In this document: piece after piece, positions 1 to 64,000 of the stretch
How positions within the stretch are numbered: the stretch's first letter is position 1
How the letters are laid out: every line of letters begins with the position of its first letter
Origin: Meloidogyne chitwoodi
Taxonomy: Eukaryota > Nematoda > Chromadorea > Rhabditida > Meloidogynidae
Reading direction: 5' to 3'
Length of the DNA: 64,000 nucleotides
NCBI GenBank assembly: GCA_015183035.1
Contig: JACZZP010000024.1
Location: 62,001-126,000, forward strand
The notes under the pieces: model-generated
Databases searched by the model: none
What the model was told of the DNA's origin: nothing
What the model saw: the letters and a program-made list of their open reading frames with translations, nothing else
Program-made: the position numbers and the translations under genes

Positions 1-808
1 TATAAATTCAAAATTTGGCTTTTATAAATAAATATTTAATGATGTAATAAAAAAAATAAATTACATTAATACAATAATGTTGGGCATTTTAAAATTATTT
101 CTTAAAAATTATTAGACGAGATGAGCAATTTTTCTATTAAATTACATTTTAATTAATTAATTAACTACTGTAATTATTTTACTATATTTTAATGCACTTT
201 TATTAATTTAGAAATTGGCAATTAATTTTTAAAAAATAATTAAATATTTTAAATTTGTCTGAACTAGATTAACATTTCATTTATTCGCAAAATATAAGAT
301 TTATTAAAACTTTAGAAAATGAAAAAATTAATTAAATAATAAAATAGGTACTTATATTTGCGAATAAAGAGGGTGTTTATCTAAAGTAAACATTTCTTAG
401 AAATTTCTTCCAAAAATATAAATAATTTTTTATCTGAAAATATTAATCTTGAGTAAATTAAGTTAACAAAAGAATATTTTTATTTTACAAAATTTCCATA
501 TTATTGGTTTCCACGTAATACTTTAATATATAAATAGTTATTCACGTATTAACTAACTAATAAAAACTTAGAATTTATCTATGACTAAATACAAAAAGAA
601 ATTAATGTCAGTTGAAAGTTCAAGTTGCTCTCAAATAATAATAAAATAAAAAAGTATATAATATTTTAATTAGATAATTATATATATTTTAATTTTATTT
701 TCTATTTTTGAACGGAAGTGGAGGTTTTTATACGGATTATATTATTTTGTAAGCCTTGTTTTAACAAAGCTAAAAAACTCTATAAAATTAAAAGAATATA
801 TTATTTAG
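1..808. other. AT-rich region, no gene recognised; diverged hairpin MITE
   Basis: No coding region is recognised. At about 255-380 an imperfect inverted repeat pairs TTTATTCGCAAAATATAAG with CTTATATTTGCGAATAAA, and its outer end (GAGGGTGTTTATCTA) resembles the ends of the clearer hairpin element at about 3710-3795. It is probably an older copy of the same MITE family. Confidence 0.4.
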
Positions 809-1012
809 GTAATAGACCTTTGGACATACTCTTGGGATAGAAATTTATTCCCAGATTGTTTATCTAGATTTTACAAACAATTAAAAGATGAAGAAAATGA
901 AAAAACAACAAAATTAAAAACAATAAAAGAATATTCACAACAACAAACAAAACAATTAAATGATAATATTTCAATAAATAAAACATTTAAAAATAAAAAG
1001 AACAAAAAATAA
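809..1012 (+). CDS. Probable terminal exon of an unidentified host gene
   Basis: A 3' splice site (ATTTAG) is followed by 67 open codons that do not look random for this AT-rich DNA. They start VIDLWTYSWDRNLFPDCL, continue with a charged helix rich in Lys, Glu and Gln, and end in a Lys/Asn tail before TAA. A second open stretch follows from about 1030 to 1126 (it includes a run of Ser), so the exon may continue after a one-base shift. No upstream exon was found and the family is not recognised. The tail looks disordered. It may be the end of a gene starting outside the window, or a gene fragment. Confidence 0.35.
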   Translation, partial: VIDLWTYSWDRNLFPDCLSRFYKQLKDEENEKTTKLKTIKEYSQQQTKQLNDNISINKTFKNKKNKK

Positions 1013-1126
1013 TTTGTAAACAATTTAGAGGATCAAATGAAACATTGTTACCTAAATGTTCTTCTTCTTCTGTTGAAAATAATAATGAAAAATTAATTTT
1101 TAAAGAAAATAATGATAATAAAAAAT

Positions 1127-2427
1127 GAAAAAGAATCCACAATTTAAATTTATAAATTATTTTGAAAGGAAAAAAATAACTTTAACTTCTAAACAATATT
1201 TTAACCAAAAAAAGTATATATTAATTCAATTAATTAATTATATTTATTTTTTATATATTAGTGTATAACAAAACAAAAAGTACGAGGTTTATGTAAATTT
1301 TTGGGAGCTTAGTTTTGCCTAAGCTAAAAAACACTCTTAGAGAATTTAAAAAATAAAAAAGTGAATTCATGTTGTAGTGAAGGAATAGTTTTATTTATTT
1401 AGGGTAAGCCTGATTTTTGTTGATTCTCTATTTGGAGGTTTATGTCCAATAAAGTATTTGTTATTTTGATGAAAATGAGATAAATTAAATAAAAATAAAT
1501 CTAAAATTATTAGAAAAATAGTAAAGAAAATTAGCTTTATTGACATAAATAAATAAAGGAAATTACTCATGTCTACTAATTATTTTATTTATTATATCTA
1601 TTAGGGATTTTTATACAAATTTATCAATACACAACATTTAAATGAAAAGTATAAATTATTTCAATTAGATAATTACATATATATGTATATATTTTTTATC
1701 AATGTGATTCTTAATTAAAAAAAAATCGAAATTTTTTGGATGCTTATATATCATAAGCTAAAACTTTTATTAGAAATAAAAAATAAGAGCTTTATTATAA
1801 AATCTCTAGATTTAATTAAAAATTTATTAGAGTTCAATAAAATATCAGGAGTTTATTTATAATCAGAATTTTACAAAATTTTGCGATTTTAATTTATTAA
1901 TTAAGCGTGATTATTGTCCCACTTTTTTAAGCGGTCCGACTTGAGCTTGTATTGAAATTTTAAAATTTAAATATCGCTGAACTCCCTTTTCTTAATTCTA
2001 TTAAATTTATTTTTAATTTTTTTAATTTTCTAAAATATAATTTTATATCAAAAATAAAATAATAATACAACAAATTAAGGTAGTCTCTCATATCAAAAAT
2101 AATAATTTTGAAAAATTAAAAAAAAAAATAAAATAAATTGCTAAAAGGTCTAAATATAAAATTAAAAAAATAATTAATATATTTTGTCAAAATGTCCTTT
2201 CTTTTTTGTCATCAATTTTTAATTTAATTAATTGTTCCATTATTCGTTAAGGCTTCCTCTTTTACGCAATTCTCCATTGCTTAAAATAGCGGTTCATTCT
2301 AAAAAATTACAATATTTTTATTTTAATTATTTTTAAATTTATTTAACCAATCCTTAGTTAATGACTTGATTTTTATTATCTATTTATTTATTTATAATTT
2401 ATTTTTAAATAAATTAACCTACAGAAT
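1127..2427. other. AT-rich intergenic DNA
   Basis: No gene is seen. Short dispersed repeats recur here: a segment with inverted AAGC/GCTT arms and a GGTTTATGTAAATTTTTGGG-like lead at about 1290-1330 resembles one at about 720-785 and, more weakly, one at about 1735-1770. Confidence 0.4.
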
Positions 2428-3039
2428 TTAATTTTTGATTATCTTGCTTATTAATTCCATTATTTGTTTTTTCAGTTTATATTTAGCTTTTCCACCTTTC
2501 AGAACATAAGCATGAAGGAAGAAATTAATAAATAGAATTAAATAACTAACTTTAAAAAATAAATAAAAATTAAATTTTAAAATTAATTTTATTTTTACAT
2601 ACCATCCATACCCACAGCAAAAGCATAAACTTTACTTTCTAAATCGCATTTTACCTGAAATATAATTTTTAAAAATTTTTTTATTGATACTTATTTATCC
2701 GCAATAGAGTCTCGGATTTATTTAAGAATCTCAGTTGATTTTATTCTTCTGAGACTCAAAGGGGGTATAGGCATACTTATGGTATTTTATTTATTTATTT
2801 AAAAAACTAACATTCTCAACAAAAGTTAGCCAGCCAAGATGTACAAGAATAACAACAGATATTATAAATTGCCATATTTGTATTGTTGTAACAAATTTAG
2901 CAACTGGGCCAGGCACTTTATTTTCATCGAACGCAAAAATAATACTAAAAATGATTATTATTTTTTAAATTCTTTATTGTATAATATTTATTTTAGATTC
3001 AGAATAGACAAGAATTGTCAAGCTGAAAATTTTTTTTCG

Positions 3040-3200
3040 TGGAATTACTGAGAGCAGCCTCGGTAATCACTTAAAATGAGCTTACTCCCCCCTATGTTTT
3101 TTCACTTTACAGAGACCTGTATCTTTGAGTAAAGGAAACTCTATGAATTCTTCCTTACTAAATCTACTCAGTTTTTTAAGAGCTTTCGAATGATAACTCA
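3040..3200. repeat. Diverged partial copy of the foldback element at 44.1-44.8 kb
   Basis: A GGTAATCAC...GAGCTT...CCCCCCTATG...CAG...AGCTTTCGAATGATA order of short matches aligns with 44570-44705. The copy lies in an intron of the ELO gene. It has only one arm, so it is a truncated relic. Confidence 0.5.
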
Positions 3201-3707
3201 TTTGTAAATAAATAACCAAAAAATAAAATATATATTATCTGACAGGAAATTCTTAACCGAATACATATATGAATGTACCAAATAATTTAAATAAATACCC
3301 CAACGATTAAAAGCAGGTGTAATTGGATAAGAATAAAAAGCATAAAGCATTGTCTAAAATTTAAAAAATTAAAAAAAAAAATTTTTTTAATTTTACAAGA
3401 ATATGATGGTACCAATGTAAGAAAAGTAGTGGTCGTTTCCTCAATACCTATATAAAAAATTTAAAAATAATTTATTAAAAGATTATATTCTATTATTTAG
3501 ATAAAATCTGCAAAATTTTGTCTGTAATTTTTAAAATAAAAAATAAATAATTAAAAAAAAATTTAAAAATGTAAAATACCAAAAAGACAGTGTCCACCAA
3601 TTCAAACATTTTGCTAACAATAAACAGCCAAACCCAATATCCATTATTTCCAAAGTATAATTGTGTACATTACAATAAGAACCTTTTTTATAAAAAATAT
3701 TTTTTTA

Positions 3708-3798
3708 AAATTAGACACCCCATTTATTCGCAGGAAAATATTTTACAAAAACTATTAAAGAAAAAATATTTTCTTGCGAATAAATGGGGTGTCTAATT
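3708..3798. mobile_element. Hairpin MITE with TTAGACACCCC ends
   Basis: Near-perfect inverted arms (TTAGACACCCCATTTATTCG against CGAATAAATGGGGTGTCTAA) enclose a short loop containing AAAATATTTT. The TA at each outer edge could be a TA target duplication, as in Tc1/mariner-like elements. It has no coding capacity and sits in an ELO intron. Confidence 0.7.
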
Positions 3799-4459
3799 TA
3801 AAAAAAATAAAAAAACTTTGTAGTCCATGTTCAAAAATTGTTCCAAAAAATTCAAAACTTAAAATTAAAGCTCCAAGCGTTGAGAAAATAGCAAGAAAAC
3901 AAATTCCAGACATTAAGAGGAACAAATAAAGAAAAAGGTTCTCTATTGCGCATAAAATGCCTTGTTCCAAAAACAACAAATACGTAGAGAAATGATAACT
4001 TAAAAATAATAATATTTTTATTAAAAAATAAAAAATATAGATTTTTTAAATTATAAAGGTTCGAGGATATATTGATGATTTGTATTAATTTTAAAAATTA
4101 AAATAGCTAGGTTATATATTATTATTTTAGGCGACAAAATCGCAGTTTTGCTGGACCTTGTTTGCAGATTATTATTTTTTAAATGAGGAATCGACAGCAG
4201 GACAATTATCGCAAATCCAAAAAATAGGGTAATTAATGGGAGAATTACAAAAAATTAAATTAAATAATATTTTAAATAAATTTATTAACCTGTATTGTCA
4301 AAGGATAACGATCATCTACCCAACTTTTAGCTTCTTTTTCAGGAAATTTAGTACAAGTTAAAAGTTCAAAAAATTTTAAAGTGTCAAATCACGTTTAGTA
4401 GTTACATTTTGCCATAAAGAAGTAGAAATATTTGGAAGAGATTCAGTTGTTTCGAGCAT

Positions 4460-5142
4460 TTATTTTTATAAAAATTAAATAAATTTTTTCTCTTAAATTA
4501 ATTAAGAAATAATTAGTTAATTTAATAATTTCAAAAATAATTAGAAAATCTTCTGATATTTTAAAAAAATATATTTAAATAAATTTATTATTTTTACGTT
4601 TTTTATAAAAAGGAAAGAGTAAATGAACTGACTAAAATAAAATTAAAATAAATAAATAGAAAAGAGTTAATATTAATAACTACCTACTTACCTTTATATC
4701 ACCCCACCAACTATTAAAAAGGAAAATATGTTAACATTGCAATATTTTTACTGGTAATGTAATCTTTGTACTTTTTTTTTCTCACTCCATCTAACAATGG
4801 CTACATAAAATAATAAATAAATAAAATTGACAATATCAGTCAAAATTTATAAATATTTTTAAAGTAAAGGTCGTTTCAGAGTGGTCGATTCAGATTTAAA
4901 CCTTTTTAAATTTTGTACTCTGAAACGTCCTCTTTGGCTGTACTCTGGGTACTTGTACCCCTATTGCCCCACATCCTTTTTCAATGCCGCTCCTTTTTCT
5001 TCTGCGCCGAAAAAATTTTTTAGACTGCCGTGATTGAATAATGCCCCAAGAAAACTTTGATGTATAAAGGTGTGTGTATTTATAAATTAATAAAAAATAA
5101 ATAAAACAACAGAAATTAAAAAGGAGGCATAAATGTGTTAAT
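4460..5142. other. Intergenic DNA left of the Polinton; small inverted repeat
   Basis: No gene is seen. At about 4867-4932, AGGTCGTTTCAGAGT pairs with ACTCTGAAACGTCCT around a 35-base loop, so this is a MITE remnant. The last 6 bases before the element are GTTAAT. Confidence 0.45.
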
Positions 5143-5267
5143 AGTAGTTAGCCCTAAGGAGAAATTCCCTTTTTTACCGCACTTTCCTGTGGGTATTGAA
5201 GGACACGCCCATATATTTTGTAGAAGAATTATTTTGATATTTGTCGACAACCTAAGGGTTTGGGATG
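5143..5267 (+). repeat. Left terminal inverted repeat of the Polinton
   Basis: This begins AGTAGTTAGCCCTAAGGAG and matches the reverse complement of 27580-27705 with about six substitutions and a one-base difference in a T run. It includes a CACGCCCATATATTTTG segment, which read outward is a GGGCGTG box beside a TATA-like stretch, like the promoters inside the element. Confidence 0.9.
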
Positions 5268-5492
5268 TTTCAACCTTTACATTTCATGTTTTTCTTTTTA
5301 TGTTTGCTGACATCCTAGAGGCTCCGCCCTTTTTTAAAAATAATTTATTTTTTATTTTAAAAAAAAAGTAAATTTTTTAAAAAATAAAAGGTGTGAATTT
5401 TTAAAAATTGTTTTTTTTAACTATACTAAAAAAAACAATAAAAAATATTAGTATATAAGTAAAAAAAAAAAGAAGTTAATATTAAATTAAAA
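5268..5492 (+). promoter_or_regulatory. Leader and TATA-type promoter of the first element gene
   Basis: Non-coding AT-rich DNA with a CTCCGCCC box near 5320 and a GTATATAAG TATA-like box at about 5451-5459, some 35 bases before the first start codon. The promoter role is inferred from spacing and from similar boxes before other genes of the element. Confidence 0.4.
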
Positions 5493-5678
5493 ATGCATTT
5501 AATAATAATTTTAATTTCGTTTTTATTTTATAATGTTTATTCTAATATTTTTAATAATTCTGAGAGAGATCATTTAGATGATAAACCTTGGAAGAGAGAA
5601 GAAGCTAAAATAACAATGTTTAGAAGAATACCTCAAAAAGGAGGTGCTAATACAAATAATTCAAACGGTTTTTTTTAA
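5493..5678 (+). CDS. Small secreted or membrane protein of the Polinton (61 aa)
   Basis: The first gene inside the left repeat. Residues 1-17 are strongly hydrophobic and end in a plausible signal-peptidase region (LLFYNVYSN-like), followed by a charged, Arg/Lys-rich segment and a Gly/Asn tail. It has no known family. The start is the first ATG after a TATA-like box. The next gene starts 17 bases after the stop, so the two may be read from one transcript or the stop may be bypassed by splicing. The function is unknown; it may be a membrane-associated virion or exit factor, which is only a guess. Confidence 0.5.
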   Translation: MHLIIILISFLFYNVYSNIFNNSERDHLDDKPWKREEAKITMFRRIPQKGGANTNNSNGFF

Positions 5679-5695
5679 TTAAACATATAGACAAA

Positions 5696-6004
5696 ATGTT
5701 GGATGAAAAAAGATTAGACTTAATTAATAAACAAATACCAAGAGTATATGTTAGACCATATAATCCTGATTTTAAAGAAATAGAAACAATCCGTAAACAA
5801 TTTTCAAAATGGATTGTGACACCTTCACCAAATACTATTAAAAAATTACATATGTGGAGATCAAGTGATATACCTATTACAAAACAGAAATCAATTACTT
5901 TAGCAACTACAACTGTTTCTTCAAAAGGAAATGGTTTAAGTTTGGGTTTTATAAATAAATTTTTCTCATCTATTGGAAACTTCTTTAATTCATTATTTAA
6001 ATAA
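5696..6004 (+). CDS. Polinton protein with amphipathic C-terminus (102 aa)
   Basis: The protein has a basic, Pro-containing N-terminal half and a distinctive tail (about residues 80-102). In the tail Phe and Leu alternate with Gly, Ser and Asn (LGFINKFFSSIGNFF), giving an amphipathic, membrane-seeking helix. No family is recognised. It lies directly downstream of the signal-peptide protein and upstream of the next GGGCGTGG/TATA promoter. A membrane-active role would fit the tail but is inference. Confidence 0.5.
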   Translation: MLDEKRLDLINKQIPRVYVRPYNPDFKEIETIRKQFSKWIVTPSPNTIKKLHMWRSSDIPITKQKSITLATTTVSSKGNGLSLGFINKFFSSIGNFFNSLFK

Positions 6005-6008
6005 AAGT

Positions 6009-6036
6009 GGGCGTGGCTTAATTTGTTGTATAAAAG
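6009..6036 (+). promoter_or_regulatory. GGGCGTGG box and TATAAAAG box
   Basis: GGGCGTGG at 6009-6016 and TATAAAAG at 6029-6036 precede the ATG at 6094 by about 58 bases. It is the clearest example of a box pair that recurs before other genes of the element. Confidence 0.55.
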
Positions 6037-6093
6037 CAGATCATCAAAATTTTGAAAATCATTCATCTGTTTATTTTTAAAATTTTTGTTGCA

Positions 6094-6744
6094 ATGGCTC
6101 TTAATACAAATAACAAAAAACTTCTTACTCGACAAATTTTACCTGAAGTAGAAATAAATATTAATTTAAATGGTATAACTATTTCAAGTGACCGTTTAAA
6201 TCCTTCACGTTTTGTTTCTTTTGAACAAGGAGGCAAATGTCGTGAATGTAAAAGTACAGAAGTTGAAGTTGATTATGTAATAACAAAAGATGGAATTACA
6301 ATTTATTGTACTCGTATCTCTGGAACACGTTTTGTACCTTTTGACCAAACTTATGATTTACCAGGAATTTGTTTCTTTCGGGTACATATTTAAAAAAGTT
6401 TAAAAAAATAATATTTTAAATTTAAGATTAAAAATAAAGGACGTGTTTTTAATATTCCACATAGCTCTGTACCAGTATCAACTCCCCAACCTTTGCCTCC
6501 AAAACAACAAGTTCAAAATAAACAAGAAAAACTAAAACAATTAAAACAACCTGCTAACCAACAAAAATCTACAAAAAATGATGATAATAAAGAAAATGAA
6601 ATATTAAATGAATTTTTTGATAATTTAAATGTTGCTACAACAGGAATTCATCAAACTGAACAATTAAAAAATTTAAAAAATCAAGCAGCAAAAGAACAAG
6701 AAGAAATGACAGCTATTGAATCATTATATAATATACCTCATTGA
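6094..6744 (+). CDS. Spliced Polinton protein with internal duplication and CxxC (about 201 aa)
   Basis: Exon 1 is 6094-6381, the intron is 6382-6426 (45 nt, GT...AAG), and exon 2 is 6427-6744. The N-terminal half holds two similar units, GITISSDRLNPSRFVSFEQ and GITIYCTRISGTRFVPFDQ, separated by a KCRECKS segment, so a short domain has been duplicated. The C-terminal half is low complexity, rich in Gln, Lys, Asn and Pro, and ends in a short helix. I chose the ATG at 6094 because the upstream in-frame codon is TTG. No family is recognised. It sits between the small membrane proteins and the ATPase. Confidence 0.55.
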
Positions 6745-6792
6745 TTTTTTCGTATTTAAACTTTCATTATTATTTTTTCTCTTATTTTAAAA

Positions 6793-7452
6793 ATGGAATC
6801 ATTAATATTCAAAGATAAAGATTTAAAATTCAAACTTCCTTTTGGTATGATTATTTCTGGACCTAGTTCCAGTGGTAAAAGTACATTTTTATTAAAATTT
6901 ATTTCTGAAGCAACAGACTTAATTGACCCTAAACCTAAAAGTATTCTTTATTGTTTTGGTGAGATGAGTAATATTGTACCTATTCTTCAAAAATCTGGAA
7001 TTAGTGTTTTTTCGGGTGTTCCTCCTGAAGATTATATTAAGAAATATCAAAAACCTTTACTTTTAATTTTTGACGACTTGCTTCTTTCAATTGATGAAAA
7101 ATATTTGTCAGAATTATTTACAAAAAAATCTCATCATCAAAATTTTGCTATAGTTTTTGTAACACAAAATTTATTTGAACGTAAAATAAAAGTTGCTAGA
7201 CAAAATGCTCAATATATTATAATAATGCGTTCTCCAAACTCTGTTTTAGCTGTACGAAACATTGGAGTACAATTATTTCCAAGAAAACTTGATTATTTCA
7301 TTGATGCGTATAGACAAGCAACAAATAAACCTTATGGTTATTTGGTTATTGATATGCATGCTTCATCAGATCCTGAGTTACGTCTTCGTACAAGTATATT
7401 TAAAGACGACGAAGAAAAAATAATTTTTATTCCAAAAAACGGTCAAGTATAA
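6793..7452 (+). CDS. DNA-packaging ATPase, FtsK/HerA (A32-like) superfamily
   Basis: This is a 219-aa P-loop ATPase of the kind Polintons and large DNA viruses use to pump the genome into the capsid. Walker A is GPSSSGKST (residues 23-31). Walker B is LLLIFDDLLL (89-98). A conserved strand ending in VFVTQN follows after residue 120 and would supply the sensor residue. The length fits the compact ATPases of the group. The start follows a 48-base AT-rich spacer, and the next gene begins 6 bases after the stop. The reading frame is intact. Confidence 0.92.
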   Translation: MESLIFKDKDLKFKLPFGMIISGPSSSGKSTFLLKFISEATDLIDPKPKSILYCFGEMSNIVPILQKSGISVFSGVPPEDYIKKYQKPLLLIFDDLLLSIDEKYLSELFTKKSHHQNFAIVFVTQNLFERKIKVARQNAQYIIIMRSPNSVLAVRNIGVQLFPRKLDYFIDAYRQATNKPYGYLVIDMHASSDPELRLRTSIFKDDEEKIIFIPKNGQV

Positions 7453-7458
7453 AAAAAT

Positions 7459-7815
7459 ATGGTTAGTCAACTTGTTCAAGATAACAAACAATTTTTAAAT
7501 GTTCTAGCTCGAACAAAATCTCAACAGAAAATACGTCGTTTATTAAGACTTGCAAATACAAATCAATTATTATCTCTATCAGAAATTTGTTTAAATATTT
7601 TAAAATCACGTTTTAATCTCACAAATGCCCAAAAGAAACGATTAATCCCTCATGCAGATTTCTTACGGCAAATGAGTCGTATAAGAAGTGAACGAGGAGC
7701 AAGAAAAATTTTAGATCAAAAAGGTGAAGGTATAGGCATGTTTGCTGCTCTCTTAACACCTGTTCTTTTAGATTTGGCAAAATCACTTGGAAATTCTATA
7801 AAAAGCAACGAATAA
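7459..7815 (+). CDS. Small basic Polinton protein (118 aa)
   Basis: A helical, Arg/Lys-rich protein with the sequence style of a small protein found next to the ATPase in many Polintons and adintoviruses: FLNVLARTKSQQKIRRLL near the start, then a LLSLSEICLNIL helix, then a basic RIRSERGARKIL stretch. It ends in a glycine turn and a hydrophobic helix (MFAALLTPVLLDLAKSL). The role is not established; a DNA-condensing core or capsid-associated role has been suggested for comparable proteins. It is placed 6 bases after the ATPase and 19 before the next gene. Confidence 0.6.
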   Translation: MVSQLVQDNKQFLNVLARTKSQQKIRRLLRLANTNQLLSLSEICLNILKSRFNLTNAQKKRLIPHADFLRQMSRIRSERGARKILDQKGEGIGMFAALLTPVLLDLAKSLGNSIKSNE

Positions 7816-7834
7816 TTTATTAAATTTAAAAAAA

Positions 7835-8905
7835 ATGGCAAACAAATTTATTTTAGTTCCTGAAGAAATTTATAAAGGTTTAACTACCTATGATACAGGA
7901 GATCCAAATATTGACTCAATTAAAAAAGATTTAGAAAAAATAATAAAGAAAAAAGATACTCCAAATGTTAAAAATATACGATATAACCAGGAACTGAGAC
8001 GGTATTTGCAAATGAGAAATGAACAACAGAATAGACCAGTCAAAGTTGAAATGGTAGCTAATCCTCAAGGAGCAATTATGAGTACAAGACCTTCTACAAA
8101 TATAACTGAAGATGATGACGATGAATTATTAACAACTGACGATATTTCTCTTCCTTCATATCCAAGTCAACCTAAAGATATAGAACCTTTCATTAATTTT
8201 AAAACTCCAAAACGACCTCCTCCACCTTCTATACCTTCAATATCTTCATCTTCATCTTTCAAGAAACGTTATAAAAAAATTAAAAAAAGCTCTCCACCAC
8301 CACATCCTCCTCCTCAACTTCAACCATCTTCTTCAAATATTAAAATATCAAAGAAAAATAAAACTAAGAAAAAAACTAATGCAATTATTGAAAATATACC
8401 TTTAACATCTGTTGCTGTTAAGAGAGAACTAAATACTGAAGAAGATGATGATGATGATGAATTTACAAAAATAAAACGAAAGAAAAATAATAATAAGCAA
8501 GAAATAAAAGAAAAAGAAAAAATACAAAAAAGACAAAAGTTTTTGGAAAGACGAAGAAAAAGACAAAAATTTAAAATTCCACTTGATCCTTATGATATTC
8601 AACAATTACGAACAAATGAAGAAAAAACAAAAAAGAGATCTAGAAAAATTATTAAAGAAGGAAGGTCTCCCTCTCCACCTATACCACGTCAAAAATTTAA
8701 ACGGAAATTTGAAGGTTCTTTTGGAAAAGTTGGAAAAAAATATAGAAAAGTTTCAAAGAAACAATCTGAAATAGCTTCAAAATTATGGATAAAAAGATTA
8801 AAGAGTAAAAATATAGAATTTCATCCTTATAAAACTAAAAAGAAATGGGCAACTAAAAAACCAACACAAAAAGATATAACAGGTTTTAAACCTTCTCTTT
8901 GGTAG
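7835..8905 (+). CDS. Lys/Pro-rich Polinton protein with conserved N-terminus (356 aa)
   Basis: The first 80 residues form a compact region (ILVPEEIYKGL, then NVKNIRYNQELRRYLQMR) of a type seen in other Polintons before the integrase. Then come an acidic patch (residues about 90-105), a Pro/Ser-rich linker (about 120-165), long Lys/Arg-rich tracts with a second acidic run, and a C-terminal motif NIEFHPYKTKKKW. The basic tracts contain likely nuclear-localisation signals. The function is unknown; nucleic-acid binding is inferred from charge. It lies 12 bases before the integrase. Confidence 0.5.
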   Translation: MANKFILVPEEIYKGLTTYDTGDPNIDSIKKDLEKIIKKKDTPNVKNIRYNQELRRYLQMRNEQQNRPVKVEMVANPQGAIMSTRPSTNITEDDDDELLTTDDISLPSYPSQPKDIEPFINFKTPKRPPPPSIPSISSSSSFKKRYKKIKKSSPPPHPPPQLQPSSSNIKISKKNKTKKKTNAIIENIPLTSVAVKRELNTEEDDDDDEFTKIKRKKNNNKQEIKEKEKIQKRQKFLERRRKRQKFKIPLDPYDIQQLRTNEEKTKKRSRKIIKEGRSPSPPIPRQKFKRKFEGSFGKVGKKYRKVSKKQSEIASKLWIKRLKSKNIEFHPYKTKKKWATKKPTQKDITGFKPSLW

Positions 8906-8917
8906 TAGAAAAAAATA

Positions 8918-10003
8918 ATGGCAGATTATACAAAATTTCTTGAAGATCTATACAATAATCCGGAGTCTCCTGCAGCTTTCTCAGGTATTGATCGACTTTG
9001 GTATGAAGCGCGCAAGACTCTCAAACATATTCCTAGGTCAGCTGTTCAACATTATTTAGAAGGGCATAGAACTTATACTCTTATGCGTCCTAAACGAATT
9101 CATTTTAAAAGATCTAAAACTGTGGCAGCAGGTTTTATGACAGATGTTCAAGTTGATTTGGCAGATTTCCAACAATTAGCAAGACATAATAAAGGAAATC
9201 GATATTTATTATTAGGAATTGATGTTCTTTCTAAACGAGTTTTTGGAGTTCCTGTAAAATCAAAAAAGACAGATGATATGCTTGACGGTTTTAAACAGTT
9301 ATTTACTCAAATGCCTATGAAACCTCAAAGAATTTTCTCAGATAAAGGAACGGAATTTAAAAATAAACAAATGAAAGATTTTTTTGAAAAAGAAGGGATA
9401 GAAAAACATGAAGCTACACATTCTATTGTTAAAGCATCAGTTGCTGAGAGAGCAATTCGTAATGTTAAACAACGTCTTTATAGAAATTTTGCTCAAAAAA
9501 ATACTTTAAACTGGATAGAAATTATTAATAAAATACTAACAGGGATAAATAAAGCAAAAAGTAGAATTCATGGAATGCGTCCAATGGATGTTAATTTTAA
9601 TAATGCTCAAAAAGTTTGGAAAAGAATTTATGGAAATATATTTTCTTCAAATAAAAAAATAAAACCAAAATTTAAAAAAGATGATTTTGTTCGAATGAGT
9701 GTAAATAAAGGAACATTTGAAAAAGGGTACAACCCAAATTGGGGAGACGAGATACTTCAAGTAGACAAAATTAAAGAACAACCTTTACCTATTCAATACA
9801 AGGTTAGTGATGATAAAGGTGAAAAATTTAAAGGTTCGTTTTATAATGAAGAATTGACAAAAGTTAGAAAAGATGCAGATACAGAATATAGAATTGAAAA
9901 GGTTATACGAAAACGAAAAAGATCAGATGGAACTTTTGAACTTTTAGTTAAATTTATAGGATACCCAGAACGAGAATGGATACATGAGACACAATTAGTA
10001 TAA
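8918..10003 (+). CDS. int: Polinton integrase, retroviral type (DD35E) with chromodomain-like C-terminus
   Basis: This enzyme joins the 3' ends of the element's DNA to the target. The rve core shows Asp80 (VDLADF), Asp142 (SDKGTEF) and Glu177 (SVAERAIRN); Asp142 and Glu177 are 35 residues apart, as required. The C-terminal 50 residues (about 312-361) read as a chromodomain: YRIEKVIRKRKR, then LLVKFIGYPEREWI, a feature of Polinton integrases that may steer insertion to chromatin. The N-terminal region (1-75) is typical for the family. The frame is intact. It is flanked by a 12-base upstream gap and a 42-base gap before the penton-like gene. Confidence 0.93.
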   Translation: MADYTKFLEDLYNNPESPAAFSGIDRLWYEARKTLKHIPRSAVQHYLEGHRTYTLMRPKRIHFKRSKTVAAGFMTDVQVDLADFQQLARHNKGNRYLLLGIDVLSKRVFGVPVKSKKTDDMLDGFKQLFTQMPMKPQRIFSDKGTEFKNKQMKDFFEKEGIEKHEATHSIVKASVAERAIRNVKQRLYRNFAQKNTLNWIEIINKILTGINKAKSRIHGMRPMDVNFNNAQKVWKRIYGNIFSSNKKIKPKFKKDDFVRMSVNKGTFEKGYNPNWGDEILQVDKIKEQPLPIQYKVSDDKGEKFKGSFYNEELTKVRKDADTEYRIEKVIRKRKRSDGTFELLVKFIGYPEREWIHETQLV

Positions 10004-10045
10004 AAGCATTTCATTATTGTAATTTTTAATTTTAGATAAAAAATA

Positions 10046-12391
10046 ATGTCAAATAGTTTCTTTGTATTTTTACCAAGTAATATTCCTGATTATCCAGATA
10101 ATCGACCAAATAAATTTCGTGTTCACTTACCAAAACCTCTTTATTTTTCTGGTAATTGGGTGTGTGGTTTACATAGTATTAATTATCCTTATTCATGGCC
10201 ATCAACTATTGGAACATTAGATGATCAATGGATCGATATACATTTCTCAGATAATTTTAGAAGAGGACATGTTTTGAGAATTCCTGTACCTAAAGCTTCA
10301 CACACTACAGTGGAAAAATTACATGAATTTTTAATCTCTACTTTAGAACATCAAAAAGAAACTTTCGAAGGAAATCTTTTAGAAAACCCTCAAGGATTAG
10401 TAGACTTACCCTCTATGAAAAAACTAGGACAAAAACGTTTATTACAAGAACTACGACAAAGTCGATTCGGAGTTGATCCGCCTGAACTTGATGAACTATT
10501 TGTTGATCATCCTGACAATTATTGGGAAGAAATTCAAAAATTTAAAAATATTGTCAAAGAAGACCAGTCTTCTCTTGATGCAATGAAAATATTAATAGAT
10601 CGTGAACAAAATGAAACTAGGAAAAATGAACTTACAAAAGCACATTGGAGTCTTGATTTCAAAAAGAAAACTTTAGATTCAAGAATTAAACTTTTAGAAG
10701 GGGAAGCAAAAAGACGTGATACAGAAAAAACTAAATCTGATATTGATATAGTTGTAGAATTTTATCAAACATTTCCCCACAATTACCAAGAAATATTAAT
10801 TGAAGATCATCTAAATTTAATATCTCTTATTATAAAAGTAAAGGAAAAAATAAGAATTAAATATATAGATGATGGGACAGGTACACAAGAATACCAAAAA
10901 ATAATTGGCGAAGATGAGACTTCAGCTAGACAAAAGAAGGAAATTGAAAAATTAAGGAAAAGAATAAATATATTGGACAGTGCAGTAATCAGAAGAGACA
11001 AAGAAAAAAGTTTAAAACAATATAATCGAGAGAACAATATTAAACATAGAGAATTTACAGACGAATTTTTTAAAAATAATCAAGATTATTGGCCAGCAAT
11101 ACAAAATAATTTTCATAATTTATTAATTACTTATCAGGAAATTAATACAACTAAAGGTCAATATGATGAAGCAGTAACAGAAGAAAGAAAAAATGAATTA
11201 AAAACAAAAATTGATAGATTGACAAGCTTAGTAAATTATAGAACTGACAGGTTTCGAGCACTAGAATTTGAAGCAAATGCTAGAGATGATGAGAAAACTG
11301 AAACTTTACCAACAACTGAAGAATCTATACCTACAACACAAGCTCCACTCACACAAACTGTTAAAAACCCTCAATTACCTCAAATTTTACCAACAACTGA
11401 AGAATCTAGTCCAACAGTACAAACTGCTCTCAAAGAAAATACTTTAAGTCCTCAATTACCTCAAACTTTACCAACAACTGAAGAATCTAGACCAATAGTA
11501 CAAACTCCTCTCAAAGAAAATATTCAAAGTCCTCAATTACCACAAATTTTACCTCAAATAAAAACAATACCTAGTGAGAGTACAGATCCTTATACACAAC
11601 AACAAGAAACTCAACCAGTGACTGAGTCTTCGTCATCTTCTGAAAGTATATCTGAACCAAGTCTATCACCAGATATTACAGATAATATTTTACCTTCTAA
11701 CCCATACATAAATCAAACAGATGAAATAGAAGACCTTCCATCTCTTCCTACACCCGAAGCTATCTTCAGAGATCCTTCATGGACAGAAGAAATGGAAATG
11801 TTTCTAACAAGTTTTCTCAATAGAACCCCGAAAAATAGAGAAAGAATAAAGTATTTACCCAGAATGCCAACGCTTTTAGCAAAATATAAAGTATTTGAGA
11901 ATAATATAATAGACATAGACGCCCAAAAACAAGTACTCGGCTCACTAGCAATTTTATATCACAAAGATTTTAAACGTTTCAAAGTACATTTTGAACATCC
12001 TAGTATCAAATATCTATCTTTTTCTCCACAACTCGGATATGTTTTGGGATTTGAAAATCCGAATATGGTTAGAAATAAAGAGTTTGCAAAATATGGTTGT
12101 GATTTAAAAGGAGGTTTTTCTAGTTTTGCTGTATATACTAAAGGTCTAACAGAAAATATGATTATTGGAAATACTCTAAGTTCACTACTAAGAGTTGTCT
12201 CAGTTGCAGGAGCTAAACCAGGAGAATATAATGAAAACATCTATGATTCACCAATTTATGCTCGAGTATTACCAAGAGAAGTCAACGAAATAGAAATTGA
12301 ACTAAGAACGATGGACAATGGTAGACTTGTACCTTTTTCATTTGGTACAGTAATCATTGTCTTAATATTTAAAAAAGTGATTAATTTTTAA
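10046..12391 (+). CDS. Penton-like/minor virion protein with coiled-coil and repeat stalk (781 aa)
   Basis: The N-terminal 80 residues (FVFLPSNIPDYPDNRPNKF, later GNWVCGLHSINYPYSW) match the start of the protein usually encoded near the capsid genes of Polintons and thought to be a penton or minor capsid component. The end (about 640-781) resumes a beta-rich domain with LGYVLGFENPNM. Between them lie about 300 residues of charged coiled coil (150-420) and a Pro/Thr/Ser/Gln stalk (about 420-540) with three copies of a 27-residue repeat starting LPTTEES. It is much longer than a bare penton domain, so the insert may form a projecting fibre. The frame is intact. A TATA-like CTATATAAATAG follows the stop. 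Confidence 0.65.
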   Translation: MSNSFFVFLPSNIPDYPDNRPNKFRVHLPKPLYFSGNWVCGLHSINYPYSWPSTIGTLDDQWIDIHFSDNFRRGHVLRIPVPKASHTTVEKLHEFLISTLEHQKETFEGNLLENPQGLVDLPSMKKLGQKRLLQELRQSRFGVDPPELDELFVDHPDNYWEEIQKFKNIVKEDQSSLDAMKILIDREQNETRKNELTKAHWSLDFKKKTLDSRIKLLEGEAKRRDTEKTKSDIDIVVEFYQTFPHNYQEILIEDHLNLISLIIKVKEKIRIKYIDDGTGTQEYQKIIGEDETSARQKKEIEKLRKRINILDSAVIRRDKEKSLKQYNRENNIKHREFTDEFFKNNQDYWPAIQNNFHNLLITYQEINTTKGQYDEAVTEERKNELKTKIDRLTSLVNYRTDRFRALEFEANARDDEKTETLPTTEESIPTTQAPLTQTVKNPQLPQILPTTEESSPTVQTALKENTLSPQLPQTLPTTEESRPIVQTPLKENIQSPQLPQILPQIKTIPSESTDPYTQQQETQPVTESSSSSESISEPSLSPDITDNILPSNPYINQTDEIEDLPSLPTPEAIFRDPSWTEEMEMFLTSFLNRTPKNRERIKYLPRMPTLLAKYKVFENNIIDIDAQKQVLGSLAILYHKDFKRFKVHFEHPSIKYLSFSPQLGYVLGFENPNMVRNKEFAKYGCDLKGGFSSFAVYTKGLTENMIIGNTLSSLLRVVSVAGAKPGEYNENIYDSPIYARVLPREVNEIEIELRTMDNGRLVPFSFGTVIIVLIFKKVINF

Positions 12392-12450
12392 GCTATATAA
12401 ATAGAGTTTGTATTATTTTTTTCATAAATAAAATTTAAATTCAAAAAAAA
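12391..12450 (+). promoter_or_regulatory. TATA-type promoter before the pVI-like gene
   Basis: CTATATAAATAG at about 12394-12405 lies about 50 bases before the ATG at 12451, right after the stop of the penton-like gene. Confidence 0.45.
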
Positions 12451-12936
12451 ATGGTTCATGTTGTGTTTGATACTAGTGCAGTTGGATATGATGACTTTAT
12501 AAATAACAATAATTTTCCTAACGATATGGGAGGTAGCGGAGGAGAATTTTCTGATAATTATTTTCGAGGATCTTCTCCTTTCCAAAGAGGATATGGAATT
12601 CAAAAAGGAGCGGGTGTTGGAGATATTATGCGAGGTCTTTGGCGTTTCTTTCTTCCTGTAATGAGACAAGTTGGAAATACTGTAAAAACAGAGGCACTAA
12701 ACACTGGACAGAGAGTATTAGAAAGAGTCAGTCAAGGTGAACCAATAAAAGAAGCTTTTGTCAGTGAGGGGAAAAAAGGTATTGACACAGTATTAGAAAA
12801 AGGAGGTTTACCAAAACAGTTTGGTTCTGGTTTTAAAGGAAGGGGTATAAAAAGGAACAAATTACCCAGTTATCAAACCATTATTGGAAAACCGATTAAA
12901 AAAAGAGTAAAATCAGACGTTTTTGGTCAATATTGA
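12451..12936 (+). CDS. Small Gly-rich virion protein, pVI-like (161 aa)
   Basis: The protein has a Gly/Ser/Asn-rich N-terminus, then RGYGIQKGAGVGDIM followed by an amphipathic helix (RGLWRFFLPVMRQVGNTV) and a second helix. It ends in a basic Gly-rich stretch (GSGFKGRGIKR) and PIKKRVKS. Proteins of this plan sit just before the capsid gene in Polintons and are compared with adenovirus pVI/pX: cement or membrane-active proteins cut by the viral protease. Gly-X-Gly sites near residues 50-60 and 125-135 could be cleavage points (inference). It ends 8 bases before the major capsid ATG. Confidence 0.6.
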   Translation: MVHVVFDTSAVGYDDFINNNNFPNDMGGSGGEFSDNYFRGSSPFQRGYGIQKGAGVGDIMRGLWRFFLPVMRQVGNTVKTEALNTGQRVLERVSQGEPIKEAFVSEGKKGIDTVLEKGGLPKQFGSGFKGRGIKRNKLPSYQTIIGKPIKKRVKSDVFGQY

Positions 12937-12943
12937 AAAAACT

Positions 12944-14271
12944 ATGACATTTCATAAAATAGACAACGATAGTATAAATTCTATAACAAATGCTTTAGAT
13001 TTTTTTCAAATTCCACCTACTAATGTGAGTATTTCGTCATCAAAAGTTTTTGAAATTTTAACAAGCAACCCTCTCACAGATACACCTTATCATTTTAAAA
13101 TACATTCTAGTCAAAATTATATTGATTTATCAAAATGTTATTTATTTACTGAATTTCGTATTCGAAAAGAAAATACAAATGGTCAGCTTATAGATTTAAC
13201 TATTACTGACAATATTTCAACATTACAGCTTATAGGACAAACTTTTATTAACAATATGCGTATAACTATTAACGCTCGTGAAGTTTTTAATGCTAATTCG
13301 TTATATGCTTACAAAACATATTTTTCACATGAACTTTCATTTTCACAAAATGCAAAAAGTTCTCATTTAAACGCTGCTGGGTATTATTTTAATAATACAG
13401 TAAGCCAAGAAAATGGATTAGATTTTCTTGAAAGAAAAAATTTATTTGATAAAAGTAAAACAGCTCAATTCATTGCTAAACTTGACGCAGACCTATTCAA
13501 TCAACCACTTTATTTAATTAATCATTGTGAAATCGATATTGAAATTGTCCCAAACGATTCACGTTTTATTTTATCTCATCTGGAATTCAAAATGCTATGG
13601 ATGTATCAAATAATTATCATTTTGAAGTTGTAAATATGAAACTATATGTAAAAAAAGTAGATTTAATGGATGGTTTGGCTCTTGATATAGCCAAACGACT
13701 TGAAACAAAACCAGCTAGATATTCTATTCGAAAAACTATGATGAAACCACTCTTTATTAGTCAAGGTCGTTATGAATTCAATGCTAATCTTTTTATGGAT
13801 CAAATTCCCCGGCGTATAACATTAGGTCTAGTAGCAAATAAAGATTATGTTGGTGATATTACTCGAAGTCCTTTCAATTTTCAACATTTTAATGTTCGTG
13901 AAATTAGTATAATAGCTAATGGTAGAAATTATCCACAAGCTCCTTATGATTTTAATTATAAAAAAGGTAAATATGTTAGAGCTTTCAACGATATGAATGA
14001 GGCAATAGGGTTTTCAAACTCAAATGAAAGTAACGGAATAACTTATCAACAATATGGCAAGACACATTGTATTTATGTTTTTAATCTAACGAATAGTGGA
14101 GAAGACAATGGTGGAACTTTTGATTTGATTAAAAACGGAACAACAGCTGTAAATATAAAATTCAATGAAGCTGTACCAGAGGGAGGAATTATGCTCATTG
14201 TTATGGGAGAAGCTGATTCACTTATTATGCTTGATAAAAATCGAACTATAGCCAGTGATACAACGATATAA
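12944..14271 (+). pseudogene. mcp: Major capsid protein (double jelly-roll), one frame break
   Basis: This is the main shell protein of the Polinton virion. The N-terminal part reads from the ATG at 12944 to about 13580; the rest continues in another frame to 14271, with the two frames overlapping at 13597-13633. Landmarks fit Polinton capsid proteins: IDLSKCYLFTEFRIRK and FINNMRITINAREVF in the first part, and DLMDGLALDIAKRLETKPAR, MDQIPRRITLGLVAN, FNFQHFNVREISIIANG, NDMNEAIGF and TIASDTTI at the end. A net one-base shift near 13570-13595 (close to a T-rich run) is enough to separate the frames. No intron explains it. It could be a mutation, an assembly indel or, less likely, programmed frameshifting. 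The total coding length (about 440 aa) is normal. Confidence 0.88.
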
Positions 14272-15044
14272 ATATAATTACATTTTATATAAAAATTTTT
14301 ATCTAAAAATTTTTCTATTTATAAAAATTTTATAAGATCCCTTACTTTTTGTTACTATTTCAAAAGAAAAAAAGATAAATTAAATTATTTTTTTAATTTG
14401 CATAAATGATTGATTGACAGGTTTTTAAAATTTTTAAAAGAAATTTTATTATTTTTTAAATTTGCTTTAATGATTAATTGACAGTTTTTTTAAATTTTTA
14501 AAAGAAATTTTATTATTTTTAAATTTGCATAAAAGATTGATTGATATGTTTTTAAAATTTTTTAAAAGAAATTTTATTATTTTTAAATTTGCATAAATGA
14601 TTGATTGACAGGTTTTTAAAATTTTTAAAAGAAATTTTATTATTTTTAAATTTGAATAAATGATTGATTGACAGGTTTTTAAAAATTTTTCAAAAGAAAA
14701 AAAATAAATTATTTAAACTTACATAAATGATTGACAGGTTTTTAAAATTTTTAAAAGGAAAAAAGATAAACTATTTAAATTTACATAAATGACTGATTGA
14801 AAAGTTTTTAAAAGAAATTTTTATTTTTTTCAAATTTGCATAAAAGATTGACAGGTTTTTAAAAGAAATTTTTATTATGTTTTAAATTTGCATAAAAGAT
14901 TGACAGGTTTTTAAAAGAAAATTTTATTATTTTTAAAAAAATGTTTACAAATCATGCTGCGAGCTCTTGAATGTTTTTTTCTCTCATATAAAAATTTTTT
15001 GTATATAAATATGGGGACCATTTTTTTTTTAAATCATTTAAAAG
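14272..15044. repeat. Spacer with nine diverged tandem repeats of about 53-71 bp
   Basis: From about 14390 to 14935 a unit built as TTTGCATAAATGATTGATTGACAGG, then TTTTTAAAATTTTTAAAAG, then AAATTTTATTATTTTTAAA recurs nine times (core starts near 14400, 14462, 14528, 14590, 14652, 14712, 14783, 14836, 14889). The last copies are shortened and lose one TGATT. It lies between the capsid gene and the membrane-protein gene. A TATA-like TATATAAATA sits near 15002-15012, before the ATG at 15045. Confidence 0.8.
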
Positions 15045-15521
15045 ATGAAAAATATTTTGAAAATAATTTTTCTTATTAGAATTTTTATTCCGTCGATTGA
15101 AGGATTACTAACAGGGGGCAGTGTAAAATTAGATGATATTCCAGAATATTCTGAACTTGTAAAATATTATAGAAAAAATACAACAAATATTTCAAGAGAT
15201 CCAATATTATACTCAAAAGAAAAAGTTGTGGCGCCTGTTCCAAATTTTCTTAATTTTCCTTTTGAAAATCTACCTTTGCTTTGCAAAGAAAGCCCACCAG
15301 ACAACAGTATTTATGGACATGTATTTTGTTGGGGAATGATATGTTTATATGCACTTCTTATAGTCAGCTTAATTATATATCAACTACGATCTGTTCTCTG
15401 GTTTAAATTTAAACTTCCAACTGTCAATACTAAACAAGAAAATGTATTCAAGTCAGATAACACAAATTCTGAGATCAAATCCCCACACATCGAAAATATT
15501 TCAAGGATGTTATCCGTGTAA
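15045..15521 (+). CDS. Polinton membrane protein (158 aa)
   Basis: This has a hydrophobic N-terminus (residues 1-21, likely signal peptide or anchor), a Pro/Asn-containing ectodomain, and a strong membrane span at about residues 96-115 (MICLYALLIVSLIIY), followed by a basic boundary and a 40-residue tail. The topology is that of a type I or double-span envelope-type protein. No family is recognised, and it is too short to be one of the known large fusogens. Its 3' end overlaps the protease gene by 80 bases in another frame. Confidence 0.55.
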   Translation: MKNILKIIFLIRIFIPSIEGLLTGGSVKLDDIPEYSELVKYYRKNTTNISRDPILYSKEKVVAPVPNFLNFPFENLPLLCKESPPDNSIYGHVFCWGMICLYALLIVSLIIYQLRSVLWFKFKLPTVNTKQENVFKSDNTNSEIKSPHIENISRMLSV

Positions 15522-15888
15522 TCGTCTACCAAACCCTGCATCTGTTCGAGAAAAAATATTAATTGTTAATTTGGATCCTTTTGGTTATGAAGGTTCACAT
15601 TGGATTATAATTTACATTAACAAAATGAAAGATGTAATATATTTCGATAGTTTAGCTCTTGAAACAAGTATTTGTATGATTAATACATTTCTTAAAAATT
15701 TTTCTAAAATTATAAAAAATATAAAACCTTATCAATCCCCTTATTCTAATACTTGTGCTCATCATTGTATTTCTTTTATTTATTTTTTCTCTAAAGGTTA
15801 TAATTTTGACAAATATTTAGAATTGTTAGACAATGAATTAAATCCTGATTTATTCGTATTAAATGTTTTAAATAAAATAATAAATTAA
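15442..15888 (+). CDS. pro: Adenain-type cysteine protease (virion maturation)
   Basis: This 148-aa protease would cut capsid precursors. The expected catalytic set is visible in order: His53 (GSHWIII), Asp69 (YFDS), Gln98 and Cys105 seven residues later (QSPYSNTC), as in adenovirus-type proteases. The N-terminal FQGCYPCNRLP and LIVNLDP blocks also fit. The start overlaps the upstream membrane-protein gene by 80 bases; the first in-frame ATG gives the full family domain, so I kept it. The frame is intact. Confidence 0.9.
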   Translation: MYSSQITQILRSNPHTSKIFQGCYPCNRLPNPASVREKILIVNLDPFGYEGSHWIIIYINKMKDVIYFDSLALETSICMINTFLKNFSKIIKNIKPYQSPYSNTCAHHCISFIYFFSKGYNFDKYLELLDNELNPDLFVLNVLNKIIN

Positions 15889-15894
15889 ATATAA

Positions 15895-16294
15895 TTATGA
15901 ATGTGTTTTAAGATACAGTTGAGTTAAATTTGCACAATCAGGGCACAAATAAAACAAATATTTAAAAGAATATTGATATAGAATTGGAAAAATTTCATCT
16001 TGTTTTTGACTCAAGTTGAATTTAACACAATCTGAACACCATTTTCCAGCTTTAAAGTAGTTGATCAGAATGCTAAGTCGTGCTCCAATATCCAACGGTT
16101 TTCCTTCGTTTAAAGCAAGGCTCAGAGCATTAACATAATCTCGAGTTGGTGGGAAGTGTAGGTAACGACATGTTCCCTAAAATTAAATATTCTTTTTATT
16201 AATTTAAATTAAAAATAATAACCTCTACAGCTCTTATAATCTCAATTTCATCAGGATCTTCAGCATGTTTTCGTTTTATAGGTCCTTTTATCAT
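15895..16294 (-). CDS. Small two-exon Cys-rich protein of the Polinton (117 aa)
   Basis: On the minus strand, exon 1 is 16294-16223, the intron is 16222-16177 (46 nt, GT...TTTTAG), and exon 2 is 16176-15895. Two Cys pairs, WCSDC and LCPDC, about 30 residues apart, form a probable zinc ribbon. A conserved-looking RYLHFPPTRDYVNAL segment follows the splice. The gene runs against its neighbours and ends 6 bases from the protease stop (convergent). Its promoter faces that of PolB across 16295-16624. The role is unknown; a zinc-ribbon regulatory or DNA-binding protein is plausible. Confidence 0.6.
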
Positions 16295-16624
16295 TGTTAT
16301 ATAATAATATTTTATAATATGAATAATAAAAAAATATATTAAAATGAGTATATTTTATTTAAAAATTATACTATTCAAAAATAAAATTGGCGTGGTTTAG
16401 TTGAAATAAAAAAATAGAATAGTTTATTAAAAAATAAAAAGGGCGTGGTTTATTTGAAATAAAAAAATGTGTAGTCTATTAATAAATAAAATGGGCGGAG
16501 TATATTTATACATATAAATAAGGAAAAAATTTTATTTTATTCTAATTTAAATCATTTAATTAAAAATTTATTCTTATTTAAATAATTTCAAAAATTTTAA
16601 GTTTATTTTTTAAGAAAATTTATA
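16295..16624. promoter_or_regulatory. Divergent promoter with repeated GGCGTGG boxes
   Basis: Between the minus-strand zinc-ribbon gene and PolB lie GGCGTGGTTTAGTTGAAAT (about 16389), GGGCGTGGTTTATTTGAAAT (16441) and GGGCGGAGTATATTTATAC (16493), spaced by about 53 bases in a degenerate tandem repeat. A CATATAAATA box lies at 16511-16520. Both orientations could be served. Confidence 0.55.
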
Positions 16625-19600
16625 ATGCAAAATTCAAAATTTTCGCGTACTTTTTATATTTCAAATATTCTTGGACTCGAACAACATGGGTCTGGGAATA
16701 ATACAACAAATAAATATGTTGAACGTTTAAATGATTCAATTTGGCATAATACTAAATTTAATGTTGTAAAGACTTATTCAAAGTTTTCAATTAAAGATGT
16801 ACCAAATGATCCAGAATCACTTCTTGCTGGTTAATTTTTTTAATAAAACAAAGTTTAATTTATTTTTAGGAATATTTCAATTTTGTGTTGACGAAGCATT
16901 AGAACATGCTAATTCTAAAAATATTTCCCCAGACCAAATTGCGTGTACTTTGAGTAGTGAAATGTTGGAATATGATATCTGGATTCCTTTTAGGTTTATT
17001 TTTTCAAATTATTATTAATTAACGAAAAATTTTTTTAAAGCAATTTAACTAATAATACTGTCGACGCTATGATTAATAGATGTCAACATATTGCACAAAG
17101 TAATAAACAAAATGATGCAACTTTTTGGGGGACGCCTTTTAATATTACTGTAACAACTCTAAATAAAACAAAATTCAAAAAACGTCGTCTAGTTGGAGGA
17201 GCAGCAAGAAAAATACCAAAAGTCCAACACCAAATTAATAAGAGCTCCCTCATGAAATTCGACAGCCCTGACAATAAAAATCATTGTTTATTTTTCGCTT
17301 TAATTGCTTCTCTTGTGCAAAATATTTTTAATTGGTCAACAAAAAATTTTTTCAATTATATTCACAACTTGAAAGGAATGTCTGGTCGTTTCCAATCTGA
17401 CACTTATCAAATTATGAATAAAGTTGGAGCTGATTTTGGTTTAAATGAATATGATGCATTTATTTGGATACCAAGAATTGTTGATTATTGGAATAATATC
17501 ACATGTAAAGGACAATATATTGTAAAAGTATTTGTCTTTGAGGATAGAGGTAATTATAAACCAGAATTTGAATATGGCCCAAATGATTATAATTTACCAA
17601 TTTCTCTTTATTTTAACGACAATGAAAAACATTTTTATGCTGTGAAAAAAAGGGTAGCCTATTTGGAAAAAGATACTGTTTTTCATGTAAATCAGTATTC
17701 AGTCAAGCTCAACTACATTCAATGTCTTGTCTTGGTCGATGTAAAAATTGTTCATGTGTTGGGCCTTCATATCCTTGCCAACCAGACAATATTTTTTAAA
17801 ACATTGTAATTTATGTTTCAAAACTTTTAACAACAAAGATTGTTATGAACATCATATTAAATCTGGATTTTGTAACAATTCTAAAAAATGTTATAATTGT
17901 GGAGTTATTTGGAACGTTAAAGACAATACACGAAACGGAAGGAAAGGTCATGTATGCACAGAAAAATATTGTACAACCTGTAGCGACTATCATGATCCAA
18001 AGCGAGGATGTTATATTAAACCTTTAGAATTAAAAGAATATGAACCTTATCGACTTATTGCTTTTGATTTTGAAACAACACAAATGTCTGCAATACATGA
18101 ACCTAACTTTATTGCAGCAAAGGTTACATGTCAATTTTGTATTCTAAATGATAATAGTAATTCTTGCAAATTTTGTGGTCAACATCGTATTATAACATTC
18201 TCCCAACAACCTTTCAATAAAACAACTGTTGATAAAATGATAATAGATGAAAATCCTCTTTCGTCTTTTGTTGATTGGCTTATAAATGATCTACCCCAAA
18301 ATTGTGACACTTTTGCTTTTTCACATTTTGGTGGTAAATTTGACATGGTTATCGCTTTAAATGAACTCGTCAAAAAAGGACTTACACCTCAAATGTTAAA
18401 AAAAGGAAATAAAATGTATGAAATGAAGATAAAGGCAAAAAAGAATAGTATAATATTCCGTGACAGCTTCAATTTAATGCCAATGCCATTAGCTGCACTA
18501 GTATCAGCTTTCGATCTAAAGGTAGAAGATAAACCATTCTTCCCTCATACGGCAAATAACCCAGAAAATTATGGCAAAGAAATTTTTCCAACAACATCAG
18601 AATATCTTGCTGACGGAATGATGCCTGAAAAAAGAAAAATGTTTGACTCTTGGTACAATCAAAACAAAAATATTCCTTTTGTTCTTAATGAAGCTTTGGC
18701 TAGTTATTGTACAAATGATGTTGAAATATTAATGGCTTCTCTAATTACTTTCCAAAGAGAATTTTTTGAAGTATATTTTTTTTATTAAATTAAATTAATT
18801 ATTTATAATTAAGGTTACTAAAAGAGAAACTGGTGAAAGAGCAGCATCAACTAAATGTCATAAAGGAATTGATGTGCTTCGAGAATCAATGACCATCGCT
18901 TCAGCCTGTATGAGACATTTTCGAACAAATCATCTTAAAGAACAACATCTAGCACTTGTACCTGAACGAGGATATGATATTGTTGATGGTAATCAAAGTC
19001 TTCTTGCTCTTCGATTTTTAAAATGGTATTCTGAACAATTTGATGTTATTATACAAACTGTTCATTCAAAAGAAGGAGAAAAAAAGTATATATCTAATAA
19101 TAAAATTTTAATAAATAAAAATTTTTTTTAGAATTGGAAAATATCAACTTGATGGATATGTAGAAAGTGAAAAATATGGTCTTGAAATAAATGGTTGTGT
19201 TTGGCATGGGTGTCCTAAATGTTATCCTAATGATAACATCCTCATGCCAAATGGAAAAACAGCTGGTTATTTGAGAGAACAAGATAAAAATAGGTTAATA
19301 TTTTTTTAAAATAATATAATTAAAAAATTTTTTTAGAATGGAATTTATCAAGACCCAAATTGATCGTGTTGATGTATATTGGGAATGTGATATTTATAAA
19401 ATGTTGGAAAAGGATAAAGAAATGCGCAACAAATTTTACAATTATATTGACGATGGACCAATTGATATAAGAAATTGTTTTAATGGAGGTCGCACTGGTC
19501 CCTTAAAACTTTTTCATGAAGTTAAACCTGGAGAGAAAATATCGTATTATGATGTTACTTCACTGTATCCTTTTATTAATGTAACAACTGAATACCCTGT

Positions 19601-21072
19601 TGGACATCCAGATCTTCATGTAATTAATCAAAATGTAAAATGGACTTGTTCAAATGATAATATTTACAATTTGGCTATTTTAAAAGTTTTTATTATTCCT
19701 CCAAGAAAAATTGACGTTCCAGTTTTACCTATGAAATTAGAAAAAGATGGACGGCTATTATTTCCTCTTTGTTCAACTTGCGCGTATGAAATTTAAAAAA
19801 TTATTTTTTAATATAATAAATAATTTAGAAAAATGTATCCTGAAGGACAAGTCTATGAAAATTATAAATGTGAACATAATGATGAGGAAAGAGGATGGGT
19901 CAGCATTTGTACATCCATAGAATTAAATTATGCCTTGAATGAAGGATATGTTGTTACAAAACTTTATCGTGTATTGGAATATACAAAAAGTGACAACAAT
20001 CTATTTCGCCCATATATTTCTGAATTCATGGCGACAAAAATTCATTCATCTGGTTTTGATAAAGAAATTAAAAATAATGTTAAAGCTGAAGAATTATTTA
20101 TTAAAGAATGTTTTGAAAATTTTGGAATCAAAATTGAAAGAAGTAAAATGATCCCAAATAAAGGAAGAAGAACTCAAGCAAAATTAATGTTAAATAATCT
20201 TTGTATGTTTTTTTCTTTTAACTTTTAAATACTTTTATTTATTAAATAGGGGGTCGTTTTTCTTTGCGAAATTTTGGTCTTTCACAATGCATAATTACTG
20301 ATGATCCAGAAGAGTATCAAAAATATGTAGAAGATAAAAGTATTACTCTTACAAGTGTTGATCAATTGACATCTGAAATTATGTTAATTGGTTTTATGAA
20401 GAAAAAAGAATGGATTGAAGAACATGATTGTTCAAATATTGGTAATTTTTTGAAAAAAAATATTTGAATTAAATAATATTTTTAGTTATTTCTCTTTGGA
20501 CTACTTCTGCTGCCCGTCTTCATTTACTTAAAGCAATGCAACAAGTTGTTCGGTGTAAAGGGTGTACACTTTTGTATACAGGTAAATTTTAATTGATGAT
20601 AAAAATTAAAAATTTTTCAGACACCGATTCTTTAATATTTGCTCATCCTGAAGAATTAAATCCTTTGGAGCTAGGACCACATCTCGGACAGTTTACAAAC
20701 GAATACCCAGAACATCAAATATTAGAATATGTTTCGGGTGGTGCAAAACAATATGGACTTAAATTAAAAAGAATTAATAATAATGATAATCTCGAACATG
20801 AATATGTCCTTAAAGTTCGAGGAATGACTTTAAATTATGATGTAATCAATAATCAAGGACTACGTTATGAAACATTTAAAAAACAAGTTATAAAATATGC
20901 TAAAACTGGAATAATTGAAGCAGTAGATATTCTTTATCCAAAATTCATTTGTCCCTCAATTAAAAATTTAAATGTATCAACTAAATCTCGCAACAAAATA
21001 TATAAACCTTTCATAGGAAAGGGTGTTGTGCGCCCCTCAGATTTTTCTGTTCTAAACTTTGGTCATATTTAA
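16625..21072 (+). pseudogene. polB: Family B DNA polymerase (protein-primed type), multi-exon, frame breaks
   Basis: This is the replication enzyme of the element. Exons: 16625-16829, 16870-16993, 17041-18770 (broken), 18814-19085, 19132-19293, 19337-19783, 19829-20202, 20250-20441, 20486-20581 and 20621-21072. Introns are 39-50 nt. Motifs in order: a DNKNHCLFFAL segment and a Cys/His cluster in the N-terminal region; the exonuclease set AFDFETT, SHFGGKFDM and YCTNDVEIL; polymerase motif A, YDVTSLYPF; motif B, NNL joined across an intron to GRFSL; motif C, YTDTDSL. Between about 17680 and 17800 the coding frame changes twice (the Cys-rich CKNCSC stretch reads in a third frame, and a T6 run is one break point). 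The remaining exons are intact. Disabled as assembled, or affected by indel errors. Confidence 0.9.
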
Positions 21073-21140
21073 TTGTAATTTTTATAAAAAATAAATTTAA
21101 TAAAAAAATTGTTCAAAGTAGTTTATTAAATTAGGAAAAA

Positions 21141-21686
21141 TCACCATCCATTACAATAATTATTTGGATTTAAAATATCATTTTCCTCATCTTCTTCGTC
21201 TACTATTACCAATTTATTATCATTATTTTTTATATGATTTTTAATCATTGTCGAAGTATAATTTTCACAAAAATTTGTCATTATTTTTTCTTCATCTTCT
21301 TCTTTAATAAGTTCTAGAAGCTCCATAGGATAATAACGATTTTCTTTAAAATTTCCATTTTTAGATGAGAATTTTTGTATAATACAATGTAGATAAGGAT
21401 AATTAAGTCGAATTCTATGTTTTGCATAATAATGTGCTGCAACACAAATATTGAAAGGTTTTGAAAGTCTTCCATAAGCTTGGACTATATTTGCTCCTTC
21501 ATTTGACAGACCACCAATTATAAATTTATTTTTAAGTCCGTTGCGATCTTTATAAGTTGTTTCTACTTTTTGACCTTCAAGTACTTTTAAAATAATTTTT
21601 TGATTTTCAGGATGATTAAGAATATCTCTAAGTGATTTGACATTGCAAGATAAAATATTTGCACATTCATCACTGACAAGAACCAT
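21141..21686 (-). CDS. Free-standing PAZ-domain protein (Argonaute-derived), 181 aa
   Basis: The PAZ domain of Argonaute and Dicer binds the 3' end of small RNAs. Residues about 36-127 carry the Argonaute PAZ pattern: LEGQKVETTYKDRNGLKNKF, IIGGLSNEGAN, a middle loop, then CVAAHYYAKHRIRLNYPYL-HC and RYYPMELLELI. TSTMIK at 144-149 matches the beginning of the linker that follows PAZ in Argonautes. There is no N domain, MID or PIWI, so it cannot slice. It is intronless and ends in an acidic tail (DEEDEEND). It converges on PolB (68 bases between stops) and shares a divergent GGGCGG/TATA promoter with 21884-22179. Fold assignment is confident; a role as a small-RNA-binding silencing modulator is inference. 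Confidence 0.85.
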   Translation of the reverse strand: MVLVSDECANILSCNVKSLRDILNHPENQKIILKVLEGQKVETTYKDRNGLKNKFIIGGLSNEGANIVQAYGRLSKPFNICVAAHYYAKHRIRLNYPYLHCIIQKFSSKNGNFKENRYYPMELLELIKEEDEEKIMTNFCENYTSTMIKNHIKNNDNKLVIVDEEDEENDILNPNNYCNGW

Positions 21687-21883
21687 TTTTTTTCAAAAAT
21701 TTTTTTTAGATATGAATTAAAGATGATTAATTATGCGAGTTTAAATACTAGATTTTAAGCTCCGCCCCTTTTTACATCTAAATAAATAGTGTAAAATGTT
21801 TACTCAGAAGCTCATTCTAACATTTTTTAATAAAACTAAAAATATTTTATCTTTAAAAAAATATTTTTCAAACAAATTAAAAA
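21687..21883. promoter_or_regulatory. Divergent promoter between the PAZ gene and the next small gene
   Basis: TCCGCCCC at 21761-21768 is a GGGGCGGA box for the minus strand, with a TATTTAAAC box (about 21740-21748) between it and the PAZ start. AAATAAATAGTGTAAAA (about 21780-21796) is a candidate TATA region for the plus-strand gene. Confidence 0.45.
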
Positions 21884-22179
21884 ATGGAAAATATTGGTGA
21901 AATTAATTCTAATGTTCCTGTTTTAAATTTTGATAACAAATCTACTATTCGCGAACCATTGTGGAAATTATTTCGTGGAAAATTTTTGTTTACGTTTACT
22001 TTATGTGCAGGTTTATTTAGTAAATTTGATTATTAAAATTATTTTTAAATTTTTTAGATTGTCGAGATCGTATTTTCAAGAAAAGTGACAAAGCAGTTCG
22101 CAATGAGAATCGTATCGAAGTCAAGTTTGACATGGCGAAGATTGTTTCAAAAAGAATTGTAGAGTTTCAGACATTATAA
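21884..22179 (+). CDS. Small two-exon protein of the Polinton (82 aa)
   Basis: Exon 1 is 21884-22010, the intron 22011-22057 (47 nt, ends TTTTTTAG), exon 2 22058-22179. The middle reads REPLWKLFRGKFLFTFTLCA then DCRDRIFKKSDK: an aromatic/basic segment and a charged helix with two nearby Cys. No family is recognised. It is divergent from the PAZ gene and may be co-regulated with it. Confidence 0.5.
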
Positions 22180-22366
22180 CACCATATACACCAAAATCAA
22201 ACTGATTAATTAATATTGTTTACATTTTTTTAATTAAATAAACTTTAATTAATATTTATTGGTATTATTTAAGATTATTTTAAAGTTCTGAGTTTACAAA
22301 ATAAAAAATATTTTTAAAAAATGACTTATAATTGTGAAAGTCTTTATTTAATTTATATATATATAT

Positions 22367-22678
22367 CAAGGATGGGCAACTTTTGTATTTCGTCTTTCAT
22401 ATTTCGTATTAGTATTTTTAGACCAATTTTATTTCGTCTTTCGTATTTTTGGACGAAATACGAAATTTTTGAAATTATGAAATTTTTAAAATATCGAAAT
22501 AAAAAAATTTTTTTGGGGGTAGTTTCATATTTCGTATTTTTGTTACTTTCGTAATTTCGTATTATTTCGTGTTTTTGAACCTTTTTTATTTCATATTTCG
22601 TCTTTCGTTTTTTAATTTGGTTTCGTAAATTTCATATTTCGTCTTTCGTATTTTATTTTCTGATTTTGTCCATCCATG
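22367..22678. mobile_element. hAT-type MITE (312 bp) inside the Polinton
   Basis: The ends CAAGGATGGGCAA and TTGTCCATCCATG are inverted and imperfect, in the style of hAT ends (CAGGGATGGGCAA). They are flanked by ATATATAT on both sides, consistent with an 8-bp target duplication but ambiguous in TA-rich DNA. The inside is a string of TTTCGTATTTCG-like words. Confidence 0.65.
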
Positions 22679-22739
22679 ATATATATTATATATATTTAAA
22701 AAACTTATTTTTTAAATTCTAACTTTTAATTTTTTTAAA

Positions 22740-23460
22740 TTATTTTATTCATGAATATGTCAAAATAAAAAATTATTTTATTCAAAACATTTTTTTTGAC
22801 ATGCCAAGAAAATGTTATGAATAATTTAATTTATTCAAGAAATGTCAAATTAACAAAATAATTGAAATTATGAAAAATTAATTTATTCAGGAAAATGTCA
22901 AATTAACAAAATAATTGAAATTATGAAAAATTAATTTATTCAGGAAAATGTCAAATTAACAAAATAATTGAAATTATGAAAAATTAATTTATTCAGGAAA
23001 ATGTCAAATTAACAAAATAATTGAAATTATGAAAAAATAAATTAATCATGAAATGTCAAAAATAAAAATTTTTGAAATATTGAAAAAATTAATTTATTCA
23101 TAACATTTCTTGACATGTCAAAATAAAAAAGTAAAAATTTTTTGAAATTTTAAAAAATAATTTATTCATGAACATTTCAAAATAAAAAAAAAGTAAAAAT
23201 TTTTTTTGAAATATTGAAAAAATAATTTATTCATGAACATGTCAAAATAAAAAAAAAGTAAAAATGTTTTGAAAATTGAAGAAATAATTTATTCATGAAC
23301 ATGTCAAAATAAAAAAGTAAAAATTTTTTGAAATATTGAAAAAATAATTTATTCATAACATTTCTTTGACATGTCAAAATAAAAAATAAAAATTTTTTGA
23401 AATATTGAAAAATAATTTATTCATGAACATGTCAAAAACAAAAAATTAATTATTAGAAAT
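22740..23460. repeat. Two families of about 55-60-bp tandem repeats
   Basis: About 22850-23035: four near-identical copies of a unit with TTTATTCAGGAAAATGTCAAA and TAACAAAATAATTGAAATTA. About 23040-23460: about seven looser copies built around TTATTCATGAACATGTCAAAA, then AAAAAGTAAAAATTTTTTG. Both contain an ATTCATGAACATGT-like near-palindrome. Nothing coding. Confidence 0.75.
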
Positions 23461-23654
23461 TTTGAAAAAAAGTCAATCAAACATTTATTCATATATGTTT
23501 GTGACATATATGAATAATTTATATTTTTCAGTTTAAATTTAGACATGTAATATATTTTTTAATAAAATTTTTCTAAGGGGCTATCTTTTTTATTAAATAA
23601 TTATGAAGTTTTCTTCATAAATTTTATGTTAAGATCAAAAATTAATTTTAATAA

Positions 23655-23905
23655 AGGATGATAGACATGAGCGTATGATACAACAATTATCTACCTTGAC
23701 AAATACGACTAATGAATCGTTAAGAATTATTCTGCGTTATCTCCAAACAGTATTTTTTTACTTTTATTATGAGAAATATTTTATTTTTAGCTCGATAACC
23801 GAATTCATAATCGGCAGGAACCTCATAATGGTATGATTTTTTATAATTTTTTCTTTAAGTCCCGGTTTACATAATAATGTTGGTGGCCGCAGATAGACAT
23901 TGATG
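23655..23905 (+). CDS. Short coiled-coil exon pair, unidentified
   Basis: An open stretch from about 23657 (DDRHERMIQQLSTLTNTTNE, then a SLRIILRYLQ helix) ends at a GTATTTTTTT donor near 23748. It resumes after TTTTTAG at about 23791 with LDNRIHNRQEPHN. The heptad-like pattern recalls the oligomerising tail of Myb/SANT-like regulators, but this is weak. No start codon region is clear. It lies between the minisatellites and the nnt fragment, inside the Polinton. Confidence 0.35.
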
Positions 23906-24310
23906 TGAAAGAAAAATTTTTTAAAAATATATTTATTTAATTTATTTATTTAATAAATATTCTGACTTTCGTTACTTCTATTTGTTGGCTTTTCTAGATC
24001 AAACAATAAGTAAGGACATTGAATTTTTAGCATATTTGCCCATACTCTTTAGTACCCCTGTAAGACATTGATTGAAGATTAGCGTTCAAATTTTCTTTAG
24101 ATTTGTTGAACGTGGGCAGCTGTTGTGTGAACTTTCATTTAGTTTTCTTATCTAGTATTCTTTTTAATCTTTAAAGTTCTTCGTTTTAAAATTATGTTTA
24201 AAGAAGTCTGATGAGTTCAATTTTTGTTATGATCTTAAAATTGTTATTTTAGAGTTAAATTAAGCCTGATGAGATTTAATGTTAATTTTTAGACCGTTCG
24301 ATAAAGCAGG

Positions 24311-26068
24311 ATGTTACTTTGTGTTTATCGACAGTTTCCTTATTCATTTCTAAAAAGAACACAATATTTACTTCAAACGAGATGTTTTTGTGAGATTAAA
24401 GAAAAGTCTTTTGAAAAATTGACTCATAAAGGAATGGTTGTTTCTACTTTAAAGGAAATTAATCCAGGTTGTTTTTTGACCATTTTTAGTTAGTTTTCTT
24501 GTAGAAGAACATCGTGTTTCACTTACTCCATTGGCTGCCTGTACTTTACTTAAACGTGGTATTAATGTTAAGATTGAGAGTGGAGCAGGTGTATTAGCTT
24601 CAATTTCTGACGAGGAATTTGCAAGAACAGGCGCAAAGATTGTCAACAAAAAAGAAGCAGTTGCGGCTGATATCTTGCTAAAAGTTTGCTTTTTTACTAA
24701 TTTAGAATAAGAATGATTCTGTGATATTTAGGTTCGTTGCCTAGAAATGGATGAAGTTTCTTTATTCCGACCTAATTCTACTCTAATTTCTTTTATTTTT
24801 CCTGAAAATAATAAAACAGTTGTAGATTTATTAGTTGGACTTAAAATGACTGTTTTTGTAATGGACAAAATACCACAAATATCGCGAGCTCAGGTTTCTT
24901 TTATTACATTCTTTTAAACATTAATAATAGGTTTTTGATACCCTTAGTTCTATGGCTAATATTGTTGGATATAAAGCAGTAATTGAGACAGCAAACAGTT
25001 ATGGAAAATTTTTCGCAGGACAAATTACTGCTGCGGGGAAGGTTCCACCGGCAAAAGTGCTTGTTGTTGGAGGAGATGTTGCTGGATTAAGTAATTATTT
25101 TAAAATTAAAAACATCATTTATCAAACATTTTTCAGGTGCAATTGCAACAGCAAAAAATTTGGGTGCGATTGTTAAAGATTTTGACACTAGAACTGATGT
25201 TAAAGAACAAGTTCAATCACTTGTAGCTGAATTTTTGGAGGTTTTTTTTTTAAAAAAGTATTTTTAATATTTCATTTTTAAAGATAAAATTGAAAGAATC
25301 TGGCGAAGGTTCTGATGGTTATGCAAAAGAAATGAGTCCTGAGTTTATTGCTGCTGAAATGGAGCTTTTTAGACAACAATGTCGAGATGTTGACGTTATA
25401 ATTAGTACAGCAACAATTCCTGGGAAAAAAGCTCCCGTTCTCTTCACTAAAGTTATTTTTTCTAATTTGATTTGTCTAAATATAAATTATAGGAAATGAT
25501 TTCATTAATGAAACCAGGCTCTGTTGTTGTTGATTTGGTAGCAGAACCAGGAGGCATTTTTGAAACAACAAGACCTGGAGAAGTTTATACAAACGATAAT
25601 GGGGTTCTTCATATTGGATACAAACAAATGCCTAATCGTCTTGCTGGGCAAAGTTCAGTTTTATATGCTAACAATATAACCAAATTTTTGTTGGCAATTG
25701 GTGACCAAAAAGAGAACTTTTTCATTGATTTGAAAGTATTTTTTTAATTTCTTTTTAACTTTCTATTTTTTATAAGGATGAAGTTGTTCGTGGATCAATC
25801 ATTTTACATAATGGAACTCTTTTATGGTCTCCTCCTGTTGTTGCTCAACCATCTCCTACTACTCAACCAAAATCAAATGTTGAGGTAGAGGTGATTATAC
25901 CTAAAGAAGAAAGTCATTTTATTAAAAATTTGAAAAAGGTTTCACTCTATGCCGGAGGTTTTATTTTATTTTTTAATTAATTTAAAATTTTAGCGATTGG
26001 ATCCACCAATTTACTTGGATATGTTAGTCCAAATATGGCATTTACTCAAACTATGACCACTTTTTCTG
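24311..26068 (+). CDS. nnt-1: 5' half of a mitochondrial NAD(P) transhydrogenase gene, inside the Polinton
   Basis: Full NNT is an inner-membrane proton-pumping enzyme with an NAD-binding domain (dI), a membrane domain (dII) and an NADP-binding domain (dIII). Nine exons are seen: 24311-24467, 24505-24683, 24732-24893, 24931-25090, 25137-25240, 25284-25451, 25493-25735, 25777-25957 and 25994-26068. They encode a basic mitochondrial-type leader, the AlaDH/PNT N-terminal block (KEIN joined to [12 protein letters not shown]), the Rossmann block [11 protein letters not shown], and the [16 protein letters not shown] block. They stop after the first membrane span of dII ([15 protein letters not shown]) at a donor site. 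All dI exons are open, about 476 codons. The rest of dII and all of dIII are absent; a stop is met soon after 26068. The gene keeps its introns, so genomic DNA was captured, or rearranged into the element. Confidence 0.88.
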
Positions 26069-26224
26069 GTAAATTATTTATTTTTTGTTTAATATATAAT
26101 ATTTTTAAATATTCTTCTTTTTTTTATTTAATTTTATTTTTCATTTCTCTCATAATTTCTATTTTTTATGACAGATCATTTATCTTCAAATTAGAGGCCT
26201 CATGTATCTTTCTCAATAGAAGGA

Positions 26225-26316
26225 AGATCTTGCGCGCCTTTTTTTTGCATTAATTTTTCATGATATTTTAATTTTTATGAAAATTAAATATGCAAAAAAA
26301 AAGGCGCGCAAACTTC
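26225..26316. repeat. Hairpin with GCGCGCC arms just after the nnt fragment
   Basis: GCGCGCCTTTTTTTTGCAT pairs with ATGCAAAAAAAAAGGCGCGC around a loop of about 45 bases. The outer bases GGAAG and CTTCC extend the stem. It marks the place where the transhydrogenase homology stops and could be a breakpoint or a MITE. Confidence 0.6.
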
Positions 26317-26448
26317 CCTATATAAGGAATTTATTTTAAATTTATTTATTTTTTTCCTTATTTAATTTTTATATTTAAATATATTTTTTTTTTAAATTAT
26401 TTAAATAATTTTATGTTAGTTTTATTTATTTTTAAATTTTATTTTTAG

Positions 26449-26697
26449 TTTTCTCCTTTTTATAGAGATGTTCCAAGATTCTTGGCCTGTTTTTTTTTTC
26501 AACCTTACCCGATTCCCGACATTTCATTTATTTTTTCTTTAAATCTTTTTTTTGATCCGATTTTGTACCAAAATGCCGTGATTGTTAATTATAAAGATTT
26601 TTACGAGTTAGAATTTTCCACAGATTTACAAAATTTTCCTTTTTTTTGGTCCACACATGAACATTCTCTTATTCTTTTTTTATTTTTAAATATTTAA
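26449..26697 (+). CDS. Unidentified open exon (about 80 codons)
   Basis: After a TTTTTAG acceptor an open frame runs to TAA at 26697, with a non-random middle (YRDVPRFLACFFF, PYPIPDISF, NAVIVNYKDFYELEFST). An in-frame ATG is at 26482. It lies between the nnt fragment and the next small gene. It may be a separate gene or the 3' exon of a chimeric transcript. No family is recognised. Confidence 0.3.
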   Translation, partial: FSPFYRDVPRFLACFFFQPYPIPDISFIFSLNLFFDPILYQNAVIVNYKDFYELEFSTDLQNFPFFWSTHEHSLILFLFLNI

Positions 26698-26727
26698 AAT
26701 ATTTTTTATAAGTTTTTTTTAGTTAAA

Positions 26728-27293
26728 ATGCAACAACCAACAAATGAAAATAATTTGGCTTCTTTAATTCATCTATGTCTCCAGAAAAATGAATGTACTA
26801 CATATAAAAAAATTTTAAATTTTGTTAAAAATATTCACAAAAACGTTCAAGGTAAATTTTTTTTAATTTTATATAATAAATATCGAAATTCGCAGACTCT
26901 GAAATTAAAGAAATCTTTCAAAAAATGATAATAGAAGAAACTATTATTAAACAAAATCCAAATCTCAAAAACATCTTTTTTGGAACTTATAAATTAAATT
27001 ATAATAAAAATATTAGTGGCACAGAATGGATTCATGTTTTAAACCAGATAGAAGAGATTAAAAAAAGTATTTATTATCTCAAAAAAGAATCTAATTCAAA
27101 CGATGAAGATATTAAAGCAATAAGATCATTTTTATGCAATCAAGAGAAAGAAGTTGATTTACGTTTTAAACTACAACATCAAACAAATTATAATGTGTAT
27201 AAATATTTACAAATTATTTTTACACATGAAGGCGAATTGTCAACATTTTTACGTGCGATATTTGACAAAATTATTTATATACAACAACCATAA
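26728..27293 (+). CDS. Two-exon helical protein near the right end of the Polinton (about 174 aa)
   Basis: Exon 1 is 26728-26852 (MQQPTNENNLASLIHLCLQK...), followed by an intron of about 46 nt ending TTCGCAG. Exon 2 runs from about 26899 to TAA at 27293 (EIFQKMIIEETIIKQNPN, WIHVLNQIEEIKKSIYYLK, then LCNQEKEVDLRFKLQHQTN). It is almost wholly helical with many Lys, Glu, Gln and Asn. No family is recognised. The gene ends about 290 bases inside the right terminal repeat and reads toward it, so it belongs to the element by position. Confidence 0.5.
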
Positions 27294-27579
27294 TGTTCAC
27301 AAGAAGCATTTTTTCAATAACTACCACAAGAATTTTTTTTATTATTCACAATAAGAAAAAATCACAAAAAACATTTTTTTTTCAAACTAACTATTTTTTA
27401 AAGAATAACCGCACGAACATTTTTGTTCACTACTTTGTCTTTTTTAGAATTTTATCATTTTTTATTGGTGTAAAAGATAAATAAAAAATTTTTTTTTTAA
27501 TTCTTAATAAGAAAAAGGGGCATGTTTTTTTTTTTTATCACACTTTTCAACACCTTTTGATTTATAAAAACGGATAGAG

Positions 27580-27705
27580 CATCCCAAACCTTTAGGCTGT
27601 CGGCAAACATCAAAATAATTTTTCTACAAAATATATGGGCGTGTCCTTCAATACCCACAGGAATGTGCGGTAAAAAAAGGGAATTTCTCCTTAGGGCTAA
27701 CTACT
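27580..27705 (-). repeat. Right terminal inverted repeat of the Polinton
   Basis: This is the reverse complement of the left repeat at 5143-5267, with about six substitutions and one indel. It ends ...GGGCTAACTACT at 27705 and is followed by AGAACT. Confidence 0.9.
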
Positions 27706-27713
27706 AGAACTAG

Positions 27714-28053
27714 TTCCGAGGAAATTTTGAACTTTCCCATATGTACCGGCTAATACTCAAACATGTGCCAACTAAAATATTAAAATAAAATTATTAAATT
27801 AAAAAATTATTTTTAAGATAGCTAATGAAAATGGCACTGTTTGGGAAAATAATACGCAATTTCGGGTAAATTTAATTTTATCAATTTTACTCTTTATTTA
27901 ATTCCTAGGTTTATCAAAATGGACAAGAGCAGTCAATGAATGCAAGCGTTTACGAAAATAGGTTTTTGCAAATTAACACTTGAAAATAATTTTTTAATTT
28001 ATTTTCTTTTATTCAGCATGTACGTTATTGATGCAATAGAGTACAGAGATTAA
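27714..28053 (+). CDS. 3' exons of an unidentified host gene beside the Polinton
   Basis: Exons can be read at about 27714-27764, 27818-27865, 27909-27961 and 28017-28053, with good splice signals (TTTTTAAG, TTCCTAG, TTATTCAG) and consistent phase. They give MYRLILKH, IANENGTVWENNTQFR, VYQNGQEQSMNASVYEN and SMYVIDAIEYRD before TAA. An in-frame TAG at 27711 closes the frame on the left, so the gene either starts at the internal ATG (about 43 aa) or was cut by the insertion. No family is recognised. Confidence 0.4.
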
Positions 28054-28918
28054 TTTAAAAATTTTTAACAAAATTATAATTTTTTAATTTTGCATTCTCT
28101 TAAATTAATTTTTAATTTTTTTAACTTTTTTAATAAATTTTTAATTGTCTAATTTTCTCTCGACTTTCAGCATTGATAAAATAAATTATTTTTTAAACAT
28201 ACTATTCTAATAAATCTATCAGAATTTTGAATTTATGAGCATTATTTAACTACAATATTATATCGCAAAATTAATTGGGACAAAAATTTAAATTAAAAAA
28301 CACTTTCAATTTAAATAAAAAACAATTTAACAGAAAAAAATTTATTCTTTAAATAAACAATCTTAAAACTAATAAATTTTAAATGGGAAGAGAAGCTTTT
28401 TAATAATAATTTAATAGAACGAGAAGCTTGAACTTTAGTGATAAGATGGGCTCTTTAAATAGCCAAAAAATAGAAGGCGTAACATTTTAAAGGAATTTGC
28501 TTTTCCTAAAAAGTACATAAAATTAGGGGCGTAAACTGCTAAAAGAAAAAGGACGAGTAAAAAATAATATATTTTTTTTATGTAAAATGATTAATAATAA
28601 AAAAGAATGTCGCTTTTGCGACATATTACCCTATATAATTATCGATTAGTTAGGGACATACAAATTGAAGAAACCAAATTATCGGTAAAAAAAGTCCGAA
28701 AAAAAGGCTCTCAAACTCGTGTACTTTTTCTTTTTTAAGCCAAAACCTTTTGAATGGATTGTTTGAGCACAAAGGTAGTGGTATAATAGTACAGCAAGAT
28801 TTTGGTGCGGAGTTTGAGTGTCAAAAAGGAAAATGCTTTTTTATTATTTTAAATTACTTTTATAAAATTTATTATTTAAAATTTTTATTTTAATAAATCA
28901 GTGTTTTTTTAATTTTTA
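28054..28918. other. AT-rich intergenic DNA with a weak inverted repeat
   Basis: No gene is seen. About 28700-28840: GGCTCTCAAACTC and GAGTTTGAGTGTC form an imperfect inverted pair, probably a decayed MITE. Confidence 0.35.
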
Positions 28919-29059
28919 TTATTTTAAATTATTTTCATAAAAAGTCCCGTGCGAGGAGTAAGGCCGCGATCCTCCTCCGAAGACAGGGAGAGACCGGCTG
29001 TACATTCTCCTTATCTCTAATATTTCAGCCTGTTGAAAGGCGTCAAAAATAGAAACTGC
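28919..29059 (-). CDS. Probable terminal exon of an unidentified host gene
   Basis: On the minus strand a TTTTACAG acceptor is followed by 46 open codons and TAA. The coding text is clearly unlike the AT-rich surroundings: AVSIFDAFQQAEILEIRRMY, then SRSLPVFGGGSRPYSSHGTF. It is GC-richer than its flanks. Upstream exons would lie to the right; an open minus-strand stretch at about 29465-29645 with four Cys may be one, but the link is unproven. Confidence 0.45.
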   Translation of the reverse strand, partial: AVSIFDAFQQAEILEIRRMYSRSLPVFGGGSRPYSSHGTFYENNLK

Positions 29060-30400
29060 CTGTAAAATTTAACAAAATTGATTATAATTAATTGATTTTA
29101 AATTTTTTTTAATATTCCACAAAAATAAATAAATAATAAAATACTTAATATAATTAATTTTTAAAAATGTTTTTTTATTTAAAATAAAATAAATTATAGA
29201 ATTAATTAAATAAAATTAAAAAATATATTAAATTTTGTTTTTGTTTTTCTTTTATTTTCTAAAAAAATAACATTCTTTTTCATTATATGGTGTGTATTAA
29301 TATAAATAAATAGATTATTGAATTAAAAAAATTAAAATTCACTTTAAAAATTTTTTATTCAAAAATAAAATTAATTAAATAAAATTGATTAAATAAAATT
29401 AGTTTTCTCATTTTGTGTGTACTAACATCATATCCTTCAGAAATGTGTCTTTTTTTAATAATACGAGAAAAAATTAAAAATAGTGTGGACACATCGAGAA
29501 TTTAAATACGGTACATCAGTACAGTGGGTGTAAACGTTATTGACAAATTTAGTAGATACCAATTCCTTGCATATTCGAAATTTTGACGTATTATTCTTTC
29601 GCCGTTTAATGAACAAATTTCCAGAAATTAGTTTATTAAATTTAATTTTAAACTTTAGTTCCTCTTGTAAAAGAACAAAGTCTTTTTTTCTTTAAAAAAT
29701 TTTTTTAATAAAAAATTTAAATTATCCCTGTTTTGTAAGTAAATTTAATTTTTAAATAATTTTTAAAAAATTAAAATTTTTAAATCTAAAAAATAATTAA
29801 AATTTTATTAAAATATTGTTAGACTCAAAAGTTAAGTGCTTCTGCGCAATTATAATAACCGCGGTTATTATTTTTATTATTACAACCGCGATTTCCGCGG
29901 TTACTTGCAATATTTCTTTTATTTTAATTTTTTATTTTTTTAAAAAATAATTTTTTTTTAAATTTATTTTTTCATCTTGTTTTTTTCTCGGTTGATTATT
30001 TATTTATTTATTATTTATTTTAATTTTTATTTTTTTTTAAAAAATAATTTCTTTTTAAAATTTATTTTTTCATCTTGTTTTTTTCTCGGTTGATTATTTA
30101 TTTATTTATTATTTATTTTAATTTTTTATTTTTTTAAAAAATTATCTCAAATTCAAAAAAGATTCATTTTTCTTATTACTTTTCTAAATTTCTTAGGTCA
30201 TTTCTATTTCTTATCTATTTCTTATGGATATAATTTAGATTTATAATATAGTCTAATAAAAATTAAATTCCAAGAAGATTCATTTTTTCTTATTACTTTT
30301 CTAAATTTCTTAGGTCATTTCTATTTCTTATGTATATAATTTAGCTTTATTCTAGGAAATCATTTGATAAATTTATATTTATAATGTTTCATTAACTTTT
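29060..30400. repeat. AT-rich DNA with short tandem duplications
   Basis: About 29920-30140: two near-identical copies of an 87-base unit containing TCATCTTGTTTTTTTCTCGG. About 30164-30335: a 55-base segment (TTACTTTTCTAAATTTCTTAG, one base short when quoted in full) occurs twice. About 29855-29905: CCGCGG words in an inverted arrangement (AACCGCGGTTAT and CCGCGGTTAC). No RNA gene is recognised. Confidence 0.5.
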
Positions 30401-30604
30401 TTATTTATTTATATATTGTTTTATGAATTTCGAATCTCTTGTTTCAGTCCAATCATGGTTCAATGCTTTACAAGTGTTGAAGATTTTTTCCCATGTTTTA
30501 CGCTTCTCATCAACACTAACCTTATAAGAAACATTCCACTTATAACAGAATAATTTTCTTGAGTTAGTAATATAAGTTCTTTTTTCCGAATTTTTGTTGT
30601 TCAT
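30401..30604 (-). CDS. Possible Myb/SANT-like domain fragment (67 aa)
   Basis: An open minus-strand frame reads KRTYITNSRKLFCYKWNVSY, then EKRKTWEKIFNTCKALNHDW. The spacing of Trp and basic residues recalls Myb/SANT-like DNA-binding domains. It is isolated and short, so it may be a gene fragment or chance. Confidence 0.25.
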   Translation of the reverse strand: MNNKNSEKRTYITNSRKLFCYKWNVSYKVSVDEKRKTWEKIFNTCKALNHDWTETRDSKFIKQYINK

Positions 30605-31840
30605 ACTTTAAAGTAAAAAATAAATAAATATTAATAAAATTCTAAGGGAGGAGAGTTATATAGTTTCATTAAAATTAAATTTAACAAGTGTAATCTCATT
30701 AAATTTACAAATTCTATAATTCTTCTCGCTTAGTTCACTTCATTCGCGTAATAAAGATAATTTGAATATTCAAAATTTTTAATTGTTAAATTCATTTATA
30801 TTCAAAAAAACATAAATGTTGCTCATTTAATTAATGCTGCCTTTGTTCTATTTCAATTTTTAATTATGTTTTACAATTAAAAATATTTTTTTTTAATTTT
30901 AAAAAAATACAAGAGATTTTATTATTTTATAAAATTAAAATTTGTCCTTCTGTTAGTAAAAATAAGTTGTTCTTTCGAGATTTCAATAATCGTTGATTTG
31001 TGTCATTAATTTAACAATTTATTTATAAAATTAATATTTAATTTTTTTAAAATTTTTATATTAAATTTAAATAATATACGTATTTTTATCTTTAAAAATA
31101 TTAATTTTATTATTTATATCAGCATAAATTTTTTAAAAATATTAAAAATTAATTTTATTTAATAAATTATAAGTATATATATTTATTATAAAATTTAGTA
31201 TAAAAATTTATAAAATTAATTTGGTACTTGTTTTGTTCTTTCATTGAATCGTTGCAGATTCTTCTGACTCGATATAAATTTTAATAACAAATGTCAATTC
31301 TTTATAACAGGATATTAAACTTACTTAGAAAGTTTAAGAAAAAAATATTTTAATTAAATATTTATTTTAATTAAAGAGAAAATCAAAGAAATGTAGGGAT
31401 TAAATTTCTTTAATTTAAACCTTAAGAAGAATGTTAGTAGTATATACTACGATTTTTTACACTTTTTTGCAAAAAAAAAGTAAAAAAATCGTAGTATTTT
31501 TTACAAGATAAAATTAACAATTAAAATGTAATCACAAGACATTTCTTAACAATATAAATAAAATATTAAAATAAAATTTAAACAATAGATTATATTTTAT
31601 TTTAAATTAAACTATTTTTACAAGTAAAATAAAAAATTATTTTATTTTTTTAAAAAATAAAATAATTTTAAAAAAGAATTAATAAAAAAGAATAAAAAAA
31701 GTATTTAAAATAAACAATGACACATATATAAAAAAAGTAAAAGAATAGGATAACTATGTAATTTTAGTAATGTTTTACAGACTCTTTAATACATTCAATA
31801 ACATATTTAATTATAAATTAAGTATTAGTAAAAAATGTTA
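30605..31840. other. AT-rich intergenic DNA with one hairpin
   Basis: No gene is seen. At about 31441-31500, TACTACGATTTTTTACACTT pairs with its complement around a short A-rich loop, so it is a small foldback element. Confidence 0.4.
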
Positions 31841-31844
31841 ATGA

Positions 31845-33048
31845 AGTTTAGACATCCATTCATTTGCTGTGGCCAGACAATTTAATAAACCCTAAAAGAG
31901 TGATTTATTAAATTATTTATTTATTGATCTTAATATTTAAGACGTCAACCATGAAGGCCCACAGTGTGTGTAACCTTCAGAAGTGACTCAATATTTATTT
32001 ATATATTAAATTAGAGTAAATTTTTGGGTGTCCCAAAATTCTCGGAGAATTCCTTTCCAGATTTTTGGAAAATTCCTCTTTATTGGAAAATTCATCTCAA
32101 AGCATAGGTATTCTCTCTGTAAAATACCTCTTTTAACAGAAAAATCCTCCCTAAATAATAATTAATATGATTTTGGATCACTTGAAAATTGTACTATGTT
32201 AGAATAATCTTATTAAAATGATCTAAAATAACTTTAAATTTTCCAAAAATTTTGCTCGGAGAGGAATTTTCCACTAAAAGAGGAATTTTTCGATAATATA
32301 GAGAGGAATTCTCCGGGAGGAATTTTCCGGAGAGGAATTTTCCGGATAGGAATTTTTCGGAGAAGAAATTTCCGGAGAGAATTTTCCAGAGAGGAATTTC
32401 CGGAGAAGAATTTTACGGAGAGGAATTCTCCGGATAGGAATTTCCCGGATAGGAATTTTCCGGAGAGGAATTCTCCTGAGGAATTTTCCTGGACTCTAAT
32501 TTTTGTACTAAATTTACTTTATCCCCTTGATAATCATTTCCATGATCTCTGAAACAAAACATTTCTATGCGATTCTTTTTCATTATGTGAGTCAAAGTTG
32601 GAGCAAAAAGCGCAGATTTGCATGCCATTTGGCAAGTAAGGCTTGATTCATCAATATTACAGCAAACCTGCCCTGATTTTGAATTTAAATTTGTAAAATT
32701 TGTTTTTGGTAATATTTCTAAAATTTTGAGAAATTTATTTATTTATTCTCTATTTTATTAACCATTATCCAAACATTTAGTTAATTCAAAATAATCAAAA
32801 CCATCACAATTAGGAACTTGTTTCTCATTAATTAATGCATGATTTATATTTTGTTGACAGTTTTCTGGTATTTTACATTCGATTAACGCTAAAAAAATTT
32901 TATTCACTAAAAAAATATATAAACCGTGTTTAACAATAAAATGTATATTTTTATCACGTTTTTGATGATAATTCGCCTGTATTGATTTGGAGAGAATTAA
33001 AATAATAGAATATATATAATAAATGTAGTTAATGTTTATTTTATTCAT
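31845..33048 (-). CDS. Cys-rich secreted or anchored protein gene, RECK-like (tentative)
   Basis: Exon 1 is 33048-32763: a start with a hydrophobic leader, then an IECKIPENCQQNINHALI and NCDGFDYFELTKCL region. The intron is 32762-32718. Exon 2 is 32717-32518 and reads VCCNIDESSLTCQMACKSAL, with a later MFCF. The CC...C...C pattern resembles the cysteine-knot repeats of RECK-type extracellular matrix regulators. Further exon-like pieces at about 31975-31925 and 31895-31845 (GLLNCLATANEWMSKLH, stop) may complete it, but their phases do not join cleanly. The large gap between is filled by GGAATTTTCC repeats. Secreted and Cys-rich is seen; the RECK name is a suggestion. Confidence 0.4.
32020..32500. 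repeat. Degenerate GGAATTTTCCGGAGA minisatellite
   Basis: Many imperfect copies of a 15-18 bp unit (GAGGAATTTTCCGGA and variants such as GAATTCTCC) cluster at about 32255-32495, with a related, reversed part at 32035-32110. The unit is a near-palindrome, so each copy can pair with the others. It sits in a probable intron of the Cys-rich gene. Confidence 0.75.
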
Positions 33049-33704
33049 TTTTAAAAATTGTATATTTTGAGAATTTTAATGAAATTTTCTAAAAATAATT
33101 GGCTTGATGTTAATTAAAAAATTTTAATTTCAGATTAATAAATTAAATTATAAGGATTTTTAAAAAATAATTTATTGATTTATTGCAAATAATTCTTCAG
33201 AAAGTTTATTTAAAGCAAGAATATATTTATTTAGAATTTTGCTTAAATTTTGGAATAATCTTTATTTTTTTATTTAATATTTAAATTCATATATTTATAA
33301 AGGAAAAACAAAAGAAATCGCTAAGAAAGTCAATTAATTTGTATAAATATTTTAATAAAAAATTCCATGACAACATCCGTTTATTTTTTATTAAAAACAA
33401 AAACAAATATATTAAATTAATTCCATGACAACACACAATTCTTAGTTTAAAAAAAATTATTTTAAATAAAAAAAATTATTGCAAAAAATTTTAAATTTAA
33501 AATGTTGATTATTATCAATATTTATTTTCCGATTTAATTTATTCGTATTTATTTAAATTTTTGAATATTTTTTTGTGTTAAATATGTGAGTTTAGGCAAA
33601 GAATATTAGCATGTCTTCTTCCTTTTTGCAATTAATGCATTATATTTACAAACTCAAACGCAGCTACGTGAATGTATATCTGCTAATTAAATAATTGAAT
33701 TTAA
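33049..33704. other. AT-rich intergenic DNA
   Basis: No gene is seen. A phrase of about 26 bases around ATTCCATGACAACA occurs twice at about 33362 and 33421. Confidence 0.3.
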
Positions 33705-34598
33705 GTATTATTAAATTATTAATTTGAAGATTATTATTAAATTATTAATTTGAAGATTATTATTAAATTATTAATTTGAAGATTATTATTAAATTATTAA
33801 TTTGAAGATTATTATTAAATTATTAATTTGAAGATTATTATTAAATTATTAATTTGAAGATTATTATTAAATTATTAATTTGAAGATTATTATTAAATTA
33901 TTAATTTGAAGATTATTATTAAATTATTAATTTGAAGATTATTATTAAATTATTAATTTGAAGATTATTATTAAATTATTAATTTGAAGATTATTATTAA
34001 ATTATTAATTTGAAGATTATTATTAAATTATTAATTTGAAGATTATTATTAAATTATTAATTTGAAGATTATTATTAAATTATTAATTTGAAGATTATTA
34101 TTAAATTATTAATTTGAAGATTATTATTAAATTATTAATTTGAAGATTATTATTAAATTATTAATTTGAAGATTATTATTAAATTATTAATTTGAAGATT
34201 ATTATTAAATTATTAATTTGAAGATTATTATTAAATTATTAATTTGAAGATTATTATTAAATTATTAATTTGAAGATTATTATTAAATTATTAATTTGAA
34301 GATTATTATTAAATTATTAATTTGAAGATTATTATTAAATTATTAATTTGAAGATTATTATTAAATTATTAATTTGAAGATTATTATTAAATTATTAATT
34401 TGAAGATTATTATTAAATTATTAATTTGAAGATTATTATTAAATTATTAATTTGAAGATTATTATTAAATTATTAATTTGAAGATTATTATTAAATTATT
34501 AATTTGAAGATTATTATTAAATTATTAATTTGAAGATTATTATTAAATTATTAATTTGAAGATTATTATTAAATTATTAATTTGAAGATTATTATTAA
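33705..34598. repeat. 26-bp tandem array, about 34 copies
   Basis: The unit ATTATTAAATTATTAATTTG plus AAGATT repeats head to tail with no visible variation for nearly 900 bases. There are no spacers, so it is not a CRISPR-type array. Its uniformity points to recent expansion or homogenisation. Confidence 0.95.
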
Positions 34599-37500
34599 TG
34601 ATTTTATTCCTGCTGCGTCCAAAATTTTTTGTTCAAATACACCGTTTTTTCTAAAAAGTTTAACACCGCCAAATTATTAAATAAATTTTTAATAGTCATC
34701 ATCACTGATAAATAGTTTTATAAAAGTTGCTTAACACTTGGACAAATTATTCAACAAATTTTTTATATAAAAATTGTGTAATTATTTAAATTTATTTTAA
34801 ATATATAATTAGCTTATTTTTTGATAATTATATTATTTTTATCTTTAATTATTAATACTGAAATTTTTAATATTTTTAAAATATTTTTTCCACATTATGT
34901 AATATGTCGTCTATTTAATTTAAATTTATGATTATGTCAATCGGCTCCTATTTTGTTACTAATTTATTTATTTCATCTGATTTTTTAAAAATCGAATTTT
35001 TATTATTTTAATTTTTTAAAATATTATTTATTTATTTTTAACTAACTTTAGTTAAATAAAATTAATATTTAATGTTAGTTATTTCATTAATTACTTTCGT
35101 ATCTTCCTTTACATTTTTAATTATTTTTAATATTATTTATTAATTAGAATGACCTTATATATGTTTTTAAGCCTCATTGCCCAAACATACAAATATTAAT
35201 TATAAATTAAAACAAAAATAAAATTAATTAAAATTATTTGTGCTGGTGCGTCGTATATGCTTGCACGTCTAATTTAGGTAGAAAAATTTTTAAAAATTTC
35301 CTGTTGTTTAAATTTTTAAATTTTACATTTTATACAGTGTTTATGCGAGGTCGAAAAAAATGTAGTATCATTACTTACTTTTATTTTACAATTTAAATAA
35401 ATTAATTAATTTTTTAAGTTTAAGACAATAAAATTAAAAAAAATAAAAATTAAGTTTATTTTAAATAAATAAATTAATTTTTAATTTTTATGTATAGTTA
35501 TAATGCATAAATAAATATATTAATTAAACAGATAAAAAAATTTTAAAAGAAAATTAATACAATTTCACAACCAAATGTTGAGCTTTAGCATATGTAGAGT
35601 TTCACCTAGCTCTTCTATTAGATCATAATTGTATTTGTTCTAATTATTTTTTTATTTTTTTTAAATACTCTAAATTAATAGGCGCCAATTTTATATTTAC
35701 TTCTTTATTAATATTATGTATTAATAAAAAAAGATCGATTTAATTTATTATTATTTTTTTACTTTTTAAATCTCTCCTTTTTTAATTAAATTAAAATTTT
35801 TTTATTCAAAATTTTTTAATCTTAATTTTTCGAATCTGTTCTTAATCTCAACCATAAATCTCAATGGAGCATTTTGAGCTTCTTTAAATAAAAATAAATT
35901 GTTAACTACAGTAATATAATTTATTTAATTAATTTTTCCTTTTTATTTTAATTTTATAAAATTAATTTTAACTATAATTTGTGTATAATTTAATAGTAAA
36001 TTAAGTATAATTTAAACAAAAATTAACTTAATTTCATTATTATTTAAACAACTGAATTTTGTTATTCGGCGCTCTTCTTTTTTGTTATTGGAAGAAAAAT
36101 TATAATTAAATTATTATTTGACAATATTTCCACTTTTTATTTTATGCACAAGTAAAATTTTAAAATTTTATTTTTTTCTTCTTTAAATCATCTTAAATAG
36201 ACTAATTTGTCTAAAGTGTGAGTTGTATGGATTGGTTGTTTTTTATAAATTAATCTTATTTTATTACTAAATTAAATTTTAAAAATCTTTTATAAAAAAT
36301 ATTAATTAATTGGATGATTTAAGAAGGGTTAAAATAAAAAATTTTTCGGCATCATTATACATACTTTTATTTTAAAAAATTTAAGTAAAAATTCTAAAGG
36401 GAACTGGTTATTAATAAATTGGGTGGTCTCCAAAATTATTATTATTTTATTTTATTTTTTATTTTATCTTAAATTTTATTTTAAAATTAATTAATTTAAA
36501 AATACATTAATCTGGTGTGAGTAAAAAGTGTGTTAAAAGTACAGTATACAGAAGAAAAAAATATAACAAAAGAACCAACACTTAATATTTATTTGTTCAG
36601 GGCCGCTTTGCCCTGAACAATGCTGAATAAATTTTGTTTTGGTTTGTTCATGTCCGCTAAAAACAGGATCGGTTGCTTGGTCAGCTGACAGTCTAAGACT
36701 ATCTATTTTCATTTTCACTTCCTTAAAATTTTTATTTTAGTAAAAGAAGTGTTAATTTAATTAAAAAATAATACGTCAGATACGTATTTGTATCTATTTT
36801 TGACTGGATTTTGCCCTTAATTTTTTAATAATATTTAATTAAAAATTAAATAATTTTATTTTCTTAACACATGTAAATTGCAAAAAGAGTAATGTTGTAA
36901 GGACTGTTCGGTTTTTATATAAATTAATTTTATTTTATTAACAAATTAAATTTTAAAAATCTTTTATAAGAATTAATTCATACATTTATGTCGAGTTAAA
37001 TTAAGTAAAAATTTCGGCATTATTATATTTTTTTAATAAATGTAGTTCTCCTCTAAAACATTAAATCTTCGATGAGGGCGTAGTGAAAAATATAATATAA
37101 AGTTCATTTTTTTAATTTTAATAAATTTAAAAATTTATTAATAAATATACAATAATTATTATAATTTAGATAAAAAATTACATCTTTATGTTATTCATAA
37201 AGCTTGCTCTTTTTAGCACAAAAGATGGGCTCGATTCAATTTGAATAAATAAATTGGGTTGTTTAAAGAAAGCCATTTCTCTTAAAATCTGATTATAACG
37301 TAGAAAAAGACTTTGAATTAAGAATTAGAATATTTTTATTTAAATTGTATGTTTAAATTTTTTATAAAACTTTGTTTCACTCATTATGAATTTGTAATGG
37401 GTTTAGTTTTGAAAATTTTAAAATTTAATAAAAGATAAAATTATTTATAATTTTTAATATAATTTTTTAATATTTCTTTTTTTTTAATTAGTAAAAAATA

Positions 37501-37970
37501 TTAATATATGTATGAATTTAATTAAATATTTTATAATTAATTTTATAATGTAAAAATTATTTAAATTAATTTATATAATTATTATTAAATTTTTACAACG
37601 CTGACTCAATGTTTTTTCCATTATTAGATTTTTATTAAAAATTATTTAAATTTATATAATAATTATTAAATTGTTGTAAGGCCTACTTTATTTTTTATTA
37701 TGATAAGATAATTCGATTCCTGTTTTAGTTCACTAATTTTTATTCTGAGACAAAAATAAATTGTTGCAAATTTTTCTTCTGTAAAATATTTAATTTAGTT
37801 AGTATTAAATATTTCAAATAATTAATTTAATAATTTAATTTCATTAAGTGGGAATTAAAGTTTTCTTAACATCCTTAACAAAAACTTCTTTTTAGAATTT
37901 TCTTTAACATTATTAAAACTGTTTTTATAATTAATTCTTTTTGATTTAACATTTCATATCACCTCGAATA
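34599..37970. other. Long AT-rich region without a recognisable gene
   Basis: No coding region can be supported. A short GC-rich hairpin lies at about 36595-36622 (TTGTTCAGGGC, loop, GCCCTGAACAA). The rest is long A/T runs. Confidence 0.4.
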
Positions 37971-37974
37971 TTTA

Positions 37975-38108
37975 AAACTTTTTCAATCGGGGTCGACTTT
38001 CTCTTCCTTCATGGAGGTTTGTTTTCAAAGAAAATTCACGATGTTTCCCAAAATTTGATCGATGTCCATTTAAACAGATTTCTATTTTTAATTCTTGAAT
38101 CTCCTGTT
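37975..38108 (-). CDS. Probable terminal exon of an unidentified host gene
   Basis: On the minus strand, an ACAG acceptor near 38109 is followed by 43 open codons with a coding look (EIQELKIEICLNGHRSNFGK, then HREFSLKTNLHEGRESRPRL) and TAA. No family is recognised and no upstream exon is identified. Confidence 0.35.
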
Positions 38109-38202
38109 TCGATGATTAGAAATTTTTTTTGAAAAATTATTTGTTTTTCTGATTTGCATTAAAGACTGAAATTTAATTTAATTTATTATATTGTACTTGT
38201 CT

Positions 38203-38258
38203 CTTCGGAGCATTGGGTCGGTCTTCCCCGGAGGGAAGACCGACCCAATGCTCCGGAG
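38203..38258. repeat. GC-rich perfect hairpin, 25-bp stem
   Basis: CTTCGGAGCATTGGGTCGGT (continuing CTTCC) pairs with GGAAGACCGACCCAATGCTC (continuing CGGAG) around about 6 bases; the only mismatch can be a G-T pair. It stands out sharply from the AT-rich surroundings. Confidence 0.85.
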
Positions 38259-39896
38259 TTGGGGATTTTGTACTCTTTTAAAGCTAACTTAACGAATATA
38301 TATATTTATTTATTGGTTGAAGCTAAAAGTAACAATAATGATAAAAGGGAAACTTCTTCTCTTCTTTTTTGTGTGGATTGGCCAATCTTTAAATACAAAG
38401 AAATTGGGGCCAAATGACAGCTGTTATAAAATGTTAAAAAATATCTTTTATATGTTATATAACAAATCTAATCGATTAAAAAAATTTGTTTATATCATTT
38501 ATTTATTTTAATGTCTATTGCAACACTAATTTTGCATACTTTTCCTTAATGACATTTTTATATGTAAATAAAATTGGACATTAATACAAGAAATTATTTT
38601 TTGTTGATATATTTTATTTATTTCCAATTGCTCCAAAATTGTATTATTCATTGATAGTTTTCTTTAATTAAAATTTATAAATGTAACATTAGAATTTTAA
38701 ATAAAATTAAACAAAATTTTAAATTAATTGTATTAATACGTTAAAATGTAAAGTTTGTACTTTTATGTAATAACTCATTTACACATCATGAACCTCTAAT
38801 AAATTTTATAAATTATAATTATACAATTAAAGTGTTTTTTCGATGATTTAGGGAAATAAAATTTATTTATTTAAAAATTTATTATTTATTTGGTTTCAAA
38901 TAATCTATTAAAATAGTTATTTTAAATAATAAAATTAATATAATTAATTAATTCAAATCATTTCAGAAAAGGTTATATTTTTTTAATGAAATTAATAATA
39001 ATAGAGAAATGGAAAAGTATTTCTAAATTATTCTAAATTATTTTAAAAAATTGATAATTTAATTTTAATTTTTAAAATAATTTAAAATTTGGTTATGTAA
39101 TCTTTCCTGTTTTCACAGTTTTTCCATTACTTTGTTCAGTGAAAAACGAAGTTTATAAAATAATAAAGAATTAAATAATTAATGTAAAAAATTAATTCGG
39201 AATTTCCGACAAAAGTTAAATATTAAAATAATTTAGTTTAAATAGTATTATATTATTATAGTTTTTGTTATTTTATAATTTTTTATTGATTAATATTATT
39301 TTTTAAAATTTATTTTGATATAGTGTGCAGAGTTAAATTATTATATTAAAGGTATAGTTAAATAGTTTTTAACATAGTATTTATTTTGTAAATATTATTT
39401 AATAAAGTTGAATTAGTAAATATTTATTATTTAAATTTTTATGAAATAAATTAATCATTAAATATGTAGAAATAAATAAAAATTTATTTGTTTAATTTTG
39501 CAATAAATAGCACTAGTCTAACCTAGTGTTATTAACTCTCTTTTAACATATTTCTTTCTCTTTCACTGTCTAACTTTGTTTTTCTCTTCCAGATCCTGTA
39601 CAGTTCGTCAAACAAAATTACACGACATTTCGTCTCAATGGCAAAAAACTACATTTCGTCTACCCGAGCCTACGATTTTTTGATGTTGGGACGAAATGTC
39701 GTGCAATTTCGTGGCACGAAATGTCGGGACACGAAAATATTTCTTTCTATTGACATATAGAGAAAGAGTGAAATGTGAGACAGGGGACAGTTTTATTTTC
39801 TTTTAATAAGAAGGTAGACTAATCTTTTTAATCAATGTTTTTATTTAAGCAAAATTAAAAAAAATAAATAACTAAATTTATAATAATTTAAAAATT
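38259..39896. other. AT-rich intergenic DNA; small inverted repeat before the SMAD gene
   Basis: No gene is seen. At about 39621-39735 the words CGACATTTCGTC and GACGAAATGTCG alternate in both orientations, probably a MITE remnant. The SMAD promoter should lie in 39740-39896, but no clear box was seen. Confidence 0.4.
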
Positions 39897-41671
39897 ATGA
39901 ATCAAAAGCAGACACCTCAGAATTTTCCTCATCCCATAAAAAATGAATTAATCGAAAGGTTTAAATTTAAATTTTATTTTAAATATTTTAATTTAATTTT
40001 TTAGTGAACCAATTCAAGGCACAAGCAGTTCAGCTACAAATGACCAAAATTTAACTGATTTACGAATTCGTAACTCATTAAACACAATTTTAATTCATCC
40101 AAATGCTCAAGATGTTTTGATTAATTCTCAAATGAGACCGCCAAAAGCAGGTTAAATATAATTAAAAAAATAAGAATAAATTTTTCTCTAATCTTGAACA
40201 ATCGAAAATATATTAGGAGCTAAAATAAAATTATATTTTAGCTTTAACTAATTTTTGGTGTTTGGTTTACTACTATGAAATGAATGAACGTGTATGCTAC
40301 TAAATTAAATTCTTATTTTTTTAATTTTAGGTTGGTGAAGTTTTTAAATCAGAATGGAAACAGGAACAGAATGAGGATCCTCAGTGAGTATAAACGTTTG
40401 TGATGAATTTAATTTTTTAATTTTAGACTTTTAATTGATGGAGGAGTTTGTGCTTCGTCAGAAAATACCCGTCTTTGTCTAGGTGAAGATTTTGTAAAAA
40501 TAAAAATTTTAAAATTTTTATTTAAGGCGTTATTGGTAATATAAATAGAAATCCTTTTGTTAGTAAGTAAATATATTTTTTATTTAAATTTAAAATTTTG
40601 TTTTAACAGCAAAAGTTGGCCGTTCAATCGGAAAAGGGATTCGATTGAATCAAAGAGAAGAAAATATTTATTTAGAATGCCTTAGCGATTCTGCTGTTTT
40701 TGTTCGTATGTTTTTAAAAATTTTGAGTCAGTTAAAATTTATTTTTTTAATAAGAATGCCCTCTATTTGCACGTAAAAATGGTGATGAATTAGCTACTGT
40801 TTACAGACTTAAGGCTGATGAAGCTTCCACCTTTTCTAATGGATCAAGTTTTTTTTAATTTTAATAATTATTTCGGGTCCACCCCTGGATATCGAAACCC
40901 TAAATATCTAATTAGCCAATTGGTCCAAATGCCAATTCGGTCAAATCTCTTACACTAGTTGGTCCCTGCAAACTTGGACCTATTGGGGACGTTCTATTAC
41001 TTCTCCATTTTAGAGCCCATGGCCAGTTGGTTTTCGCGCAAAATTGTTCTAATGGGAGTATTTTATTACTTGACCGAATTGGCAGTTTGACTAATTGGCT
41101 TATCAGATATTCAGGGTTGATCCCATTATTTCATTATGAACATGTAAAACAATATTTTTTATAATTTAATTTAGAGACATTTTGCCTTTTTGACAGTAAG
41201 ATGTTTGACAATTTATTAACCGAGGCACGACTACTCGGATATAATGCACTTTATATGCTACAGGTTTTTTTTTTATTTTTTGAATTAAAATTAATATAAT
41301 TAAATTCACAGATTTATTGCCTTTGCAGAATAAGTTTTGTTAAAGGTTGGGGTCAGGAATACAGACGGCAAACAATTAGTTTGTTTTATTTAATTTTTTT
41401 ATTTTAAAATATTTTAAATATATTTGATTTTTTTTGAATTTTTAATTCATTTTTTACATTTTTAAAAAACGTCCTTATTATTAGAATAATTCAAACTGAT
41501 AAAAATACAAAAATTCATTAATTTTCTTATAAAAAAATTTAAAAATAAATTTTAGCTTCATGTCCAATGTGGATTGAAATTCAATTCCCTCGTCCTCTTC
41601 AACTTCTTGATGAATTATTAATGGAGAATGCGGACGAAATTGGCGGTGAAGAAGTAAATAGCTTCTCTTAA
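39897..41671 (+). CDS. SMAD-family protein with MH2 domain only
   Basis: SMADs carry TGF-beta signals to the nucleus; MH2 mediates receptor contact and oligomerisation. Eleven exons: 39897-39958, 40005-40150, 40242-40291, 40331-40383, 40427-40482, 40527-40562, 40610-40705, 40755-40847, 41175-41263, 41312-41378 and 41556-41671. MH2 landmarks follow in order: FWCLVYYYEMNERVGEVFK, LCLGVIGNINRNPF, IGKGIRL, IYLECLSDSAVFVQC, FVKGWGQEYRRQTI, then PMWIEIQFPRPLQLLDELL. About 65 residues of linker precede MH2, and no DNA-binding MH1 is present. The C-terminus ends NSFS, close to the SSxS tail of receptor-activated SMADs but lacking its first Ser. Nematodes have MH1-less SMADs such as DAF-14, the likely comparison. 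All exons read in one consistent phase. A MITE fills the eighth intron. Confidence 0.88.
40880..41130. mobile_element. MITE in the eighth SMAD intron, about 60-bp arms
   Basis: The inverted arms share AACCCTAAATATCTAATTAGCC-like text (quoted here in part) and GCCAATTCGGTCAA on both sides, read in opposite directions. The inner part GGGGACGTTCTATTACTTCT resembles text inside the foldback element at 44.1-44.8 kb. No coding capacity. Confidence 0.7.
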
Positions 41672-41900
41672 AAATATTTTTTATAATTATTTTTCTATAA
41701 TTTTTTTGTATTACTTTTTTATTTTTAAAATGAATTTTAAATAAATAATTTAAAAATAACTTTATGTGCACATTAAAGCTAAAATAAATATTAAATAAAT
41801 TTGACAATAACTACTTTTATTTACTCAAAATATTTGGTTAATTTTATTAAAATATTAAATATTTTAAATTAATAATATTTGATAAAGTACTTAATATTTG
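41672..41900. other. SMAD 3' flank, AT-rich
   Basis: Non-coding AT-rich DNA after the SMAD stop. Open frames here on the minus strand are low-complexity Phe/Lys/Asn text and are not supported. Confidence 0.4.
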
Positions 41901-42072
41901 GTTATTACCAGAGATGTTTCGAAATTTCGATTTTCGAGGTTTTTTGGTTTCGTCTCGTTTTTCGATTTCGAATATTTGGAAAAAGTTTTCGATTTCGATA
42001 TTTTTGTATTTTTCGATTTTCGATTTTCGTGTTTCGATATTTTTTTAGTTTCGAAACATCTCTGGTTATTAC
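41901..42072. mobile_element. hAT-type MITE (156 bp) with perfect 8-bp target duplication
   Basis: Inverted ends CAGAGATGTTTCGAAA and TTTCGAAACATCTCTG bound 41909-42064. Both sides carry GTTATTAC (41901-41908 and 42065-42072), the 8-bp duplication expected of hAT elements. The interior is TTTCGATTTCG words, like the MITE at 22.4 kb. Confidence 0.9.
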
Positions 42073-42990
42073 AGGGTATAGGTTAATCTTTAAACTCATT
42101 ATAGACAATAAATTAAAAATTTATTTATATATTTAGTTTATTATACAATTTGTTTGAATAAATTTTTTATTATATTTTTTAGATAATTTTTGAATAATTT
42201 TGTTATAAAAGTAGATGAATTAGTTCCTTTAATTTGAAAAATAATTAAATTAAAAAATAATAATATAAGTATTTGATAATCTTTTTATTTTTCGCAACCT
42301 GTTGGAAAAAAAAAAATAATTTTTTAATAAATTTATTTTCAATTTTTATTGTCACAACATGTTAGTGATTTGGTTAATATTTAATCAATTTATATAACAA
42401 TTTAAAAATTAAAAATAAAAATTTTTAAGAAAATAATAAAAAATTAAATATTTAAACTAATTAACAATTTTTACGCATTCAATAATTTTAAAGGATTACT
42501 AAAATAATTAAAAAAATCATGTTTTTTTGTATTATATTATAGAATTTTTATGGTACTATAAGCATAAACGTAAGTGAAAAAATTAAAAGAAATTAGTCCT
42601 AAAGATATAAAATTAAGAAAAATTAATATTGAATTATTTTAAAATTTTTTTTACAAGTAGTATCATTAAAGTTCTTTCGGTATTAAATAAAAATATTTTT
42701 AGCCAAATTTAAAAAAAACAAAATAATAGCAACGTACAATATTAAAATATTTTTAATTAAAATTTTAAAATCTGGCAAATTTTTTACAATTTATTAAATA
42801 TATATTAATCATGTTTTATGGCGTGGTTATTATTAATTTTTAGAATTTTAGACATAATAAGTAATTTTAAAAAGTAATCGATATTTAAAAAAATTTAGTT
42901 AAATATTATTTAAAAAATATTTTTAAATTCAATATATTTAAATTTTATTTTAAATTTACTTATAAATTTTAACAATATTGCTGAACCTGA
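42073..42990. other. AT-rich intergenic DNA
   Basis: Nothing recognisable was found. Confidence 0.4.
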
Positions 42991-43009
42991 CTTTTTTCTT
43001 TTTACAGGC

Positions 43010-43325
43010 ATTTACTTCTTCTCGCTCAAGTGAAGACATATTATCAAAATGCTTTCTTTTTAACTCCAATATTTCCTGTAAAATTTGAAAAATATTTTAA
43101 AAAATTAAAAAAAATATTTAAAAAATTCATAAAAATTCAAAAAAAATAATTTAAAAAATTATTTTTAAATTATGATTATTTTAATAAATAATTTAAAAAT
43201 AATATTACTCCAATAGTTGTCATCTCTTTATCCACATAACGATTAGAGAAGCACAATTCAATACATGACTGTAGCAATGTTGCAAATATTTTTTTGCAAC
43301 TTTTTCGCCACATAACATACAAGTT
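43010..43325 (-). CDS. Exon-like fragments with a Cys/His cluster
   Basis: On the minus strand a stretch near 43325-43215 reads CMLCGEKVAKKYLQHCYSHV before a frame change to CIELCFSNRYVDKEM. After a TTTTACAG acceptor, 43075-43013 reads EILELKRKHFDNMSSLEREE followed by a basic tail. The CxxC...HC...H pattern is a zinc-binding arrangement reminiscent of the C-terminal part of CXXC finger protein 1, but the match is loose. It is partial or broken. Confidence 0.3.
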
Positions 43326-43329
43326 GTTA

Positions 43330-44124
43330 AATTATTTTTAATTTAAAAAAAAAATTACTTCCGTATACTAATTTGTTATAATTAAATTTAAACATTTGCT
43401 TTTGAATTTTTTTTTTTTTTTGGTTCTATAAAATGTAAGGGTATGTTAACTATTTATAAATTAAACAAATCTCTTACTAAACAACTTCATTGTATAATTT
43501 AATTAAATTTAAAAATTTTTAAATTAATTTAATAACAATATTTAAATTTTAATTTGTTAAATTATTTAAATTTATAAAATATTAGATTTTTAAATTTTTT
43601 AATTATAAAATATATTTATGCAATTCAAGTTTATTTAAATACTATCTTTCTAATCTTTAGTTTTTTTATATTTTTTTTAATCTTTCAAATTTTCCTTTTT
43701 TAAAGTTAGTTATACTATTTTTAAGTTTATTTATTAATAGGTAATTTTTATTTTTTCCAATATTTATTAAAAAACTAAAACACATTCAATGTTCAAAATT
43801 TTATACTATTTTTTTATGTTATTTATTACTTGCTAAAAATTTACAGTTTTTATTCTTTTAAAAAAATTTTGGTTACTAATAAATATAGCTATTTTTGAAT
43901 AGTGATGTTTTATTCCTTGATTTTTCCTTTCTATTTTATTATTTCATTTTTATTATACACACAATATTTTTTTATTATTTTGCAATATTTTTATAATTTT
44001 TATAGTTAATTTTATTATTTTTAATTTTTTTTATTATTTTCTAAAAAGCGATTATAACAATATTTTTCTACATTATTTATAAAATTTTGTTTAATTTCTT
44101 TTAGAGAAATAATTAAAAATATAC
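43330..44124. other. AT-rich intergenic DNA
   Basis: Nothing recognisable was found; long T- and A-rich tracts. Confidence 0.4.
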
Positions 44125-44751
44125 TGACTTATACGGGGTTTTTTGTTTATGGATCGATTTGAACAAGTAAGGTATCATTCGGAAGAGCTCTGAAAACTGA
44201 GTCGAACTAAGGGTGGGGGAAGTCGGTTCGACAATTAGGGACCGAGTTACAGAGCCCCGAAAATCGAAACAATAGGGGGACCAAGCTCATTTTGGGAAGA
44301 AAATTCAAATATGAGTATGATAGCTCATTCGAAAGAAGCTCTTGAGACCTATTGAATGAGTCCAAAATCGTCTTGATTGAACGATTTTAAACAAAAGATA
44401 TGAAGGATCGAAGTTTGCTGTAAACACGCCAAACAGACAAATTGGGAGTGTTTTATCACTTCTTCATTTGGGAACCCATCCTCGTTGGCTCTTGATACAT
44501 GCGTTATTCTACGGCACAAATTACAACAAATTAATTAATTCAATGAAAATAATTTATGAGCAACCGCGGTAATCACATAGAGGAGCTTGGTCCCCCCTAT
44601 GGTTTTTTGATTTTCGGGGCTCTGTAACTCGGTCCCTAATTGTCGAACCGACTTCCCCCACCCTTAGTTCGACTCAGTTTTCAGAGCTCTTCCGAATGAT
44701 ACCTTACTTGTTCAAATCGATCCATAAACAAAAAACCCCGTACAAGTCAGT
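44125..44751. mobile_element. Foldback element with about 160-bp inverted arms
   Basis: The left arm starts ACTGACTTATACGGGGTTTT and the right arm ends AACCCCGTACAAGTCAGT. The arms stay paired through the AGGGTGGGGGAAGTCGGTTC region up to about 44290 and from about 44575. TA at each edge suggests a TA target site, as for Tc1/mariner-type elements. The centre has no coding region. A diverged relative lies in the ELO gene. Confidence 0.85.
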
Positions 44752-44810
44752 ATAGCCAAAATTTTTTAGTATTAATTAAAAATTTAAAACTAATTATTAT
44801 TATTTAAGTT

Positions 44811-45883
44811 ATGAATAGTGTTGGAATATTTGAGGAAGACGACGATATTGGGCTCCCTCCAAATTCCAAAGGTTAGTTTACATTTTTATTGAAATTAAAA
44901 AATTTTTATATTCTAGAAGAAAAATCAGTTGATTTTAATTTTCTTCGTTATGAAGTATATTTTTTTATAAATAATAAGGTAAAGGTGCAGATTATTGGTC
45001 CCTAATTTTTTTTGACAAAGTTCTAGTTTTTTGATTCTTTTTACTAATAATAGGTTTCCGCATACGCTGAGCTCGAATCTGATATCAAATTTATCATTAG
45101 ACATCATCTAATCTATGATTTTTTTATCTATTATTTATTTTTACAAAATTCAATATGAATGTACAATAAAATAGTTATATGAAAAATTTTCTACGCATTA
45201 ACAATATAATACTCACTAATTTGATTTAAAATATTATCAAATGCAATTAATGTTTTTTTACCGTTCAGTTGCCTCCAATTGTGTTCATCGAGATAGTCAT
45301 TAAAAAGACATTTATTCATCTTTTATACGCGTACTTTGCGGAAAAAATAAAAAATAATAGATAAAAAATCATAGATTAGATGATGTCTAATGATAAATTT
45401 GATATCAGATTCGAGCTCAGCGTATGCGAAAACCTATTATTAGTAAAAAGAATCAAAAAACTAGAACTTTGTCAAAAAAAATTAGGGACCAATAATCTGC
45501 ACCTTTACCAATAAAAATTTATAATTTTTCAGAAAGGAAAAGAAAAAATTAATTCAATACAATTTGAATTTATAATATTATTAAATCGTCAACTTGAAAA
45601 TCAAAAAAAGTTTTACGATGAAAAACTTAAAGAATCGCAAAAAAAGGTATTTTTAAGTTATTTTAATTATATTTAAATATTTTTAGTTTGTTTAATTTAA
45701 TTTTTATTTAAAATACTATGTATTTTCTCAATATTTGTGAAATATTTTTAATTATAACTCTTCCGTTTAACAAAATATTAAAATTTTTTTATTTATTATT
45801 TTAAGATGAATTTGTTGGAAGATAAATTAAAATCTTTACAAAATGAGAATAATTTTCTTTTGCAACAATTAGAAAATAATTAA
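44811..45883 (+). CDS. Small four-exon coiled-coil protein (about 101 aa)
   Basis: Exons are 44811-44871, 44917-44954, 45533-45646 and 45806-45883, all in phase. The protein has an acidic start (GIFEEDDDIGLPPNSK), then FEFIILLNRQLENQKKFYDE and a heptad-rich end (LLEDKLKSLQNENNFLLQQL). The LNRQLENQKKFYDEKL segment is like the coiled coil of BRAP-type proteins, but the rest of that family is missing. A Merlin-like element fills the second intron. Either a small gene or a surviving C-terminal piece. Confidence 0.55.
44980..45510. mobile_element. Merlin-like non-autonomous element with transposase remnant
   Basis: The ends GGTAAAGGTGCAGATTATTG and CAATAATCTGCACCTTTACC are inverted and the arms run about 165 bp. 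Between them, on the minus strand (about 45320-45200), an open stretch reads NDYLDEHNWRQLNGKKTLIA then FDNILNQISEYY, the style of the last part of IS1595/ISXO2-type (Merlin) transposases. Ends beginning GG also fit Merlin. The target duplication is unclear. Confidence 0.65.
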
Positions 45884-47495
45884 TTAAAAAAAGAAAAAAG
45901 AACATGATAAATAAAAATAATAAATTAAAAATATTTTCTATATAAATTTTTAAATTTATTTTACATAATAAACAAATAAAATATATTTATTTATTTTTTA
46001 TTAAAATAAATATTTTTAAATTTAACAAAAATAGTTCAATTTAAAAACATTTTCTGCAAGAAATTGTTTTTAAATTGAACTATATACTACTGTTCATATT
46101 TTATATTTATAAAATAAATTTTTAAATTATATGAATAATTATCAAAATAAAATTTTTTATTAGAGCTCAACAATACATATACATATATGAAATCATGTGT
46201 AAACTTTATGTATGTATTTAAATAAATAAAAAGGCAAATAAAAATAAATAAAAAGAAAAAATTTTATTTGTTATTTGAGAAAAACAACTTTTTATTCAGG
46301 AAGTTAAATTTTTGGACATTGATGATATCATTTTAATTTTTCTTTAGTCATTATTTATAAATAATAATTTTAATAATATGAAAACTTTAAATTAAAATTT
46401 TAAATAATTTGAAAAGTGTCTAATTATTTTCAATTAGTTAATCCACAAAAATTTACATTAATATAAAATTGGAAAAAATACGTAAACTTTTTAATATATT
46501 TCAAATTATTTTGACCGTGAATTGGAAATAAAAAATTGTCTTAATATGATTTAAATAATCACTAATTTATAGAAATATGTAAAAAAATAAGCAATCAATT
46601 GAAAAGGAAGCATATAAAAGGATAAATAACTTTACTTTTGTTTTAGAAAATGATTTAATAAATTTAAAAAACTGAATCAGATAAAAAATTAAAATTTTTA
46701 CAAAATTTTTGAAATAAAAATAAAAATTTATAATTAATTTATAATTTTTAAAAAAGTAAAAGCCTAATGCTATACAAATTGACATTATTATTTTTTTATA
46801 ATTATTTAAAAAAATTCAATAACTAATAAACTTAAACAAATAAAACTAACAAAATATAATATTAATGAAAAAAATTGATAAATTTCTGTTGACGGCGGAT
46901 CCGCTCAAAATTTAAGAGTAAAATGTAAATAATTAAAAATTTATTAAAAATCAAATATTAATTATTTTCATATATAAATCTTAAAATATTATAAAAATTT
47001 AATTATTACTTTGATATAATTTAAATTAATTTAAAATTATATAGAAGGAATGAAAAAATATTTCAAAATTCATCATTTCAATCCTTAATTCATTGTTTAC
47101 ATTAAAATTTCATTTTATCACATTTATATAAATAATGTTTTATTACTTATTTTTTTTAATTTAAAATAATTTTTTGACGTGTAGTTTCCAAGACAACCAA
47201 GTTTAAAAAAATAATTAGATTATATTTGTTTATTATACATAAATATAGGAACAGTGTATGTATTAAATTTTTTTATAAAAAATATTTATATGCGAGAATT
47301 TTTTAAAAGCATTTATTGACAATTTAACGTTTAATAATATTTAAAAATTGTTATTTTTCTTTAAAAGATTAAAAATTTATTTGAATTATTAAATTTAGTG
47401 CTTATAATTAAAGAAGAAAATTTCTTGATTATTTTAAATAATTTTTAATATAGCAAAATATAATATTATTTATTATCAAATTAAATCCTAATTAA
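45884..47495. other. AT-rich intergenic DNA
   Basis: No gene is seen. At about 46030-46082, ATAGTTCAATTTAAAAACA and its complement form a hairpin around TTTTCTGCAAGAAATTG. Confidence 0.4.
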
Positions 47496-50400
47496 ATGAT
47501 GCTTTTTTTATATTTATTAATTATTCAATTAATAACTACAATACCTGGAGAACAAATCAGTAAGTTTATTTTTATATTGTTCATAGTCCTATAATTATTG
47601 ATACCCGCATTTTTAAAAGATTTTTATTAAAATTCGGAATATATAATCTTATTTAAAAATAATTTCCTTCAATACTTAGGTTGTAAACTAAATAATGAGC
47701 CCCCTTAATTTTAAAATTTTTAAAAATTCATAGCTTTTATATTTATTAATGGATTTGCCTAATTCTTTTTTTATCTTATCAAATAACATGTTTACTTTAT
47801 AGCTATAAAAGTTTCTATTATTTTGCTTTATTTTTATTGAGCTTTGGCTTTTTTCTAAACATAGTGAAAATTTCTTTTTTTTTTAAAAATTTTTCGAAAA
47901 TTTTTAATAAGCCAAATACACTTACATGGGCTTTAAAATATATTTCAATAGTACAGTACGTATGTCTTCTTTCATTTCATAAATAAAAAAAATTTGGAAA
48001 AAATTAGTTCGTCTGAAATATCCTTCTGAACAAAGTACATTTTTGTGAGGGATTTGAATAGGTCGATTTTTGAGTTTTTCTTAAACTATATATTATTTTT
48101 TAATTTGTTATAAACTTAATAGAATTTTTAAAAGTAATGCTAATATGCAAAAAACAAATTTTTAAAAAGAGATTTTACCCCTATTTTACTCAAAAAACAA
48201 TTTTGGCATTATTGCCAAAATTGATCTTTTTTCTAATTTTAATAAAAATTCAAAAAACAAAGATTTTCCATAAATTTTTTATATCAAAATATTCATCAGA
48301 CTTTACTCTATCGAAAAATATTCAATTCAAATTTTTATTTTCTGTGAAAGTGGCTTAAAATTAAATTGAGTATGTTTATACACAAAAATTGATAAAATAT
48401 TATTTTATCTCTAATCCCCAAATTTAAATATGAGATTTCTAACTATTGTCAAAAAAATGAGGATTCAATAAGGAATATAATTGTACTAATCTTGAAAATA
48501 AAAATATCTTGCTGAAGTTAAAAAAATGTTTATTTAATTTTTCTCAGAGGGGCTCTTTATTTAGTTTACAACCTAATTAAATATAAGATTTATTGTTTAT
48601 TTTTAATAACAATTGTTTATTCCAAAATATTATTTAAAATTTTTATTGAAAAATATGTTCCCTAATTTAGCTTTAATGTTTAAATTCTTTAATAACGATT
48701 AAAATTTTTATTAATATCTTTTTCATAGAATTGGGCGATGTTCACAGACTTGCAAGAGATTTTGCTTCTCTTACTTCTGCAAGTAGCGATTTTTTAGAGC
48801 ATCTAAAGTTCATCAGAAAAAATGCGCAGCATTTTATGAAAATTTGTGGCCCTGTTGGTGCTCTTGTTGCATTAGGGCTGGATATATCATTTCCTGTATG
48901 ATTTTTTTAAAGTTAATAAAAAATTATTTAATTATAAGGAATGATTCAAATTTTTATTAACATTATACAAATATTCGATTTTTAAACTTTTATTTGATTT
49001 AAATCATTAAATTATTATACTAATTGTGAACATTAAAAAATTTGGGCAACTTTGGTCTATACGTTTTATTAATCTTAAATATATATCTGAAAAATAAATT
49101 TAATATTATTCAAATCAATAACTTATTTAAGCATGATTCTCCCGAACAACTCGCGATACGCGAATTACATGAAGAAGTAAAAAATAAATTCAAAGCTTTG
49201 GACGTCAATTTACAATCAATGGAAGGAAATATACTGAATCACTTAAATCTTATTTATTATAGCAATGTAGGATTTATTAATTTTATAATTTTTGTAGGGA
49301 TCAGCTTTTTATGAAAAAAATTATTTATTACAAAAATCCAAAATATTTATTTTACAAAATCCATAAATATTTACAAAAATTAATCTTATCTACTTCATTC
49401 GATTTTATAATTATAAATTTAATAATATTTTCAGTGTATTTATAAGATTATAATTATAAATTTCTAAACTCAAAATTTATATATAATAATAACTACAGAT
49501 TTGTAACTTATTCCTCATAATCTTAAAAAAGTTTACAATCTGACCATTTGATCCATAATTATCTTTTAATGATAATAATTTGATTAGTACGTTTTAATTT
49601 TTTGTAATTTAAAGGATGTAACAGATAAGCTACTTGATTTAAAGGCTCTTTATGCTCAAGCAGTGAGTCCATTTGTATCAATACGTCGTGCTTCTAAAGT
49701 GGAATTCATAAAAACATGCATAACTTATGGTCCTATAAGAATATTAATGGTATAAATTTTAGTTCAATTAAGAAAAAAGTGCTTTAAAATAAAAAATTTA
49801 TTATTTTTATATAAATTATAGGGAATTAAAAAACATACAAAAGATTCTTGCCCAACGCCAAATAATTCGACAGAATTGCTATATAGCTCATTTTTAAAAA
49901 TTTTCTTTCAAATTGAGAATAAATTTAATAAGAATTTTAATGAAAACCTAGTTGGCTTTTCCGACTATCAATCGATAAAAACAGGTAGAAATTAGATTTT
50001 TATATAATAAAATTATAAAAAAATTCATATAATATAGTATTAATCCCCTATTATAATTAAAATTAATTTAAACTAAACGCCACAAATTAAATTATGATGT
50101 TTTATCGTATTTTAAAATCTAAGTTGTCAAAACAAATAATTTTTAAAATAAACAAAGAAAATGGTTCAAAATAACTATATTATAAATATTTATAATTAAG
50201 ATATATTAAAGAAATTATTTTTTGTAAATTATAACTTGGCAGTACTTGAAATGGAGAGACTTCAAAAAGGTAATGATTTAATTATAAAGATATTTTGTCT
50301 AATAAATAATAAGCCAAATATATAAATTTAACAGTTCATAAATTATTTATCCTTTCCGGATTTTTTTATTTTTTATTAATTATTGTTTTTTATATGAAAA

Positions 50401-53028
50401 TTGTAAATTATTATTGCTTTAAATTATTTCCTTGGAAAAATTATTAAAGTTATTTTTAATCAGTTTTTACAAATATATATGTAGAAAATTTTTAAATTAA
50501 AAAGAATAGTTTTCTAAAATATTTTAAGAGAAAAAAATATTTTTTAATTACTTCAAGAAGAAAATTTTTTTTGAATTTTATATCTATTTTATTTTTAAAT
50601 AGATTAATAAAAAATATTTTTCTTAAATTATTTTATATAAAAGCTCTTATCTTATTTGTTACAGATCTTTTTTCAGAAAAATATTTAAATCTAATTACCT
50701 TAATTGTTTATAAATAAATCACGCAAAGTTATTTTTATAAATCTATCTATAACTTTTTATTTGAAATTTTGATCTTTGTAGAACTAATTATAATCAAAAT
50801 TTTTTTGAATTTTATATCTATTTTAATTTGTTGGTTTGAATTTATTAATTTAAAAAATTTTTATATTTTTAAAATTATATTTATTTATTTAATTAAAAAC
50901 TTATTTTAGAAACTAATACTTTATTGTCACGTAAACAAAATAATTTAATTGGTTTTGTTAAAGTTATGCGAAATTTAACAATATCGCATTATCAATCAGG
51001 AAAGTAAGCTAGATAATTTAAATATATAAATGACATTATAAAATTTATTCAAATATATCAGTTGCATACTTCTCTCTGCTTTTGTCGCTAATGAGGACAA
51101 AACAGAAACTGGACAATTTTTAGTTTCAATGATAACTAATGATATAATGAAAGTGGTTCGTAAGCAAAATTTTATGTAATTCTGCTAAAAAAAGTTAATA
51201 AACTATATTGTTTTTATTTGTATAAATTCTGACAATATAAAAATAAATCATATAAAGTAAATTCAAATTTTAGCTTCAATTTTCTGGCACATGTGCTAAT
51301 GCTTCCTTATCTGGCGATGAAATCGCAATGGATGAATATATGAATGATATTTTAAATGATGCATATGATATTCTAGATTTTGTCGGAAAATGGATATCCA
51401 CTAAATTGGTAAATATTCGTTTATTATAGCACATAACATGTGCAAATATTTATTTAATTAAAAATATAAAACCATTTTTATACACCAATTCCTTAAGGTA
51501 AATATTCATGAATATTTAGGATAATCAATGGCCTGGAACTCAGATCAGCTATGCACTTAATACTATAAAAGAAGATATAGTTGCAGTTCAAAATTATAAT
51601 ATTACTGCTAAAAATATTGGCATTTCTTTGATGAAGCGGGGTTCTCTAGGGCAAGATTATTTAATTCGTTTATATAAGGAAATTTATTAAAGAATATTTT
51701 CTTAAAAAATTATTAAATTCGATTTTTGTTAAAATTAATTTTGGTACTTGTCCGTTATCCCTACCCACTTTTTGCGGACAAATTTATTTATTTATATAAG
51801 CAACTACAATAAAAATTCACTCCAACGCCCAAAATTTCCTCCAAGCAAGCATAATTTCTTCAAAAAAGTTCAAAAATGTATCGTATGATGAACCAGTTGT
51901 CACTGCGAACACCAAGCTGTTGAAGACATTTATCACATTTGCCAAACTGGACGTTGCTTGTGATAAAGTTTCATTTCGTCACCATTACGACAAACTCTCG
52001 TTTTATGTAGAAGACCACTACCTTGATTCGATGGCATCTTTTTCAGTTGTTGGCAAATCCCAAATTTTCATTATAAAATAAATAGAATAATAATAATCAA
52101 ATATAAAAAGATAGACTGAACTACAAAAATATCAAATTAAAAAATAAAATTTAAAAATAGAATAGAAAATAAAGAATGTACTTTTTTATTATTCAAGTTG
52201 TCTATTTATATATAAATATTTGTCCATAAAAACTTGTCCGCAAAAAGTGGGTATGGATAACGGACAAGTACCATAATTTTTATGTTACATTAATATTTAG
52301 ATTTCATTTCCATATACTCATTACTGAACCATGGATTGGTGACGTATGGTATCATGGACCAATATGTTCAGCAGATAATTGCAACTTGACAACAATTAAT
52401 GGCATAAATATTGCCATTATTCGACAAAATATTGAATCAATTGAACTCGCAATTTCGGCAAAAAAATGGTTCAATTCAACAAATTCTAATATCATTGCTG
52501 TAATACGGTAATAATTTTGTATAATAAAAAGTGAGATAATTTCCTTTTGAAACACCTCTCAGTCCTAATTGCACAGATACTTATCGTCAACTTTATTAAT
52601 AATGAATTATTTGCGGAATATATCTCTCTCATTAAATTTTATATACTGGTTTAGTAACAAAATTCTAATAAAATTCAAATTAATGCATTATAAGTATTAG
52701 TTGGGTTTTAATTTTATGTAATGAACTTAAGTGTGTATGTAAACACGAAATATAATTATAATTAATTTATAGTGACCATGCCGATAAACCCAGTTTAAAT
52801 TTAATTATTGGATATATAAATGGAAAGACTAGAGGTTTAATCACAAAAGATGGGTACCATAGTTATTTGATGGTACGAAATTCTAAATGGTTTGCAAGTG
52901 ATTGTGTAATAAATTATGGAATTTATTACCAACCTGCATTTACAGAATTGCCGCTTGCTCTAATTGACTATTTTATAAATTATACTTTTTTGAATGCAAT
53001 AAGAATAATGTTATTTTTATTTATTTAA
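47496..53028 (+). CDS. Secreted protein of unknown family, about 12 exons
   Basis: Exons: 47496-47559, 48729-48894, 49132-49266, 49615-49749, 49822-49984, 50243-50269, 50910-51003, 51062-51155, 51274-51408, 51520 to about 51650, 52301-52512 and about 52773-53028. Exon 1 is a signal peptide (LFLYLLIIQLITTIPGEQ). The body is helical (LARDFASLTSASSDFLEHL, ILNDAYDILDFVGKW), with Cys residues such as KICGPVG, KTCITYG, GPICSADNCN and SDCVINYG. The end includes GYHSYLMVRNSKWFASDC and a final hydrophobic stretch (about 20 residues) that could signal GPI anchoring. The join across 51650-52301 is not in phase, so one exon edge is wrong or there is an indel. A mariner-type MITE and a Merlin-like element sit in introns. 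It resembles nematode-specific secreted proteins; function unknown. Confidence 0.6.
47676..48576. mobile_element. Non-autonomous mariner-type element, about 0.9 kb
   Basis: The left end TTAGGTTGTAAACTAAATAA, continuing TGAGCCCCCTT, is inverted at the right end (AGGGGCTC...TTTATTTAGTTTACAACCTAA). The same left end occurs at 62958 beside a mariner transposase. No transposase reading frame remains inside. It lies in the first intron of the secreted-protein gene. Confidence 0.8.
51743..52272. mobile_element. Merlin-like element with transposase remnant
   Basis: The ends GGTACTTGTCCGTTATCC and GGATAACGGACAAGTACC are inverted, with the arms continuing through CCCACTTTTTGCGGACAA. The minus strand near 52060-51830 reads CRNGDEMKLYHKQRPVWQ, a stop, then text like LGVRSDNWF, as in the N-terminal zinc and helix region of Merlin/ISXO2-type transposases. 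It sits in an intron of the secreted-protein gene. Confidence 0.65.
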
Positions 53029-54140
53029 ATGAAATAAACTAATTCTTTGTTTTCAATGCTCATGAATTTTATTAACATTCTGTGTTATTTATTTTTTAAA
53101 TTAATTTAAAATATTTAAATAAAAATCAATAAATATTTCTAAATTTAAAAATATTAGTATATAATATATTTTTATCAACTCTTATTTCATTTAATATTAT
53201 AAAATAACTAATCTTATATAAATAAACAAATGTATATTCTCTAAATATATTTCGATTAAAATTTAGTTATTGAATATATTATAAAAATGATAATTTGATG
53301 ATTTTTTTCCTTGAATATATTTTTATGATTAAAAATATTTAAACAGTTTAGTAGAATTATATAAATATTAATAATGTAAGATAAATAATATATTTTATGA
53401 CAAGTTAATTATCATCTTTTTATAACATTTTTAATTTAATAATAGAATTTTTAATTCTATTTATTTATTGTTTTATTTTTTATATACATATAACTTTTAT
53501 ATTTATTTAAAAATAATAATTGTATTTTTTTGCATAAAAATTTTATTAAATTATGTTTATATTTATTAACACGCGTTAACACGATAATTTATATTTTTAT
53601 TTTTGTTAAATAATTCTTATTTTCCTTGATTTAATTATTATGTAATTATTATTATACAAATTACTTATATAATTAGCTTTAATTGAAATATTTTATTATT
53701 AAATTTGTATAAGAAATTTTAAGTATTTAATTAATTAACCTTTCATAAATAATTTTTTGCTAAAATTATTAGAGATATAATTTTTAGTTAAAAAACACTC
53801 CAGAATGAATGACAAAAACATTAGTATAAACAGTCAAAGATCGGCTTATTTAATATAGTTAAAGAAAAACAACTCTCTTCTTATATATTACTTATTATAA
53901 ATTGATATTATATTTTAAATAAAACCAATTAACAATAATTGAAGAAAACGCTGTATTTAGTCCTGCAACAACTAATGTGCTAAAAATTTAATTAATTAAT
54001 ATTATTAAGCACCTTTATCCATTCTTCTGCTTCAATTTTATTATAATATGTTGTATTTGTTTTAATATTTAATAAATAGTTAAAAAAAAAAATTTTTTCC
54101 TTTCTCATTTAGTTTAAAAGCTATTTTTTCTATCATTTTT
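53029..54140. other. AT-rich intergenic DNA
   Basis: Nothing recognisable was found. Confidence 0.4.
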
Positions 54141-54145
54141 TGAAA

Positions 54146-54186
54146 CTAGCGGAGATGGACGCCCTTCGGGCGTCCTTCTCCGCTAG
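54146..54186. repeat. GC-rich hairpin with TTCG loop
   Basis: CTAGCGGAGATGGACGCCC and GGGCGTCCTTCTCCGCTAG form a 19-bp stem with one mismatch around a TTCG loop, read the same way on either strand except for the loop. A TTCG loop is unusually stable in RNA. It stands alone in AT-rich DNA and is followed by a run of A. Confidence 0.9.
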
Positions 54187-54403
54187 CAAAAAAAAATAAA
54201 CTTAAAATAACCTGAACTATAAATCTTTTACACTTACAAACGTTTTAAAAGAACAAAACACAAAATACTGAGACTCAAATGTTTCTGACTCATGAGCCTC
54301 AAACTCAGAATCAAATGTCTCTCTTCAAGAATCAACTGTCTCTTACTCAAACTCACATGTCTCTTACTCAAGTTTCTCAGTCATAAGTGTCTTCGATTCA
54401 GCT

Positions 54404-56863
54404 TCAAGTGCTCATACGCAGACTCTTGTGTCTCTGACTCTTGTGTCTCTGACTCTTGTGTCTCTGACTCTTGTGTCTCTGACTCTTGTGTCTCTGACTC
54501 TTGTGTCTCTGACTCTTGTGTCTCTGACTCTTGTGTCTCTGACTCTTGTGTCTCTGACTCTTGTGTCTCTGACTCTTGTGTCTCTGACTCTTGTGTCTCT
54601 GACTCTTGTGTCTCTGACTCTTGTGTCTCTGACTCTTGTGTCTCTGACTCTTGTGTCTCTGACTCTTGTGTCTCTGACTCTTGTGTCTCTGACTCTTGTG
54701 TCTCTGACTCTTGTGTCTCTGACTCTTGTGTCTCTGACTCTTGTGTCTCTGACTCTTGTGTCTCTGACTCTTGTGTCTCTGACTCTTGTGTCTCTGACTC
54801 TTGTGTCTCTGACTCTTGTGTCTCTGACTCTTGTGTCTCTGACTCTTGTGTCTCTGACTCTTGTGTCTCTGACTCTTGTGTCTCTGACTCTTGTGTCTCT
54901 GACTCTTGTGTCTCTGACTCTTGTGTCTCTGACTCTTGTGTCTCTGACTCTTGTGTCTCTGACTCTTGTGTCTCTGACTCTTGTGTCTCTGACTCTTGTG
55001 TCTCTGACTCTTGTGTCTCTGACTCTTGTGTCTCTGATTCTTGTGTCTCTGACTCTTGTGTCTCTGACTCTTGTGTCTCTGACTCTTGTGTCTCTGACTC
55101 TTGTGTCTCTGACTCTTGTGTCTCTGACTCTTGTGTCTCTGACTCTTGTGTCTCTGACTCTTGTGTCTCTGACTCTTGTGTCTCTGACTCTTGTGTCTCT
55201 GACTCTTGTGTCTCTGACTCTTGTGTCTCTGACTCTTGTGTCTCTGACTCTTGTGTCTCTGACTCTTGTGTCTCTGACTCTTGTGTCTCTGACTCTTGTG
55301 TCTCTGACTCTTGTGTCTCTGACTCTTGTGTCTCTGACTCTTGTGTCTCTGACTCTTGTGTCTCTGACTCTTGTGTCTCTGACTCTTGTGTCTCTGACTC
55401 TTGTGTCTCTGACTCTTGTGTCTCTGACTCTTGTGTCTCTGACTCTTGTGTCTCTGACTCTTGTGTCTCTGACTCTTGTGTCTCTGACTCTTGTGTCTCT
55501 GACTCTTGTGTCTCTGACTCTTGTGTCTCTGACTCTTGTGTCTCTGACTCTTGTGTCTCTGACTCTTGTGTCTCTGACTCTTGTGTCTCTGACTCTTGTG
55601 TCTCTGACTCTTGTGTCTCTGACTCTTGTGTCTCTGACTCTTGTGTCTCTGACTCTTGTGTCTCTGACTCTTGTGTCTCTGACTCTTGTGTCTCTGACTC
55701 TTGTGTCTCTGACTCTTGTGTCTCTGACTCTTGTGTCTCTGACTCTTGTGTCTCTGACTCTTGTGTCTCTGACTCTTGTGTCTCTGACTCTTGTGTCTCT
55801 GACTCTTGTGTCTCTGACTCTTGTGTCTCTGACTCTTGTGTCTCTGACTCTTGTGTCTCTGACTCTTGTGTCTCTGACTCTTGTGTCTCTGACTCTTGTG
55901 TCTCTGACTCTTGTGTCTCTGACTCTTGTGTCTCTGACTCTTGTGTCTCTGACTCTTGTGTCTCTGACTCTTGTGTCTCTGACTCTTGTGTCTCTGACTC
56001 TTGTGTCTCTGACTCTTGTGTCTCTGACTCTTGTGTCTCTGACTCTTGTGTCTCTGACTCTTGTGTCTCTGACTCTTGTGTCTCTGACTCTTGTGTCTCT
56101 GACTCTTGTGTCTCTGACTCTTGTGTCTCTGACTCTTGTGTCTCTGACTCTTGTGTCTCTGACTCTTGTGTCTCTGACTCTTGTGTCTCTGACTCTTGTG
56201 TCTCTGACTCTTGTGTCTCTGACTCTTGTGTCTCTGACTCTTGTGTCTCTGACTCTTGTGTCTCTGACTCTTGTGTCTCTGACTCTTGTGTCTCTGACTC
56301 TTGTGTCTCTGACTCTTGTGTCTCTGACTCTTGTGTCTCTGACTCTTGTGTCTCTGACTCTTGTGTCTCTGACTCTTGTGTCTCTGACTCTTGTGTCTCT
56401 GACTCTTGTGTCTCTGACTCTTGTGTCTCTGACTCTTGTGTCTCTGACTCTTGTGTCTCTGACTCTTGTGTCTCTGACTCTTGTGTCTCTGACTCTTGTG
56501 TCTCTGACTCTTGTGTCTCTGACTCTTGTGTCTCTGACTCTTGTGTCTCTGACTCTTGTGTCTCTGACTCTTGTGTCTCTGACTCTTGTGTCTCTGACTC
56601 TTGTGTCTCTGACTCTTGTGTCTCTGACTCTTGTGTCTCTGACTCTTGTGTCTCTGACTCTTGTGTCTCTGACTCTTGTGTCTCTGACTCTTGTGTCTCT
56701 GACTCTTGTGTCTCTGACTCTTGTGTCTCTGACTCAGCTCCTCAGCATGGCTTTCTTTTCTTATGGCTTCACTGGAGCAGCAAGGTTCGTCGACGTCCAT
56801 ATTTGAAACAAAAAATGCAGCAAGCAATGTTGTTTTTGTTGTTGTTTTGAAATGAAGTAGCAT
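54404..56863 (-). CDS. Possible repeat protein encoded by the 15-bp satellite (minus strand)
   Basis: An open minus-strand frame starts at 56863 (MLLHFKTTTKTTLLAAFFVS) and has a second ATG at 56800 (MDVDEPCCSSEAIRKESHAE). It then encodes about 154 copies of the basic pentapeptide SQRHK and stops soon after the array. A TATATAA box (about 56888-56894) lies upstream; with normal spacing, transcription would start near the first ATG, so the second ATG may be the real start, and the signal-like leader may be untranslated. The frame being open is not evidence by itself, because five of six frames are open in the array. One substitution in the array changes Ser to Asn. Low certainty. Confidence 0.3.
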   Translation of the reverse strand: MLLHFKTTTKTTLLAAFFVSNMDVDEPCCSSEAIRKESHAEELSQRHKSQRHKSQRHKSQRHKSQRHKSQRHKSQRHKSQRHKSQRHKSQRHKSQRHKSQRHKSQRHKSQRHKSQRHKSQRHKSQRHKSQRHKSQRHKSQRHKSQRHKSQRHKSQRHKSQRHKSQRHKSQRHKSQRHKSQRHKSQRHKSQRHKSQRHKSQRHKSQRHKSQRHKSQRHKSQRHKSQRHKSQRHKSQRHKSQRHKSQRHKSQRHKSQRHKSQRHKSQRHKSQRHKSQRHKSQRHKSQRHKSQRHKSQRHKSQRHKSQRHKSQRHKSQRHKSQRHKSQRHKSQRHKSQRHKSQRHKSQRHKSQRHKSQRHKSQRHKSQRHKSQRHKSQRHKSQRHKSQRHKSQRHKSQRHKSQRHKSQRHKSQRHKSQRHKSQRHKSQRHKSQRHKSQRHKSQRHKSQRHKSQRHKSQRHKSQRHKSQRHKSQRHKSQRHKSQRHKSQRHKSQRHKSQRHKSQRHKSQRHKSQRHKSQRHKSQRHKSQRHKSQRHKSQRHKSQRHKSQRHKSQRHKSQRHKSQRHKSQRHKSQRHKSQRHKSQRHKSQRHKSQRHKSQRHKSQRHKSQRHKNQRHKSQRHKSQRHKSQRHKSQRHKSQRHKSQRHKSQRHKSQRHKSQRHKSQRHKSQRHKSQRHKSQRHKSQRHKSQRHKSQRHKSQRHKSQRHKSQRHKSQRHKSQRHKSQRHKSQRHKSQRHKSQRHKSQRHKSQRHKSQRHKSQRHKSQRHKSQRHKSQRHKSQRHKSQRHKSQRHKSQRHKSQRHKSQRHKSQRHKSQRHKSLRMST
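54421..56733. repeat. 15-bp satellite GACTCTTGTGTCTCT, about 154 copies
   Basis: The unit repeats head to tail for 2.3 kb with only one base change seen (GACTC to GATTC at 55038). The left flank (54270-54420) holds decayed versions of the unit (ATGTCTCTTACTCAA and similar), suggesting the array grew from an older degenerate repeat. Uniformity implies very recent expansion, gene conversion or selection. Confidence 0.97.
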
Positions 56864-56869
56864 TAAAGA

Positions 56870-57430
56870 CTGATCAAAATACAGGGTTTATATAGTATCC
56901 AATTCAAGTTTATTTTCAAGTTCTAAGTTTATTTTCAAGTTTATTTTCAAGTTATAAGTTCAAACTTAAACTTTATTTCAAGTTGCAAACCCTACTATAA
57001 AAACCCCCCATTTTCACTTCCCCCAATTACTTGTCTATAAAAACCGGACAAACAAACAAACAGACAAACATTCTCAATTATATAATTAGATATTGATATT
57101 ATAAGATTATCTTAAATTTTATTAAATTTAATATTAAATTTTTAAATTATATTTTAATATACATATCGAGTTATAAAATTAAAAAATTTCTTTTTAAATA
57201 AATATATACTTGAAGAACATGCTTTTTGTATTTGAACATTAAATATAACTTCACATGTACAACTATTATTTTCTTCAATAAAAAATAATTTTTAATTTAA
57301 TTACAATTATATCATAAATTTTATTAATATTTTTTAAATTTCTTTTTCATAAATTTTGTTAATTTCATGACAATGTGTTTATATGTTTCAACAGATGCAG
57401 GATTTACAATTTATTCTTAAACTGCGTTGT
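56870..57430. other. Upstream region of the satellite ORF; minor repeats
   Basis: About 56900-56990: the word TTTATTTTCAAGTT recurs four times. About 57045-57070: ACAAACAAACAGACAAAC simple repeat. No gene is seen. Confidence 0.4.
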
Positions 57431-57437
57431 TTTTCAG

Positions 57438-57531
57438 CAGTATCTTCATCCTGAATCTTGGTCTTTTCTGACTTCGTGCTTCAGAAGGCCAAGAATCCGC
57501 GCAATTGCTCAAGCCAATTTATTATTAGGCT
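57438..57531 (+). CDS. Exon-like fragment, unidentified
   Basis: A TTTTTCAG acceptor is followed by 30 open codons of GC-richer, coding-like text (QYLHPESWSFLTSCFRRPRI, then RAIAQANLLLG) and TAA. No family is recognised. It may belong with the fragments at 58.2 and 59.0 kb. Confidence 0.35.
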
Positions 57532-58161
57532 AATAATACAATTTTTATTTTATTTTTTTCTTTTGATTGGTAGTTTTTGTTTGATTTTTTTGCACTTTTA
57601 AAATTTAAATAAAAATTTATTTTTATTTATTTATATATAAAAATTTTTTCTTTGTAAAAATTTCGACTTCACAGTTTCGACCTTGATAATGTTTTCTAGT
57701 CAATTGTTTTTTAGGTTCCAAACAAAATATACATATGTATATTTTTTGTTCATTTGTTAATGTATTGGAGTCATTTTGTTTGCTTTCACGATCCTAAAAT
57801 TTTTATTAATGATTAGACTTTTCGATTTTGCTTCCTTATAAACAAGAGACCTTAATTTTTAACATGCTTTTTCGTATTGTTCTTTTAAAGCAAAAAAAGG
57901 CTATTTTTTTAAAATTTTATTTAAATTTACTTAATAATTTTCTTTTACTTTTATAGTTCTTTTAGTATAGGGTTGATTGAAGCCATTTTACATATTTAAG
58001 TTTCAATCCATGCATTCATGAAGTATCATTAGAAGGTTCCATATTATATAATGTTGTTATTCCTAATATATTAGCATTAGTGTTGAGTATATTCATTTTT
58101 AGTTGTGAAATTAAGTATTTAGTTTTTTCAGGAATATTTTTAGAATTTCTAAATTGCTAAG

Positions 58162-58321
58162 CAGACTCGTTCATATTCGCCTTTAATCAACTTAGAAGGA
58201 TTTGGCAATGGCGGTTTTAATCGAAAGAGCAATCTTCCTCGGGAGTGACAAGGCAAGCGCCTACCGTACTCACCTGATTCGCCCGCAGGTGACTCTTACT
58301 AGTTATCCTCGGTCGACTTGA
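58162..58321 (+). CDS. Exon-like fragment, unidentified, with a frame change
   Basis: After a GCTAAG acceptor an open stretch reads QTRSYSPLINLEGFGNGGFN and RKSNLPRE up to TGA. The adjacent frame stays open for a further 25 codons of coding-like text (SDKASAYRTHLIRPQVTLTS, then YPRST and a stop). A one-base indel or an alternative splice would connect them. Base composition is distinctly GC-richer than the flanks. Confidence 0.35.
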
Positions 58322-59033
58322 TACCTTACGTTTTAAAAATTGTTTAAAATTTAATTTTAAATATTTTTAAAATTATTAATAGCTAGGCATCATGAATAGC
58401 TTAAAAATTACAAATTAAAATTTATTTAAAATTTTATGTTTCTTAACTTCTTTTCTTCTGAGGTTATTTCATTAGCTTTTTTTTAAATTAATTAATAATT
58501 TAAACATAATTATTTTATTTATAAAAAATATTAATAAATTACATATATTACAACATTTTTATTTTAAAGACATTTTTAAGTTAAACAATATCAACTTATT
58601 GTATTAAATAGTGAACTCTCATAAATCATATAATTTTGACTAATACTTTCCGCATTAATTTATAGGTGTTTTATACATATTTTTGCTAAAATTCGATTTT
58701 TTTGATATCGTTCATTTGCCGAATATACTTATTAAATTGTGGTGAAAAATTAATTTTAAAAATATAAAATAATTAAATATAAATTATTAAAATAATTATA
58801 ATTGTTAAAAAATAATTTTATAAAGTAATTTTTCTAATATTGTATCATTTTCGTGAATTTCGTCCATCCATTTTTAAGTTTTGAAAAAGTTTTGAAGGTT
58901 GGATGGTTAATTATGTTAAATGATAAATTATTTTAATAAAGTAAAAAATATTCTTTATTATTATTAAAATGTTGTAAAATTTGAAAAAAAATATTTTTAC
59001 TATAGTTAATTGTTTATATTTTCTAAAATTTAG

Positions 59034-59101
59034 TTCTGCGACTTCTAATTCGGGAAAGTGTGACAGGCCCATGTGCAAAGCAGTTAGATGTGTTAAGTAA
59101 C
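59034..59101 (+). CDS. Cys-containing exon-like fragment
   Basis: After AATTTAG an open stretch reads SATSNSGKCDRPMCKAVRCV, then Lys and TAA. It is short and unassigned, possibly the last exon of the gene suggested by the two fragments upstream. Confidence 0.3.
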
Positions 59102-59254
59102 ATCTACTCTACCTAAGGTTTGTCTTATATATTTTTAAATATTTAATATATTTTAAATTAACAAAATTGTGTTTTAATCGCTTTTATAATTAACAATTAA
59201 TAATAATTTTTGTATGATTTTTGTAAATTTTTGTGACATGTCCACCATCGCCCG

Positions 59255-59870
59255 TAGACGTTTTCTTCCTAAATCACTTTATTTTCTTTTAAAATTTTTT
59301 TTTAATATTTATTTATTATATCACATTATTATTTTGTATGATTTTTATTAATTTTTGAAAAAGGGAAAATTTTTTTTGTGACATGTGCCTTCTTTATTAC
59401 CACACGAAATTAAAATATTTATAAAAAAAATTTTTATCAAAAGGAATAATAATAATGGGGGGAAAAATTACATATTTATATGAAAAAATTGAAGTGTGCA
59501 ACCCTACTCTTTTTAGTACAAACAAGTTATTTATTAAAATATTTATTTATTTAAATATATTGGGGTGGCAACAATTGATAAGAGGGGCAAAAAGTAATAA
59601 AGGCGAGCGACTGGTTCTTTTTCGGATGGTTATATTTATATATAAACACCCAAAAAATGGTCCGATAAAAAATCGGGTGATTGGGGTACAAAGTATATAT
59701 AATTTAAAAAATACAATTCTATCACGTGAATTGTCACAGAAGGTTATATAATAAAATAAAGAAAAGTAATTAATTGTGACGTTCCTACGTCACAACATCT
59801 TCATAAATCACTATATTTTCTTTAAAAAATTTTTTTTAATATTTATTTATTATATCATATTATTATTTTA
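59255..59870. repeat. Direct repeat of about 85 bp flanking 0.45 kb
   Basis: The segment around AAATCACTTTATTTTCTTTT and AATATTTATTTATTATATCA at about 59268-59335 recurs at about 59806-59872. The interval contains a 98-codon open frame (59455-59751) with no recognisable family and text typical of AT-rich chance ORFs. Origin unclear. Confidence 0.5.
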
Positions 59871-59872
59871 AT

Positions 59873-62800
59873 TTTTTTACAAATAATTAAATATTTGGCT
59901 GCTTTTTTTTACAAGCAATATTGAGTGCGGGTAATATATCATTTTATTTTTGTAAATGTTATATCTTATCTTATTATATAATTTTTCCATTCCCATTTAA
60001 TTTTTGTTTTATTTTTTTAAATTTATTAAATCATCTGTGGTATAGACATGTTTTAAGGCACTCCATGTTGCTTCTATTCCTTGAGTATGAACTATTGGAT
60101 TGTTGGGGTTAACAAAATATATTTGATGATTAACGAATTATATTTTCAAATTACTTTCTGATAACAAAAGAAAGAATTAAAAAATAAAATAAAAAATAAT
60201 ATTAACAAATTTATAAAGGTAGCTAAAAAATAATTTAAAAAACGCTTTTATACCTGCCTTTGAAAAATAATTAAAAATTATTAAAATTAAATAGAATAAT
60301 AAAAATATTAAGTATTTATAATTTAAGTATTTATAATTTAAATAAAATAATTTTTAAATTTTCAATAGAATAAAAAAGTGTTGAAATTTCAGACAAATGT
60401 GAATAGAAATGTTTTAATATATTTTTTAACAAAATTATTTATTTAATTTTTGTATTTACTGGCACAATCTTTGTTACTCTTCTACTTACTATGTTCAATT
60501 GAAGTGTAATGTTATAATTATTATTATTAAATTATTATATTTTATTTTATTAAATCGCACTCGTGTGCTTGATAGCCGTCGACAGTTGCCACAATAGGCA
60601 ACTTTTTTAATATATAACTAAATTATTAAACTTCATTTTTAATTTAAAAAATTGTGTAATGATTTTAGATTATTCTTACAATTATTACCAACATTTATTT
60701 TAATGTTAAAATAATTTAAAAAATTTGATTTTCACAAAATAAGTTAAAAAATCACGTTAATATATTTAATGTAAAAAAATAAATAAAAATATTAGATATC
60801 ATTAAAACATTTTTATCTTTTTTTATTAATGTATTGAAGGTTTACGCACATTTGGTAAAACATTTAAAAATGATTGAAAAAATTTTTTTAAATAAGAAAA
60901 ATTTTTTAAAATAGATTTTAGGCAAATTTTAATGTTTATTCACTCTTCTATGTAGAAAAGTCTCGTTAACTTTTTATTTAATTTTATTATTATTATATTG
61001 CTGAAGGAATATTTTATTATCGAACTTAATTTTAACTTTAGACGTTACGGAAGCGCATTTCAAATTTGTTTATTCTGCACCCAAAACAGCGCTTTATTAT
61101 AAAAAATATTATAAACAATTTCTAATTTTAATAATTAAATTTTAATTATTTTATTATAATTTCATTCTTATTTTTTAAAATCTTTTTTGACTAAAAATTT
61201 TAAATTTAGCAGGATTTTATGGTAGCAAAATTTTTTAGCATCTCAATATTTTATTTTTTCAAAATAAAAATGGAAAAATAGAGGAAATTGTATTAGTGAT
61301 TTTTTGAATACGTTTGTTAATAAATTTTAATATTTTAAATTTTAGAAAAATAAATTAGTTATTATTAAAAAAATTAATAATTTTTTAAATTGAATTTTAT
61401 CGTTAAATAATTTAAATATTTATTTTATTTTTAGATAACTTTAATTTTACATGGTACAAGATGCTGATTCGTTATTGTCACTAGTTAACTGTGTCTCCAC
61501 TGACAAAAATTAAGAATTGCGTGAGGGTGTTAGTTAAATTTGACTCTAGATCAAACCTAGTTAAAACTAGATTCAAAATGGTCAACAATTAAAACTAGAT
61601 TCAAAATGGTCAACAAAATAAATTATTTACTAGCAAAAATAAATTATTATTTGTTTTATTATTTATATATTCTTGTTATAATATAATTTTAATAGTTTTA
61701 CACAATTAATAATACTTTAAAACTAATGTAAAAATTAATTCAAATTTATATTAGATTTATCATTCAGAAATTAAAAGTAATTGATGAAAAGTGTTGAATA
61801 TATGCTACAATTGAAAATGAAGCGCATAATTATTCTAGATTTAACTATATAAATATATTTCAAAAAAGTAAGATGATACGAACTAAATGATGAAACAGTT
61901 CGAATTAATGCTGTGGATGCTAATATTTTACATAATGAATTTTATATTTATAATTAACCAGTCTAGCCTTCATATAAAATAATGTAAAAGTGGAGAACCT
62001 TCGTCATATCTGATTTAAATAATAAATTATATTAAGAAGCAGAGTGGAAGTCAATGGAAATTAGTGCATCTAGGTTATTAAATGTTAATTAAATGGTAAA
62101 ACAGAAATTTTCAATTTTAGGGATCTATACTTGCTCATTATTTGTTGGAAAACTTCACCATAATGCTCGACTCATTTTAAAAATCTCATATAAATTTATT
62201 TTTCAAAATTTGCGTTAGAACTTCCATTGCCAATTTAGTTTCTTTTCTAATGAGAGTATGTGCTCTAATTTTTAATAAAATTATTGTAAAATTAACCTGT
62301 AATTCAAATAATAAAAATAAGTTTTATTTAAATTTTTTGTTTATTTATTGCTTTTATTTTTAATCTTTAATATTTAATTTATTATAAAATAATTCTAATC
62401 ATTAATTTAATTTAAAAAGGCTAAAAGCAATCTATCAATAAAAATTGCTTTAGAATATCTGTAAAGATTTTGCAATTTTTTAAATTTTTTACTAAAGATT
62501 TTAAAAATTAATTGATACATTTTGTAATTAATGTTTCTTAGAAGAGCATCTTGATTAGTCATTTTTAACGCTTTCTTTTGAATAATTTGTTTTATGCTTC
62601 TTTGAGTAAACCACTACTCAATTTCAATTTTTAATTTTTATTAAAAATAATTTATTAATAATTAATTAATTTGTTATTATTAATTTATGATTAATTTCCA
62701 TTTATATATGTATATTTATCAATAACGATGAAAATGCTGTGTTGAGGGCTTCTCACGTTCCAAAATTATCTTAATCCTGCCGCTACAAAAGCAAAAAATT

Positions 62801-62950
62801 TGGTTAATAAAGTAATAATTTTGTTTTTAACTATTTTCAATTATATCTTTAATGATTCATTTATTATATACTAATATTATGTTATTTTTAATAATAAAAT
62901 AATTAATATGTAGCACTAGCCTTCTTGTCGTTCGATTTTAATGATTATTT
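59873..62950. other. Long AT-rich region without a recognisable gene
   Basis: No coding region can be supported. About 61560-61616: a 28-base phrase (AAAACTAGATTCAAAATGGT plus CAACAA) is duplicated in tandem. Otherwise long A/T runs. Confidence 0.4.
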
Positions 62951-62957
62951 ATAATAC

Positions 62958-64000
62958 TTAGGTTGTAAACTAAATAATGAGCCCCCTTCCGTAACAATTA
63001 AATAAATATTTATTAAAATTCAACAAAATATAATAAAAATTCAAAATATGTACCATTATGATCTATAACATGTTGCCTTTTAATAGGTAAAAGATCAATT
63101 CCACGAGCATATAATTCGGAGTTTTTAGAGGCAAAATACAATCTAAGGTGATTTTCGATATGAGGGAGATCAACAAAATTTTTAACAGCTAAAAAATGAG
63201 CAAGAGAGACAAATAAGTGGTAATCTTATGGGGCACAATCAGGACTATAATGTGGATGAATGAGAGATTCCCAGCCTAGCTGGTTGATTTTCTGGAGAGT
63301 CGCATTTGCGACATGGGGTTTTGCGGTATCCTGTTTTAGGGTAATCCCGCGCGAAAATGCGCAGCAAGGTCAGGAGACCAGATTTTCTGCTGGAATCGAT
63401 TCAATTGGGTACACAAGTCTTGGTCCGAGATAGTTTGGCCAGTTGGAATTAATTTCCAGTTTATCACACCTCGTGCCATCACTAAAAGACAAAAAACGCG
63501 CGCTGGCACCAAGCCGGTTTGGGAGCCGAAACCAATGGTTGGCCATGGGTGAACCACTGTTTTTGTTTACAGGATTATTATATGAAACCCACTTCTCATC
63601 ACAAGTAACAATTCGATTCAAAAAAGAGGATTTATTGTGGCGAAAAAAGAGTTCTTGTGCAAAAGTGAGTTAGTGACTTTTTTGATTTTTCGCCATTTGA
63701 TGATGCATCCGTCTGCCCTTACTAATCTGCTTTCCCCCTTCATGTAAAATTTTGAAAATTTTTACGACTGAACAGCTGAATTCCTCTTCCAAGATGCGTA
63801 TGGTCTAAGTCGGATCGGACTCAATTCTAGTGAGAACAGAATTAATATCGACGGTTGTGGCCTCCCAGGGTGTACCTTGTCTTCCAGCTCCTCCTGACCT
63901 CTATTAAATTTTGAGAACCATCGCTTTGCCGTGGCATAAGCGACAACATCCCCGCCCATTGTTGTGCATATATTACGAAATTTTTCCTTTGCCGAGTGGT
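62958..64000 (-). mobile_element. Decayed mariner transposon, cut by the window end
   Basis: The end TTAGGTTGTAAACTAAATAA (62958 on) is followed by a broken mariner transposase on the minus strand. The C-terminal part near 63360-63180 shows QDTAKPHVANATLQK, then HPHYSPDCAP, a stop, and DYHLF. Further right are IVTCDEKWVSYNN (about 63600) and the N-terminal helix-turn-helix region with ATAKRWFSKFNRGQEELED (about 63930). These are the DEKW, D-A-PH and SPD-DYH landmarks of the D,D34D triad. Frameshifts and stops show it is dead. The other end lies beyond 64000. Confidence 0.88.

Follow-up and report, generated by a model that had tools for sequence, protein, structure and literature searches.

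PAZ-Only Genes in Polintons of Meloidogyne chitwoodi, With a Possible Role in Binding Small-RNA Ends

A Polinton of Meloidogyne chitwoodi carries an intact gene for an isolated PAZ domain, and this gene belongs to a family that is found close to most of the genome's Polinton integrases and evolves under purifying selection, which goes beyond what the first-pass annotation of this DNA had proposed. The domain may well derive from a single capture out of an Argonaute and have been retained to bind the 3′ ends of small RNAs and blunt silencing. The evidence comes from the window, that is, the whole stretch of 64,000 nucleotides that was analysed, from the rest of the genome (47.5 Mb, 30 contigs), and from database and literature searches.

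The Carrier Polinton

The element (5143–27705 of the window) is enclosed by terminal inverted repeats of about 136 bp, the left one at 5143..5278 (plus strand) and the right one at 27569..27705 (minus strand). Identity of the window with copies on C11, C22, and C25 stops at the element ends, on one or both sides (C11 and C22 at the left repeat, C22 and C25 at the right one), and these copies have exact 6-bp target-site duplications, AGAACT in C11, CACGTA in C22, and GTTAAT in C25. Since the compared stretches of the copies are 99.2–100% identical, the element has probably moved recently.

We call the element a Polinton because three of its genes, all on the plus strand, score above their Pfam cut-offs: a packaging-type ATPase (6793..7452; Pox_A32, 25.9 bits, cut-off 22.8), an integrase (8918..10003; rve, 33.9 bits, cut-off 32.6), and PolB, a gene in several pieces (17069..21072; DNA_pol_B_2, 57.2 and 47.8 bits, cut-off 25.8). 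Together with the terminal repeats, these genes bear out the Polinton setting that had been suggested for the PAZ gene. A capsid candidate of two overlapping frames (12944..14271, plus strand) has no Pfam match above cut-off and no match among solved structures; its second frame recurs, 77% identical, beside PAZ in loci L008 and L018. The protease candidate (15442..15888, plus strand) has sub-threshold Pfam matches only, to C48 and C5 peptidases.

The flanks of the window copy are unlike each other: the left one, with GTTAAT, is that of the C25 insertion, and the right one, with AGAACT, is that of the C11 insertion. The copy on C16 has the same mixed flanks, and both cases stem either from recombination between two insertions or from chimeric contigs. 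At 24931–25744, the Polinton also contains exons of a gene resembling NAD(P) transhydrogenase (Pfam AlaDh_PNT_C over its cut-off); the same pieces are present in the five element copies, a separate match is found at C27:2413956-2414694, and the exons look like captured host sequence.

The PAZ-Only Gene of the Window

The gene lies at 21141..21686 on the minus strand and consists of an ATG-initiated, intronless frame of 181 codons followed by a stop, in agreement with the first-pass annotation. Its 181-aa product, a member of subfamily A (see below), was compared with Pfam-A and gave a significant match to PAZ (PF02170; residues 28–130, corresponding to 21297..21605 on the minus strand; E 5.4e-8, 33.3 bits, cut-off 28.8), which confirms the domain identity proposed earlier; two further rows up to E 1 were both under their cut-offs. 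The PAZ domain stands alone, as had been stated: Pfam finds no N, MID, or PIWI domain and no nuclease or other partner domain in the protein. The structure model is confident across the PAZ domain, the predicted fold of residues 1–130 matches the AGO2 PAZ domain in a structure search, and the top structure matches are RNA-bound AGO PAZ structures. Likewise, the best sequence matches among solved structures are Argonaute PAZ domains (1si2, E 1e-4).

The domain is followed by a disordered acidic tail (residues 131–181, pLDDT below 50; 21144..21296, minus strand) with Trp as the last residue, the net charge being +7 for the domain part and −9 for the tail. The stretch TSTMIK in this region had been taken for a remnant of the Argonaute linker, and it does align to human AGO1. 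However, the likeness is probably due to chance, since the other 36 members of alignment A1 (37 sequences of subfamilies A and B, the window protein included) are without TSTMIK and the model is disordered there (131–181).

Both neighbours are separate genes, as expected from the earlier reading. Downstream, the last PolB piece, whose stop ends at 21072, is convergent with the PAZ gene, their tails lying 68 bp apart, and on the other side a divergent small frame starts at 21884. The adjoining sequence does not continue into a full host Argonaute, given that the gene has 100% identity among five element copies and stands beside Polinton genes in divergent elements.

Three other origins of the frame were rejected. 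A chance open frame is contradicted by 36 aligned relatives (28–67% identity) and by dN/dS values far below 1; a Dicer PAZ domain, by the listed sequence and structure matches, which are Argonautes or PIWI proteins; and a fragment of a host Argonaute, by the recurrence of the gene beside Polinton genes and a frame with no other Argonaute domain.

A TATA-like sequence, GTATTTAAA (21740..21748, minus strand), starts 62 bp before the ATG of the PAZ gene. The motif GTATWWAAR occurs 44–69 bp before the ATG in seven out of nine PAZ genes tested, against 0.34 expected by chance, an optimistic figure because the motif was picked after inspecting those upstream stretches. The proposed similarity to promoters of other genes of the element holds only in part, as the motif is upstream of just four out of ten other frames in the window. 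The GGGGCGGAGC motif before the PAZ gene occurs once in the window. Within the Polinton, AT-rich direct and inverted repeats occupy 22790–23470, on the upstream side of the minus-strand PAZ gene.

The PAZ Family in the Genome

A search of the same genome with the window protein gave matches in 34 places, namely, 33 of the Polinton type, 31 of them without a stop in the match, and one host worm-type Argonaute, L040 (E 3.1e-4, 32% identity), which is the sole non-Polinton match. Within a flank of 1.5 kb, most divergent copies lie beside PolB, protease, or capsid-candidate genes; no such gene is seen in this flank of L019 and L024–L027. In a wider flank, L024 lies beside an ATPase and an integrase, L030 beside PolB, and PolB matches are found at most 4 kb from L019 and L024–L027. 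Weak Pfam matches led to a third subfamily, C, for which the search gave 54 rows; 20 loci, one row each, were kept, to the exclusion of rows for second exons, for the host Argonaute, or for places already in subfamilies A and B (for three of the 20, the match is weak and partial, E 1e-6 to 2e-4). The total is thus 53 PAZ loci in three subfamilies.

The integrase search gave 72 rows; the removal of eight weak rows in long frames, which are probably other integrases, and the merging of nine fragments left 55 loci, 52 of them with at least 300 aa. A PAZ gene lies within 15 kb of 41 of the 52 long integrase loci, the zones within this distance of a PAZ making up 3.0% of the genome, with nearness counted by distance, which does not prove membership of one element. 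Ten of the 11 integrase loci without PAZ also lack, up to a distance of 20 kb, any match to the PolB C-terminus; they may be remnants, and the most diverged PolB genes may escape the search. For PolB itself, 39 rows were reduced to 37 C-terminal loci by merging two. All genome counts are lower bounds, since the searches score best candidates only.

In four places (C6:113269-116369, C6:135463-138563, C12:2248829-2254963, and C26:1781604-1787717), pairs of PolB ends and PAZ genes are arranged almost as mirror images, as if the Polintons were inverted dimers or the assembly had been folded back.

Subfamilies, Tails, and Origin

At E 0.01, Pfam recognizes PAZ in all 37 sequences of alignment A1 and in 16 out of 17 members of subfamily C; two members of B and two of C, when scored singly, reach 19.3–25.2 bits, under the curated cut-off of 28.8. 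The subfamilies differ in their C-terminal parts. In subfamily A, the domain part is basic (net charge +3 to +16) and is followed by an acidic tail, which ends in Trp in 24 out of 28 database proteins no shorter than 150 aa (the window protein included) and in 12 out of 12 sequences tested from the same genome. The possibility that a Gly–Trp pair is the unit conserved in the tail was discarded, the terminal Trp alone being conserved and the preceding Gly not. The tail of subfamily B is Ser/Thr-rich and near-neutral, and most members end in a segment of the type GILWxEIEGxPNQWEKRN; in L024, L026, L030, and proteins P0030–P0039, this conserved segment with two Trp residues follows a Ser/Thr-rich linker. 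Subfamily C is almost tail-less, ending soon after the domain, and several of its copies are split across two frames, as if by an intron; its structure model (pLDDT 40) is too poor to judge the fold.

Profiles of A/B and C align with a probability of 96% over 68 columns. In a tree of 41 PAZ sequences, subfamilies A, B, and C are split from 11 host and reference PAZ domains with support 87/85, the host rows being exon pieces, some of them on long branches (according to a warning of the tool); L040, comprising exons of a larger Argonaute-like gene, falls on the host side. At one column, Gly is present in all 30 Polinton rows and in none of the 11 host and reference rows. The tree favors a single origin of the three subfamilies with moderate support.

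Among host-type genes, L048 at 2663–3055 and L049 at 2056–2406 (minus strand), as well as L065, have an F-box-like frame that continues into sequence of the Argonaute type; a PAZ exon, over the Pfam cut-off in all three, follows after about 1 kb. The F-box itself is over its cut-off in L048 only, and the fusion is a reading of the frames.

Selection and the 3′-End Pocket

Whole-gene dN/dS is 0.11–0.25 in ten out of 11 pairs of copies, three of the 11 being rough estimates with dS near or above 1; the eleventh pair has dN/dS 0.55 at a dS of just 0.019. The pairs window gene/L006, window gene/L009, and L024/L030 are left out of this set.

Ten alignment columns match residues ascribed to the 3′-end pocket of AGO2, among which 315 and 316 are named as pocket residues in PMC10643408 (in excerpt). 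The mean entropy of these columns is 0.59, and that of the domain as a whole (130 residues) is 1.26; comparison with random columns gives P 0.003. His occupies the AGO2 His316 column in all 30 Polinton rows and in 36 out of 37 sequences of A1, as well as in human AGO2 and host locus L067. Other positions differ from AGO2. In A1, Tyr replaces His271 in 37 out of 37 sequences (subfamilies A and B), His replaces Tyr311 in 32 (and in most of subfamily A), Phe replaces Tyr279 in 29, and Ala replaces Phe294 in 34, the next column being Tyr or Phe in all 37. In subfamily C, positions 271 and 311 are occupied by His and Tyr, respectively, and an aromatic residue is absent from 294–295.

The comparison with the Argonaute PAZ structure that had been suggested upholds the fold; the pocket columns are conserved within the family, with several residues that differ from AGO. 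The pocket columns being conserved despite real substitutions, an altered pocket seems to be maintained and not to be in decay, and the Polinton PAZ would probably bind RNA ends.

Relatives Outside the Genome

In the databases searched, named relatives come from Meloidogyne, Globodera, and Heterodera only (several matches are unnamed), and the nearest named proteins of the window protein are from Meloidogyne. They are annotated as uncharacterized or PAZ domain-containing. The protein searches admitted 0.55–1.75 times the query length, and thus a longer relative could not appear. Searches of viral contigs and phage records yielded nothing informative; PHROGs gave one row at E 0.075, and the viral structure library gave 239 matches up to E 10, none of them at 0.001. 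The gene was not found in Polintons of other organisms in the databases searched.

The literature searched contains no account of a lone-PAZ Polinton gene, which is in line with the first-pass annotation, whose author knew of none; the main paper on nematode Polintons (Jeong et al., 2023) lies outside that search and could mention the gene. Papers containing both Polinton and PAZ domain use them, in the excerpts available, in unrelated ways, and the word PAZ is absent from a 2024 review-type preprint on Polinton-related viruses (PMC11071308). No silencing suppressor of the PAZ type is among the matches listed in the literature search.

Discussion

PAZ domains are known to bind small RNAs at their 3′ ends. 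The Polinton proteins share with Argonaute PAZ domains (PF02170; human AGO1 and AGO2, Drosophila Ago1) the profile, the predicted fold, the conserved columns of the 3′ pocket, and the AGO2-like His316, and differ from them in standing alone, in several changed pocket residues, in the family-wide Gly, and in having tails of their own. The reading we tentatively prefer is that a Polinton captured PAZ once from an Argonaute, and that the free PAZ made by the element would grip free 3′ ends of host small RNAs. Guides so held would be kept from host Argonautes by competition for small RNAs, and the element would benefit through weaker RNA silencing; in subfamily A, the acidic Trp-ended tail might also touch a partner protein, which could be an Argonaute.

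This anti-silencing role by end binding is supported by the PAZ profile and fold, the retention of the gene near integrases and PolB, the dN/dS values, and the conservation of the pocket. The confinement of named relatives in the searched databases to one group of plant-parasitic nematodes suits a host-directed function. Worm-type Argonautes of the nematode Ascaris bind small RNAs that target repeats, and secondary siRNAs measuring 22–26 nt occur in Globodera pallida (both according to an excerpt of PMC8837657). There is also a precedent for transposon anti-silencing: VANC of Arabidopsis VANDAL transposons is a transposon-encoded anti-silencing protein; it differs in binding DNA motifs and removing methylation, and the excerpted text mentions no PAZ (PMC5735166).

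Several observations weaken the anti-silencing role. Some of the pocket residues differ from AGO, and the Arg315/His316 pair of the AGO2 pocket goes with a lower 3′-end affinity than Lys/Tyr of the paralogues (PMC10643408, in excerpt). Counter-defence genes often evolve fast, and here dN/dS shows constraint. The single capture is weakened by the moderate support of the single-origin branch (87/85). Finally, the gene adjoins PolB in the window, and the tail of subfamily A resembles phage SSB tails.

The latter two features lead to the strongest alternative, which we nevertheless consider rather unlikely, that PAZ is a replication protein which, during protein-primed replication by PolB, binds single-stranded DNA or else the displaced strand at its free 3′ end, with a tail that would contact the polymerase as in T7 gp2.5. 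It is consistent with the presence of PAZ within 4 kb of 34 out of 37 PolB C-terminal loci and with the structure of subfamily A, where, as in SSBs of the T7 gp2.5 type, a basic nucleic-acid-binding domain is joined to a disordered acidic tail, Trp-ended in 24 out of 28 and 12 out of 12 sequences of the two sets. In SSB tails of this type, the last residue is aromatic. Acidic C-terminal tails are characteristic of prokaryotic and phage SSBs, and that of T7 gp2.5 has been implicated in polymerase contact (PMC5686142, in excerpt). On the other hand, these SSBs have an OB fold (same excerpt), whereas the structure matches listed here are PAZ domains; the tails of subfamily B are near neutral, and C is almost tail-less. 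The lack of the gene from Polintons of other organisms in the databases searched also argues against an essential part in replication.

The terminal Trp of subfamily A allows another explanation, in our view distinctly improbable, by which the protein acts through protein contacts, replacing the Argonaute PAZ in host complexes or using this Trp as an Argonaute hook, and so disturbs guide loading without holding RNA. Plant viruses provide parallels, as the ipomovirus suppressor P1, which also acts on the silencing pathway, binds AGO1 via WG/GW motifs, and 2b has been suggested to act through the AGO1 PAZ (PMC2904775, in excerpt). However, P1 needs several WG/GW motifs according to the same excerpt, and here there is one Trp, with no conserved Gly before it and no tail at all in subfamily C, while the conserved columns include the pocket. 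A use of small RNAs by PAZ for purposes of the element itself, for example marking transcripts or particles or steering host complexes to rival elements, would fit the PAZ fold, the conserved pocket columns, and the stable retention seen near integrases and in dN/dS, but is very improbable for a gene with no MID, PIWI, or nuclease partner domain.

Returning to the anti-silencing role, its fuller form is put forward still more cautiously: the PAZ protein could possibly be an Argonaute-derived decoy that intercepts small RNAs, with its gene retained as standard near most Polinton integrases through three diverged subfamilies. These Polintons would then be the first mobile element known that counters silencing by means of an Argonaute fragment.

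The ways in which long-lived DNA transposons and virus-like elements of animals resist silencing by small RNAs are a largely open question, on which the PAZ gene bears with a one-domain Argonaute-type product, a small protein directly testable for RNA-end binding. If the replication function were true instead, it would be an unexpected reuse of the PAZ domain in DNA replication. The gene also provides a marker for Polintons of root-knot nematodes and, perhaps, of cyst nematodes.
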